A DNA stretch of 47,778 nucleotides from a candidate division WOR-3 bacterium. GTDB lineage: Bacteria > SDB-A. The position numbers were made by a program, and so were the translations under genes. The notes under the pieces were generated by a model. That model made no database searches. It saw nothing but the letters and a program-made list of their open reading frames with translations, and was not told where the DNA came from. Within the stretch, counting starts at the first letter, position 1, and every line of letters starts with the position of its first letter. Where the stretch lies: assembly GCA_016926475.1 (NCBI GenBank), contig JAFGON010000010.1:1-47778 (forward strand), in the 5' to 3' direction. This document shows, piece after piece, positions 1-47,778 of this stretch.

Positions 1-759
1 ATTTCATATAAATTTTATAGTTTAGCCCTGAAAAAAAAATCCACTCCGAGGCATGAACTGATTCCTTATTCACGCATCATTCTTTTAGCCTACGCGATTT
101 TGATTTTAATACCGTTTTTGTTTTTGTTTTTTCAGGAATACACATGGAACGACGAGTTGTCTTTTACCGAAAAAATCTATTCTTCTTTTTTCCAGTCAGT
201 GACTCCTCGAACAGCAGGATTTAACACCATTGACCTGAATATACTTTCAAACACATCTCTAATAGTGATTATAGTTCTTATGTTCATCGGAACAGGCTCA
301 GGCAGCACCGGCGGGGGCGTAAAAATATCCACGGTGACGATAGCTCTATCAACACTGATAGCCACCCTTCAGGGCAGGGAGAAGATTTCAGTCATGAAAA
401 GGAACATTCCATACACCCAGGTATTTCGAGCTTTCTCTCTTATAACCCTTTCGATTTTGTGGATTTTCGTGATCTTTGTCTTGATTCAACTGTCTGGTCA
501 AAGGATCACAACAGAGAGAATCCTGTATAAATTGATTTTCGAAATCGTCTCGGCTTTCGGAACGGTCGGCCTTTCTCTGGGGTCATTGAACAGCCCTACC
601 TGCTCGTTTTCTGCGGATCTTCCAACGGCCGGTAAATTTCTTCTTATCGCCACGATGATAATGGGCAGGCTCGGACCGTTGACTTTCGGAGCCGCTCTCG
701 TCAAGAGAACTAAATCAAAAAGGATCAACTACGTAAAAGGCTTCATGCCGATAGGATAA
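1..759 (+). CDS. ktrB: TrkH/KtrB-type potassium uptake channel subunit, C-terminal part (5' end outside window)
   Basis: Membrane pore subunit of a Trk/Ktr potassium uptake system. The frame is open from base 1, so about 253 C-terminal residues are present and the start lies upstream. Diagnostic segments are SVTPRTAGFNTID, a TrkH/KtrB pore-loop signature; GTGSGSTGGGVKISTV, the third selectivity-filter loop with its gating-loop glycines; and a fourth filter-like loop, SAFGTVGLSLG. Hydrophobic segments alternate with these loops as in the M-P-M repeats of the family. It ends 63 bases before a KtrA-type regulatory subunit on the same strand, the expected partner. Identification is firm; KtrB versus TrkH is less certain, but the single-RCK partner favours Ktr. 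Confidence 0.9.
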   Translation: MSYKFYSLALKKKSTPRHELIPYSRIILLAYAILILIPFLFLFFQEYTWNDELSFTEKIYSSFFQSVTPRTAGFNTIDLNILSNTSLIVIIVLMFIGTGSGSTGGGVKISTVTIALSTLIATLQGREKISVMKRNIPYTQVFRAFSLITLSILWIFVIFVLIQLSGQRITTERILYKLIFEIVSAFGTVGLSLGSLNSPTCSFSADLPTAGKFLLIATMIMGRLGPLTFGAALVKRTKSKRINYVKGFMPIG

Positions 760-787
760 ATTGAGACAAAACGCCATTAATTTTGTG

Positions 788-816
788 TTGAAATTGACAA
801 TTTGTATGGTTAGAAT
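788..816 (+). promoter_or_regulatory. Candidate promoter of ktrA giving a leaderless mRNA
   Basis: TTGAAA at 788-793, a 17-base spacer and TAGAAT at 811-816. The ATG of ktrA begins 7 bases after the -10 box, close to the expected transcription start, and no Shine-Dalgarno sequence precedes it. Transcription would therefore start at or next to the initiation codon. The sequence is seen; promoter activity is inferred. Confidence 0.5.
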
Positions 817-822
817 CAAAAT

Positions 823-1491
823 ATGAATGATGTGGCGAATTATAAGTATTTCGGAATAATAGGTGTCGGTAGATTCGGTTTTTCCATCGCTGAGAGTCTT
901 GTGAGAAACGGGTCGAGAGTGCTTGCCCTTGACAAGAATGAAGACTCTCTCGCACCTCTTCAAAACCTGGTTGAATCCGTGGTAATAGGAGATTCAACAG
1001 ACCAGCAAACACTGATGGACAGCGGTTTTCAATACACCGACATTGTCATAATCAGTTTCTCCCAGGAACTCGCGACCAGTATTCTGACCACGATGCTTTT
1101 AAAGGAAATTGGAGTGAAAAGGATCATTGCAAAAGCGAGAAATTTTACCCATGAAAAAATACTCAGAAAGATTGGGGCAGACGAAGTCGTCCTTCCTGAA
1201 ATAGATTCAGGCAGAAGATTGGCCAACAAGTTGTCATCTCCCGGATTTCAGGAAATTATTGAATTCACTCCCGGTTATTCTATTGTTGACGTTCAGGCTC
1301 CCAAATCTTTCATCGGAAAGACAATCCGAGAGCTTCAACTGAGAAACAATTACAACGTCAACGTACTTGCTGTAAAAAAGGAAGATAACACGACCAATAT
1401 ATCTCCGAACCCTGATACTGTCTTCGAGAAAAAGGACACCGTTACTCTCCTGGGCAAAGACGAAGACCTTAAAAGTTTTATGAGGATATAG
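823..1491 (+). CDS. ktrA: KtrA/TrkA-type RCK regulatory subunit of potassium uptake
   Basis: Cytoplasmic gating ring subunit of the Ktr system, 222 aa, the usual size for a single RCK_N plus RCK_C protein. Residues 8-125 form a Rossmann fold with the nucleotide-binding GIIGVGRFG glycines (11-19) and an acidic residue at the end of strand 2 (D37), the position that contacts the ribose of NAD or ATP/ADP. Residues about 145-220 match the RCK_C domain, which in some Ktr proteins binds c-di-AMP. It lies just downstream of the channel gene and its TAG stop shares one base with the GTG of the next gene, so translation is probably coupled. No Shine-Dalgarno sequence precedes the ATG. Confidence 0.9.
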   Translation: MNDVANYKYFGIIGVGRFGFSIAESLVRNGSRVLALDKNEDSLAPLQNLVESVVIGDSTDQQTLMDSGFQYTDIVIISFSQELATSILTTMLLKEIGVKRIIAKARNFTHEKILRKIGADEVVLPEIDSGRRLANKLSSPGFQEIIEFTPGYSIVDVQAPKSFIGKTIRELQLRNNYNVNVLAVKKEDNTTNISPNPDTVFEKKDTVTLLGKDEDLKSFMRI

Positions 1492-2963
1492 TGCCACTAA
1501 ACAACAGAGTTTTGGTTGTTGACGACGAAGAAACCCTCGCCACTTTTTTGTCAAAAATCATCGAAAACGACCCTGGTTTGAACTGCCAGGTAAAAACCGC
1601 TTTTACTGGCGAAGAAGCCCTTGAAATTATTAAATCTTTCAGGCCGGACATAGTTGTATGCGACATAAAGTTGCCAAAAATGAACGGTATTGAAGTGCTC
1701 GCAAAAGCCAAAACAATAGACCCTGAGATATATTTCGTCATGATGACCGGCTTCACATCGATAGATTCGGCTATAGCTTCGCTCAGGGAAGGCGCTTACG
1801 ATTACATCAACAAACCTTTCGATACAAACGAGATGAAAGTAGTCGTGAAAAACGCTCTGTCGCAAAAAAAGTTTAAAGCCGAAAAAGAACTCCTGCTCAA
1901 AGAACTTAAAGAGAGAAATGAAACACTCGAAAAACAAAAGCTGCTGCTCGAGACAAACCTCAATGTCAGGATAGCGGAACTGAACAAGTTGCAAAAGCTT
2001 TCAAATCTTCTAAGTGAAAGTTTCGGAATATCTTCCTTGATAAAAGTCATACCTCAGGTTTTAGCCATGGCTCTCGACGCCGACGGCTCATTTCTCGCAT
2101 GGTTCAACGAATACGAGAATAAATTGACCGTGAGAAACGCCTTTCAGGCAGACGATATGTTCCCCAAAGGCATGAATCTCGATTTATCTTCTCCCCCGTT
2201 CAACGAAATACTGAAAGAAAAAAAATCCCCCACAGTCGTCAACAATTATCGCTCTACATCAGGCACAACCATACCTTCTTTGGTTTTAGCGCAGCTCCTT
2301 GGAGCGGACAGACCTTTCGGCCTCGTCGGAATTTTCTACAAAAACCAACCGATCGACACAGACATAAAATACACTTCTCTCGTCTCAACCGCGGCGAGCA
2401 TAATATCCCTTTCAATTAAAAACTCGCAGTTTTTTGAGACCATCAAGAAAAAAGATCTGGAAATAATCTCTTTTGTTCTCTCTTTGACAGAAACCTTCGG
2501 CCTGAGCAAGAACATACAGCAAAACATTGCCAACATCTCGGTGGATTTAGGCAAGAAATTCAACATTGAAGAAAAAAAATTAAGACAACTCCGCTACGCC
2601 ACTCTTTTTATGCTTTTTGGAATATCAATCCCCGGGCTTTCGCATATAGAACAAGTTATAGACAAACTCATAGGATTGATTACCAACATGGATTTTCTCT
2701 CAGAATCCCTGTCTTACATCGTATTCTGTCAGGAAAATTTTGACGGTTCCGGAAAAAACCAAATCATCGGCGAATCCATTCCGCACACCAGCAGAATACT
2801 TCGAATAGTGTCTGATTTCGTTCTATATATGAAAAGATACACCATGGACAAATCCCTTTCGGCTGTGAGGAATGGATCAGGAACTCTTTATGATCCCAGA
2901 ATAGTCGAAGCCTTCATTGGAGAGGTTTCCGAAAAAAAACTTTCAGACCGTCTTTATGCCTGA
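1491..2963 (+). CDS. Response regulator: receiver, coiled coil, GAF-like and degenerate HD-GYP domain
   Basis: A 490-aa signalling protein starting with GTG that overlaps the ktrA stop by one base. Residues 5-120 are a receiver domain with the acidic pair D11/D12, phospho-acceptor D58 (VVCDIKLPKMNG), T86 and K108. A charged coiled coil follows (about 122-170), then a GAF-like region (about 175-315). The C-terminus (about 325-480) resembles HD-GYP: QENFDGSGK stands where HERYDGSGYP-like sequence occurs, followed by an IPHTSRILRIVSDF helix and a YDPRIVEAFI end. The HD metal dyad is missing: TLFMLFGISIP occupies the usual LLHDIGKIGIP position. Phosphodiesterase activity is therefore unlikely and a scaffolding or sensing role is inferred. 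No histidine kinase is adjacent. Confidence 0.75.
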   Translation: MPLNNRVLVVDDEETLATFLSKIIENDPGLNCQVKTAFTGEEALEIIKSFRPDIVVCDIKLPKMNGIEVLAKAKTIDPEIYFVMMTGFTSIDSAIASLREGAYDYINKPFDTNEMKVVVKNALSQKKFKAEKELLLKELKERNETLEKQKLLLETNLNVRIAELNKLQKLSNLLSESFGISSLIKVIPQVLAMALDADGSFLAWFNEYENKLTVRNAFQADDMFPKGMNLDLSSPPFNEILKEKKSPTVVNNYRSTSGTTIPSLVLAQLLGADRPFGLVGIFYKNQPIDTDIKYTSLVSTAASIISLSIKNSQFFETIKKKDLEIISFVLSLTETFGLSKNIQQNIANISVDLGKKFNIEEKKLRQLRYATLFMLFGISIPGLSHIEQVIDKLIGLITNMDFLSESLSYIVFCQENFDGSGKNQIIGESIPHTSRILRIVSDFVLYMKRYTMDKSLSAVRNGSGTLYDPRIVEAFIGEVSEKKLSDRLYA

Positions 2964-3795
2964 TAAAGTCCGAAAACCATCGGCTTCAGGCCAATTCTAC
3001 CCCTCTGAAAAAAATTCTCTTAACGAAATTCTCTCCACTCTTTTTGCCGGAAGCGGCGACTCGAATGGAAAATACACCGCAAAAGGGCTCATTTTACCAC
3101 ACGCGGGGTATATTTTCTCCGGAAAGACCACGGCTAAAGCGGTTGAGAAAATAGACACAAATAAACACAAAAAACCTACGCTGATAATTTTTGGTCCCTG
3201 TCACAGGTTTCCCTCAAAAGGAGCTTCCGTTTTCAAATCGGGATTTTGGGAAACTCCCCTCGGATCCGTTGAAATTGACAAAGACATATCCGAAGCTCTT
3301 ATCCAACATAGTTCGCTTTTCGATGATGAGGAGCTTCCACATATGCAGGAGCACAGCATCGAAGTTCAACTGCCGTTTTTCCAATACGTTTTCAAAAACA
3401 ATTTCAAAATAGTCCCTATAGCTATCGGAAACCAGGCGTCCGATTTCTGCCTCGAAGCTGGCGAAAAGCTGAAACCTTTCATCAACAGCGAATTGATACT
3501 TGTCGCCAGCAGCGACCTATACCATGGATATTCAGTTTCGGATTGCAAAAAAAACGATTCCGAAGTCATTGAGACAATAAAAAAATACGACTTGAACTCG
3601 TTGTCCAGAATAGCCGACCACGGCACCGAATCATCCCAACACGCCGGATGCGGAATAGGACCCATCATTACCGTCATGAAAGCTCTCGAAGATTCTAAAA
3701 AAGAGATCCTGCTTTGTAATCGCACAAATTCATCGGAATCGCCTTATTCCTCCGGCGGTTACGTCGTTGGATACGCTTCATTCTTCATAAGATGA
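2956..3795 (+). CDS. amrB: MEMO1 family protein (AmmeMemoRadiSam system protein B)
   Basis: A 279-aa protein of the MEMO family. Members resemble class III extradiol dioxygenases, and bacterial copies pair with AMMECR1 and a radical SAM protein. The start at 2956 was chosen because homologues begin near KVRKPSASGQFYP; it overlaps the preceding gene by 8 nt. The metal-site triad known from human MEMO1 is present: H49 in LPHAGYIFSG, H83 in FGPCHRFP and C232 in HAGCGIGP. EHSIEVQLPF and SSDLYHGY are further family signatures. The AMMECR1-like gene follows with a 4-nt overlap. No radical SAM partner lies in the window. Its biochemical role is not established. Confidence 0.9.
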   Translation: MPDKVRKPSASGQFYPSEKNSLNEILSTLFAGSGDSNGKYTAKGLILPHAGYIFSGKTTAKAVEKIDTNKHKKPTLIIFGPCHRFPSKGASVFKSGFWETPLGSVEIDKDISEALIQHSSLFDDEELPHMQEHSIEVQLPFFQYVFKNNFKIVPIAIGNQASDFCLEAGEKLKPFINSELILVASSDLYHGYSVSDCKKNDSEVIETIKKYDLNSLSRIADHGTESSQHAGCGIGPIITVMKALEDSKKEILLCNRTNSSESPYSSGGYVVGYASFFIR

Positions 3796-4361
3796 AAGAC
3801 GACAGCAGGGAGTTTCTCGATGAAAAGGAAAAATCAACCCTTCTGCGATCAGCGAGACAGACGCTGATCGCCTCAGCTAAAGGCGACAAAAGACCCCAAC
3901 CATCAGAGCCTTTCGGAAAGTTAACCCAAAAAAGAGGTATATTCGTAACTCTCCACAAAAGAGAAGAGCTAAGGGGATGCATAGGGTTTTTGACGGGTGT
4001 CAAACCATTGTTTCAAGCAGTGGTGGAAATGGCCTGGGCTGCCTCCCGCGAAGATCCGAGATTCTTTCCCGTTTCGGAGACCGAAATCAAAGAAATTGAA
4101 ATTGAAATATCCGTTCTGACTCCTTTGGAAAAAATCAGCGATATTGAAAACATCACAGTCGGAGAAGATGGATTGATAGTAAAAAAGGGTTTTTGGCAAG
4201 GACTCCTGCTCCCCCAAGTCGCTACAGAATGGGGCTGGGACAGAGAAACTTTTCTAGATCATACTTGCGTAAAAGCTGGACTATCCAAGGGATGCTGGAA
4301 ATCCCCGGATGTAGAAATATTCAGTTTCAAAGCCCAGGTTTTCAGCGAATCAGATCTTTGA
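3792..4361 (+). CDS. amrA: AMMECR1 family protein (AmmeMemoRadiSam system protein A)
   Basis: A 189-aa cytoplasmic AMMECR1-domain protein. The hallmark LRGCIG is at residues 60-65, followed by AWAASREDPRF and the conserved segment GLLLPQVATEWGWD near the C-terminus. The ATG sits in an ATGA overlap with the MEMO stop, so the two are almost certainly made together. The domain resembles nucleotide- or RNA-binding folds and its reaction is not established. Together with the upstream genes it forms a run with no gaps from ktrA onward, linking this pair to a potassium-uptake regulator and a receiver protein. It is the last gene of the run; a convergent gene follows. Confidence 0.9.
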   Translation: MKDDSREFLDEKEKSTLLRSARQTLIASAKGDKRPQPSEPFGKLTQKRGIFVTLHKREELRGCIGFLTGVKPLFQAVVEMAWAASREDPRFFPVSETEIKEIEIEISVLTPLEKISDIENITVGEDGLIVKKGFWQGLLLPQVATEWGWDRETFLDHTCVKAGLSKGCWKSPDVEIFSFKAQVFSESDL

Positions 4362-4515
4362 AAAGCATTTTCAAAAAGCCCCGTAATCAGAAATCCGGCG
4401 GATTGGCATCGGATCTGAAAAGAGTAACCCGAAAAAAACTGAACCGATGCCGCTGACAAACACCGTGTCGGCAACCGCCTTGAAACCACTCACGAAAACT
4501 TAATCGGCTGCTCCA
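4362..4515. other. Convergent intergenic region with an 8-bp inverted repeat
   Basis: A 154-base gap between converging genes. It contains GGCATCGG at 4405-4412 and its exact complement CCGATGCC at 4444-4451, separated by 31 bases. No T-tract follows either arm, so it is not a typical intrinsic terminator. It could be a long-looped transcript structure or chance. No gene is seen. Confidence 0.3.
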
Positions 4516-5244
4516 TCATCTTATTTCAAAAGAAACAGATATGCTGGAATATACGCTGACCTGTCCCGGAGCCACCGGACTGATATCCGAGTTCGTGTCC
4601 TCTCCGTAATAAGCGTAGTTCGTTGAATTTGACGCCCAATTCATCCCCCATGAATAAGCAGTGTTCCAAGTCCAAAAACTCGACTGATTTTCATATACGT
4701 AAACGGCTTCTCCTATCTGACAACCAAGTTCTCTTGCTAAGAGTTCAGCCTTTTCTTTCGCCGCCTTCAAAGCTTGTACCCTTGCTTCATTTTTCAATTC
4801 GAGCAATCTGGAGGTATGGAAATCTATACCATGGATGTAATTCACGTCGGCTTCAAGCGCCAATCCGATTAATTCGTCGAGTTTTGACATATCCCTAATG
4901 GTTACCACAATTGTCTTTCGGAAGTAGTAACCCAGCAAAGTCTGAGTTTCGTAATAGTCGTACATGGGTTCAACGCTGAAATAGTTTGCTTGAATGTCTC
5001 TCTGTTGGACACCGTAATTTTCAAGGACATCAATCAAATTCTTTAATATCAAATCATTTTGATTCTTGGCAGATCTCAGATTCTCCCCTTCAGTCTCAAT
5101 TCCGAATGTTATTATCGCCTCGTCCGGAGCGACGTCAATCTGAGAATTGCCCGTTACGGTTATAGTCCTCTGGTTTTGAACATCCTGTGAATAGAGAAAC
5201 GAGGCCAAAGTCAAAACTAAAATTCCGGCTGTGATGGTTTTCAT
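4516..5244 (-). CDS. SIMPL domain (DUF541) periplasmic protein
   Basis: A 242-aa exported protein. Residues 1-19 are a signal peptide (hydrophobic core followed by FLYSQ). The rest is a SIMPL/DUF541 domain: ITVTGNSQIDVAPDEAIIT is the typical first strand, followed by the LGYYFRKTIVVTIRD region, the HGIDFHTS segment and a helix with many AL/AK repeats. Family members are periplasmic or outer-membrane proteins (YggE, BP26) linked to oxidative and envelope stress. A Trp/Tyr/Ser/Asn-rich stretch (about 190-225) precedes the last strand. Its ATG overlaps the stop of the aminotransferase gene by 4 nt, making it the last gene of a minus-strand operon. Confidence 0.85.
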   Translation of the reverse strand: MKTITAGILVLTLASFLYSQDVQNQRTITVTGNSQIDVAPDEAIITFGIETEGENLRSAKNQNDLILKNLIDVLENYGVQQRDIQANYFSVEPMYDYYETQTLLGYYFRKTIVVTIRDMSKLDELIGLALEADVNYIHGIDFHTSRLLELKNEARVQALKAAKEKAELLARELGCQIGEAVYVYENQSSFWTWNTAYSWGMNWASNSTNYAYYGEDTNSDISPVAPGQVSVYSSISVSFEIR

Positions 5245-6419
5245 CTTCTCTCCTTTTTAAAAGCTGTTTTGATTCTTTCCAAAGCCGTTTCCAATATCAT
5301 TTTTGTAAGACCAAAGTTCAATCTTTTAAATTCAGCGCAGTTTGGGCTGAATTTTATTCCCTGCTCAAGAGCCACTCCTGCTTGTTTGACAAGTAAAAAA
5401 TCCAACTCTTCCTCTGAAAAACCCGTGCCTTCAAAATCAATCCATGCCAGATAAGTCGCTTCCGGAGGATGCATCGAAACGCCTTCAATTTCAGAATCGA
5501 AAAATTCTATCACCTTTTTTCTGTTTTCAGACAGATAGATCATAAGATTTTCGTACCATTCATCCCCTTGAGAATAAACTGATCGAAACGTCAAAGCTCC
5601 AAAAGCGTTTGAAGTATAGAGTCCAAGAGAAAATATCTGAGAAGCGATTCTATCTCTGAGGGATTTGTTCTCTGTCATGATCGCAGACTCATGAAGACCC
5701 GCTACGTTGAAAGTTTTCGCCGGCGACAGCATGGTCAGAGAATTCATAGAGAAATCTTTGGATAGAGCAGCAAAAGGAATATGCTTGAAACCTTCATATA
5801 CGAGATCTCCGTGTATCTCGTCGGACAAGACCAAAACCCCGTTCTCCAGGCAAATCTGACCCATCTCTTGCAGCTCTTTTGAGGTCCATACTCTTCCCAC
5901 TGGATTGTGAGGGCTACACAAGATAAAGATTTTTGCTCCGCTTCTACAAAGTTTACTGAAACCTTCAATGTCGGGTGTGTATCTGCCACTTTGATCCCTG
6001 ACAAGATGGTTGAGAAGAGTTTTCCTGCGGTTCAACTGTATTACATCAAAAAAAGGCTTGTATACCGGAGGCTGAATTATGACGCCGTCACCTAATTCGG
6101 AAAATTCCCTTATGCAAAGTCCCAAAGACGTCAAAACAGAGGGACTGTGAATATAGCAGTCTTCAGATACATCAAGTCCGTGCCTTTTTCTCATCCACTT
6201 TTGAATTGATCTAAAGTGATTTTCGGGCCTGAGTGTATATCCGTAAATCGGATGGGAGGCTCTCTCTTTTAAAGAGATGACAATATCCTGGCAACATGTC
6301 AAGTCCATATCCGCCACCCACAAAGGCAGGAGGTCAGGTTCTCCAAAAAATTTTTCAGCAAAATCCCATTTGTAGGAGAGGGTGCCTCTTCTTTCTATGA
6401 TACCGTCGAAATCGATCAC
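5241..6419 (-). CDS. patB: MalY/PatB family PLP-dependent C-S lyase / aminotransferase
   Basis: A 392-aa fold-type I PLP enzyme of the MalY/PatB group, which mainly cleaves cystathionine or cysteine to give thiol, pyruvate and ammonia. Visible features are LPLWVADMDL near the N-terminus (family signature), SPHNPVGRVW with the PLP-contacting Asn (N172), D200 in VLSDEIHGDLVY and the Schiff-base lysine K235 in SPAKTFNVAGL. The C-terminal carboxylate-binding motif usually reads RLN..C.R; here it is RLNFGLTK, so Lys replaces the second Arg, a conservative change. The start is GTG, overlapping the upstream protease stop by 4 nt (GTGA). The specific substrate cannot be told. Confidence 0.85.
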   Translation of the reverse strand: MIDFDGIIERRGTLSYKWDFAEKFFGEPDLLPLWVADMDLTCCQDIVISLKERASHPIYGYTLRPENHFRSIQKWMRKRHGLDVSEDCYIHSPSVLTSLGLCIREFSELGDGVIIQPPVYKPFFDVIQLNRRKTLLNHLVRDQSGRYTPDIEGFSKLCRSGAKIFILCSPHNPVGRVWTSKELQEMGQICLENGVLVLSDEIHGDLVYEGFKHIPFAALSKDFSMNSLTMLSPAKTFNVAGLHESAIMTENKSLRDRIASQIFSLGLYTSNAFGALTFRSVYSQGDEWYENLMIYLSENRKKVIEFFDSEIEGVSMHPPEATYLAWIDFEGTGFSEEELDFLLVKQAGVALEQGIKFSPNCAEFKRLNFGLTKMILETALERIKTAFKKERR

Positions 6420-8740
6420 TTGATCTCTATTCCATCCAGTTTTTCATCGTAAAACATTACGGAATCACTATCTGTGAAGTATTTCTCCAGGTCAAATCTG
6501 TAAATGGATAAAGCCTGTCCCAGGTCCAAGACGCTGAAAGACCTGCTCCCAGGGTTTATCACCACTTCGGTTTCGAGCCAGTTTTCCTCTCCGGCTTTTT
6601 TTGCGGCGTAAACCATCGCCTCTTCCATTCCTCCGATTTCATCCGCCAGGCCTATTTCAACAGCGTCGTGCCCCGACCAGACTCTTCCCCTCGCTATCGC
6701 GTTGATCGAATCGTATGAAATGCCTCTCTCGTCCGCGACTTTCATGACGAAGCTCTCGTAAAAATCCAGCACCTCTTCTCTGTGGAGTATTTTCTGTTCT
6801 TCAGTCATGGGAAACACACCCGACCACATGAAGGTGTTTTCCGAAGTCGAAATCGTGTCAAATGTCAGACCGACATTTTCGAGCAAGCCTGAAAACGCCA
6901 TTTTCGCGCTGACAACTCCTATCGACCCAGTCAAAGTTCCCGGATCACAAAATATTCTGTCCGCCCCGCATGAAATATAATATCCTCCGCTGCCTGCCAC
7001 TCCTCCCATCGATATTATAAACGGTTTCTCCTGGGCGCAAAGGGTAACTTCTCTCCAGATGAGATCCGAAGCGAGCGCGTCTCCTCCCGGTGAATTGACC
7101 CTCATCACCACAGCTACGATTTCATCGTCCTCTCTCGCTGATTTTATTATTCTGACGAGGGTTTCAGACCCCATGACTTTACCCCCCAAAAAAGGCAGAG
7201 GATTTATGCCACTTTCGCCAGTGTTTATTGATCCTTCAGCGACAATTAGGGCAATTTTCGGTTTTCGCTCCCAGACGTCTTGTCGATAATTTATTTCGGA
7301 AATATACGTGGCTTCCTTAAATCTTCTCCCGTAGTTATCCTTTACGTAATTTTCAAATTCATCTTCATACATCAAGCCGTCTACAAGTCCTGCCGAGAGG
7401 GCTCTTCTCGCGCTGAACGAGCCTCTGTTGATAAGCGACGTGACGGAGTCAGACAACAGATTTCTCGAATCGACGATTGAACTCCTGTAACAATCCCAGT
7501 TGTCGTTTATAATTTCTGCGAATTGTTCTCTGCAGGGATCCGACATGCTGTCGTTGACAAAAATTTCACCCGCCGACTTGTATTCTCCAATATACTGCAC
7601 ATCTGCAACAATTCCATATTTATCAAACCCTCTCGCCAAAAAAGGCAAAGCGACGCCGAATCCGTTTACCTGCATGTATCCTTCAGGGTATATGTATATC
7701 TTGTCAGCCGCGCAAGCCATGTAATAGCTTAGATCGTCGAAATTCCTCGCGTAGGCGATAACTTGTGTTCCTCGATTTTTATACATACTTACCAATTCAA
7801 TGATTTCCTGGGTTTGGGCGATGTCGAGGGTATAGCCGTCTAAATGGAGAACCATGCATGAAGGTGGCTGAATTTCGAGCCCTTTTCTAAGGGATTCGAC
7901 CAAAGTCCAGAACCTCTGTTTTTTTGGAGAGAAGAAGAATAGAGACATCGGGTCTTCAGGATATTCTCTCCCCAAATCGAGGATCAGATTCGGCCTTGGT
8001 TCCGGAACGAGGGAATATTGGTGCCTCGAATCGAGCCTTATGAAGGAAATACCAGAATGGATTCTATTTTCATCGTCGAGCATCTGAGCGGTTCCGAACG
8101 TTGTCTTTCCGAAAGAAGTCTCTATGCCCAGTGATATTCTTTCATCCCTGTCTATGGAAGCCGAGACGCGAAGTCCTTTCACAGGTTCGACCATCACACC
8201 CGCCGAATACGGCAAACTGTCGAAATCAGCGTCTTTTTCATAGACAACACCGCCCGAAAGCGTAAACCTTTCGTTTCCGCCGAAGGGTCTAATGGCTCCG
8301 CCTAATAAATAGCGGGTATCATATTGTCTTTGAGTCGAAAATACATCCTCCAATTTTATTCCGAGCGATATCCATTTTAAAGGGCGCGACAAAAAGCCGA
8401 CATCCAGATGGTTTTCTCCGTTATGGTGCCTGAAAGTGGTGCCTGCCATAAGAGTGTTGCCTTTAAAAACATCATTTCCAAAAGAAATATGATAAGCGTC
8501 TCCGATTTCTCCCCAAGAGCATCCTGCTGAAAAATTTCCCGCTCTCAAGTAGAAATCACCGTAAAATTTAACAGCAGAATCAGTGTTCACGATGTCAAAC
8601 CGCAAAGACGTCCCGTGTTGAACAGAAAGACCGGCGGGATTTATAAGACCCGCGTCAGGACCGTCGGGTACCGCCGTAAAAGGAATATAGTAGTTTTCAC
8701 CAAAAAGAGAAAACGCGACAAGCAACAAATTAAAAATCAT
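6416..8740 (-). CDS. sppA: SppA-type signal peptide peptidase (S49) with an N-terminal outer-membrane-barrel-like domain
   Basis: A 774-aa protein. A short hydrophobic signal (1-14) leads to about 230 residues of alternating beta-type sequence: LINPAGLSV near the start, many Gly/aromatic-ended strands, and repeated pairs such as RISLGIETSFGKTTFG. This resembles PorV/UPF0164-like outer-membrane barrels. From about 260 to 740 it is a tandem S49 protease of the SppA 67K type. The catalytic Lys of the first half is K388 (IGEYKSAGE) and the Ser of the second half is S584 (VAGSGGYY), and VNSPGGDALASD matches the family. SppA normally cuts leftover signal peptides at the inner membrane; a barrel fusion would place the protease elsewhere. 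Both neighbours overlap by 4 nt. Confidence 0.85.
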   Translation of the reverse strand: MIFNLLLVAFSLFGENYYIPFTAVPDGPDAGLINPAGLSVQHGTSLRFDIVNTDSAVKFYGDFYLRAGNFSAGCSWGEIGDAYHISFGNDVFKGNTLMAGTTFRHHNGENHLDVGFLSRPLKWISLGIKLEDVFSTQRQYDTRYLLGGAIRPFGGNERFTLSGGVVYEKDADFDSLPYSAGVMVEPVKGLRVSASIDRDERISLGIETSFGKTTFGTAQMLDDENRIHSGISFIRLDSRHQYSLVPEPRPNLILDLGREYPEDPMSLFFFSPKKQRFWTLVESLRKGLEIQPPSCMVLHLDGYTLDIAQTQEIIELVSMYKNRGTQVIAYARNFDDLSYYMACAADKIYIYPEGYMQVNGFGVALPFLARGFDKYGIVADVQYIGEYKSAGEIFVNDSMSDPCREQFAEIINDNWDCYRSSIVDSRNLLSDSVTSLINRGSFSARRALSAGLVDGLMYEDEFENYVKDNYGRRFKEATYISEINYRQDVWERKPKIALIVAEGSINTGESGINPLPFLGGKVMGSETLVRIIKSAREDDEIVAVVMRVNSPGGDALASDLIWREVTLCAQEKPFIISMGGVAGSGGYYISCGADRIFCDPGTLTGSIGVVSAKMAFSGLLENVGLTFDTISTSENTFMWSGVFPMTEEQKILHREEVLDFYESFVMKVADERGISYDSINAIARGRVWSGHDAVEIGLADEIGGMEEAMVYAAKKAGEENWLETEVVINPGSRSFSVLDLGQALSIYRFDLEKYFTDSDSVMFYDEKLDGIEIK

Positions 8741-9186
8741 ACTTTCCCCTCCGCTGGTTCTTTATGCACCGACCCATGACAATTTAATTTTCCCCAGTGT
8801 TTTTCGTGAAGCTTTTTAGCTTCTTCCATTTCGTATTCGGAATTTCCGTGCCTGCAAATATGACAACAAATTTTTTCGCTGATCTTTTCAACTCTGATGT
8901 TGAATATTTCAAAAACTTCTTTTCTCATGTAAAACACTCCAAGCGTTTTGAAAAGACCATTGAAAATGTCGTCTCCGGCTATGATAAGTTTGTCTCCCCT
9001 TTTCAGGTTGAAATGAACAGTGTCTAGGGCTTTGAGGACAGACTTCACAAATGATTTAATCTCTTTGAATTTATCGTCTTGAATGTTCCTGTCTGATTCA
9101 AGGCTTTTCAGTATCTCGATGAGTAAGGACAGTTCATCCCCCGAAAACTCGATATCCTTTTCCTTCAGCTCTACTTTTATCGGCAT
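8737..9186 (-). CDS. Small protein of unknown function with a Cys/His-rich C-terminus
   Basis: A 149-aa cytoplasmic-looking protein with no signal peptide or membrane segment. Residues 1-100 are charged, helical and strand-like. The C-terminal part holds C107, C108, H109, C111, H113, H127, H130, C136 and H137, which could bind a metal. I do not recognise the family. The ATG is preceded by AAAGGA. Its stop overlaps the protease ATG by 4 nt, so it is co-translated with the SppA fusion, the C-S lyase and the SIMPL protein. The first gene of the run ends 27 nt upstream. A redox- or metal-linked role in envelope maintenance is a guess from context only. Confidence 0.65.
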   Translation of the reverse strand: MPIKVELKEKDIEFSGDELSLLIEILKSLESDRNIQDDKFKEIKSFVKSVLKALDTVHFNLKRGDKLIIAGDDIFNGLFKTLGVFYMRKEVFEIFNIRVEKISEKICCHICRHGNSEYEMEEAKKLHEKHWGKLNCHGSVHKEPAEGKV

Positions 9187-9213
9187 TTAAGTCTTTTCCT
9201 TTCGCCTTTATTT

Positions 9214-11607
9214 TTATCTAATTTTTATCATCTTAGAAGTCTCTGAAAAATATCCGCCAGCGTTCAACCTGTAAAAATAAAGGCCTTGAGGCAGCATTTC
9301 TCCGTTGTACCTGACCGTATGAAAACCCGGGGATAAATTGTAGTTCAATTTCATCTCGTCAACTTTTTGCCCCGCGGAATTGAATATCTCGACAGTCATG
9401 GATGATTCATGGGGCAGGGAAAAAGCGAAGTGGGTTTCAAAGACAAAAGGATCCGGAAAATTCTGATAGACCATGAAGCCATTTGACGTTACGGGGGGAT
9501 TTTCATCCACACCGGTTGCGCCTTCGCCCGTCGAGAAACAGAATACGCTCCCGTCGTCGAGGCCTACGAGAATTTCATCTCCGGTAATTCCGTCAATGGA
9601 ACCGATATTTTCCACAGTGTAGATCCTGTTTCCGAGATCTGAATAGTATATTAGAGAATCCCCGCCTCCGGAATAGATGTAGAGCATACCCGATTGATCC
9701 CCTGCAACCGCTTCCTCGATGCCGTCACCGTCTATGTCGCTTACAGGGACAACCCCGTAACTCCTGTAATCCTGGGTTGGCATAAACCATAGAGTTGAAC
9801 CGTCCTTTCCCTCTAAACAGAATATCCCTGAAAGTGATGAGAAGTTCGCCACTATTACATCGTCGTATCCGTTCTGATTCACATCGCTGATGATGTGCAT
9901 CTGTATAATTCCGGAATATCCGCTGCCTATCGAAGCATGCCAAACCATAGAACCGGTTTCGCCGTCTATCCTGTATATGTCTTCCCAGTAGTTCGCCGCT
10001 ATGACGTCCGAAGTGCTGTCCTCAATTTGCAGTTCAAGAAGTTCCTTGGCTCCGGATGTCGTTCCGTCGAACTGCCAGAGGAATGAGCCGTCTGAACCGT
10101 CAAGACCCCTGACGAATTGAGTCGTACCGTCCCCTCCGAACCCCGCGGCTACGTCAGGCGTGCTGTCGCCTGTCACGTCTCCGAGCGAAACCACCGAATA
10201 ACCTGATGATAGCCCGGAAACGCCGACATAGTAACGCCACAGGCTGTCTCCCGTCGCTCCGTTGAACAGGAAAACGGATTTATACCCGTTCCCATCCTGG
10301 TTTGAACTAGATATCGCAACTACATCCACGGTCCCGTCTCCGTTGAAATCCCTCCGGGCGTCCACCGCACCAAATCCGCCCATGTATGGATTGTAATCGT
10401 CTCCATAAGACCAAATAACTTCTCCGTCGATTCCGGACAGAGCATACACGTGTTCATTGCCGCCGTCAGTGCAAATAACCACATCGTCCACACCGTCACC
10501 GTTGAGGTCCTCTGCCGGCTGAACGGCTTTTTGAGCGGAAAACATCCCGTTTAGGCAAATAGATCCAGTGTTGTTGTCGTCAACGCCGGTGTTGAAAGTC
10601 CAGAATGTGTCGGCGTAGCCTGAGCTCGCGCCGTTAATGCAAATAGTCCAGTAGTTTTCCGTGCAGATTACAAGATCCGATATTCCGTCTCCGTTGACAT
10701 CGCCGATCTTTTTCAATCCTTCCACTTTTTTATCGTTATAGCTTGTGTAGGGGTTGTCCGGGACCAAGTATTGCCAGAACATATACCCGAGAGAGTAATT
10801 TCCTGAAAAACCCTCTCCGTTTAAAACTACACCAGATATTGGAATTGAAGGGTCGTCCGAATAAATCTCGAGGGTGTCCCAATAGTTGCCCGTTGCTTGG
10901 GGATTGAACCAAACCCTGACTGTCGAGTTGCTGTCCGGAAGGATTTCAAGAGGTAAGCTTCCGGACTGAACCGAAAATGGAGGCGAAATGGAAAAAGAAT
11001 CAATGTTCAGACCGATAATTCCCCTGTTGTAGAGGCATAAATTCCAGCCTGTCAGACCTTCTCCTCCCACCCACACAGTGCCAAAAGCATGGGATTGAGC
11101 CGAAAGCTCAATGTGTTGTTGCCCGTAGAGCCCGGCACCGGAAAACTCCAATTCTATTAAGGTGTCAACCGGATCGTTTGAATGTATATAGCCGATTTGC
11201 TGGTAATGACCGTATGAATCGGGAGAAAAGAAAAATTCCACAGCGGAGTTCTGCAGGGGCAATACTGAAACGGGCAAAGAAGTTATAACGCCGAAAGCAT
11301 CGCCTTGTATCTGTATGTTATCTATAATCAACTCCGCTGTGCCGTTGTTGAATACACTCACGGTAGAGTAAGAAGTATCAGAAAGGACTGTTTGGGAAAA
11401 TTCAATTGAACTGTCGCCGAGTGCGATGTCGGGAGTTCCTCCTGAAAGATCGATTTTGTAAATAAGCCCAGAGTTGTATCCTATCAACCACAGATATTGC
11501 CCGTCGAAAGCCAAACCGTATGGATACTGTGGAGCGTTGATAGTCTTTACCACCCCTCTGCCCAAGTCAAAGTTTAAAAAAAGTGAAAACATGAAAACAA
11601 AAAACAA
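9214..11607 (-). CDS. Large secreted protein: HYDIN-like Ig domains, FG-GAP/VCBS repeats, C-terminal sorting domain
   Basis: A 797-aa exported protein. The start is TTG at 11605-11607, chosen because AAGGAGG lies about 5 nt upstream and no ATG fits better. Hydrophobic residues 1-12 act as a signal. Residues about 20-50 look like one NHL/propeller blade (YPYGLAFDGQYLWLIGYNSG). About 55-265 hold two HYDIN/ASPM-type Ig domains (ISNVFNNGTAEL-like and WFNPQATGNYWDTL). About 275-690 carry FG-GAP/VCBS repeats rich in GDVNGDG, DLNGDGVDD and DVTGDS, which bind calcium in integrin-like propellers. The last 85 residues (YQNFPDPF...GLYFYRLNAG) are a FlgD-like type IX-style sorting domain. Probably cell-surface attached; ligand unknown. 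Confidence 0.85.
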   Translation of the reverse strand: MFFVFMFSLFLNFDLGRGVVKTINAPQYPYGLAFDGQYLWLIGYNSGLIYKIDLSGGTPDIALGDSSIEFSQTVLSDTSYSTVSVFNNGTAELIIDNIQIQGDAFGVITSLPVSVLPLQNSAVEFFFSPDSYGHYQQIGYIHSNDPVDTLIELEFSGAGLYGQQHIELSAQSHAFGTVWVGGEGLTGWNLCLYNRGIIGLNIDSFSISPPFSVQSGSLPLEILPDSNSTVRVWFNPQATGNYWDTLEIYSDDPSIPISGVVLNGEGFSGNYSLGYMFWQYLVPDNPYTSYNDKKVEGLKKIGDVNGDGISDLVICTENYWTICINGASSGYADTFWTFNTGVDDNNTGSICLNGMFSAQKAVQPAEDLNGDGVDDVVICTDGGNEHVYALSGIDGEVIWSYGDDYNPYMGGFGAVDARRDFNGDGTVDVVAISSSNQDGNGYKSVFLFNGATGDSLWRYYVGVSGLSSGYSVVSLGDVTGDSTPDVAAGFGGDGTTQFVRGLDGSDGSFLWQFDGTTSGAKELLELQIEDSTSDVIAANYWEDIYRIDGETGSMVWHASIGSGYSGIIQMHIISDVNQNGYDDVIVANFSSLSGIFCLEGKDGSTLWFMPTQDYRSYGVVPVSDIDGDGIEEAVAGDQSGMLYIYSGGGDSLIYYSDLGNRIYTVENIGSIDGITGDEILVGLDDGSVFCFSTGEGATGVDENPPVTSNGFMVYQNFPDPFVFETHFAFSLPHESSMTVEIFNSAGQKVDEMKLNYNLSPGFHTVRYNGEMLPQGLYFYRLNAGGYFSETSKMIKIR

Positions 11608-11674
11608 TTTTGCCTCCTTGCTTTAATGTCTAAAATACTATAAACATTTTACAACATCGTCAGGTATTTTCAAA

Positions 11675-12604
11675 ATGGTGCAAAACAAGTTAAAAATTCT
11701 CGCTTCTCGTACGGACGGATTAGGGGACCTCATACTGACCTTACCGGCTATCGAGGTTTTAAAAAAACAGGCGCCTCAATCCAGTCTCGATTTTGTAGTG
11801 AGAAATGATCTCACTGCTGTGACCGAAAAATCACCTTTCATAGACAGGACTTTTGGAACAGATATTTTAAAAAATCCCGCCTTGAAAGATGAAAAATACG
11901 ACTTGTCAATCATGTTCAACTTTGAAAAGAACACAGCTTTCCTCATCAGAAAAACAGCGAAAATAAGATGCGGAAGATTTTCAAAGCCTTTATCTTTTGT
12001 TCTTTTAAACAGAGGCTTGAGACAAAAAAGGTCCAGAGCAGAAAAAAATGAAGCCCAATACAACATAGATCTGGTCAGACACGCTTTTGGAGAGGACATT
12101 GAGGAAGAACCTAGACCCAGAGTATTTTTCGATCTAAAGCAAATTCAGATACCTTTTGACGATTTTATCGTAATCTCACCGCAGATGAAAGGAAGCGCTA
12201 AAAATTTCGACGGCAGAGTATGGAAAACTATTGCGAAATTATCGGCGAATTCTAATCAAAACGTAGTTTTGACAGGTGAGAATACTGACAAAACTATTTT
12301 GGACATCAAATCTGTTCTCGGCGGCAAATGCCATGATTTAACAGGTAAAACATCTTTGAAAGAGCTCGGTTACGTTCTGTCAAAAGCGAATCTGGTCATC
12401 GCCCCCAGCACGGGGACTCTCCATTTGGCAAACGCTCTCGGCTCGAAAATATTCTCAATATTCCCCGGGTCGGGCTCCACTTCATTTGCCAGATGGCATC
12501 CCTGGAAGTACCGGGGTCAAATTCTCATAAGCGAAGAAAACGGCGCGGGATTTCTCAGGGTTGAAGACGAAAGGATATCAAAAGCATTTTCCGAGCTGAT
12601 ATAA
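11675..12604 (+). CDS. Glycosyltransferase family 9 (heptosyltransferase-like)
   Basis: A 309-aa GT-B glycosyltransferase of family 9, which typically transfers ADP-heptose during lipopolysaccharide core synthesis. The N-terminal LASRTDGLGDLILTLPA matches the family signature for the acceptor-side loop. The C-terminal half has NVVLTGENTD, LSKANLVIAPSTGTLHLANALG (donor-binding region with the conserved S-T-G-T-x-H) and IFPGSG. The ATG has no clear Shine-Dalgarno sequence. It is divergent from the secreted FG-GAP protein and is followed by a bidirectional terminator. Sugar and acceptor are unknown. Confidence 0.88.
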   Translation: MVQNKLKILASRTDGLGDLILTLPAIEVLKKQAPQSSLDFVVRNDLTAVTEKSPFIDRTFGTDILKNPALKDEKYDLSIMFNFEKNTAFLIRKTAKIRCGRFSKPLSFVLLNRGLRQKRSRAEKNEAQYNIDLVRHAFGEDIEEEPRPRVFFDLKQIQIPFDDFIVISPQMKGSAKNFDGRVWKTIAKLSANSNQNVVLTGENTDKTILDIKSVLGGKCHDLTGKTSLKELGYVLSKANLVIAPSTGTLHLANALGSKIFSIFPGSGSTSFARWHPWKYRGQILISEENGAGFLRVEDERISKAFSELI

Positions 12605-12632
12605 AAAAAGCCGCTCAAAGAGCGGCTTTTTC
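12603..12632. terminator. Bidirectional intrinsic terminator
   Basis: A perfect 7-bp stem, GCCGCTC (12610-12616) with GAGCGGC (12620-12626) and a 3-base loop, is flanked by an A-run on the left and a T-run on the right. It therefore works as an intrinsic terminator on both strands. It sits exactly between the GT9 gene and the converging minus-strand gene. Confidence 0.92.
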
Positions 12633-12649
12633 TTAGACATCATATTTTT

Positions 12650-13702
12650 TCAGTCAGCCTGCCAGAGAATCAAAACGTGTTTGTGTTTGCCGGGGTCTTC
12701 CCATGTAATCGGCTTACCGTCTTCTCCGAAAGCAATAATACAGTATTTCGGAGGGAGGACATATACCTGTATGTCGCCAGGATTAGAAGTTCTTCCGGCT
12801 ATCCAGGATGTGTCGCTGTCATCGTCTTTGTCTATGAAAGACGGTTTGAAACTGTTTTGAGAATATTCGTAGTATGAATACGAGATGAAAGGTTTTTCTA
12901 CTTCCACACTGTCTCTCGGATCTGGTTTTCTCTGACCTCTTCGAGTTTCAAGTTCAGGAGGATCCGGCCAAACATAATTAATTTTTATGGCTCCAATCGA
13001 CTCGAAATTGGACGGCAGTTGGGGACGGTTCGATACGAGATAATCAGCTATCGTAAAGTTGAAAAGCCAGCCCGAAAATTCATCTTGGGATTCAGGAGGT
13101 ATGGTGTCGAGATAAAAAATGCTCCTGTCCGCGGAGAGTGAAAGCGAGAGAGAAGGTGTTTTATCGCCTCCCTCCCAGGCATCGTATCTGACCCTTTGCG
13201 TTGAAGGGTCTATTGATATAATTATTGAATCATCGAGAACTTTCGGCATGTTCTGCTCATTGCCGGCTTGCCGCCAGAGGGACAAAACCTCTTCGGAAGG
13301 ATCGTAGACCCACTGCCCTCCGTCAGCGGTGTCCCACCTGACAGGCAGGGGTTGTCTTGTTTCGACCAGAGATGATTCCGCTTTGATCAGTTGTATTTCA
13401 GCTGTCCTCTGAGAAAAAGGGTTTGATAAGGAAGGCGAAATAAAAGAAATAATATCGTCTTTGCTTTCCGGAAGTTGAGAAGAATATACCCAGCTGCCTT
13501 TGGTCTCATCCCAGTATGATTCGGATTTCTCGTACATGAACTTCTCTATAGCTTTTCTGACAGTATAGAGATTCGTCCTCGCTTCGCGGAATTTCATTTC
13601 AGCCCTGAGGGCTTTTTGCTGAGGAAACACCAGAACAAATACGAGTAAAATTCCTAGAATAACTATGGTTATGTCGAGTAAAATTTTATAAGCTTTTCCC
13701 AT
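12650..13702 (-). CDS. Membrane-anchored periplasmic protein with pilin-like N-terminal helix, function unknown
   Basis: About 350 aa from the ATG at 13700-13702, chosen over an upstream start because GGAGGG lies a few bases before it and the hydrophobic helix follows directly. Residues about 8-27 (ITIVILGILLVFVLVF) are one membrane segment. The following helix (ARTNLYTVRKAIEKFMYE) resembles the start of type IV pseudopilins, but no prepilin cleavage site is seen. The rest is periplasmic, rich in Pro, Asp, Ser and Trp, with no recognised domain. It follows the solute-binding/TonB fusion on the same strand after about 110 bases, with a candidate promoter of its own (TTGTAT, 18-base spacer, TATAAG) just upstream. 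Confidence 0.7.
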   Translation of the reverse strand: MGKAYKILLDITIVILGILLVFVLVFPQQKALRAEMKFREARTNLYTVRKAIEKFMYEKSESYWDETKGSWVYSSQLPESKDDIISFISPSLSNPFSQRTAEIQLIKAESSLVETRQPLPVRWDTADGGQWVYDPSEEVLSLWRQAGNEQNMPKVLDDSIIISIDPSTQRVRYDAWEGGDKTPSLSLSLSADRSIFYLDTIPPESQDEFSGWLFNFTIADYLVSNRPQLPSNFESIGAIKINYVWPDPPELETRRGQRKPDPRDSVEVEKPFISYSYYEYSQNSFKPSFIDKDDDSDTSWIAGRTSNPGDIQVYVLPPKYCIIAFGEDGKPITWEDPGKHKHVLILWQAD

Positions 13703-13766
13703 TTTCCCTCCATTTCTCAGACATATCAGCTTATACCTAAACGACTTTTCCCAATACAAATATCAG

Positions 13767-13786
13767 TTAAGTTTTATAACACTTAA
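13767..13786. promoter_or_regulatory. Short inverted repeat upstream of the pilin-like gene
   Basis: TTAAGT and ACTTAA are separated by 8 A/T-rich bases, a symmetric 20-bp site between the stop of the solute-binding/TonB gene and the candidate promoter of the next minus-strand gene. It could be an operator; with such low complexity it may be chance. Confidence 0.25.
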
Positions 13787-13810
13787 GCGCAAAAAAATCC
13801 ACAAAACATA

Positions 13811-16105
13811 TCATTCCGCAAAATTTATCGGAATCACTGTCTGAGATTGCACAGGAACTCCGTCTTCGGTCGCCGGTTGAAATTTCGCTCCCATAGCGGC
13901 GCTTTGAGCTTCTGCGTCAGCAATGGGGTTGCCGGAAGAGCCGACGACCTCCGCCGAAGTAACTGTTCCGTCCGATCCTATGGTCACCCTGACGAAAGCT
14001 CTGGTCAGGCCCATGCCTTGAACCGACGTCGGCAATGACGCCACGGGAAGCCTTATCGGAGTTGGATTCGTCCGGACGACTTCCACTGCCGGCTGAGTGT
14101 CGACTGGAGCGGTCACCGATGATGCTGTGTCGGTTTCAGGCTCTTCAATCAACGCTCCGGTGACAGTTGTGACTGTTATTACCGTGTCTTCTGCGATTTC
14201 TGTCTCGGTGGTCTCAGGAGGGGTTTCTTCAACTGCCACCGTGTCGAGAAGAGGAGTTTCTTCTTCACCGGTAGTCACGGCCTCCTCAAGAGCTTCTCCC
14301 GTGGCTTCAAGCTCAATTATACCAGAATCTCCAGCAGAGCCTAAAGACGCCAAAGCGCCGCTGTCAGAAAGTGTCAAAACTCCGGCGATCGCCTCTCCGC
14401 CGGGGAAATACATGTCTTGTATTGATAGAGCGGCAATCTTTTCCCCGGTTTCGACTCCAGCCAGGCTGTTTTCCATTACATTGAGTTCGTACGGAGTGAA
14501 AAGAAGCGTGTAGGGCTGTTCGTCATATACTATTTTCTGAAACCTGTCCCAAGCTTTTTTTGTCTGTCTTCTGTCCAGAAGGGATGTGGCTTCATTCAGA
14601 AGAGAATCCACTTCAGTCGAATTGAAAGAAGCAAAATTTATCGAGCCCTCCCTGCCGAAAGCTTCTTTTGGATGTATGACGCCTTCGTTTACAAAAGCGT
14701 AGTCGAGAATATACCCGTGATATCCTCCGAATTGAAGCTGAGTTTTTACGTATTTTTGAGTGTACGACAACTGTATACCAGTGGTCACATAAACTGAACA
14801 GACGAGTCCTACTTCTCCCAAGTCTTCGGCAACCCTCTGTAAAATCGCTTTGCCCGAATTGTCAAAAGCCATGAGCTTTATCACGAGAATTTTCCCGTCG
14901 TATTTTCTCGCGTGGATTGAATCGTTGGGTAAATTCTGTATCTCTCTTCTTCCGGGTCTAATTTCTACTTCGGTCTGGGCGTAAGACGTATAGACCCATT
15001 CTCTCTCTTTGAGCCCGAGTGAATCGAGAATCATGTTTGAAAGATTAACATCGTAAGGTATTGGATCGAGTTCGGAGTTAACCGCCCAAAATTCTGTCGA
15101 AAGCGGTGTTGTAGGTATTCTTCCCTGTCCTCCGAGAAATTCTTTTATTATGTTTTCCCTGTTTATCGCCGCCGTCAAAGCGTATCTGAAACGAGGCAGA
15201 GTGTAAGGCTCTAACGTGTTGGTCCAGCCAATCGCGTAATACCTTTTTCCCGCCTGGTCGGTTTGAAGAGAAAGCCCCTCGTAACCGCTGAGAATGGAAG
15301 CGTAAGACGGGAAGATGTTCATAGCTATGTCGATATCCCCTCTTTCAAACGATCTAACCATGTCTCCGGAATTTCTGAAAAAATAAAAATATACCGAATC
15401 AAAGGCGGGTCTTCCCCTGTAGTAATCTTCGTAATAAGCCAATACTATGCCTTTGCCGGGGGATTTACTCGACAATTTGAAAGGCCCGTTGGTGACCGTG
15501 GCTTCCGGATCGATACCGAACCCCGTCGCCAAAAACTCATCCCAAGTCGTCACTCCCGTGAAAACATGAGACGGGAGGGGATAAATGTCGCTGTCAATTA
15601 ATTCGTTGGCGTACGGTTTTATAAAATTGACTTTTACGGCGTATTTTCCGAGTATTTCCACAGAAGATATGTTTTCCAGGAATACTCTGTAAGGAGTCTC
15701 TATGTATGGGTTTTCTGAGATTAAATCGTAGGTGAATTTGACGTCCAAAGCCGTGACTTCGACTCCATCCGACCATTTTACGCCTTTTCTGAGATAGTAA
15801 ACTATTGCTCCGAGATCTTCTGAGAATTCCCACTTTTCAGCGAGTATCGGGGCAATTTTTCCTTCTGCTGTTCTAGAAATAAGAGGAAGGAAGAGCTGTT
15901 CCGAAACAGGATTTTTTCCCGTAAACATAGGGTGCAGCGGTTGATTTGACCTCGGAATGTCGCTGCCGGTCAACCCGACTTTCAGAACTCCGCCTTTGTC
16001 TCCAGTCAGCTCTATCACCGAACTTCTCGTGCAACCTGCGGACAGAGCAAATAGCGCAATAACGGCGACGCAAAATAATGGGAAAAATGATTTGAAAATT
16101 TTCAT
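13811..16105 (-). CDS. Peptide-type ABC solute-binding lipoprotein fused to a TonB C-terminal domain
   Basis: A 764-aa lipoprotein. Lipobox LSAGC puts the lipidated Cys at residue 25. Residues about 35-555 are an SBP_bac_5 (OppA/DppA class) domain: ILAEKWEFSEDLGAIVYYLR, VKWSDGVEVTALDVKFTYDL, TNGPFKLSS, and ALTAAINRENIIKEFLGGQG are textbook segments. Residues about 575-690 form a Glu/Thr/Val/Pro-rich linker. Residues about 700-764 match the TonB C-terminal domain (AFVRVTIGSDGTVTSAEVV, AAMGAKFQPATEDG, VIPINF). TonB normally has an N-terminal inner-membrane helix and touches outer-membrane receptors; here a lipid anchor and a binding protein replace it. RBS GGGGGAGG precedes the ATG, 18 bases after rpmE. 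No permease genes are nearby. Confidence 0.85.
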   Translation of the reverse strand: MKIFKSFFPLFCVAVIALFALSAGCTRSSVIELTGDKGGVLKVGLTGSDIPRSNQPLHPMFTGKNPVSEQLFLPLISRTAEGKIAPILAEKWEFSEDLGAIVYYLRKGVKWSDGVEVTALDVKFTYDLISENPYIETPYRVFLENISSVEILGKYAVKVNFIKPYANELIDSDIYPLPSHVFTGVTTWDEFLATGFGIDPEATVTNGPFKLSSKSPGKGIVLAYYEDYYRGRPAFDSVYFYFFRNSGDMVRSFERGDIDIAMNIFPSYASILSGYEGLSLQTDQAGKRYYAIGWTNTLEPYTLPRFRYALTAAINRENIIKEFLGGQGRIPTTPLSTEFWAVNSELDPIPYDVNLSNMILDSLGLKEREWVYTSYAQTEVEIRPGRREIQNLPNDSIHARKYDGKILVIKLMAFDNSGKAILQRVAEDLGEVGLVCSVYVTTGIQLSYTQKYVKTQLQFGGYHGYILDYAFVNEGVIHPKEAFGREGSINFASFNSTEVDSLLNEATSLLDRRQTKKAWDRFQKIVYDEQPYTLLFTPYELNVMENSLAGVETGEKIAALSIQDMYFPGGEAIAGVLTLSDSGALASLGSAGDSGIIELEATGEALEEAVTTGEEETPLLDTVAVEETPPETTETEIAEDTVITVTTVTGALIEEPETDTASSVTAPVDTQPAVEVVRTNPTPIRLPVASLPTSVQGMGLTRAFVRVTIGSDGTVTSAEVVGSSGNPIADAEAQSAAMGAKFQPATEDGVPVQSQTVIPINFAE

Positions 16106-16123
16106 GCCTCCCCCCTGAAAGCG

Positions 16124-16336
16124 TTATGATTTTTTACTTTTAGAAGCGTATTTTTTCATAAATCTTTCAACTCTGCCGGCTGTATCGACAAATTTCTGTT
16201 TGCCAGTAAAATAAGGGTGACACGCGGAACAGATTTCCACATTAAAGGAAGGTCTCGTGGAATAGGTCTCGATTATGTTCCCGCAAGCGCAAGTTATAGT
16301 GCATTTCTGGTATTTAGGGTGAATTCCCTTTTTCAT
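16124..16336 (-). CDS. rpmE: 50S ribosomal protein L31
   Basis: A 70-aa ribosomal protein of the large subunit, in the zinc-binding (C+) form. Cysteines at 12 and 16 and the CSACH motif are kept, along with the start MKKGIHP and the conserved [33 protein letters not shown] precedes the ATG. It lies between rho and the solute-binding/TonB gene, and rho-rpmE adjacency is common in bacteria. A candidate promoter sits at 16422-16449, giving a leader of roughly 80 bases. Confidence 0.97.
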
Positions 16337-16421
16337 CTCTCCTCCTGATACTTATACTACACTTATTCTAAACCTTTTATTCCAAACATTCTTTGCATTT
16401 GTCTGTGGACATGATTCTAAG

Positions 16422-16449
16422 ATTATACCTTTTCTTCGGATAAATCAAA
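16422..16449 (-). promoter_or_regulatory. Candidate promoter of rpmE
   Basis: Read on the minus strand: TTTGAT (complement of 16444-16449), a 16-base spacer and TATAAT (complement of 16422-16427). It lies between the rho stop and rpmE, so rpmE and the solute-binding/TonB gene can be expressed apart from rho. Confidence 0.55.
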
Positions 16450-16457
16450 CTACAAAA

Positions 16458-17933
16458 TTACCCGTTCATCGCTCCGAGAAATTCGTCGTTTGTCTTGGTC
16501 TTCCTTATTTCTTTTATCAACGTCTCCATAGCTTCAACAGATGTCAAATCGTTGAGAAATTTCCTTAAAATCCATACTCTTTTAAGTTCTTTTTCGGACA
16601 GGAGAAGCTCTTCCTTTCTGGTGCCTGATTTATTCAGGTCTACAGCGGGGAATATTCTTTTGTCAGCAATTTTCCTGTCCAAGACTATTTCCATATTTCC
16701 AGTTCCTTTGAACTCTTCAAAAATCACTTCGTCCATCCTGCTTCCGGTATCGATAAGGGCAGTAGCAAGAATTGTCAAACTGCCTCCCTCTTCGACGTTT
16801 CTCGCGGCTCCGAAGAACCTTTTGGGCTTGTGAAGAGCGAGAGAATCTACTCCGCCGGACAGGGTTTTACCGGAATGAGGAATGACCGCGTTATGCGCTC
16901 TGGCAAGCCTTGTTATCGAATCGAGCAGTATAACCACATCGTACTTCATCTCGACCAGTCTTCTCGCCTTTTCAAGCACAATATTCGCGACCTGGGTGTG
17001 GTGTTCGGAGGGTTCATCGAAAGTTGAACTAATAACCTCTGCGTTTACTGATCTTTTCATGTCCGTTACTTCCTCAGGCCTTTCGTCTATAAGTAGAACT
17101 ATCAGAATGCACTCAGGCTGGTTCAGCAGGATAGAATTCGCTATCTGCTGCAAAAAAATTGTCTTTCCCGCCTTGGGAGGGGAAACAATAAGCCCTCTTT
17201 GCCCTTTTCCTATAGGAGCGAGAAGATCAACTATCCTCATGGAAATATTGTCCTCTGAATCGTTGTTTCTTTCGAGGATTAACCTCTGCGTGGGATACAA
17301 TGGCGTTAAATCGTCAAAAATAATTCTATCTCGTGCTGTAGCCGGGTCTTTGTAGTTTACCAACTCCACAGAAACCAAAGCGTCATTCTTTTCGTTCGTC
17401 CTCGGAGGCCTGGCGTATCCGAGTACCGTATCCCCGATTTTCAAATTGTATTTATCGATTATGTTTCTCGTGACGTATACGTCGTAGGGGCTTAGAGTAT
17501 AGTTGTACCTTGAAAACCTTACAAAGCCGTATCCGTTTATGACATCGAGAACCCCTTCAACCTTTCTCAATGTTTCCTTGAAAACCATTCTCGGCTTTTC
17601 TTTCTGGTATTCAACTGCCGGTTCGTTTTCTTGTTTTGGGGGCGTCTGGGTCACTGATTCATTCCGGACGTTTTCTACCTCTCCCACGGGAACAGCGTCT
17701 GCGTTTTCAACATCTGGCAAAGGATCTACGACAGCAATTTTCTGAGGCTCGTCTTCCTGCTGATTTAGCTCCGAATCTGCTGTTTCACTGATGGTCTCTT
17801 CCTTGGTTTCATCAACCTTCTCTTCATTGGGAATCTGGGTTTTTTTGGAGGTTTTTGTCTTTCTTTTTTTAATTTTTGTCTCTTCTTTGACTGCCGTGTC
17901 GGCTATTTCATGAATGATTTCAACTTTATCCAT
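16458..17933 (-). CDS. rho: Transcription termination factor Rho with a charged N-terminal extension
   Basis: Hexameric RNA-dependent ATPase that ends transcription. About 491 aa from the ATG at 17931-17933; an in-frame start 90 bases upstream is possible, but AAGGAG lies before the inner one (13 bases away, rather far). Residues about 1-115 are a Lys/Glu/Thr-rich low-complexity extension in place of the usual Rho_N helical domain. Then come the cold-shock-like RNA-binding domain ([20 protein letters not shown]), Walker A SPPKAGKT, Walker [17 protein letters not shown] and the [21 protein letters not shown] / [13 protein letters not shown] segments. The ATPase core looks complete. Neighbours are rpmE downstream and an unknown gene upstream. 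Confidence 0.95.
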
Positions 17934-18076
17934 GATTTTGCGTTTTCTCCTTTTTTGTGAAAATTCAAATACTCTTCTAAAAGAAAATGAATTCGAGATG
18001 GGGTGAAAAGTCTGATGTTTCATTTTTCACCATATTTCATATCTTGTCAACTTTTTTTTAAGGAAGAATCAGAAAA

Positions 18077-18814
18077 TCAATGCTCAAGGGATTCGATTAT
18101 TCTCGACGCCATCCCTGATATCGTCGATAGTTCAGTGAAATAAGGGGATCCACGGTCAAATTCCCTTTGCAGTGACTCTGCGTGCTTTTTGATGAAAGAG
18201 ATTTTTTCAACTACATCTATTTTACCTGAAAATGATTCATTTCGTTTTTTTATTCCGTATATTTCTTCCTCCGGCAGAAGGAATACACTCTCGATTTTCT
18301 CTGATTTTTTGTTTTCTTTTAAGAATTCCTGGACTCTCGCTGTTTTTCCCTTGTCACCCTTCAGGAAAAATGGTGGGTCTTTGCCTGAAAATATTATGTC
18401 ATAGTCCATCGATGTTATCTTTTCTCTTCTCAACAAATAGAGAACCTGGTAGAAAAATGACATGGTCTGAAGCATTGATTTATCTTCGGTTTTCTTGTCG
18501 AGCAAGATCAACGCCGAGGGTGAATTCGGCTTATCCCCCAGAAGGAAAAAACAAAGGGGTTGTTTTTCGAAAAAATATACCCCTTCGCAGATTTTCGATG
18601 AAAGCTCTGTCAGAGATTCACTGGGAGTGAGCTCTTTGGGTATCTCGTCGGTATTTGTTTTGCAGAGCACGAGAGTGTTGTTCAATGTCCTAAGATAGAC
18701 TCCGAATTTATCACTCGAAACAGTTGAGAGAATTTTTGAAAAATGGGTATTTGCCATAAACGGTTTTTGTTCAATTTCATCAAAGCATTTTAAAACAATA
18801 TCGAGGTAGTTCAA
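18077..18814 (-). CDS. Protein of unknown function upstream of rho
   Basis: A 245-aa soluble-looking protein starting with TTG (18812-18814), with a weak AAGGG upstream. No signal peptide or membrane segment is seen. The middle has short strands (GVYFFEKQPLCFFLLGD, SALILLDKK) and the C-terminal part is helical and charged. The overall layout recalls small GAF- or roadblock-like sensory folds, but I cannot assign a family. It is divergent from the SPFH gene pair, sharing an AT-rich promoter region, and lies about 140 bases ahead of the rho start. Confidence 0.6.
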   Translation of the reverse strand: MNYLDIVLKCFDEIEQKPFMANTHFSKILSTVSSDKFGVYLRTLNNTLVLCKTNTDEIPKELTPSESLTELSSKICEGVYFFEKQPLCFFLLGDKPNSPSALILLDKKTEDKSMLQTMSFFYQVLYLLRREKITSMDYDIIFSGKDPPFFLKGDKGKTARVQEFLKENKKSEKIESVFLLPEEEIYGIKKRNESFSGKIDVVEKISFIKKHAESLQREFDRGSPYFTELSTISGMASRIIESLEH

Positions 18815-18843
18815 AATTCCCTTTCTTTGATCTCTCTTCTCTT

Positions 18844-18876
18844 ATATTATTTATATCTATAATATCGAGATGTCAA
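18844..18876. promoter_or_regulatory. Divergent promoter region with a perfect AT-rich inverted repeat
   Basis: On the minus strand TTGACA (complement of 18871-18876) is followed after 17 bases by TAAATA (or TATAAA after 15), serving the gene ending at 18077. On the plus strand TATAAT at 18858-18863 serves the SPFH pair, with no good -35. ATATTAT (18844-18850) and ATAATAT (18859-18865) form a symmetric repeat with an 8-base spacer that overlaps both -10 areas, as an operator might. Confidence 0.45.
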
Positions 18877-18903
18877 GGTAGCGCTTTTTCAGAAGGAGGA
18901 GAG

Positions 18904-19422
18904 ATGAGTGATCTCGGAAATACAATAAGAAATGCCGGCGACTGGTTGGCAAAACACGTACCCGGATTCGCCGGCTATGTAAAAAGAGAGGAGCGGAGGG
19001 CCGCCGACAAACTCTATAGAGATTATTTGGCTTCCCTTCTCACTCAGAGCAGGGCTCATCTTTCAAGGGCTACTGTAACGCTCACCGACCAGCAGGACTT
19101 CGACTCTCTTAAAAAGCTTTCCAGAATAGACGGTAAGCTCGAAACAAACACAGACAGAATCAAGTTAGCCGACTATGGATACACCGGATGGTTTGACGTC
19201 GTTCAGATAGACCAGGAACAGCTTGCCAAGATATATGAATACGACGTCAATTTAGCAAGGTTCGTCGACGAGATTTCTGAACACTGCAAAAGATTAGAAA
19301 CAGCTTCCCATGAAGAAATCGGATCTATTCTCACCCAGCTCAGCCTTTCTATCGATTCTCTTGAAGCAAAACTCAAAGAGAGGGACAACCTTTTTTCAAC
19401 CGGCATTAACAGAGGAGAATAA
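18904..19422 (+). CDS. Helical protein of unknown function, partner of the SPFH zinc-ribbon protein
   Basis: A 172-aa soluble, mostly helical protein. The N-terminus is amphipathic (GNTIRNAGDWLAKHVPGFAGYVKREERRAADKLYRDYL) and could touch membranes. The rest has long charged helices, probably a helical bundle. AGAAGGAGGAGAG gives a strong ribosome site. The SPFH gene starts 3 bases after its stop, so the two are co-translated. I do not recognise the family; a subunit or regulator of the SPFH assembly is inferred from position. Confidence 0.7.
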   Translation: MSDLGNTIRNAGDWLAKHVPGFAGYVKREERRAADKLYRDYLASLLTQSRAHLSRATVTLTDQQDFDSLKKLSRIDGKLETNTDRIKLADYGYTGWFDVVQIDQEQLAKIYEYDVNLARFVDEISEHCKRLETASHEEIGSILTQLSLSIDSLEAKLKERDNLFSTGINRGE

Positions 19423-19424
19423 TA

Positions 19425-20567
19425 ATGGCATTCGGCAATTTGAAACTGATGGACCTCATCGAGTACCATGACTCTACAGGAGACATTATGGTGCACAGGG
19501 TCCCGGAGCAGGGTTCCGCTGAGACAAAATTGGGAAGTCAACTCATAGTCAGAGAAGACCAAAAAGCCGTCTTTTTCAGAGATGGACAAGCCCTCGACGT
19601 ATTCGGTCCCGGAAGGCATACTCTGACCGCCGCAAACCTCCCCATCTTGTCAGGTCTCTTAGGAAAATTATTCGACGGAAGAAGCCCGTTCAGAACCGAA
19701 GTGGTCTTTGTCAACACCAAAACTTTCACAAATGCCAAATGGGGAACGCCTGAACCTTTGCCTTTCAGGGATAAAGACCTCAAGTTTGTCAGAATAAGAG
19801 CTTTCGGCGCATATTCCATGAGGATTATCGAGCCTCAGCTTTTCGTGAACAAAGTCGTCGGGTCCCAGGGAAGATATTCAAGAGAACAGATAGAGGATTT
19901 TCTGAGAAACCTAATCATCGCGAGGTTCGCCGACTTCCTCGGAGAAGTAGCTTCAAAAGGCGTATCAATATTTGATTTGGCAAGCAACTATGATGAAGTC
20001 GCAATAGGTGCCAAATCCAGAGTTCAGGGGGACTTTGAGAAATACGGACTTGAACTGACTGATTTTATGATAAACGCCGTAAGCCTTCCCGAAGCGGTTC
20101 AAAAGATGATAGACGAAAGAGCTTCGGTGGAAGCCATGGGCGGACTTGGCGGATTCACGCAGTATCAAGCCGCGAGCGCTTTGAGAGACGCGGCAAAGAA
20201 CGAAGGCGGAGGAGCCGGAGCCGGAGTCGGTATGGGAGCCGGACTTGGCATGGGTTTGATGATGCCCGGAATGATAAATCAGGCCATGCAAAATGCCACA
20301 CAACAGCCCACACAAAATCAGGCGACAATACAATGTCCTAACTGTCATGCGGTTATTCCGGCAAAATCAGCTTTTTGTCCTTCATGCGGGAAACCGGTAC
20401 AAACTACCAAAATCTGCCCTCATTGCAACAGCCAAATACCTGCTGACGCGAAATTCTGTCCTAATTGCGGGAAAGAAGTCACCGCGCAATTGATAAAATG
20501 CCCGCATTGTCAAAAAATGATCCCCGCTGGGTCGAAGTTCTGCCCTGAATGCGGAAAACAGATTTAG
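19425..20567 (+). CDS. SPFH-domain protein (YdjI / virion-core-like) with three C-terminal zinc ribbons
   Basis: A 380-aa cytoplasmic protein. Residues about 20-245 match the SPFH family often labelled virion core protein-like (YdjI): LIVREDQKAVFFRDGQALDVFGPGRHTL, a VRIRAFGAYSMRI segment, and YGLELTDFMINAVSLPEAVQKMIDERA. A Gly/Ala/Met-rich linker (about 265-290) leads to three CxxC-CxxC zinc ribbons: CPNC/CPSC, CPHC/CPNC and CPHC/CPEC. SPFH proteins form ring- or cage-like assemblies on membranes. Two or three ribbons at the end are usual in this group. RBS GAGGAG precedes the ATG. The partner gene lies immediately upstream. Confidence 0.85.
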   Translation: MAFGNLKLMDLIEYHDSTGDIMVHRVPEQGSAETKLGSQLIVREDQKAVFFRDGQALDVFGPGRHTLTAANLPILSGLLGKLFDGRSPFRTEVVFVNTKTFTNAKWGTPEPLPFRDKDLKFVRIRAFGAYSMRIIEPQLFVNKVVGSQGRYSREQIEDFLRNLIIARFADFLGEVASKGVSIFDLASNYDEVAIGAKSRVQGDFEKYGLELTDFMINAVSLPEAVQKMIDERASVEAMGGLGGFTQYQAASALRDAAKNEGGGAGAGVGMGAGLGMGLMMPGMINQAMQNATQQPTQNQATIQCPNCHAVIPAKSAFCPSCGKPVQTTKICPHCNSQIPADAKFCPNCGKEVTAQLIKCPHCQKMIPAGSKFCPECGKQI

Positions 20568-20594
20568 TAAAAAAAACTCAAAACGGGGAGCATC

Positions 20595-21104
20595 ATGAAC
20601 AGATTATTTTTTTCGGCGATGTTGATATTTTACGGCGTTAATATCTGCGCTTTCAACGCTTCTATATCGCCAGGGGTTTCAGTCCTGTCTTCCGATTATT
20701 TCGACAACGGGCGAACCCTTGCAATCGGAACCCAATTCGGGAAAAAATTCGCCGGTTTTTACCCTTTTTCAGAATTTTCTTTCATCCAAGCCAGGGGCGA
20801 AAAGAGAGATGATTTAAGTCTTACGATATTACTTCTGAAAGGCGGTTTGAGAAGGCATCTTTTCAACCTGACGCCGAGAAACGATATCTCTTTTGCTTTT
20901 GCTACGGGTGTTTCATTGACTAAAATCAGCACCGAAAATTCTTCTGAGACATCGTATATTCCGTGGATTTTTCCGGCTTTGGGTTTGACGTTTGAATTGA
21001 ATCAAAGCGTCGGAATAATCGGAGATTTTTCTTACGGCATTTCTCTGGAAAAATCCCGCTCTTCTCTGATAATGTTGGGGCTTGGCTTAAAGGTTGGGAG
21101 TTGA
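20595..21104 (+). CDS. Predicted small outer-membrane beta-barrel protein
   Basis: A 169-aa exported protein: signal peptide about 1-19 (FFSAMLIFYGVNICAF), then eight or so amphipathic strands with alternating hydrophobic residues and Gly/aromatic strand ends, finishing GLGLKVGS. The size fits an eight-stranded barrel. No specific family is recognised. RBS GGGGAG lies 6 bases before the ATG. It ends one base before a lipoprotein gene and follows the SPFH gene by 27 bases. Confidence 0.65.
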   Translation: MNRLFFSAMLIFYGVNICAFNASISPGVSVLSSDYFDNGRTLAIGTQFGKKFAGFYPFSEFSFIQARGEKRDDLSLTILLLKGGLRRHLFNLTPRNDISFAFATGVSLTKISTENSSETSYIPWIFPALGLTFELNQSVGIIGDFSYGISLEKSRSSLIMLGLGLKVGS

Positions 21105-21105
21105 A

Positions 21106-21750
21106 ATGAAAGCCGTCATGATTATTTCTATTGTAGTCGTTCTTTTCATAGGGTGTTCAAGCGAAACGAATCTTTCGCGTTTGTCCGAGGAATACTTTCC
21201 CTTTCCGGACACGGGAAGTTTCTGGGTTTACACCGACTCCGCGAACAATACAGTGACGGTGTCCGTCACGCAAGTCAATTATTTCTACGAAGGAAGATAT
21301 TGTTCGGTCTGGGATTTCAACGGGACAAATTTCTACGCATGGAAAGACAATGGGTCTGTGAAAACCCACAGAAAAATGATCAAAGACTTCGGAGGTTATT
21401 CTTATATCGTCGAAAACAGATGGGCGGATTTGTTTAAGCTCCCGTTTATCGACGGCGACAGGTGGTCAGAGATCTTCACCAACAGCCTGAACATTGCAGG
21501 GTCAATTTACGATGTGAAAATAACAACTGGCGTCACCCTGGCAAAACTCGACAATTACACAGTTCCCGCAGGAACATACAACAGCTGTTATCGAGTGCAG
21601 ATTACCGAAAACATTGAAGAATCCTCGTCTCTGACCGGCAACCATATTTCGACATACACGAGGAGTTATGTGTTGGCGCCTTCGAAAGGGATAATCTTTT
21701 TCAGCGATTCCACAGGAGAATATTCTCTGACCGATATCGAGCTTAACTGA
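21106..21750 (+). CDS. Predicted lipoprotein of unknown function
   Basis: A 214-aa lipoprotein. The ATG at 21106 was chosen because GGGAG lies just upstream and the signal follows directly; lipobox LFIGC places the lipidated Cys at residue 17. The mature part is beta-rich with many Tyr, Trp and Asn residues (PDTGSFWVYTDS, LPFIDGDRWSEIF, TYNSCYRVQITEN), as in secreted sandwich folds that begin with a single-line YFPFP-type motif. Function unknown. It starts one base after the barrel gene stop, so the two may work together in the outer membrane. Confidence 0.65.
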   Translation: MKAVMIISIVVVLFIGCSSETNLSRLSEEYFPFPDTGSFWVYTDSANNTVTVSVTQVNYFYEGRYCSVWDFNGTNFYAWKDNGSVKTHRKMIKDFGGYSYIVENRWADLFKLPFIDGDRWSEIFTNSLNIAGSIYDVKITTGVTLAKLDNYTVPAGTYNSCYRVQITENIEESSSLTGNHISTYTRSYVLAPSKGIIFFSDSTGEYSLTDIELN

Positions 21751-21756
21751 CGAAAA

Positions 21757-23223
21757 ATGCCTTTTCCAACATACGCCGGCGTTTTGTTGTGGCAGGTCTT
21801 TTATGTTGTCTCGATAGTCTTAGCGCGGAAAAGAAATAACAATTATTTCCTCCTTGTATCAGGCTCAGGGCTGTTGGCGCTTTCTCTTTTCTGCAGAATT
21901 TCACAAGTCAACGAAATGTTTTTTTCTTCTTTCGTCTTTCTCAACATTTACGTATTTTTCATTTTTCTTGAAAAACACAAAGCCCTCGCTTCGTGGTTCG
22001 CCGTCGCTTCTTTATTTTCATTCCGGCTCCTGGATCTGGACTCAGCCTTCGGCTTCGCCTTTCAAAACGGCGAAATCCTCTACCGAGGGGTCAACTGGAA
22101 TATAGTGGGAATTTTCACGGGCACAATGATTCTCGCTGACCTTTTCATGAAATCCCGGGCTCCGGAATTCATATCCGAAAAAATCACAAAAAAAGCCTCT
22201 ACCGCGGGTTTCGCGTTGGTCCTCGTATCGGCGTTTTCCGGTGCTATATCGATATTTTGCGAGAATGTAGCCGCCCTGCTGATTGTCGCTCCTGTCGCTT
22301 TCAGCATAGCGGAAAAACTAAAAGTATCCCCTTTGCCTTTTCTCGTCTCCTCGGCAGTTTTTTCAAACCTTGAAGGAGCTTCTACTCTGATCGGAGATCC
22401 TCCCAGCATAATTCTAGCGGTCAATACAGGCATGAATTTCAACGATTTCTTTTTCAAACTCGGAAGACCCGGGATTTTTTTCGCGGTTCAATTAGGCGCT
22501 TTAGCTGGGCTAAGCTTTCTTTATTTCAAGTTCAAAAACCTCAAACAGCCCTTGGAAAAGGTTGAAGAAACTAAAGTCCTCTCCTGGGTTCCTGCTTTTC
22601 TTTTGATCTTCCTCACGTTGGGGCTGGTTTTTCTATCCGTGCTTAAGCTCGGTTTTGATTTCACGGGAGGAATTCTGTGCATGATACTCGCTTCGTCTGG
22701 ACTGTTTTTTTGGAAATTGAAACAGAGAAAGACAAATACTTTGAGAAGAATTCTCAGAGAATTCGATTTCGAAACCGTTTTCCTTCTGATGGGTATTTTT
22801 ATTCTCGTGTCTGGATTGAGTAAGGCCGGAGTCATCGAAACCGTAGCCGCTTTTATAGGAGACAAAACGAGGGGTAATTTTACCTTGACTTTCGTCTTTT
22901 TTGCGCTCTCGAGCATGCTTTTTTCGGCTTTCATTGACAACGTCCCTTTCGTTTCCGCTATGATTCCTATTTGTATTTCAATGTCTTCGCATATAGGTTT
23001 TGATCAAATTCAATCCCTTTCCCTCGCTTTCGCGGTCACACTCGGAGCTTCCATCGGAGGAAACATAACGCCTGTTGGAGCTTCTTCGAACATTGTCGCT
23101 GTCGGTCTGCTGAGAAAAAGAGGATACAAAGTGCCGTTTTTAGATTTCGTCAAAATAGGACTGCCTTTTACACTTTTTTCGACTTTGGCATCGGTCGCTT
23201 TTATTTATCTTTTTTGGCGTTGA
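21757..23223 (+). CDS. ArsB/NhaD-type ion transporter (SLC13-like permease)
   Basis: A 488-aa inner-membrane protein with about 12-13 hydrophobic segments, of the ion transporter superfamily that includes ArsB, NhaD and the P protein. Key loops are present in both repeats: NLEGASTLIGDPPSIILA in the first, DNVPFVSAMIPI and GGNITPVGASSNIVAVG in the second. These form the substrate site in this group. The N-terminal 130 residues are extra membrane segments rather than a soluble domain. The ATG has no strong Shine-Dalgarno sequence and follows the lipoprotein gene by 6 bases. The substrate (sodium/proton, arsenite or a carboxylate) cannot be decided; no ars genes are nearby. Confidence 0.8.
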   Translation: MPFPTYAGVLLWQVFYVVSIVLARKRNNNYFLLVSGSGLLALSLFCRISQVNEMFFSSFVFLNIYVFFIFLEKHKALASWFAVASLFSFRLLDLDSAFGFAFQNGEILYRGVNWNIVGIFTGTMILADLFMKSRAPEFISEKITKKASTAGFALVLVSAFSGAISIFCENVAALLIVAPVAFSIAEKLKVSPLPFLVSSAVFSNLEGASTLIGDPPSIILAVNTGMNFNDFFFKLGRPGIFFAVQLGALAGLSFLYFKFKNLKQPLEKVEETKVLSWVPAFLLIFLTLGLVFLSVLKLGFDFTGGILCMILASSGLFFWKLKQRKTNTLRRILREFDFETVFLLMGIFILVSGLSKAGVIETVAAFIGDKTRGNFTLTFVFFALSSMLFSAFIDNVPFVSAMIPICISMSSHIGFDQIQSLSLAFAVTLGASIGGNITPVGASSNIVAVGLLRKRGYKVPFLDFVKIGLPFTLFSTLASVAFIYLFWR

Positions 23224-23229
23224 TTTTCA

Positions 23230-23258
23230 TTGCGGCAACTTTCTAAATAAACTAAAAT
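23230..23258 (+). promoter_or_regulatory. Candidate promoter of the OmpA-family gene cluster
   Basis: TTGCGG at 23230-23235, a 17-base spacer and TAAAAT at 23253-23258 lie in the gap before the OmpA-family gene, which has the strong ribosome site AAGGAGGG. The site would drive the OmpA, barrel and lipoprotein genes. Confidence 0.45.
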
Positions 23259-23293
23259 GTAAAGAAATTGTTGCTATTCAAAAAGGAGGGTGC

Positions 23294-25252
23294 ATGAAGA
23301 GCAAATTTTCGGTTGTTTTGCTCGTCGCGGTGGCTTTTCTGATACCAATTGCTTCTCTGAACGCCAGAGTTAGCCTCGACGGATCCGGGGGCTGGTTTAG
23401 AATACCTTCCGCCTACAATCTCGGAAAAGGTACTTTCACGATAGGTTCGAGGTTTATGCTCAACTACTATTCTTTTGAAGATTCTTTTCCGACCACGCTG
23501 GTCTATTACGACACAACTTGGACAGGCCCCGTTTATACGGTCGACACTACCGTCAGGGACACCATAGTCAAAACTGGAGACGCTTTGATGTGCGTCACAA
23601 TCCCTTTTGGAATGTCCTATGCGATAACGGACTTTGATGAATTCGGCCTGACCTGGGTATTTTATTACGACCGTTTCATAGCCCAGCACATTCACATAAG
23701 ACCTGACAACCCAGGGATAATAGAGAGTGATTCTCTCGGAACTTTTCAATATTTCGGCAGAAACAGCATAGTGAGTTCATCCATAGGAGACTTGTCCCTT
23801 TTCTACAAAAGGACCATTCCAATAAACGAAAAATTCACTATGGGCGGTCTCATTCAGATAATATTCCCCACGGGTCCAGAAAGAGAAGATACTTTTACGC
23901 GAAGGACCACTCCAGACACAATCAGAGTCAGCGAAGACGACATAACTTGGAACGGCGGGATATTCAGGACTTTCAGGCAGGGTTTTGGCGGAGGAGTCAG
24001 CATTATAGGAACCTTCAAGCCCATTCCGGAATCTCCTTTTTCCTTCGGAGGAGTGCTTGGATACAATTACCTGGGTTACAATGAATACCAGACCATAAAC
24101 GTCGGAATCGGCGCTTCTTTCAAGGGAAAATATTTCGAACCTTTCGTCGAAGCGACGGGAACTTTTGTCCTTTCCCCAGACAGCATAGCGAGTCCGTTGA
24201 GGCTTACTCCCGGAATCAGATTCACGTCTCTCCCGGGTCTCTACCTCGATATAGCGTATGATTTCAGGCTTACATCGAACGACAAATACAACGTCGAAAG
24301 TTACGCTTTCAGCCCTGAATGGCTCGCATCCGTTGGATTCGGTTGGTCTTACGATTTTATCCCGGAACGCCCGAAACTCGCATGGATAGCCGGCACGGTG
24401 ACCGACTCGAGGACGATGACCGGAATTCAAAACGCTCAAGTCACTTTCACCGACACAACTGTAGACGAATTCGTATTCCCCGGTTTAGCGACAGACGAGT
24501 TTGGTTCATGGTATGTCTCAGAAATACCTGCGCCGAGGTATTTTGAAGTCAACGTAAACGCAGAAGGCTATTCCTCGGCGAATCCTAGACCTGTTTTTGT
24601 ATATCCCGAAGACTCGTTGACGGACATAGATTTCGTCCTTGACAAAGAACAGGGAATGATAAGCGGTATAGTCTACGAAATTAAATCCGACGCAACGACC
24701 TCGCCTATAGCCGCCTCCATAAACATTTCAGGAGACACTACACTCACGATAGACACTGACGAAAATGGTAAATTCGAAATAACTCTTCTTCCGGGCACAT
24801 ACACCTTTGAAGCGTTTTTGACCGGATACATACCTTCGAGAAAAGGCTTCGACCTCGCAAGCGACCAGGTTTTGGTGACAGAGTTCAACCTTCTCAAAGA
24901 GAAAGCCGAACTCGTTTTCCACAACATCAATTTCGAGGTCAACAAAGCTGACTTGCTTCCCGAGTCCTATACTGTCCTAAATCAGGTCGCCAGACTTCTC
25001 AAAGAGAACCCTGATGTCCGGATAGAAATTCAAGGACACACGGACAGCGACGGAAGCAACTCTCACAATCAGACGCTTTCAGAAGCAAGGGCTAATTCTG
25101 TTCGCAACTACCTCATAAACACCCAAGGTATATCTCCCGACAAACTAACCGCGGTTGGTTACGGTGAGACAAGACTTATGATAACGCCTGAAAGGTCAAG
25201 AGAAGACAAGAGGATGAACAGAAGAGTTGAATTTCACGTCATTGAAAACTAA
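23294..25252 (+). CDS. OmpA-family protein with N-terminal barrel and two carboxypeptidase-regulatory-like domains
   Basis: A 652-aa envelope protein with a signal peptide (about 1-24). Residues about 25-355 are a predicted beta-barrel or porin-like region with many amphipathic strands. About 358-450 and 453-535 are two carboxypeptidase regulatory-like Ig folds (IAGTVTDS, ISGIVYEI). About 538-652 is an OmpA C-terminal domain that binds peptidoglycan: VNKADLLPES, IEIQGHTDSDGS and NQTLSEARANSVRNYL carry the conserved Asp and Arg that hold diaminopimelate. It tethers the outer membrane to the cell wall. RBS AAGGAGGG. The next gene starts 12 bases downstream. Confidence 0.88.
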   Translation: MKSKFSVVLLVAVAFLIPIASLNARVSLDGSGGWFRIPSAYNLGKGTFTIGSRFMLNYYSFEDSFPTTLVYYDTTWTGPVYTVDTTVRDTIVKTGDALMCVTIPFGMSYAITDFDEFGLTWVFYYDRFIAQHIHIRPDNPGIIESDSLGTFQYFGRNSIVSSSIGDLSLFYKRTIPINEKFTMGGLIQIIFPTGPEREDTFTRRTTPDTIRVSEDDITWNGGIFRTFRQGFGGGVSIIGTFKPIPESPFSFGGVLGYNYLGYNEYQTINVGIGASFKGKYFEPFVEATGTFVLSPDSIASPLRLTPGIRFTSLPGLYLDIAYDFRLTSNDKYNVESYAFSPEWLASVGFGWSYDFIPERPKLAWIAGTVTDSRTMTGIQNAQVTFTDTTVDEFVFPGLATDEFGSWYVSEIPAPRYFEVNVNAEGYSSANPRPVFVYPEDSLTDIDFVLDKEQGMISGIVYEIKSDATTSPIAASINISGDTTLTIDTDENGKFEITLLPGTYTFEAFLTGYIPSRKGFDLASDQVLVTEFNLLKEKAELVFHNINFEVNKADLLPESYTVLNQVARLLKENPDVRIEIQGHTDSDGSNSHNQTLSEARANSVRNYLINTQGISPDKLTAVGYGETRLMITPERSREDKRMNRRVEFHVIEN

Positions 25253-25264
25253 GCGAGGTGAAAG

Positions 25265-26068
25265 ATGAAAAAATATTCTATCGCACTTTTATTTCTCCTC
25301 GTCTCTTCGGCTCTGTCCGCTGTTCTTCCCACAAGGACTCTTAGCGTCGAGACAGGATACATCCTCCCTCACCGAGATTCAAAAATCGGTATAGGAGACG
25401 TCGCGGTGGGACTTTACGACTATACGCAAATAGGTTCCAATTCTCTGTTAGACGTGTTTTTAATCCCCAACGTCAAAATCAAAGCAGGCGGATTTATCGG
25501 CGACCTGCCGATTTCCGTTTCCACAGGCGCTTATTACTGGGATTTTCTCGGTTATTCACCGATTCTTTCGCAGAGCACAAATGAACTCCTAACAGAAGAA
25601 CTCACTGGAACTCTTACCGGAAAACTCTACGGATACGGATTTTTCTTCGGAGTCAGCTATCTCATATCCCGTCAGCTCGGCTCCATCCACCTCGGTTATG
25701 AAATTGACAAAGTTTTGACTGATATAAGAGGCATAGGAGACTTCTCGATCGATCCAAGAGAATACGTTGAAAATACTGATATTTACCTTATCAGCCCAAG
25801 GGTTTGGGGTGAGACGGATTCCTGGCACCAGACTGTAACAGCCGCAAACGATCTTTCCTTCGGGGTGATGAAGTTCTACACCGAACTCGGTTACGATTTC
25901 GAACTTGAAAAAATGAAATGGGGTGCGGGTTTCGGTATAAACGCCGCCTCAAATTGTGAAATCATGCTTGGCGTCCTCGGACCAGGCGTCGAAATCGATG
26001 AGATCAACACTGGCGTAGTGCCTGTATTCCAAGCCATTTGGAACTTCGATTACGTGGAGGAAAAATGA
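25265..26068 (+). CDS. Predicted outer-membrane beta-barrel protein
   Basis: A 267-aa exported protein. The signal peptide ends near SSALSA (residue 19), followed by many strand-like segments with Gly and aromatic residues (SIHLGYEIDKVL, FYTELGYDFELE, WGAGFGINAAS) and a C-terminus ending in WNFDYVEEK. The family is not recognised. RBS GAGGTGAAAG. The ATG of the following lipoprotein overlaps its stop by 4 nt, so the two are translationally coupled and may form one complex with the OmpA protein. Confidence 0.65.
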   Translation: MKKYSIALLFLLVSSALSAVLPTRTLSVETGYILPHRDSKIGIGDVAVGLYDYTQIGSNSLLDVFLIPNVKIKAGGFIGDLPISVSTGAYYWDFLGYSPILSQSTNELLTEELTGTLTGKLYGYGFFFGVSYLISRQLGSIHLGYEIDKVLTDIRGIGDFSIDPREYVENTDIYLISPRVWGETDSWHQTVTAANDLSFGVMKFYTELGYDFELEKMKWGAGFGINAASNCEIMLGVLGPGVEIDEINTGVVPVFQAIWNFDYVEEK

Positions 26069-26706
26069 ACAAAAAGCTTCTCTTTTTGACAATTGCTATA
26101 GCCGCCATAGCTCTGATCGGCTGTAACACGATAATTCACATCACGAGCAGATCTGATCCGAAAAGGCTCGACACAAACGTCGGAGGCAGAATCAACAAGC
26201 CTTACGACTTCGAGAAAGTTTCAGGGCTCGATGTTCCGGACGACATAGAAATGAAACTTGTCCGCGCGCATTTTTACGGCCACGTCGCTTTGAGCGTCGA
26301 TTCGGGGGCAGTTGACTCCCTCAGACCCAGCATTATCTATGTATTTTTGAGCAAGACAGATTCAACAGACGTACCCCTGGACACCAACACTGCTGTTCCG
26401 CCTACAAATCCTGTCTACAACAGGGACAACCACAGGCTGATCATCACGATAGATTTCGCTCCGCTCAGCCCTCTTGGAGACTCCGCTGATTTCACGATAA
26501 ACGCCGAACTCAACAGAGACGACCTAATCTGGGCAGATGAAATATTCAAATCCGACAATGATTTCTACGTCAAAGCGGTCCTGATTCCGCCGATTACAAA
26601 TGTAAATGTCCAGACAGATGTAACTGCTTGGGTTGACGACGCTTACTTCGAAGTCGATTTTGAAAAAGAAACGGGCGGGTTGTTTCCGTTGTTGTTCTGG
26701 TTCTAA
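26065..26706 (+). CDS. Predicted lipoprotein of unknown function
   Basis: A 213-aa lipoprotein. The ATG at 26065 is preceded by GGAGG and overlaps the previous stop (ATGA). Lipobox ALIGC gives the lipidated Cys at residue 20. The mature part is acidic and beta-like, with DSGAVDSLRPSIIYVFLSK and a C-terminal VDFEKETGG. No family is recognised. It ends with hydrophobic residues (FPLLFWF). It closes the OmpA cluster; a strong stem-loop follows. Confidence 0.65.
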   Translation: MNKKLLFLTIAIAAIALIGCNTIIHITSRSDPKRLDTNVGGRINKPYDFEKVSGLDVPDDIEMKLVRAHFYGHVALSVDSGAVDSLRPSIIYVFLSKTDSTDVPLDTNTAVPPTNPVYNRDNHRLIITIDFAPLSPLGDSADFTINAELNRDDLIWADEIFKSDNDFYVKAVLIPPITNVNVQTDVTAWVDDAYFEVDFEKETGGLFPLLFWF

Positions 26707-26713
26707 AATTACT

Positions 26714-26734
26714 GGGGAAGCTTTTAGCTTCCCC
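26714..26734. other. Strong stem-loop between the lipoprotein gene and purM
   Basis: GGGGAAGC (26714-26721) and GCTTCCCC (26727-26734) form a perfect 8-bp stem with a 5-base loop. No T-run follows on the plus strand, so it is not a standard terminator. A possible promoter just upstream (TTGTTT at 26680-26685, 18 bases, TAAAAT at 26704-26709) would start transcription near the stem itself, leaving a 5' hairpin on the purM mRNA. Function unproven. Confidence 0.55.
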
Positions 26735-26746
26735 AAACCCATTGAA

Positions 26747-27763
26747 ATGAAATACGAAGACGCTGGTGTAAACATTGGGAAAGCCGGTAAAGCTCTCGAG
26801 AAAATAAAAAACGTCGTCAAAAGCACTTTTGACGAAAGAGTTGTCCAGGACATAGGAAACTTCGGTGCGCTTTTCTCGAATGGCGAAAGGGGTTATCTCG
26901 TTTCGTCAGCCGACGGCGTCGGGACCAAACTAAAAGTCGCTTTCGCGACCGGTGAACACTCGACAGTAGGTCAGGATCTGGTCAACCACTGCGTGAACGA
27001 TATATTCGTCCTCGGAGCAATCCCCATGTTCTTTTTGGACTACATAGCGACAGGAAGTTTAGACGAACAGACCTACGAAAGCTTGATCGGGGGGCTGGCA
27101 AAAGCCTGCAGGGAAAATTCATGCTCTCTAATTGGCGGAGAAACCGCGGAGATGCCGGGTTTTTACTCCGAGGGGGAATATGACATCGCTGGATTCATTG
27201 TTGGAGAGGTGGCAAAAGAAGACGTCCTGGGTTCACATTTGATAAAACAAAGCGATGTGATCTACGGAATAGAATCTTCGGGACTGCACACTAACGGCTA
27301 TTCTTTGGCCAGAAAGATTTTAAAAGAAAACAACATCGACTTTTCCTCTTACAGCGAGGATTTAAAAGCGAGCTGGGGTGAAGCTCTGCTGAAGGTCCAC
27401 AGATCATACCTTTCTGTCCTCAAACAGGCTGTCAAAGAAAAGAAAATCGTTTCAGCCCTGGCGCACATCACAGGCGGCGGTATAAAGGGAAATCTGGAAA
27501 GGTCCATTCCGAAAAATCTCGACGCAAAAATCCAGATAAACTGGACCATACCTCCCATATTTAAAATCCTCCAAAAACTTGGGGGAGTACCCCTTTCAGA
27601 GATGTTTCTCGCCTTCAATATGGGAATAGGCATGATTTGTTCTGTTCCGCAGGAAAAGACATCTGAATTTGAAAGATACCTTATGGGGAAAAACGAAAAT
27701 ATTCACAGAGTAGGTCTCTTCGAGGAAGGCACGGGAAAAGTAACAATTGAAGGAATCGAATAA
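26747..27763 (+). CDS. purM: Phosphoribosylformylglycinamidine cyclo-ligase (AIR synthase)
   Basis: Makes aminoimidazole ribotide from FGAM with ATP in purine synthesis. 338 aa, the usual length. The ATG at 26747 was chosen because PurM proteins begin near YEDAGVNIGKAGKAL; a longer frame would run through the stem-loop. SADGVGTKLKVAF, HCVNDIFVLGA, GGETAEMPGFY, DIAGFIVG and AHITGGGIKGNL are the expected nucleotide-binding and family motifs. No Shine-Dalgarno sequence is visible. No other purine gene lies in the window, so the pathway is scattered. Confidence 0.95.
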   Translation: MKYEDAGVNIGKAGKALEKIKNVVKSTFDERVVQDIGNFGALFSNGERGYLVSSADGVGTKLKVAFATGEHSTVGQDLVNHCVNDIFVLGAIPMFFLDYIATGSLDEQTYESLIGGLAKACRENSCSLIGGETAEMPGFYSEGEYDIAGFIVGEVAKEDVLGSHLIKQSDVIYGIESSGLHTNGYSLARKILKENNIDFSSYSEDLKASWGEALLKVHRSYLSVLKQAVKEKKIVSALAHITGGGIKGNLERSIPKNLDAKIQINWTIPPIFKILQKLGGVPLSEMFLAFNMGIGMICSVPQEKTSEFERYLMGKNENIHRVGLFEEGTGKVTIEGIE

Positions 27764-28013
27764 AACTAAATTTTTTCGTTTTGTAATCAAAAAGCGCACC
27801 CCCAGGGACAGTTTCTCCTTCGTGAAAGAAGTGATAAGGGAATCGAACAACCAATGGGGGCTGTTGTCTTGCGCGGTTTTTAAACACTGGGACATGAACT
27901 CCGTTAAAGACATAGTCGATTTCTCAAAAAAACTCCCGGAGTGTTCAAATTACGATTTTTCGGACATAAAGAAAATTGAAAAAATAACTCTTGAGGATAT
28001 TTTTTCTTTTTGA
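27747..28013 (+). CDS. Small protein of unknown function overlapping the end of purM
   Basis: Up to 88 aa if the TTG at 27747, inside the end of purM, is the start; no ATG exists in the frame upstream of the conserved-looking region. The sequence is charged and helical (SFVKEVIRESNNQWGLL, MNSVKDIVDFSKKLPECSNY). Family and function are not recognised. The start is uncertain and no strong ribosome site is visible, but the open frame uses codons like its neighbours and fills the space between purM and the hsp20 promoter region. Confidence 0.4.
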   Translation: MKESNKTKFFRFVIKKRTPRDSFSFVKEVIRESNNQWGLLSCAVFKHWDMNSVKDIVDFSKKLPECSNYDFSDIKKIEKITLEDIFSF

Positions 28014-28015
28014 CC

Positions 28016-28100
28016 TTGTCTATCTCTCCAAATTGTATATATTTTTATTGTATGTGTATTTACTATAGAACTTTACCCAGGCTTTAACAGGGGTTAGAAT
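28016..28100 (+). promoter_or_regulatory. Two candidate promoters upstream of hsp20-lon
   Basis: TTGTCT at 28016-28021 with TATATT at 28038-28043 (16-base spacer), and TTTACC at 28072-28077 with TAGAAT at 28095-28100 (17-base spacer). No CIRCE-type inverted repeat is seen, so a known heat-shock operator cannot be named. The gap is AT-rich. Confidence 0.35.
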
Positions 28101-28144
28101 TTTTTGGTTTCTTTTTTTAACAATCCGCTCGAGGGAGTGTTTTA

Positions 28145-28489
28145 GTGTATAAATACAGAACCCATGAAGAAACTCCTTTTATGGATGTAGTTGTAAAAAA
28201 AACGACTGTCGTAGTCACCGCAGAAGTGCCGGGTCTGAAATCGGACGATATACTCATTCGTCTGGAAAAAAACAAGTTGACCATAATTTCGAAAACACCG
28301 CCGGCCCATACAGTCGAAGGAAAATATATCCTTATGGAAAGATGCCACAATCCTTTTAACAGAACAATAGTGCTGCCGCTGGTAATCGACCCTGACTCCA
28401 TCAAAACCAACCTTTCAGGCGGCATTTTAACCATTTATCTATCGATTTTGAAGGAGATAGATTCTGCAAGAACAATCCAATTACTCTGA
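28145..28489 (+). CDS. Small heat shock protein (Hsp20 / alpha-crystallin family)
   Basis: A 114-aa ATP-independent chaperone that holds unfolding proteins. The start is GTG with GAGGGAG upstream. Nearly the whole protein is the alpha-crystallin domain: VVTAEVPGLKSDDILIRLEKNKLTIIS, LMERCHNPFNRTIVLP and TNLSGGILTIYL, the last matching the usual A.x.x.N.G.V.L motif with SGGIL. N- and C-terminal extensions are short, so large oligomers may be limited. Its 3' end overlaps the likely start of lon, linking chaperone and protease expression. Confidence 0.88.
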   Translation: MYKYRTHEETPFMDVVVKKTTVVVTAEVPGLKSDDILIRLEKNKLTIISKTPPAHTVEGKYILMERCHNPFNRTIVLPLVIDPDSIKTNLSGGILTIYLSILKEIDSARTIQLL

Positions 28490-30836
28490 CAAAAAACCTC
28501 TGCCAGTTGTTCCCCCGCTTATACTGCCTCTATTGGCTCTTGAAAAACAGCTGATATATCCAAATCTTCCTCTTGTAGTTGTGGTTTCAAGCCAACAAGA
28601 CATAGACATGATAAACGAAATCCTCAAATCAAGGGACAAATCCCTTGTGGCAGCGTTAAAAAAAGAAAATTTCGAAGCCGGATCCCCCAAAGAGGATCAA
28701 ATCTACGACATAGGAGTCGTCTCCCTGGTGACCAAACTGATGAATTACGATGAAAATTACAGAATAATAATTCAAGGCAGAAAAAGAGTTCGGCTTCAGA
28801 AAATTTTTGACGGCGGGAAATACTCAAAAGCGGAATGTGTAGCGGTCGATGATACACATGAATCCGGAATTGAGACAGAAGCGCTCCACAGATCCCTTCA
28901 AAACGCTTTTATCGATCTTATAGAAGAGACCCCTGCTATTCCTCCCGAATTGAAAATGGTGATAAAGGAAATTGACAAGCCGGGAAGCCTTGCAGATTTT
29001 GTTTCCATGCACATAAACATGGATTTAAAAGAAAGACAAAAAATCCTTGAGACCACAAATGTCAGGGACAGGCTTAAATTTGTACTGGAAAAAGTGACAG
29101 ACGAACTCAAAATAGCAAAAGTTGCATCAAAAATAAGGCGGGATGTCGAAGAAAAAGCTGAAGACAGCAGAAAAGAGTACTTTTTAAGAGAGCAAATGAG
29201 AGCGATAAAAAAAGAACTCGGGGAAAAGGACGAAAACGCCAGAGATATAGGGGAAATCCAGGAAAAAATGGAGAAAGTCGCACTTACAGAAGAAGCGAGA
29301 AAAGCGTGCGAAAAGGAAATCGAAAGGTTAAACCAAATGCCACCAGCTTCCGCGGAGTATTCAGTATCAAGGACATATATTGACTGGATTTTGGATCTTC
29401 CCTGGAACTTGTACACCAAGGACAAGGCGAACCTGCGGAACGCGAAAAAAATTCTCGACTCGGACCACTATGATCTCAAGGAAGTCAAGGAGCGAATACT
29501 CGAATTTATCGCAGTGAGAAAACTGAAAAATGACGTCAAGAGTCCCATAATTTGTTTTTTGGGTCCTCCTGGAGTGGGCAAAACTTCCCTCGGTCAGTCT
29601 ATTGCAAAGACCCTGGGCAGAAAATTCGTAAGATTCTCTCTTGGAGGGATTAGAGACGAAGCCGAGATAAGAGGGCACAGAAGAACATACGTCGGAGCAA
29701 TGCCGGGAAGAATAATCCAAGGCATTAGAAGAGCTGAATCTGCAAATCCCCTTTTCATGCTCGATGAAATAGACAAACTAGGAGTCGATTTTCGCGGGGA
29801 TCCTGCATCAGCGCTTCTCGAAGTTCTCGACCCAGAGCAAAACTCCACTTTCAGGGACCATTACCTTGACCTTTCCTTCGACCTTTCTAAAGTATTGTTT
29901 ATAATGACAGCCAACACGACGGCTACAATCCCACCCGCTCTTCTCGACAGAATGGAAATTATTGAACTTCCGGGCTACACGAACTTTGAGAAGATTCAAA
30001 TAGCAAAAATCCACCTCTTGCCAAAACAGTTAAAAGAAAACGGCCTAGACGATAAAAATTTAAACTTCAAGAATGAAGCGATTGAAACGATAATTGCCAA
30101 CTACACATTCGAAGCCGGCGTCAGAAACCTTGAGAGAAACATCGCCAACATTTGCAGAAAAATCGCAAAAAAAATAGCCTCTTCCCCTTCGATTGAGAAA
30201 AAAGAGATCCAAATCACGAAAAAATCGGTTGAAGCATTTTTGGGCCCGCCAAGGCAGATTCACGAAAAGAAACTTCCGGCGCCTCAAGCAGGAATTTCAA
30301 CCGGACTCGCGTGGACACCTAACGGAGGTGAAATACTGTTTATCGAATCTGTGTTCATGCCGGGAAAAGGGAGTCTAATACTCACCGGACAGCTTGGAGA
30401 GGTAATGAAAGAATCTGCCATGGCGGCTCTCACGTATTTGAAATCTACAATGAAATCAAAAGACGCAAAGCAGGATTTCTTCATAAACAACGACTTCCAC
30501 GTTCATGTACCCGCTGGAGCGATTCCAAAAGACGGTCCTTCCGCGGGAGTCGCTATTTTCTCTTCGCTCTACAGCAAGATAAACAACGTCAAGCTGAAAA
30601 ACGATATCGCCATGACCGGAGAAATAACTCTGACAGGAAGAGTATTGCCGGTTGGAGGAATAGAAAACAAAGTTTTGGCGGCTAAAAGAGCCGGTATCTT
30701 CAACGTCATTCTGCCGAAAGAAAACTCTGCGGATTTTTCGCAAATTTCCGTTGAAAAAAAGAAAGGCGTAAAACCTTTTTACGTCGACAGCATTGAGAAA
30801 GTTTTAAAACACGTTATATGCAAAAAGGGAGAGTAA
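28464..30836 (+). CDS. lon: ATP-dependent Lon protease, probable non-AUG start
   Basis: Hexameric AAA+ serine protease that removes damaged and regulatory proteins. An in-frame TAG at 28458-28460 limits the start, and no ATG, GTG or TTG occurs before 28533. AGGAG at 28452-28456 lies 7 bases before CTG 28464 (4 before ATT 28461), so one of these is the likely start, giving about 790 aa and the full first strand (LPVVPPLILPLLAL). Numbered from CTG: Lon N-terminal domain about 10-210, Walker A GPPGVGKT 367-374, Walker B FMLDEIDK, catalytic S693 (PKDGPSAG) and K736 (ENKVLAAKRAG). Overlaps hsp20 by 26 nt. Confidence 0.93.
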   Translation: MQEQSNYSDKKPLPVVPPLILPLLALEKQLIYPNLPLVVVVSSQQDIDMINEILKSRDKSLVAALKKENFEAGSPKEDQIYDIGVVSLVTKLMNYDENYRIIIQGRKRVRLQKIFDGGKYSKAECVAVDDTHESGIETEALHRSLQNAFIDLIEETPAIPPELKMVIKEIDKPGSLADFVSMHINMDLKERQKILETTNVRDRLKFVLEKVTDELKIAKVASKIRRDVEEKAEDSRKEYFLREQMRAIKKELGEKDENARDIGEIQEKMEKVALTEEARKACEKEIERLNQMPPASAEYSVSRTYIDWILDLPWNLYTKDKANLRNAKKILDSDHYDLKEVKERILEFIAVRKLKNDVKSPIICFLGPPGVGKTSLGQSIAKTLGRKFVRFSLGGIRDEAEIRGHRRTYVGAMPGRIIQGIRRAESANPLFMLDEIDKLGVDFRGDPASALLEVLDPEQNSTFRDHYLDLSFDLSKVLFIMTANTTATIPPALLDRMEIIELPGYTNFEKIQIAKIHLLPKQLKENGLDDKNLNFKNEAIETIIANYTFEAGVRNLERNIANICRKIAKKIASSPSIEKKEIQITKKSVEAFLGPPRQIHEKKLPAPQAGISTGLAWTPNGGEILFIESVFMPGKGSLILTGQLGEVMKESAMAALTYLKSTMKSKDAKQDFFINNDFHVHVPAGAIPKDGPSAGVAIFSSLYSKINNVKLKNDIAMTGEITLTGRVLPVGGIENKVLAAKRAGIFNVILPKENSADFSQISVEKKKGVKPFYVDSIEKVLKHVICKKGE

Positions 30837-30837
30837 T

Positions 30838-31302
30838 TTGATCTGCGAACTTTTAAAACCCGAAAATATAATTATCAGCAATGATAATCTGAACTTCGAA
30901 CAAACTCTCGACTCGCTTGTCAGCGTTCTGGCTCTGAGGTCCGAAACAAAAAATCTGTGGAAAGATTTTCTTCTCAAACGCGAAGAACTTATTTCATCGA
31001 GACTCGGAAAAGGAGTTATGATTTTCAGGGCTTGGCCGGTTCAGACAGATAGAGTCTATTTTTCTTTGGGAATATTCCCACAGGGGCTTGAAATAGAAAC
31101 TTTTGATGGCGAAAAAATAAAAATTGCCGGTCTTCTGGCGGCTCCAAAAGAAAATGAAAGCGAATACCACGAAAATCTAGTTTCTGTGCTTCGGCTGTTC
31201 AACGAGAATTCTTTGAGAGACGATTTAATTCTGAGTCAAGAACCTTCGAAAATACTGCAGCTAATAAAAGACGAGGAGAGCGAACTTGAGAAAACCGTCT
31301 GA
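30838..31302 (+). CDS. PTS EIIA (PtsN-like) domain protein lacking the phosphorylated histidine
   Basis: A 154-aa protein with the fold pattern of PTS EIIA type 2 (fructose/mannitol/PtsN): ELLKPENIIIS start, LLKREELISSRLGKGVMI, then DGEKIKIAGLLAAPKENESEYHENL. In active EIIA proteins the segment reads G.AIPH; here it reads GVMIFRA, with Arg64 where the phospho-histidine should be. Phosphotransfer is therefore unlikely and a regulatory or protein-binding role is inferred. The start is TTG with GGGAGAG upstream, one base after the lon stop. Its end overlaps the aspS start by 17 nt. No other PTS genes are in the window. Confidence 0.75.
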   Translation: MICELLKPENIIISNDNLNFEQTLDSLVSVLALRSETKNLWKDFLLKREELISSRLGKGVMIFRAWPVQTDRVYFSLGIFPQGLEIETFDGEKIKIAGLLAAPKENESEYHENLVSVLRLFNENSLRDDLILSQEPSKILQLIKDEESELEKTV

Positions 31303-33043
31303 TTCAAACAATTTTTCTACGACTTATAGAACTCATCTCTGCGGTGAAATTGACCCAGTACTTGAAGGTGAAATCGTCAAGGTATGCGGATGGGTGAACA
31401 GCATCAGAAAACACGGAGGCGTGACTTTCATGGATCTGAGAGACAGATCCGGAATAGTTCAAGTTGTCATGCATCCAGGTAAGGTAAAAGAAATACCCTT
31501 CAAGTTGGAATCCTCTGTTTTCGCAGAGGGAAAAGTTGTTAAAAGACCTGAAAACATGATAAACAGAGACATAATCACAGGCGAAATAGAGATTGAGGCG
31601 TCTTCCGTCTCACTTCTCTCCGACACAATACCCCTTCCTTTTCTTCCTGAAGACGAAGTAAAAGCAGGGGCTGAATTGAGGCTGAAATACAGATACTTGG
31701 ACTTGAGAAGAAAGGTTATGTTCAACAACCTTTGGATTCGGCACTTGACCGTGCAATACATAAGGTCTTTTTTAGCAGAAAAGGGTTTCATCGAAGTGGA
31801 GACCCCATACATGACCTCCCCTACTCCTGAAGGAGCGAGAGACTATCTCGTGCCCAGTCGAATACATCGGGGCAAATTCTACGCCCTGGCGCAATCCCCT
31901 CAATTATACAAACAGCTTCTAATGGTCTCCGGAATCGACAGATACTTTCAGTTCGCAAGGTGTTTCAGAGACGAGGATATGAGAGCTGACAGGCAGCCGG
32001 AACACACTCAGATAGACATCGAGATGAGTTTCGTGTCTCAGGAAGATGTTTTGTCTTTGGCTGAAGAAATGTTTAGCAATGTTTTCAAAAAGGTTCTCGC
32101 CGAAAACATTGCGGTTCCCTTTGAGAGGTTGACCTACGAACAGGCCATGTCCAGATACGGAACAGACAAACCCGACAACCGATTCGGATTTGAACTTTTT
32201 GAGATCACCCAAGAAGCAAAAAAAACCGGCATGAAAATTCTCGAAAATGCTGAATCTTGCATCTGTCTTCTGGCTGAGGATTATCTGCCGTCGAGAAAGG
32301 AAATCGAGGATTTGGAGAGAATCGCCAGGGACAATTCCGCGGGAGGGCTTCTCTGGATAAAATTCGAAGAAAAAGGAGAAACCGGGCCTCTTTCAAAATA
32401 CTTGACTCCAATGTTGCGATACCAAATCAACCCTGAGAACAAAATCGGGAGTGCTTTTGCTGTAGCTGGTGCATTGTCTCAGTCAAGAAAAGCTTTGGGA
32501 GCGGTGAGATTAGAAATTGGTAAGAGGACAAACGCCATCAAAAAGAATTTCAGTTTTTTATGGGTCGTCGATTTTCCTCTGTTCGAAAAAGACGATAACG
32601 GAAACTGGACTCCCTGTCATCACATATTCACTATGCCGAATTCTGAAGACATCAAATACTTAGACGAAGACCCGGGTAAAGTCAGAGGGCTTCAATACGA
32701 TATAGTGCTGAACGGAATTGAACTCGCGTCCGGAAGCATAAGAAACCACAATCCTGAACTCCTGAAAAAATGCTTTTCAGTAATCGGGCTTTCAAGAGAG
32801 CAAGCTGAAAGCAAATTTGGTTTTCTGCTTCGCGCTTTTGAATACGCTCCCCCTCCACACGGAGGAATAGCCCCTGGAATCGACCGGCTCGTGATGATTA
32901 TGACCCAGTCCAAAAGCATTCAAGACGTGATAGCATTCCCGAAAACACTGCAGGCAACCGGTTTGATGGAAGACTGCCCGAGGGATATTCAAACCGACCA
33001 AATGGAAGAGCTGGGACTCGTAATGAAAAGAGAAGATTCTTGA
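31286..33043 (+). CDS. aspS: Aspartyl-tRNA synthetase, bacterial type
   Basis: Charges tRNA-Asp (and possibly tRNA-Asn) with aspartate. 585 aa, normal for the bacterial type with the inserted GAD domain. Start TTG at 31286 with GAGGAGAG 7 bases upstream, inside the end of the previous gene. N-terminal OB-fold anticodon-binding domain (residues about 15-110, VCGWVNSIRKHGGVTFMDLRD); motif 2 with CFRDEDMRADRQPEHTQID; motif 3 with GGIAPGIDRLVMIM. The His in RKHGG matches the residue reported as a marker of non-discriminating enzymes such as that of Pseudomonas aeruginosa. The def gene overlaps the stop. Confidence 0.96.
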   Translation: MRKPSDSNNFSTTYRTHLCGEIDPVLEGEIVKVCGWVNSIRKHGGVTFMDLRDRSGIVQVVMHPGKVKEIPFKLESSVFAEGKVVKRPENMINRDIITGEIEIEASSVSLLSDTIPLPFLPEDEVKAGAELRLKYRYLDLRRKVMFNNLWIRHLTVQYIRSFLAEKGFIEVETPYMTSPTPEGARDYLVPSRIHRGKFYALAQSPQLYKQLLMVSGIDRYFQFARCFRDEDMRADRQPEHTQIDIEMSFVSQEDVLSLAEEMFSNVFKKVLAENIAVPFERLTYEQAMSRYGTDKPDNRFGFELFEITQEAKKTGMKILENAESCICLLAEDYLPSRKEIEDLERIARDNSAGGLLWIKFEEKGETGPLSKYLTPMLRYQINPENKIGSAFAVAGALSQSRKALGAVRLEIGKRTNAIKKNFSFLWVVDFPLFEKDDNGNWTPCHHIFTMPNSEDIKYLDEDPGKVRGLQYDIVLNGIELASGSIRNHNPELLKKCFSVIGLSREQAESKFGFLLRAFEYAPPPHGGIAPGIDRLVMIMTQSKSIQDVIAFPKTLQATGLMEDCPRDIQTDQMEELGLVMKREDS

Positions 33044-33525
33044 AAATCCTGCATTATCCTGATCCTATTTTGAAAACCGTGACGGCCGACGTTGTCGATT
33101 TCGACCAGGATCTCAAAGATCTAATTCAAAAAATGATTCCGGTGATGAAAGAACTTGACGGTGTGGGACTCGCGGCAAACCAGGTCGGGATTTTAAGGAA
33201 TTTTTTCATTGTTCAAATACCCCAAAAAAAACTCGTGGTAGCAGTCAACCCCAAGATCATCTCCTTTTCCGAAGACAAAATTACCTCCGAAGAAGGCTGC
33301 CTCAGTCTTCCGGGTTTGTATCTGGATATCCCAAGATCAAAGAAAGTGATCTTGGAAGCATTTGACGAACAAGGGCGTAAATTCACCATGGAAGCTACCG
33401 GCCTTTTGTCTAGGGCGTTCTGTCATGAAACAGACCATCTTAAAGGAAAACTGATAATCGACTTTCTCGACTTGGAAGACAGAATCAGTTTTGAAGCTCA
33501 TCTGAACACGAGAAAGCTTTTTTAA
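33040..33525 (+). CDS. def: Peptide deformylase
   Basis: Removes the formyl group from new proteins. 161 aa. All three motifs are present: GVGLAANQVG (41-50), EGCLS (85-89, metal ligand C87) and HETDH (129-133) with catalytic E130. The residue before HETDH is Cys where Gln is usual. The start is TTG in a TTGA overlap with the aspS stop, so the two are translationally coupled. Methionyl-tRNA formyltransferase, a frequent neighbour, is absent here. Confidence 0.96.
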   Translation: MKILHYPDPILKTVTADVVDFDQDLKDLIQKMIPVMKELDGVGLAANQVGILRNFFIVQIPQKKLVVAVNPKIISFSEDKITSEEGCLSLPGLYLDIPRSKKVILEAFDEQGRKFTMEATGLLSRAFCHETDHLKGKLIIDFLDLEDRISFEAHLNTRKLF

Positions 33526-33561
33526 AAATTCTTGAGATTAAATACCAGACATAAAAGCCGG

Positions 33562-33582
33562 CAGAATAAAATTCTGGATTTT
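33562..33582 (+). terminator. Weak candidate terminator after def
   Basis: CAGAAT and ATTCTG form a 6-bp stem with a 3-base loop, followed by GATTTTAT. The stem is A/T-rich and the T-run short, so it may act only partly. A promoter for the slipin gene begins just downstream, which fits a transcription boundary. Confidence 0.3.
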
Positions 33583-33594
33583 ATAGGAATTTAA

Positions 33595-33622
33595 TTGTTT
33601 TTTAACCCATCGAACCTATAAT
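33595..33622 (+). promoter_or_regulatory. Candidate promoter of the slipin gene
   Basis: TTGTTT at 33595-33600, a 16-base spacer and TATAAT at 33617-33622. The slipin ATG follows 33 bases later behind AAAAGGAGG. Good match to the sigma70 pattern seen elsewhere in the window. Confidence 0.6.
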
Positions 33623-33654
33623 AGACTTAAACAAATCATAGAAAAGGAGGTTTT

Positions 33655-34410
33655 ATGCCTTGTTTGTTGATTTTTATAGGGTTTAGTGTGCTATTTTCTT
33701 TTTTTTACATTCTCAGGGGCATCAGAATAATTTACCAATATGAAAGAGGTGTGGTGTTCACCTTTGGTAAATTCAGCCATGTCAAAGACCCCGGAATAAG
33801 ATGGATCTTCCCTATAATTCAAAATATGCGCAGGGTTGATATCAGAATTATGACGGTTGACGTCCCCAGACAGGAAGTCATAACAAAAGACAATATACCC
33901 ATTCTCGCCAATACAGTAGTATATTTCAAAGTCGAAAACCCCGTGAACGCGATAATAAAAATCGACAACTACGTCTATGCCGTAAGGCAATTCACGCAAG
34001 CGGCTCTGAGGGACATAGTCGGAAACAACGAACTTGATTTTGTCCTTACAGAAAGAGTACAAATCGCAGAGAGCATACAGAAAATTGTAGACACCGAGAC
34101 AGCGGAGTGGGGCGTCGATATCGAATCAATAAAAATACAGGAAATTGAACTTCCCGCGGAAATGAAAAGGGCGATGGCAAAACAGGCTGAAGCCGAAAGG
34201 GAAAGAAGAGCCGTGATAATAGCTTCGGACGGAGAATTAAAAGCCTCGGAAAACCTCAGACAAGCCGCTGAAACACTTTCCAAAAATCCCGCCGCGCTTC
34301 ACCTTAGAACTCTTCAGACAATAAGGGACATAGCCGCTGATCCTTCCGAAAAAATCGTTCTTTATCTGCCTTCGGACATAACCGAAACCATAAAAAAAAT
34401 CACAGGTTGA
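33655..34410 (+). CDS. Slipin (stomatin-like SPFH / band 7 membrane protein)
   Basis: A 251-aa membrane protein. An N-terminal hydrophobic hairpin or helix (about 3-22) is followed by an SPFH/band 7 domain (about 25-190): YQYERGVVFTFGKFSHVKDPGIRWIFPIIQ, VDVPRQEVITKDNIP, and ALRDIVGNNELDFVLTER. A charged helix (KRAMAKQAEAERERRAVI) and a C-terminal segment ending in LPSDI complete it. Slipins form membrane rings and often pair with an NfeD membrane protease; no nfeD gene is seen here. RBS AAAAGGAGG. The HUMPS gene starts 11 bases downstream. Confidence 0.92.
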   Translation: MPCLLIFIGFSVLFSFFYILRGIRIIYQYERGVVFTFGKFSHVKDPGIRWIFPIIQNMRRVDIRIMTVDVPRQEVITKDNIPILANTVVYFKVENPVNAIIKIDNYVYAVRQFTQAALRDIVGNNELDFVLTERVQIAESIQKIVDTETAEWGVDIESIKIQEIELPAEMKRAMAKQAEAERERRAVIIASDGELKASENLRQAAETLSKNPAALHLRTLQTIRDIAADPSEKIVLYLPSDITETIKKITG

Positions 34411-34421
34411 AAGACTGCTAA

Positions 34422-35087
34422 ATGTTAAATCCCAGGAAAAGATACCTGCAGATAGCATTCAACTACGACGCTGAACAAGTTTCGAGAATTCTTCCATACA
34501 TTCCAAAAAGCGACAGAATACTAATCGAGGCGGGGACTCCTTACATTAAAAGGGAAGGATTGAACGGGATAAAATTGATAAGAAAGATGTGGAACGGCAT
34601 TGTCGTCGCCGATTTAAAAACGCTTGACGGAGGCGAAAAGGAAGTCAGGTTCGCCTTTGGAGCCGGAGCAAACGCGATTACAGTATTCGGTGGAGCCCCT
34701 AAGGAGACTTTGAATTTTTTCATTGATACATGCTCAAAAATGCGGATTTACTCGATGATAGATATGCTGGGGGTAGAAGATCCTCTCAAAGTCCTTTTAA
34801 AGCTCAAAACTCCTCCCGATGTCGTCGTCATACACAGGGGCAGAGACGAAGAAAGCACCCGAGGAAAAGTTATCAAATACAAGCAAATCAACAAAATCCG
34901 AAGCAAGTACGACGTGTTTATATCTGCCGCCGGAGGTATCGATCTTAAAGAAGCAAGGAGCGCAATTTTCAACGGAGCAGACATCGTCGTCGCGAATATC
35001 GTCGTCCCCGGAGATCCATGGACAGGTATAAGCTCATCTTCCGACGTCAATGAAATAGCTTATCAGTTTTTGACTACAATCGAGTGA
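34422..35087 (+). CDS. HUMPS-family enzyme (hexulose-6-phosphate synthase / OMP decarboxylase superfamily)
   Basis: A 221-aa TIM-barrel enzyme of the OMP decarboxylase superfamily. IEAGTPYIKREG and VVADLKTLDGG (D64-K66-D69, the DxKxxD catalytic motif) match 3-hexulose-6-phosphate synthase and 3-keto-L-gulonate-6-phosphate decarboxylase more than true PyrF. VFISAAGGI and NGADIVVANIVVPG form the phosphate-binding end. Likely substrates are sugar phosphates, perhaps formaldehyde fixation onto ribulose 5-phosphate or its reverse for pentose synthesis, but no isomerase partner is nearby. It follows the slipin gene closely and converges with tldE. Confidence 0.8.
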   Translation: MLNPRKRYLQIAFNYDAEQVSRILPYIPKSDRILIEAGTPYIKREGLNGIKLIRKMWNGIVVADLKTLDGGEKEVRFAFGAGANAITVFGGAPKETLNFFIDTCSKMRIYSMIDMLGVEDPLKVLLKLKTPPDVVVIHRGRDEESTRGKVIKYKQINKIRSKYDVFISAAGGIDLKEARSAIFNGADIVVANIVVPGDPWTGISSSSDVNEIAYQFLTTIE

Positions 35088-35143
35088 TTCAAGTCTTTTT
35101 TGGCCGTTTTTTTGAAGTTGTCAAGCAGACAAAAACAGCGTAT

Positions 35144-36430
35144 CTAAGAAAATAAAACGTTTTTTATCAGAATATAAGGAGCTCTTGATTTTCCGAAGTC
35201 AACGGTCTGCTTGGATACCGCTTTTACGTCAAGGAGCATTTGAGCAGTATTGCCTGTCATCATGACTTCTTTGACCGGATACTTTATTTTTCCGCCTTCG
35301 ATGTAGTAGCTGTTTTTGCATACTCCGGACAGTTGTCCGTTCACGCTTGGGGTTCCTCCGGAAAATCTATCCATGAGAATTCCTTTATTCACGCCGCTTA
35401 TAATTAGATCCAAGTCCGTTTCTCCCTGGAGTATTTCCATGTAATTGTCGTTCATATTCAAAGATCTCGGTAATCCGGTTTTTCTCGAGCCGTAATAAGA
35501 GACAATGAAATTTTTTAAAAAACCATTTTCGATAACACCCATGTCTTTTGTCAAGAATCCGTCAAAAGTAAAATTATCTTTGCTTACAGAAAGGTCCGAG
35601 AGTGGCGAAAATTTCACGTTGAGAATGTCCGAGGCAATTTTTTCTTCAAGCTTGTCTTTGTATATGCTCGTTCCGGATATTAGCCTGTCCTCGTGCAAGG
35701 GTGAAAGAAAATCGTCCATAAAAGCCAAAGACGCCTTTGGGGTCAGCACAAGATCTCCTTTGAATTTAAACCCCATTGTTTTGCTTTTTATTTGCTCGGC
35801 AGATTTTTGAAGTGTTTCGTCTATTACGCCCGTAGAAATCAGATTTTCCGAGATTTCGGGTTTATCCAAATAAAGATAATTGAAAGAAGAGATCTCGTCC
35901 CCTTTTTTCGCTGTAAAAAACAGAGAGAGACTGTAGTACGACTTGTCTTCTGCTAAATAACACCCACGAGTGTTTGCGTAGATGATTTTGCTTTTTTTGT
36001 GTGAAAATGTCGTGTCGGAAAATATTATCTCTGGATATTTTCTTTTCGCATCCGACAAAAAAATTGAAAATGCGTCTATCATTTTTTCCTTTTCCGGCTC
36101 TTTTGAGTTTCCCAGAAAAGTTTTTTCAAAATCAGAGGGGCTTATTTCGTAAGCTTCATCCGGCAAGGAAGAATTTAAAGTATCTTTCAAAAATTTCGCG
36201 GCTTTTTTTATCCCTTCTTTTCCAGAGTCGTTCACTGTAATCTCAGCTTTTTTGTTTTGGCTGTAGGCTTCAATGTTTGTTATTTCGTTTTGGGTTGTCC
36301 TGAAAAAATTTACGCTGTCCTTTTCAACATTTAATTCTGTCAACTCCTGCCGGACGCTGAAAAGCGCCGATTTTTCAGCACCTTGAGATAATATTTCATC
36401 CAGTATGACTTTTGCTTCGGTTTTATCCAC
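35144..36430 (-). CDS. pmbA: TldE/PmbA family metalloprotease subunit
   Basis: A 428-aa partner subunit of the TldD/TldE heterodimer, which degrades or matures peptides through the TldD active site. TldE itself has no zinc motif, as here. Family features are SISSFNYLYLDKP-like middle strands, GDLVLTPKASLAF, GTSIYKDKLEEKIAS, KNFIVSYYGSRKTG and a C-terminal half with LSGVCKNSYYIEGGK and EVMMTGN. The start is GTG with GGAGG about 8 bases upstream, one base after the tldD stop, so the two are translated together. Confidence 0.9.
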   Translation of the reverse strand: MDKTEAKVILDEILSQGAEKSALFSVRQELTELNVEKDSVNFFRTTQNEITNIEAYSQNKKAEITVNDSGKEGIKKAAKFLKDTLNSSLPDEAYEISPSDFEKTFLGNSKEPEKEKMIDAFSIFLSDAKRKYPEIIFSDTTFSHKKSKIIYANTRGCYLAEDKSYYSLSLFFTAKKGDEISSFNYLYLDKPEISENLISTGVIDETLQKSAEQIKSKTMGFKFKGDLVLTPKASLAFMDDFLSPLHEDRLISGTSIYKDKLEEKIASDILNVKFSPLSDLSVSKDNFTFDGFLTKDMGVIENGFLKNFIVSYYGSRKTGLPRSLNMNDNYMEILQGETDLDLIISGVNKGILMDRFSGGTPSVNGQLSGVCKNSYYIEGGKIKYPVKEVMMTGNTAQMLLDVKAVSKQTVDFGKSRAPYILIKNVLFS

Positions 36431-36431
36431 T

Positions 36432-37808
36432 TCAATTTCCTCCGATACTGACTTTGCATTTGATCGCCGGCCCGCCCATCGCTACCGGCATTGGTTGTTT
36501 TTTACCGCATGTTCCGGAACTCACCCACTTCATTTGATCCGATACCATAGTGACGGTTTTCAACAGGTCCACGGCTTTTCCCGAAATAGCAGTGTTCTGA
36601 AGAGCTTTTCCAAGTTTTCCTTTTTTTATCTCGTAACCAAACGTCACGGCGAACATGAACTCGCTCGTGGAGTCGGCTTGACCATTTCCTGGATTTTCAA
36701 GAAAATAACCGTCTTCAACAGAAGATATCATATCTTCAAGTTTATCTTTTCCTGGAAGTATGCAGGTGTTCCTCATTCTTATCAAAGGCTCGTCGTCGAA
36801 ACTGAAAGCCCTGGCGTTTCCTGTGGGTTCTACTTTGAAATACGCTGCTGATCTTCTGTTGTGCATATAACCGGTCAAGACGCCGTTTTCAATAATTTTG
36901 GAGTCTTTTCCCTCCACTCCTTCATCGTCATAGAAGACTGGCATTGGGCAAGTTTCTCCCAGAGCTGTGTGGGCAAAGTCGGTTAAACTTATTTTATCCG
37001 AAGCAATTCTGATGTTTAAGAGGTCGGCGGCAATCGACCCTCCCATGACAAAATCTGCTTCTGTGGTATGACCCATAGCTTCATGCGCCAGTATCCCAGC
37101 AAGGTCTGCTCCCAGGATGACATCCTTCAAGCCGGCTTCGGCCTGGAGGCCCGAACATTTTTCCATGAGTTTTGTGTAAAGAATTCCAATATCAGAATAT
37201 AGGTCTTCGGGAGATGAAAATATGTCTTCTATGTCTCCAAGTCCGCCGAATGATTCTGAAATGCTGACAGGCTGATTTTTCTCTCCTGAAGTCAAAGATA
37301 TTCTAATAAATGATCTGGGTAAGGTTTGTATTATGTGTGCTCCTTCGGAAGTGAGGAGTTCTTTTCGAGTTTTCAAGTGGGAATAAATAGTCTGAACGCT
37401 TGAAACTTTTTTATAGTTTTGTTTTACATGAGTATCTAAATCTTTTACAAAATCGAACTTTTCTTTTCTAGTCATTTTCGCTTTTTTCGTCGACAAGTCT
37501 TTTTCAAAAACAACATCTTGCTGTTTTCTGAATATTTTATCTCCATTTTTTAATTTACTTGACAAAATTTCAGCGTTTTGCTGGGCTTTTTTTATCAACT
37601 CTTCTGCGATACCGGGTTTATCTTTCGGATTGGAAGCAAAGCCCCAAAATCCATTTTTAAAAACTCTCGCGCTGTGACCTTTGATGGTTTTTTCATCGTT
37701 GGCAACGCAACTTCCGTTGATAAAACTTATCTTCTCGTTATAGTTTTCGTGAAACCTCAACTCGGTGTATTCTGTAAATCTTTTTCCGATCTTTTCTGCA
37801 TCAAACAC
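36432..37808 (-). CDS. tldD: TldD family metalloprotease subunit
   Basis: Catalytic subunit of the TldD/TldE protease, about 458 aa. The start was set at GTG 37806-37808, since GGAGG lies 5-6 bases upstream; an ATG 12 bases earlier lacks a ribosome site. The zinc motif HEAMGH gives H242, E243 and H247 and is followed by TTEAD; the distal Cys ligand is C434 in SSGTCGKKQP. PMPVFYDDEGVEG and NRRSAAYF are further signatures. Substrates in other bacteria include microcin and CcdA precursors; none is seen here. Confidence 0.92.
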   Translation of the reverse strand: MFDAEKIGKRFTEYTELRFHENYNEKISFINGSCVANDEKTIKGHSARVFKNGFWGFASNPKDKPGIAEELIKKAQQNAEILSSKLKNGDKIFRKQQDVVFEKDLSTKKAKMTRKEKFDFVKDLDTHVKQNYKKVSSVQTIYSHLKTRKELLTSEGAHIIQTLPRSFIRISLTSGEKNQPVSISESFGGLGDIEDIFSSPEDLYSDIGILYTKLMEKCSGLQAEAGLKDVILGADLAGILAHEAMGHTTEADFVMGGSIAADLLNIRIASDKISLTDFAHTALGETCPMPVFYDDEGVEGKDSKIIENGVLTGYMHNRRSAAYFKVEPTGNARAFSFDDEPLIRMRNTCILPGKDKLEDMISSVEDGYFLENPGNGQADSTSEFMFAVTFGYEIKKGKLGKALQNTAISGKAVDLLKTVTMVSDQMKWVSSGTCGKKQPMPVAMGGPAIKCKVSIGGN

Positions 37809-37867
37809 ATTTGCCTCCATTTTGGAAAATATTATCATAAAAAAACTTTTTTTGCAAATATATGTGG

Positions 37868-37890
37868 GGTCAGGCTGAAATATAGAAAAT
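37868..37890 (+). repeat. Half copy of the REP-like element, left of the AraC-GyrI gene
   Basis: GGTCAGGCTGAAATATAGAA and the next three bases resemble the left arm of the palindrome at 39075-39096, with most of the first 20 bases matching. No second arm is found nearby. The 219-base AT-rich gap holding it has no gene, only this element and the promoter at 38023-38050. Confidence 0.45.
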
Positions 37891-38022
37891 CATAAGAATA
37901 AAAAGTCATAAATATCTATATTACATTAAAAAGCAACTTAAAACAAAAAAGACCAAATTATTGGACATTTTATACTAAAAAAAATCCCGTTTTCTATTTA
38001 CATAACAACTTTTTTTTATCCT

Positions 38023-38050
38023 TTAACAATTTTTGTGATACAATTATACA
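38023..38050 (+). promoter_or_regulatory. Candidate promoter of the AraC-GyrI gene, leaderless
   Basis: TTAACA at 38023-38028, a 16-base spacer and TATACA at 38045-38050. The ATG at 38058 is the eighth base after the -10 box and has no Shine-Dalgarno sequence, so the transcript likely begins at or near the start codon. Confidence 0.45.
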
Positions 38051-38057
38051 GAAATAT

Positions 38058-39065
38058 ATGAAAAGATACTCTGACAACAAAAAAGAATATCTATCACGCA
38101 TAAACAGAGCGATAGATTACATAGAAAGAAATTTAGACAAGCAGATAAGACTGCATGATATTGCGGAAATTTCTAATTTTTCACCCTACCATTTTCATAG
38201 AATATTCAGTTCGGTCGTCGGAGAGACGCTGAACAGCTTCATCAGCAGACTGAGATTAGAAAAAGCGGCTTCCTCTCTTTTGTCGAAAAGAAATTCTTCA
38301 ATAACCGAAATAGCTATTGATTGCGGATTTTCAACCTCATCATCATTCGCGAGGGCATTCAAGGAAAAATACGGCATGAGCGCCAGCGACTGGAGAGGAG
38401 GCGGACACGCGGTAGAAAGCAAAAAAAGAAAATCGATTAGCAAAAATAGCAAAGCCAATAGCAAAAACGAGAAAGAAAAAAATCCCTCCCTGTTGTACGA
38501 TGAAGAAGCGACAGACTCCGGAGAAAAAAAATCGCTTCACCTTCAAAACGCAAGGAGGAAAAAAATGTCTGCAGTAAAACCGAAAACGGTAAAAGTCGAG
38601 GAACTGCCTGAAATGTGTCTGGCTTATGTCAGGCATATAGGACCATACAAAGGAGATGACGCTCTTTTCAGAAGCCTTTTTGAAAAAATAATTAAGTGGG
38701 CTGGTCCCCGCGGGTATCTTTCAAGTCCAGAGGCAAAATTTTTATCGGTCTATCATGACAACCCGGAGATAACAGACACAGATAAGCTCCGTGTAAGCGT
38801 CGGACTGACAGTTCCGTTCGAAACGGATGTCGATGGGGAAATTGGCAAGATGACTGTACCCAAAGGTAAGTACGTCCTCGCGAATTTTGAAATCGATCAG
38901 AGTCAATATCAGGAAGCATGGGACAATGTCTTCGGAGAATGGTTTCCTAAAAGCGGATACACCTGCGACGACAGACCTTGTTTCGAATGGGCTCTGAACG
39001 ATCCCGATCAGCATCCAGAAAAAAAACATTTAATAAACATTTGCGTTCCTGTGAAACCATTATAA
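38058..39065 (+). CDS. AraC-family regulator fused to a GyrI-like effector-binding domain
   Basis: A 335-aa transcription factor. Residues about 10-113 are an AraC-type double helix-turn-helix (IRLHDIAEISNFSPYHFHRIF, ITEIAIDCGFSTSSSFARAFKEKYGMSASDWR). Residues 116-168 are a Lys/Ser/Asn-rich linker. From about 170 to 335 is a GyrI-like domain (SOUL/Rob C-terminal type) that binds small molecules: VKVEELPEMCLAYVRHIGPYKG, VGLTVPFETDVDGEIG, and the final HLINICVPVKP. Such fusions regulate drug or stress responses. A strong ribosome site and ATG lie exactly at the linker-GyrI border. No Shine-Dalgarno precedes the first ATG. REP-like sequences flank the gene. Confidence 0.88.
   Translation: MKRYSDNKKEYLSRINRAIDYIERNLDKQIRLHDIAEISNFSPYHFHRIFSSVVGETLNSFISRLRLEKAASSLLSKRNSSITEIAIDCGFSTSSSFARAFKEKYGMSASDWRGGGHAVESKKRKSISKNSKANSKNEKEKNPSLLYDEEATDSGEKKSLHLQNARRKKMSAVKPKTVKVEELPEMCLAYVRHIGPYKGDDALFRSLFEKIIKWAGPRGYLSSPEAKFLSVYHDNPEITDTDKLRVSVGLTVPFETDVDGEIGKMTVPKGKYVLANFEIDQSQYQEAWDNVFGEWFPKSGYTCDDRPCFEWALNDPDQHPEKKHLINICVPVKPL
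38565..39065 (+). other. Internal in-frame start for a free GyrI-like domain
   Basis: AGGAGG at 38553-38558 lies 6 bases before ATG 38565, codon 170 of the AraC-GyrI frame. Translation from here gives a 166-aa protein that is exactly the GyrI-like domain. The site may make a second product, or be the relic of a separate gene fused by loss of a stop codon. The Shine-Dalgarno and domain border are seen; use of the start is inferred. Confidence 0.55.
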
Positions 39066-39074
39066 CTTTTCGGG

Positions 39075-39165
39075 GGTCTGGCTGAAAAATCGAAATGGAT
39101 CTAAAAGTTTTCGAAGCCTCCATTTGAAAAAAATGATCCTGAGATTTCGACTTTTCGGCCGGACC
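39075..39165. repeat. REP-like imperfect palindrome after the AraC-GyrI gene
   Basis: Arms 39075-39096 and 39144-39165 are complementary at 19 of 22 positions, and all three differences are transitions; inside them GGATC (39097-39101) pairs with GATCC (39135-39139). The transcript would form a long stem. A related half copy lies at 37868-37890 on the other side of the gene. The 163-base gap holds no gene. Confidence 0.7.
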
Positions 39166-39193
39166 TTGAACTTTATCTTGTAAACCTAATCCC

Positions 39194-39222
39194 TTGAACA
39201 GGTATATTCAATGTAGTATCAT
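39194..39222 (+). promoter_or_regulatory. Candidate promoter of the cyclase-AAA-TPR gene, leaderless
   Basis: TTGAAC at 39194-39199, a 17-base spacer and TATCAT at 39217-39222. The ATG at 39229 is 7 bases after the -10 box, with no Shine-Dalgarno sequence, the same geometry as at ktrA. Confidence 0.45.
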
Positions 39223-39228
39223 TTCTTC

Positions 39229-42200
39229 ATGAAATGCGCTTCCTGCGGCTTTGAAAATCCTGAAAAATCAAATTATTGCGCTAATTGCGGTGCATTTTTA
39301 AAAAAAATTTCCGCCCAGGAAGAAAGAAAACTCGCTTCGATATTGTTCGCAGACCTATCCGGCTTCACCGAACTATCGCACTCTTTGGAACCTGAAGAAG
39401 TCGCCGATATAATTAGAGCCAGCTCAGAAACAATCAACCCTATTATCCTCAAAAATGGAGGTCTGATACTGGGTTATCAAGGAGATTCGGTGATTGCAGT
39501 GTTCGGGATTCCAAAATCAGGAGAAGATGATCCTGAAAAATCTGTTAAATGCGCTCTTGAAATACTCGATTCAATTTCTTCAATAAATTTCAAGATATTC
39601 GAAATAACCGGTAAATATTTCAAAATTGGGATTCACGCGGGAATAAACAGCGGGATAATCGCTTGGAGCGAAACGGGATCCCCTTACAAAAATGAACTTA
39701 CGGCTCTTGGAGACACGGTTAATTTAGCATCGAGAATAATGAATCTCGCGATGAAAAACGAGATTTACGTATCGGAAAATATTTTCAGACAAACCAGGCA
39801 TTTTGCTGATTACGGAAGACTGGAAACCTACTGCGTAAAGGGCATAAAAGAAGAAATAAGAGTTTATAAACTGCGCGGATTAAAAAAAGAGCCTTCATCC
39901 AAAAGATCTCTCGCGGGAATTGACAAGAGTTTTATCGGCAGATCCGGTTTTATCGACAAGTTACGCCAATTCATAAACGAAAGACCTGAAAAAGATCTAT
40001 CAGCCGCTGTCATTTGGGGAGACGCGGGTATAGGAAAAACCAGATTCATAATGGAGTATCAAAAAAGCCAAATCAACGGCAAGAACGATCTTGTGTTTTT
40101 TTTACAATGTCCCCCAATGAGTGAAAGCCTTATGAACTCCACGCTTGTAAAATTTCTTGAAATGATATTCGGAATACAAAAGAAAGAAACAGAAAAACAA
40201 AAGAAAAACAAGATTATAAAAAAAATAAAATCATTTTCCTTGAATATGAATTATGAAAAGATGAAATTCATTTATTCCTTAATGTCGCTCGAACCAGACC
40301 TGGAATTACATCCAGCTGAAAACATCGACCCAGGTTCATTGGGTCTGGCTAAGCCTTTAGGGTTAGAAGCATTTTCAGCAGTCAAAGAAATTCTCACTGC
40401 TTTATGCCAAAAAAAAAAGGTTTATCTCATAATTGACGATTCCCATTGGATTGACGGATTTTCAGCTGCCTTTCTTTCTTATCTTTCTGAAAACTGGAAA
40501 AGATTGTCCATGGATCTAATCCTTCTATCAAGGATTGAAAAAAAAGGACATGTCAAGGAAATAAGCGACAAGTTAATAAAGAATTTGCACAATCGTTTTC
40601 TGAATCTTGAACTTGATCCTCTTGATATATCTCAGAGCAAAGAAGTTTTAAATTCTCTAATACCTGACGACAGAATAAACTACAAACTCAAGCAAAAGAT
40701 TCTCCAAAAAGCCGGCGGAAACCCTTTTTTTCTTGAAGAAATAGCAAGGCATCTTCTGGAGGCGATGGCATACACCGATACATCAGGAAGAAATTCACTT
40801 TCCGATGATAAGCTTTTGCCGGATTCAGTTGTGTCTGTTCTATATTCGAGAATCGACATGCTTGACCCCGTGCAGAAAAACATCTTGAGAGCCGCCTCTG
40901 TGGCAGGAAGTGATCTCAATGAATCTCTTCTTGCCCATTTAGTCCGTCAAAACCTCGGTGATGTAAAAAAAGAGCTTTCGTCACTGTCGGATTTGCAATT
41001 CTTGACCAAACTCAACGGTTGTTATTCGTTCAAGCACAACCTTGTGCAAGAAGTCGCTTACAAGACAATAATAAAAAAACAAAAAAAGGAATTACACGAA
41101 AGTATAGCTAAATACCTGAAAAAACTTGACGAAAGAAAAAAGCATAATTATAACGAAAGTCTATCCCTTCACTTTTTTAAAAGTGAAAAATGGGAGAATT
41201 CATTCAAATACTCTATAGTATCTGCTGAAAACGCTCTCGCCAAGTTTCAAAACGAATTTGCTCTGAAATTCTGCGAGCAGGCACAGATCTGCGCAGTTCG
41301 TCTAGGAGATGAATCCAGGTTGGTGAAAGCCCTTTTGATCAAATCCAAAATCCTCACTTTCACTGGAAATAACGCAGAAGCTCTTAACTGCGCGAAAAAA
41401 TGCTTAAAACTGGCAAAAAAAATTAACGTTCCTGAAATTGCTTCAGCATGTGATTTGTTGCTATCAGGCATTTATTCAATGTATGGAAACTACGAAAATT
41501 CCCAATTGCATTTATCCAACGCAATGAAATTTTTTAAACAAATCCGTGATCTCGACGGGCAAGCTGATTGTCAGATCATGTCCGGAAGGATTTTCTACCT
41601 CAGAAGCGATTTTAGAAAAAGCCTTCTCTCTTACAAAAAAGCACTTAACGTTTACCTGGAAACGAAAAACACACGCGGGATATTCAGGTCTTACAATTTG
41701 ATCGGATTGATATATTTTGAGATGTCAAACATGGAGAATTCTCTTCATTATCAGATAAAAGCGTCCAAAGTCCTAAAAAAGAAAGGCGACAGATTCGACA
41801 GGTCGAGAGTTTTGACAAGTATCGCCTTCGTATACTATAAACTTCATAAATATTCAAAAGCGCTCGACTTCTACAAGCAATCCATGGCAATCAAGAATGA
41901 AATCGGAGACAGACCCGGTGTTTCGTACAATCTCGCGCACATAGGGATACTATATTTATACATGAACGATTATTCCAATGCTCGGAATTATTTAGAAAAT
42001 TCCCTGGAAATACTCAGGAATATCGGGGACCTCAAGTCTCAAGCCAACGTAGAATTTTACATAGGCATCCTGCACCTAAGAATGGGGAAGTTAAACCTGG
42101 CAAAAAAAACTTTATCTAAAGCTCTCAGGGTATCAAAAACTATCGGAGACAGGCAGAGCTCCTCTGAATGCCTTTACACACTCGGACTTGTGGAAGCGGA

Positions 42201-42786
42201 AAAAGGAAAATTTGATAACGCCGAAAAACTTTTCAGGGAATCGTTGAAATCACTCAAAGCCATCGGAGACGTATCTGAATGCGGAAAAGTTATAACCATG
42301 TGGGCTCGAGTAAATTCGGATAGCGGTAATTTTTACTCAGCCAAAAGAAATCTCGAAAAATCTATGCCATATTTAGGTAAATTTTCTGAGAACAATTTCG
42401 TCTACCACAGCGTAAAAACAACGCTCGCTCTTGAAAGAGAAGATACGACTCAAGCCCTTGAAAACCTTCAAAAAGCCGAAAAATGGGCAAAAATACTCGA
42501 CACAGACCATTTTTTCGCTGAATACTACCTCCTCTCAGCCCAAGTGTTCGAATTCATTGGTAAAAACTTAAAAGCGGAAAAGTCTTACACCAAAGCTTCT
42601 GTCCTGTTCGAAAAAATAGATGAACCTCTAAACCTTGCCAAATCTTTTTATTTACATGGGAAGTTTTTAAAAAAAACCATAAAAAGTGATCAATACACCA
42701 AAAGAGCCCAAAAAATCTACCGCGATTTAAAAATACCTTTTTGGATTAGTTCAGAGAAAACGGCCGTGCACATGCGCGGCCGTTGA
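39229..42786 (+). CDS. Zinc ribbon - class III nucleotide cyclase - AAA ATPase - TPR regulator
   Basis: A 1185-aa multidomain signalling protein. Residues 3-20 are a CxxC...CxxC zinc ribbon. About 30-215 form a class III adenylate/guanylate cyclase domain with metal aspartates D42 (FADLSGFTEL) and D86 (GYQGDSV), N165 and R169 (GDTVNLASR). The usual base-contacting Lys four residues before D86 is Gly82, so activity or specificity is doubtful. About 235-620 is a predicted ATPase with Walker A GDAGIGKT (264-271) and Walker B YLIIDDSHWID. About 650-1165 hold some ten TPR units (for example SKALDFYKQSMAIKNEIGD). Such proteins are cytoplasmic scaffolds or regulators. AT-rich codons increase toward the end. 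Confidence 0.88.
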   Translation: MKCASCGFENPEKSNYCANCGAFLKKISAQEERKLASILFADLSGFTELSHSLEPEEVADIIRASSETINPIILKNGGLILGYQGDSVIAVFGIPKSGEDDPEKSVKCALEILDSISSINFKIFEITGKYFKIGIHAGINSGIIAWSETGSPYKNELTALGDTVNLASRIMNLAMKNEIYVSENIFRQTRHFADYGRLETYCVKGIKEEIRVYKLRGLKKEPSSKRSLAGIDKSFIGRSGFIDKLRQFINERPEKDLSAAVIWGDAGIGKTRFIMEYQKSQINGKNDLVFFLQCPPMSESLMNSTLVKFLEMIFGIQKKETEKQKKNKIIKKIKSFSLNMNYEKMKFIYSLMSLEPDLELHPAENIDPGSLGLAKPLGLEAFSAVKEILTALCQKKKVYLIIDDSHWIDGFSAAFLSYLSENWKRLSMDLILLSRIEKKGHVKEISDKLIKNLHNRFLNLELDPLDISQSKEVLNSLIPDDRINYKLKQKILQKAGGNPFFLEEIARHLLEAMAYTDTSGRNSLSDDKLLPDSVVSVLYSRIDMLDPVQKNILRAASVAGSDLNESLLAHLVRQNLGDVKKELSSLSDLQFLTKLNGCYSFKHNLVQEVAYKTIIKKQKKELHESIAKYLKKLDERKKHNYNESLSLHFFKSEKWENSFKYSIVSAENALAKFQNEFALKFCEQAQICAVRLGDESRLVKALLIKSKILTFTGNNAEALNCAKKCLKLAKKINVPEIASACDLLLSGIYSMYGNYENSQLHLSNAMKFFKQIRDLDGQADCQIMSGRIFYLRSDFRKSLLSYKKALNVYLETKNTRGIFRSYNLIGLIYFEMSNMENSLHYQIKASKVLKKKGDRFDRSRVLTSIAFVYYKLHKYSKALDFYKQSMAIKNEIGDRPGVSYNLAHIGILYLYMNDYSNARNYLENSLEILRNIGDLKSQANVEFYIGILHLRMGKLNLAKKTLSKALRVSKTIGDRQSSSECLYTLGLVEAEKGKFDNAEKLFRESLKSLKAIGDVSECGKVITMWARVNSDSGNFYSAKRNLEKSMPYLGKFSENNFVYHSVKTTLALEREDTTQALENLQKAEKWAKILDTDHFFAEYYLLSAQVFEFIGKNLKAEKSYTKASVLFEKIDEPLNLAKSFYLHGKFLKKTIKSDQYTKRAQKIYRDLKIPFWISSEKTAVHMRGR

Positions 42787-42790
42787 TATT
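42759..42790. terminator. GC-rich stem-loop at the cyclase stop codon, likely bidirectional terminator
   Basis: AACGGCCG (42759-42766) pairs with CGGCCGTT (42777-42784) around a 10-base loop. The hairpin runs into the TGA at 42784-42786, so the last codons of the regulator form it. On the minus strand the stem is followed by TTTTCTC, suiting termination of the converging kelch-protein gene; on the plus strand only ATATTTATTT follows. Confidence 0.6.
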
Positions 42791-42794
42791 TATT

Positions 42795-44159
42795 TCACTC
42801 TGCTACTGTAATTTTACCCGAAACAGAATTTTCACCCGCTTCTATTCTGAATATGTATGTTCCGTTGGGTACGACCTGTCCGTCTTCAGATGTCTTTTCC
42901 CACGTCAAGGTGTGAGCTCCTGGCTGCACACCTGAAAAAACCTCTGATCTGATTTTTCTTCCTATCATGTCGAAGACATAAAATCTGACGTCCGTCTGAT
43001 GGGGCAGGTTCAGTCTTATTCTAACATCATCTTTCGACAGGTTTCCTGAAATCACAGAAAAATAGAATTCTCCCAGACCTGGGATTTCCGGTTCTTCCAC
43101 CGAGAGAATGATATCGGTATGAAGAGCTTCGTTGTATGGCATATAGGTGCTGTTCAGGTAACCCGCAAGGGAAAAAAGCGTCATTTCAGAGGCGTCGACA
43201 AGGGTGATAGGCATAATTACGCAGGTGTGGTTCATGCTGAGACTCGGTTTGTCTGGAATTTGAACCCAGCCTGAATCGGACTGATACATGTAACAGGAAT
43301 TAAGATAGCCATAAGAACCATCCTGACCTGCGATGACGAAGAGTTTGTCGCCATACGAAGCGTATCCGCATCTTCTCCTGCCTACACCCGGAATTGTGCC
43401 GCTGGCCGCCCATGTTATGTTCGCCGGATTTGCCGGGTCTATATAACCTTTGTATACCGAAGAGGACCATTGAGAAGAAGATGTATAACCCGTGGCTAAA
43501 ACGAGAGTGTCGTTTCCCAGATAACCTGAAGCGCCGCTCATCACACCTTCTGGCAGCGGTGTCGCGTAAAAATATGAATCTCCAGCTATGTCGTAGACCT
43601 GAACAATATTATTAGCGGTCCATGAATCACCCCCGCCAATCAGGTAAATCAGACCCTTGTCCTCTACGAGAGCGATGTTTACGTCGTTGAGGCCTGTGGG
43701 CATAGAAGTGCCATTGGAATATGAATTTCCTTTAATGTCGTAAATCATACACATGTTGCCGGAGGCAAAGCTTCCGAACATGTAAACTTTATTTTCGTAT
43801 GTCGTCGATGCTCCGTATCTCATTTCAATTGGCATTGGTGTCCCGGCGGTCCAGGAATTAGAAACAACGTCGAAAATGTGATGAGGCGTGCACGGAGCCG
43901 GATTCCCGCCGAAGACGTGGACGTGAAGAGTTTCACCGTTTTCTGACCTGTAGTATCCCGTGTACACTCCGCATCTTCCTTCCGTCATGTTTGTTAGAAC
44001 TTGCCAATAAAGAGAATCGGCATCAAAAGCAGAGAAATCTACTTTCGGATTATGGTTTTCAAGAAGATATCCCGGCAGATAAAAATCTCCATCCTCCATT
44101 TCGGCGAAAAGAGAAGCGCCGAAAACCACGGTAAAGAGAACCATCGCGAAAACCTTCAT
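42795..44159 (-). CDS. Secreted kelch-repeat protein with C-terminal sorting domain
   Basis: About 454 aa from the ATG at 44157-44159, set by GGAGG just upstream and the signal peptide MKVFAMVLFTVVFGASLFAE that follows. Residues about 55-360 hold kelch-type propeller repeats (YGASTTYENKVYMFGSF, ALVEDKGLIYLIGGGDSW, CGYASYGDKLFVIAGQDGS). The last about 90 residues (FYVFDMIGRKIRSEVF, GTYIFRIEAGE) are a FlgD-like sorting domain. The protein is exported and probably surface-bound; ligand unknown. A TTGCAA-17-TATAAT promoter lies at 44270-44298, with a leader of about 100 bases. Confidence 0.85.
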   Translation of the reverse strand: MKVFAMVLFTVVFGASLFAEMEDGDFYLPGYLLENHNPKVDFSAFDADSLYWQVLTNMTEGRCGVYTGYYRSENGETLHVHVFGGNPAPCTPHHIFDVVSNSWTAGTPMPIEMRYGASTTYENKVYMFGSFASGNMCMIYDIKGNSYSNGTSMPTGLNDVNIALVEDKGLIYLIGGGDSWTANNIVQVYDIAGDSYFYATPLPEGVMSGASGYLGNDTLVLATGYTSSSQWSSSVYKGYIDPANPANITWAASGTIPGVGRRRCGYASYGDKLFVIAGQDGSYGYLNSCYMYQSDSGWVQIPDKPSLSMNHTCVIMPITLVDASEMTLFSLAGYLNSTYMPYNEALHTDIILSVEEPEIPGLGEFYFSVISGNLSKDDVRIRLNLPHQTDVRFYVFDMIGRKIRSEVFSGVQPGAHTLTWEKTSEDGQVVPNGTYIFRIEAGENSVSGKITVAE

Positions 44160-44269
44160 ACGACCTCCTTTTGCATGTTTCTGATCATATAATAATTTAA
44201 GGGAAACAAGGTTGAATAAACATAATCCAGCACACCTCCTTATCAGGGAAGAAACGCCTTTCAAATTAA

Positions 44270-44298
44270 ATTATAATTATACTTTGTTATTTTTGCAA
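44270..44298 (-). promoter_or_regulatory. Strong candidate promoter of the kelch-protein gene
   Basis: On the minus strand TTGCAA (44293-44298) is followed by 17 bases and TATAAT (complement of 44270-44275); a second TATAAT overlaps the spacer end. The hexamers are identical to those at 45680-45708 upstream of the other sorting-domain protein. Confidence 0.6.
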
Positions 44299-44355
44299 AA
44301 CATTAATTTTATCATTTTCCTCATGCTTTTCAATTCTCGTCAATTCCCGTAATTT

Positions 44356-44384
44356 TTGACAAATCGGAATACATTTATTACAAT
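44356..44384 (+). promoter_or_regulatory. Strong candidate promoter of the methyltransferase gene
   Basis: TTGACA at 44356-44361, a 17-base spacer and TACAAT at 44379-44384, nearly the full sigma70 consensus. AGAGAT (44414-44419) and ATCTCT (44427-44432) then form a small hairpin between promoter and the ATG at 44442. Confidence 0.65.
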
Positions 44385-44441
44385 TAGGGGTTATTTCAAA
44401 CTTGATCGCTTAAAGAGATGGTGGTAATCTCTGTGAAAGTT

Positions 44442-45071
44442 ATGGCGAGAACAAAACCTTTTGATGAATTTACTTTTGAATACGACAATTGGTTTTTTAC
44501 AAACCATTTCACGTATATATCAGAACTCAAAGCAGTAAAAAAACTTATTCCCAAAAAAGGCCAAGGGCTTGAGATAGGTGTCGGCACCGGTAGATTCGCC
44601 GAACCCACTGGTGTGACTTTTGGCGTCGAACCGTCTGTAAAAATGGCCAAAATCGCGGCAGAGAGAAAAATTCAAATAGTCAGATCTATCGCCGAATATC
44701 TGCCTTTCAAAGATTTTGCTTTCGATTTCACGCTGATGGTGACGACTATTTGTTTTATTGACGATGTCGAACAGTCTTTCCAAGAGGCAAAAAGGGTCCT
44801 CAAAAATGGCGCCCCTTTTCTTGTAGGTTTCATAGACAAAGAAAGCCCAATTGGAAAGTTGTATCAAAAATTAAAAAACAGCAGTGAATTCTACAAAATA
44901 GCAAATTTTTACAGTTTTAGAGAAATCGCCGAAATGCTCGAAAAAACCGGTTTTCGGGATTTAAAATCGGTCCAGACCGTATTCAGAGGTTTAAAAGAGA
45001 TGGATAGCGAAGAAGAAGCCCTTGAAGGTCACGGGAAAGGTTCTTTTGTGGTGTTAAGGGCCATCAAATAA
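44442..45071 (+). CDS. Class I SAM-dependent methyltransferase
   Basis: About 209 aa of the Methyltransf_11 group. The ATG at 44442 (ARTKPFDEFTFEYDNWF) was preferred since family members start near this point; an ATG 24 bases upstream is possible and would overlap a small hairpin. Motif I GLEIGVGTGRFA binds SAM; FGVEPSVKM is motif II; LPFKDFAFDFTLMVTTICFIDD covers motifs III-IV, with RVLKNGAPFLVGF after it. Substrate unknown. A strong promoter precedes it and a broken membrane-protein gene follows. Confidence 0.85.
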   Translation: MARTKPFDEFTFEYDNWFFTNHFTYISELKAVKKLIPKKGQGLEIGVGTGRFAEPTGVTFGVEPSVKMAKIAAERKIQIVRSIAEYLPFKDFAFDFTLMVTTICFIDDVEQSFQEAKRVLKNGAPFLVGFIDKESPIGKLYQKLKNSSEFYKIANFYSFREIAEMLEKTGFRDLKSVQTVFRGLKEMDSEEEALEGHGKGSFVVLRAIK

Positions 45072-45135
45072 ACAACTCCTGAAATTTTTACGGGTTTGTT
45101 TATTCATGCATAATTTTTGGTATATTTAATTTGAC

Positions 45136-45669
45136 ATGATCCATAAAGGAAAATTATTCATTTTGATAATCGCTGTTCTTGGTTCTCCTCTTATAGCTGG
45201 AATTTACGGAATGCTTCACGACCAATTCACCTACACGGTGTCGCGGGAATACTACACAAAATTCAAATTCATTCAGTTAGGACTGACAAAAAATGGTGAA
45301 ACTTTGACATATCCTGAAAGGCTTGGTGTAGCAAAAGTCGGTTTTCTCGCGACGTGGTGGACGGGAATACCCATCGGTGTCTTGTTGAGATTTACCGGTC
45401 TTGTCCATCGCAATCGGGGAGAAATGCTCAAGTATATTTTCTTTTCTGCAATACTAGTTTTTTTAATTACAGTTTAATCAGGTTTTGCGGGTTTAATATA
45501 CGGAAAGCTATTTCTCGCCGAATCCGGTCTTAATTGGTATATTCCCGAAGGCGTTTCTGACACAGGCAATTTCATCACAGTCGGTTCGATGCATAATTTC
45601 AGCTACGCAGGAGGTTTTTTTGGACTGATATCAGGAATTGTTTTTCATGCTTGGGTAAAAAAAATATAA
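45136..45669 (+). pseudogene. Membrane protein gene interrupted by an in-frame stop
   Basis: A reading frame of 177 codons split by one TAA at 45475-45477. The first part (113 aa) has a hydrophobic start (LFILIIAVLGSPLIAGIYGM) and a membrane segment (LATWWTGIPIGVLLRFTGLV), ending at LVFLITV. The same frame continues past the stop for 63 codons (GFAGLIYGKLFLAESGLNW, FSYAGGFFGLISGIVF) to a TAA at 45667. Codon use and hydrophobic pattern remain gene-like, as if one mutation broke a four-helix membrane protein. The family resembles uncharacterised membrane proteins of FCB-type bacteria. A sequencing error is possible. Confidence 0.7.
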
Positions 45670-45679
45670 ATAATAAATT

Positions 45680-45708
45680 TTGCAATCTCTCCTTCCAAAG
45701 AATATAAT
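45680..45708 (+). promoter_or_regulatory. Strong candidate promoter of the Asp-box secreted protein
   Basis: TTGCAA at 45680-45685, a 17-base spacer and TATAAT at 45703-45708, followed 20 bases later by AAAGGAGGAAAG and the ATG at 45739. The hexamers match those of the kelch-protein promoter. Confidence 0.7.
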
Positions 45709-45738
45709 CTGGTCGCGTTACAAATTAAAGGAGGAAAG

Positions 45739-47403
45739 ATGCAAAAGTTGTTATTTTTTGTTGTTCTCTTTCCGATCTCTTTGCTTTTTGCTGAATCCAA
45801 AGGTCCCTCAGGCGATGATTACACGATTCCCGTAATAAGCTCGTTCGAGAATGTTTGTGATACGGAAGACTTTTCCCGATATGAAATTCCCGCAGATTTC
45901 TTCAGAATAAACGAAGAGATTAGCATTTCAACAGAACCGCCGAAATTTTCACCTCTTTGGAGACCGAATATACTCGTCACAAATCAATGCGCCTGCCTTC
46001 CCAGAGAAAACATGGCTTTTGATTACGACGCGTCCGGAAATATATACTCAGCCCTTCAGTCAAGCCACAACGGCGGAACGGACACCCTGTTCATCTATCG
46101 TTCAACAGACAGAGGGTATTCCTGGAATGTATTTTATTCAAATCACGTCGCAAACGGAGGAAAGATACTTGATTTTGACATGCGTCTGGAACCGCACACA
46201 ACTGTCAATCCCGAGATATATCTGGTTTGGGCGGATTCTCAGTATTCTTCAGGCTACAGGTTGTTTTTCGGAGCAGTCAGACCCGGAGTATCAGAAAGAT
46301 GGTATCGTTTCGATTCGGCATTTAACTCGTCAGACAGCACCTTCCAGGTTGCAATGGATGTTTCTCCCGATTCAAACCCTTCCATAGCCATTTCTTCGAT
46401 AAGATACGCCCATTACGTCGGTGAAACCGGCTGGAACACTATGTTTTCATCAGACACAGGATTGACATGGTCTTTTCTTACGCACGTAACTTCTAACGCT
46501 CCAATGGGGATTACCGTTGCGTGTCATTCACGGACAATATTCTACGTCGGCACAATTTATACCCAAAACAACTACAGAATGCGAGTCGCAAAATACGACA
46601 ACGGAACAGTAACCAGTCAATATATTTCTGCAGATTTTGACACGTTGAGGGCTGATCCTGTACTTGTGACTCAAAAATATCACTCCTATCCGTCAAATTA
46701 TGTTTACGCCGTATTAACACTTGGCTCCGGAAACGCTTCAAGAATATTCTTCAACTTTTCAAGCAACGGAGGATCAACTTGGGTTAGCGAAGATTACTGG
46801 CCGGTTACCGGAAACAGATGCTCATACAAACCGAACATGAGAATCGGGTGGAATTATACCGAAGACAGACCGATAGTTTCCTGTCTTATCGAAGGCGGTT
46901 CTTTTGATTCTCTGGGAGTTTCTCTTTGTAATGCGGATTTCTATACATGGGGTTCAAAATCAGTCTTAAACGATCATTCTCCTACAGCTCTGATACCTCC
47001 GCAAGTCATTTGTGTGAATGGATTAGACATAAACGGGAGTGTCGTACTGTACAGACAAAGTTCTTCAAACAATATTTGGTTTGACAGGTGGGATCATTAC
47101 AATCACATTGAGGAGCTCCCTCCTTCAATTTATTTTGTCACACCGGAAATTTCCATATCCAAAGGACCAGACAGATTTTGTATTTATTTAACAGCTACTC
47201 AGGAAACAAATATAAAAATTACTGTTTTTGACGTTCTTGGAAGAAATGTCCGAATCATTACAGAAGATTTTTTTAATGAAGGAAAACACAGCTTCGTTTG
47301 GATGCTCGATGACAAAAACGGCGACAAAGTAAGATCCGGAACATACTTCATCTGCTTCGATTCAGACAATCGAAGATTTTCAAAATCGGTTAAAGTGTTT
47401 TAA
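45739..47403 (+). CDS. Secreted sialidase-like (Asp-box) propeller protein with C-terminal sorting domain
   Basis: A 554-aa exported protein. Signal peptide about 1-18 (LLFFVVLFPISLLFAES). The body has three Asp-box motifs, SxDxGxTW-like: STDRGYSW, SSDTGLTW and SSNGGSTW, as in sialidase/BNR beta-propellers, but no catalytic Arg triad can be assigned, so enzymatic activity is doubtful. The last about 85 residues (IKITVFDVLGRNVRI, GTYFICFDSD) are a FlgD-like sorting domain. RBS AAAGGAGG. It lies between two broken genes but is itself intact. Confidence 0.82.
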   Translation: MQKLLFFVVLFPISLLFAESKGPSGDDYTIPVISSFENVCDTEDFSRYEIPADFFRINEEISISTEPPKFSPLWRPNILVTNQCACLPRENMAFDYDASGNIYSALQSSHNGGTDTLFIYRSTDRGYSWNVFYSNHVANGGKILDFDMRLEPHTTVNPEIYLVWADSQYSSGYRLFFGAVRPGVSERWYRFDSAFNSSDSTFQVAMDVSPDSNPSIAISSIRYAHYVGETGWNTMFSSDTGLTWSFLTHVTSNAPMGITVACHSRTIFYVGTIYTQNNYRMRVAKYDNGTVTSQYISADFDTLRADPVLVTQKYHSYPSNYVYAVLTLGSGNASRIFFNFSSNGGSTWVSEDYWPVTGNRCSYKPNMRIGWNYTEDRPIVSCLIEGGSFDSLGVSLCNADFYTWGSKSVLNDHSPTALIPPQVICVNGLDINGSVVLYRQSSSNNIWFDRWDHYNHIEELPPSIYFVTPEISISKGPDRFCIYLTATQETNIKITVFDVLGRNVRIITEDFFNEGKHSFVWMLDDKNGDKVRSGTYFICFDSDNRRFSKSVKVF

Positions 47404-47472
47404 ACAAAGCAGAGGGGATATTTAGTTGCAAATAAATTCATTCATGAATAAAACAGTCCGGTGAACTGAACA

Positions 47473-47778
47473 ATGAATAGAAAACAGCACAACGTACTGA
47501 AATAGACGGCGAGAATCTTTGCAACCGCGATAATACTGTTCGGTCTCCCGTTCTATTTCGGCTACGGAAATCCGATTCCTTTTATAAATCCGGATTATAC
47601 TTTTGGGACAACACTTGGCTGACGATTTTCCCGTTGATGTTTGCAGGGCTTGCCATCGGATGAAAATTCAAGAATACAGGTGGATTAATCGTTTTTCTGC
47701 CTATCTTGTCCGGTATTCTCCTTGGTATTATGACGAGCCGGGGTTTCTCGATTCATATGCTGATTTCACTTGCCGCAG
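47473..47778 (+). pseudogene. Degraded small membrane-protein gene, running off the window
   Basis: Starting at ATG 47473, the frame meets TAG at 47503-47505, then reads ARIFATAIILFGLPFYFGYG and PIPFINPDYTF. Near 47602 one base is missing: adding one T would give WDNTWLTIFPLMFAGLAIG in the next frame, as found in small four-helix membrane proteins. That frame then has TGA at 47662-47664 where Trp is expected before KFKNTGG, and continues hydrophobic to the window end. Three lesions mark a decaying gene. It resembles DUF7670-type small membrane proteins, a tentative match. The region 47404-47472 before it shows nothing else. Confidence 0.6.

Follow-up and report, generated by a model that had tools for sequence, protein, structure and literature searches.

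The established view of TonB domains places them at the distal end of a motor driven by protons. The solute-binding proteins (SBPs) of the SBP_bac_5 family, such as AppA, OppA, DppA and NikA/NikZ, have a complete two-lobed fold, and among the oligopeptide- and nickel-binding members the lipoprotein form is common. TonB and TolA bind their motors with an N-terminal helix that carries the motif Ser-X-His-X-Leu-X-Ser (PMC12204202), and at the other end the QPQYP motif of E. coli TonB contacts the TonB box (as cited in PMC7593965). It has also been proposed that the TonB C-terminal domain (CTD) binds peptidoglycan near the outer membrane (review PMC9022066). The closest functional parallel to the protein described here is the TonB-like FusB of Pectobacterium, a single protein joining receptor contact through a TonB CTD with substrate contact, which binds both the TonB box of FusA and the ferredoxin substrate (PMC7593965). 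However, FusB is proposed to be driven by ExbBD and binds its substrate by the CTD region (Arg motif), whereas the present protein has a separate solute-binding domain and no motor motif. The joining of a TonB CTD to another envelope protein has a precedent in the family model of the MxcH-type receptors (NCBIfam NF038079), which carry a TonB_C-like stretch near the N-terminus (model positions 2-84); there the domain is joined to the receptor itself, and here to an SBP. Proteins with the AgmX/PglI C-terminal domain (NF033768) showed weak similarity to the tail of one relative, below the curated cut-off, and differ in their N-terminal parts. No description of an SBP_bac_5 domain combined with TonB_C, and no paper dealing with WOR-3 together with TonB, was found in the open-access literature searched; the combination may be listed elsewhere without comment.

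In the window, i.e. the whole 47,778-nucleotide stretch of DNA analysed here, a first-pass annotation had described a complete SBP_bac_5 domain and a TonB CTD in one uninterrupted frame. Both parts of this description were confirmed for the 764-aa ORF (Table 1), which starts with ATG and has a G-rich, Shine-Dalgarno-like stretch directly upstream. Pfam placed SBP_bac_5 at residues 83-383 (E=1.1e-50), the C-lobe continuing to about residue 570 with a second stretch at 488-553, and TonB_C at residues 703-762 (E=8e-13, 49.1 bits against a cut-off of 24.6); the NCBIfam model TIGR01352 (tonB_Cterm) also matched the protein, with 45.2 bits against a cut-off of 27.1. The linker between the two domains has a net charge of about -25 in the window protein, and among the homologues it is variable in sequence and ranges from 58 to 152 aa. 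The protein shares with TonB the CTD (TonB_C, TIGR01352 and fold) preceded by a flexible linker, whereas in place of the Ser-X-His-X-Leu-X-Ser motor helix it begins with a lipoprotein signal, followed by a solute-binding domain of about 540 residues.

Table 1. Coordinates in the window of the fusion gene and the parts of its predicted product
Feature	Position	Strand	Remarks
Whole gene, lipoprotein - SBP_bac_5 - linker - TonB_C fusion	13811..16105	-	764 aa
Signal peptide, residues 1-24, hydrophobic helix ending in lipobox LSAGC	16034..16105	-	Peak Kyte-Doolittle 2.36
Cys25, predicted lipidated N-terminus of mature protein	16031..16033	-	Conserved Cys, 49/49 complete homologues
SBP_bac_5 two-lobed binding domain, residues 34-570	14396..16006	-	Pfam and AF2 model
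Acidic Thr/Glu/Ala-rich disordered linker, residues 571-674	14084..14395	-	pLDDT <50 mostly
TonB C-terminal domain, residues 675-764	13814..14083	-	Pfam TonB_C, TIGR01352, Foldseek

Modelling of the whole window protein by AlphaFold2 (AF2; 52-row alignment) gave a mean pLDDT of 80.5 and a confident two-lobed SBP part, which matched AppA (1xoc), NikZ (4oet/4oeu) and DppA in Foldseek. Residues 681-763 of the tail had a pLDDT of about 87-97, and most of residues 579-671 were below 50. When the tail was modelled alone (from seven sequences), its pLDDT was 87.2 and the rank 1 Foldseek match was TonB in the FoxA complex (6i97_D, TM 0.74, probability 1.00). The nine best PDB matches were all TonB CTDs, entries 6fip and 1u07 being among the TonB CTD matches, and the CTD of FusB (7zc8, TM 0.65) ranked below the TonBs. 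The initial description had depended on the tail adopting a TonB fold, and the pLDDT of the tail together with these matches bore it out.

The lipid anchor proposed from the lipobox was likewise supported. Each of the 49 complete N-termini has a Cys after its hydrophobic segment, and a conserved Gly-Gly comes 12-14 residues later; the residue at -1 is Ser, Gly or Ala in 38 of them and another residue in 11, and the window lipobox, LSAGC, has Ser at -3, slightly off consensus. The predicted signal peptide with its lipobox Cys supports the view that the fusion is a bacterial lipoprotein, the lipid itself being predicted. The residue at +2 was never Asp; by the E. coli rule the +2 residues would point to the outer membrane, although the rule may not hold in this phylum. 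A search of the N-terminal 45 residues of 50 fusions gave no instance of S.H.L or H.L. By contrast, both dedicated TonBs encoded in the window genome have His in their N-terminal helix, and the fusion is thus unlikely to be driven by ExbB/ExbD. It was also noticed that the window genome encodes another non-standard TonB_C protein (L043, G000:C71:1500-8500), which spans about 620 aa from an FHA-like start through a Gly-rich stretch to a TonB_C tail and whose gene lies beside ExbB/ExbD-like genes.

A total of 53 distinct single-ORF fusions were collected, consisting of 50 plus three from a sample of 386 genomes across the domain. A six-row profile found the fusion in all four genomes examined of the GTDB phylum of the window and in roughly 50 of 147 WOR-3/Caldifarciminota genomes, about a third, some of these copies being interrupted at the ends of contigs or, in the case of L050, by a frame change. 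The three from the 386-genome sample belong to two other family-level lineages, f130 (L226 and L227) and f102 (L230). Both domains were confirmed above the curated Pfam cut-offs in ten sampled homologues, and the remaining SBPs retrieved from other phyla all lacked the TonB tail. In the tree of 75 SBP domains (a quick search with no bootstrap, in which L230 forms a long branch), a branch with an SH-aLRT value of 100 separated all 31 fused SBPs from the rest as one clade with one state change, which suggests from sequence comparison that the fusion had a single, ancient origin. Within the genus of the window, dN/dS was 0.08-0.11 for the SBP domain and, where dS was unsaturated, 0.02-0.06 for TonB_C, values that are rough because dS exceeds 1.5 in this genus; TonB_C was the most constrained segment in the clade of the window.

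These results also settle whether two genes had been joined artificially. Three other assemblies from the family of the window carry this ORF, also unbroken, behind rho (identity 73, 71 and 51%), and the fusion lies inside near-complete single-contig genomes, among them G135, G136 and G145-G148. Joining by misassembly or frameshift is thus refuted, to the point of being negligible, by 53 single-ORF homologues from many assemblies, and it is countered as well by their falling into one clade and by purifying selection along a single frame through both domains; the fusion is a true single gene. In the WOR-3 isolate SKW300 (L050:8010-9999) the fusion is broken by a frame change into ORFs of 458 and 211 aa, on a contig with a coverage of 3.8x, and sequencing error is a possible cause of the break. 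One locus labelled Desulfuromonas sp. SDB (L047, LKUE01000328.1) groups with the family of the window by protein identity (about 50%), synteny and GTDB kinship, and the label looks misleading.

Since an SBP_bac_5 protein ordinarily serves an importer, the permeases of the fusion genomes deserve attention. In the window genome (completeness 100) the fusion was the sole SBP_bac_5 protein, and the five BPD_transp_1 (PF00528) matches belonged to PstC/PstA, a MalF/MalG-like pair with an SBP gene of its own behind it, and a ModB-like permease. The PF00528 search of eight fusion genomes (that of the window and seven others) revealed no Opp/Dpp permease, the seven others having solely Pst, MalFG-like, ModB-like and SsuC-like permeases, as classes assigned by eye from sequence and neighbours without curated equivalog models. 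The marker of OppD/OppF, oligo_HPY, was found in none of the eight fusion genomes and in 11 of 14 control genomes. The fusion agrees with AppA, OppA, DppA and NikA/NikZ in its Pfam match and two-lobed fold, but differs by the TonB_C tail and by the lack of an Opp/Dpp permease or ATPase in the eight genomes. Additional SBP_bac_5 proteins exist in several WOR-3 genomes. A second unusual SBP fusion was seen there, a 1069-aa ORF (L224:2254-5463, minus strand) with MCPsignal and a C-terminal SBP_bac_5 domain by Pfam and no obvious signal peptide, adjoining a CheA-like gene; similar ORFs of about 1050-1130 aa occur in many WOR-3 genomes, and none was found in the window genome.

In the tail, the YP of the TonB-box-contact motif is retained by 46 of the 50 fusions compared, 39 of the 50 having xPxYP. 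In all four members of the family of the window, however, LP or VP stands in place of YP, the Tyr being lost, and in the clade of the window one residue is missing from the turn after the YP site. The SBP C-lobe of this clade has also diverged from other SBP_bac_5 proteins, having no GW..DP-like pocket motif as seen in relatives. Given the loss of the Tyr, the turn residue and the pocket motif, both the partner and the ligand may have changed in this clade, with the tail still strongly constrained. The fusion tail may bind TonB boxes, as the retention of YP in most fusions would suggest and its loss in the clade of the window would not. Each of the 59 fusion genomes tested has TonB-dependent receptors (at least two Plug matches), but so does each of the 21 non-fusion genomes; as all 80 genomes have receptors, this co-occurrence is uninformative. 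The window genome has three Plug matches, and at its C47 ordinary TonB/ExbB/ExbD genes lie together with a receptor.

TonB genes are frequently near exbB/exbD or a receptor, though this is not required. As noted in the first-pass annotation, neither a permease nor an ExbB/ExbD gene adjoins the fusion in the window, and comparison of 59 gene neighbourhoods revealed no conserved exbB/exbD or receptor gene beside it. A receptor was found within about 8 kb in about five of the 59, with differing receptor families, so that a receptor gene as conserved partner was rejected as not clearly above chance. The neighbours varied by clade: 1) in the family of the window they were rho and a pilin-like gene, 2) in other clades UDP-glucose dehydrogenase, epimerase and MscS-like genes were found in about 18-20 loci, and 3) peptidase-like genes were found in relatives of Hydrothermus and pyrimidine genes elsewhere. 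The position next to rho, which the first-pass annotation proposed to look for, thus holds for the family of the window and not for the other clades, a partner gene conserved throughout was rejected, and the neighbourhoods give no hint common to all.

Directly downstream of the fusion, and conserved in the four genomes of the family, a gene at 12650-13759 (minus strand) encodes a protein with a single N-terminal membrane segment and a pseudopilin-like look, which had no Pfam or NCBIfam match. In L301 and about four related loci of Hydrothermus relatives, two M42-like peptidase genes and an M23-like gene for a membrane-anchored product, all assigned by eye, lie closely upstream of the fusion in the same direction; the peptidase neighbours make a link to peptides possible there. 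Two other large proteins were noticed in the window. The one at 9214-11607 (minus strand) is an FG-GAP protein with a type IX secretion sorting domain, as in Bacteroidota, its TIGR04183 match being just above the cut-off, and the 1185-aa protein at 39229-42786 (plus strand) has adenylate/guanylate cyclase, AAA and TPR domains and a weak N-terminal zinc ribbon.

The first-pass annotation had suggested that one lipid-anchored protein could combine receptor contact with substrate capture. This fits the evidence, and the lack of any Opp/Dpp permease in eight genomes strengthens it; on the other hand, receptors occur also in non-fusion genomes and are not clearly enriched nearby. We tentatively prefer, at somewhat less than even likelihood, a reading in which the fusion is a lipid-anchored SBP without a motor, whose TonB domain docks on an outer-membrane partner, most likely through TonB boxes, to capture ligand. 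The binding protein would be of the oligopeptide/nickel type, lipid-anchored in the periplasm, and a flexible tether would carry the outer-membrane-contact domain of TonB without the motor helix. This domain may bind an outer-membrane protein at a periplasmic segment through beta-strand addition, the likeliest segment being the TonB box of a TonB-dependent receptor. Docking would keep the binding domain beneath the receptor exit, where it could catch ligand released when the receptor is opened by the ordinary TonB-ExbB-ExbD of the cell. The ligand, be it a peptide or a metal chelate, would then go on either to peptidases in the periplasm or to an importer outside the Opp/Dpp class. The partner and the ligand in this scheme are those that we infer. 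The broader proposal, that throughout the phylum such SBPs sit on TonB boxes and take ligand straight from outer-membrane receptors independently of a permease, is possible and is put forward with more reserve.

Much of the same evidence can be read with the TonB domain as an envelope anchor near peptidoglycan or an abundant outer-membrane protein, the SBP being a permease-independent scavenger or chaperone-like protein with no coupling to a receptor. Peptidoglycan binding has been proposed for TonB CTDs (PMC9022066), no receptor gene beside the fusion is conserved, and in the clade of the window the domain has remained highly constrained after losing the Tyr that contacts the TonB box. Against such an anchor stand the retention of YP in 46 of 50 fusions and a receptor-bound TonB as the nearest structural match, and we regard it as somewhat unlikely. 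A domain that has the outer-membrane contact but not the motor motif could by itself block a receptor rather than energise it, and hence the tail might compete for TonB boxes as a decoy, with the SBP as a ligand-switched sensor; competition between FusB and TonB for FusA has been suggested by the authors of that work (PMC7593965). With no regulatory gene conserved beside the fusion and no sign of receptor-linked expression, this role appears improbable.

Slightly more doubtful still is a reading in which the fusion serves an ABC importer as an ordinary SBP, the TonB tail mattering little. The permease would then lie elsewhere or be shared, the MalFG-like pair being one candidate. The resemblance of its two-lobed SBP_bac_5 fold to AppA, NikZ and DppA is what one would expect of such a protein, but the eight fusion genomes lack both the Opp/Dpp permease and the OppD/F ATPase marker, the MalFG-like pair has an SBP gene of its own, and the strongest constraint falls on TonB_C. 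It is very unlikely, finally, that the helix stays uncleaved and works as a motor with ExbB/ExbD, the SBP having been inserted into the linker of an energised TonB: the order helix, spacer and TonB_C and the presence of ExbB/ExbD in the genome would fit, whereas the His motor box is found in none of 50 fusions, a Cys occupies the lipobox position in 49 of 49 complete N-termini, and ExbB/ExbD are not adjacent.

Both domains of this protein are classic, and what is unusual is their combination, its spread and the missing importer: a TonB domain without a motor is widespread, old and strongly constrained, and no matching importer was found in the eight fusion genomes checked. If capture at TonB boxes is true, outer-membrane transport and periplasmic binding would be coupled in one protein rather than via diffusion to an ABC importer; the TonB contact would then have a second use, and some SBPs would function without an ABC permease.
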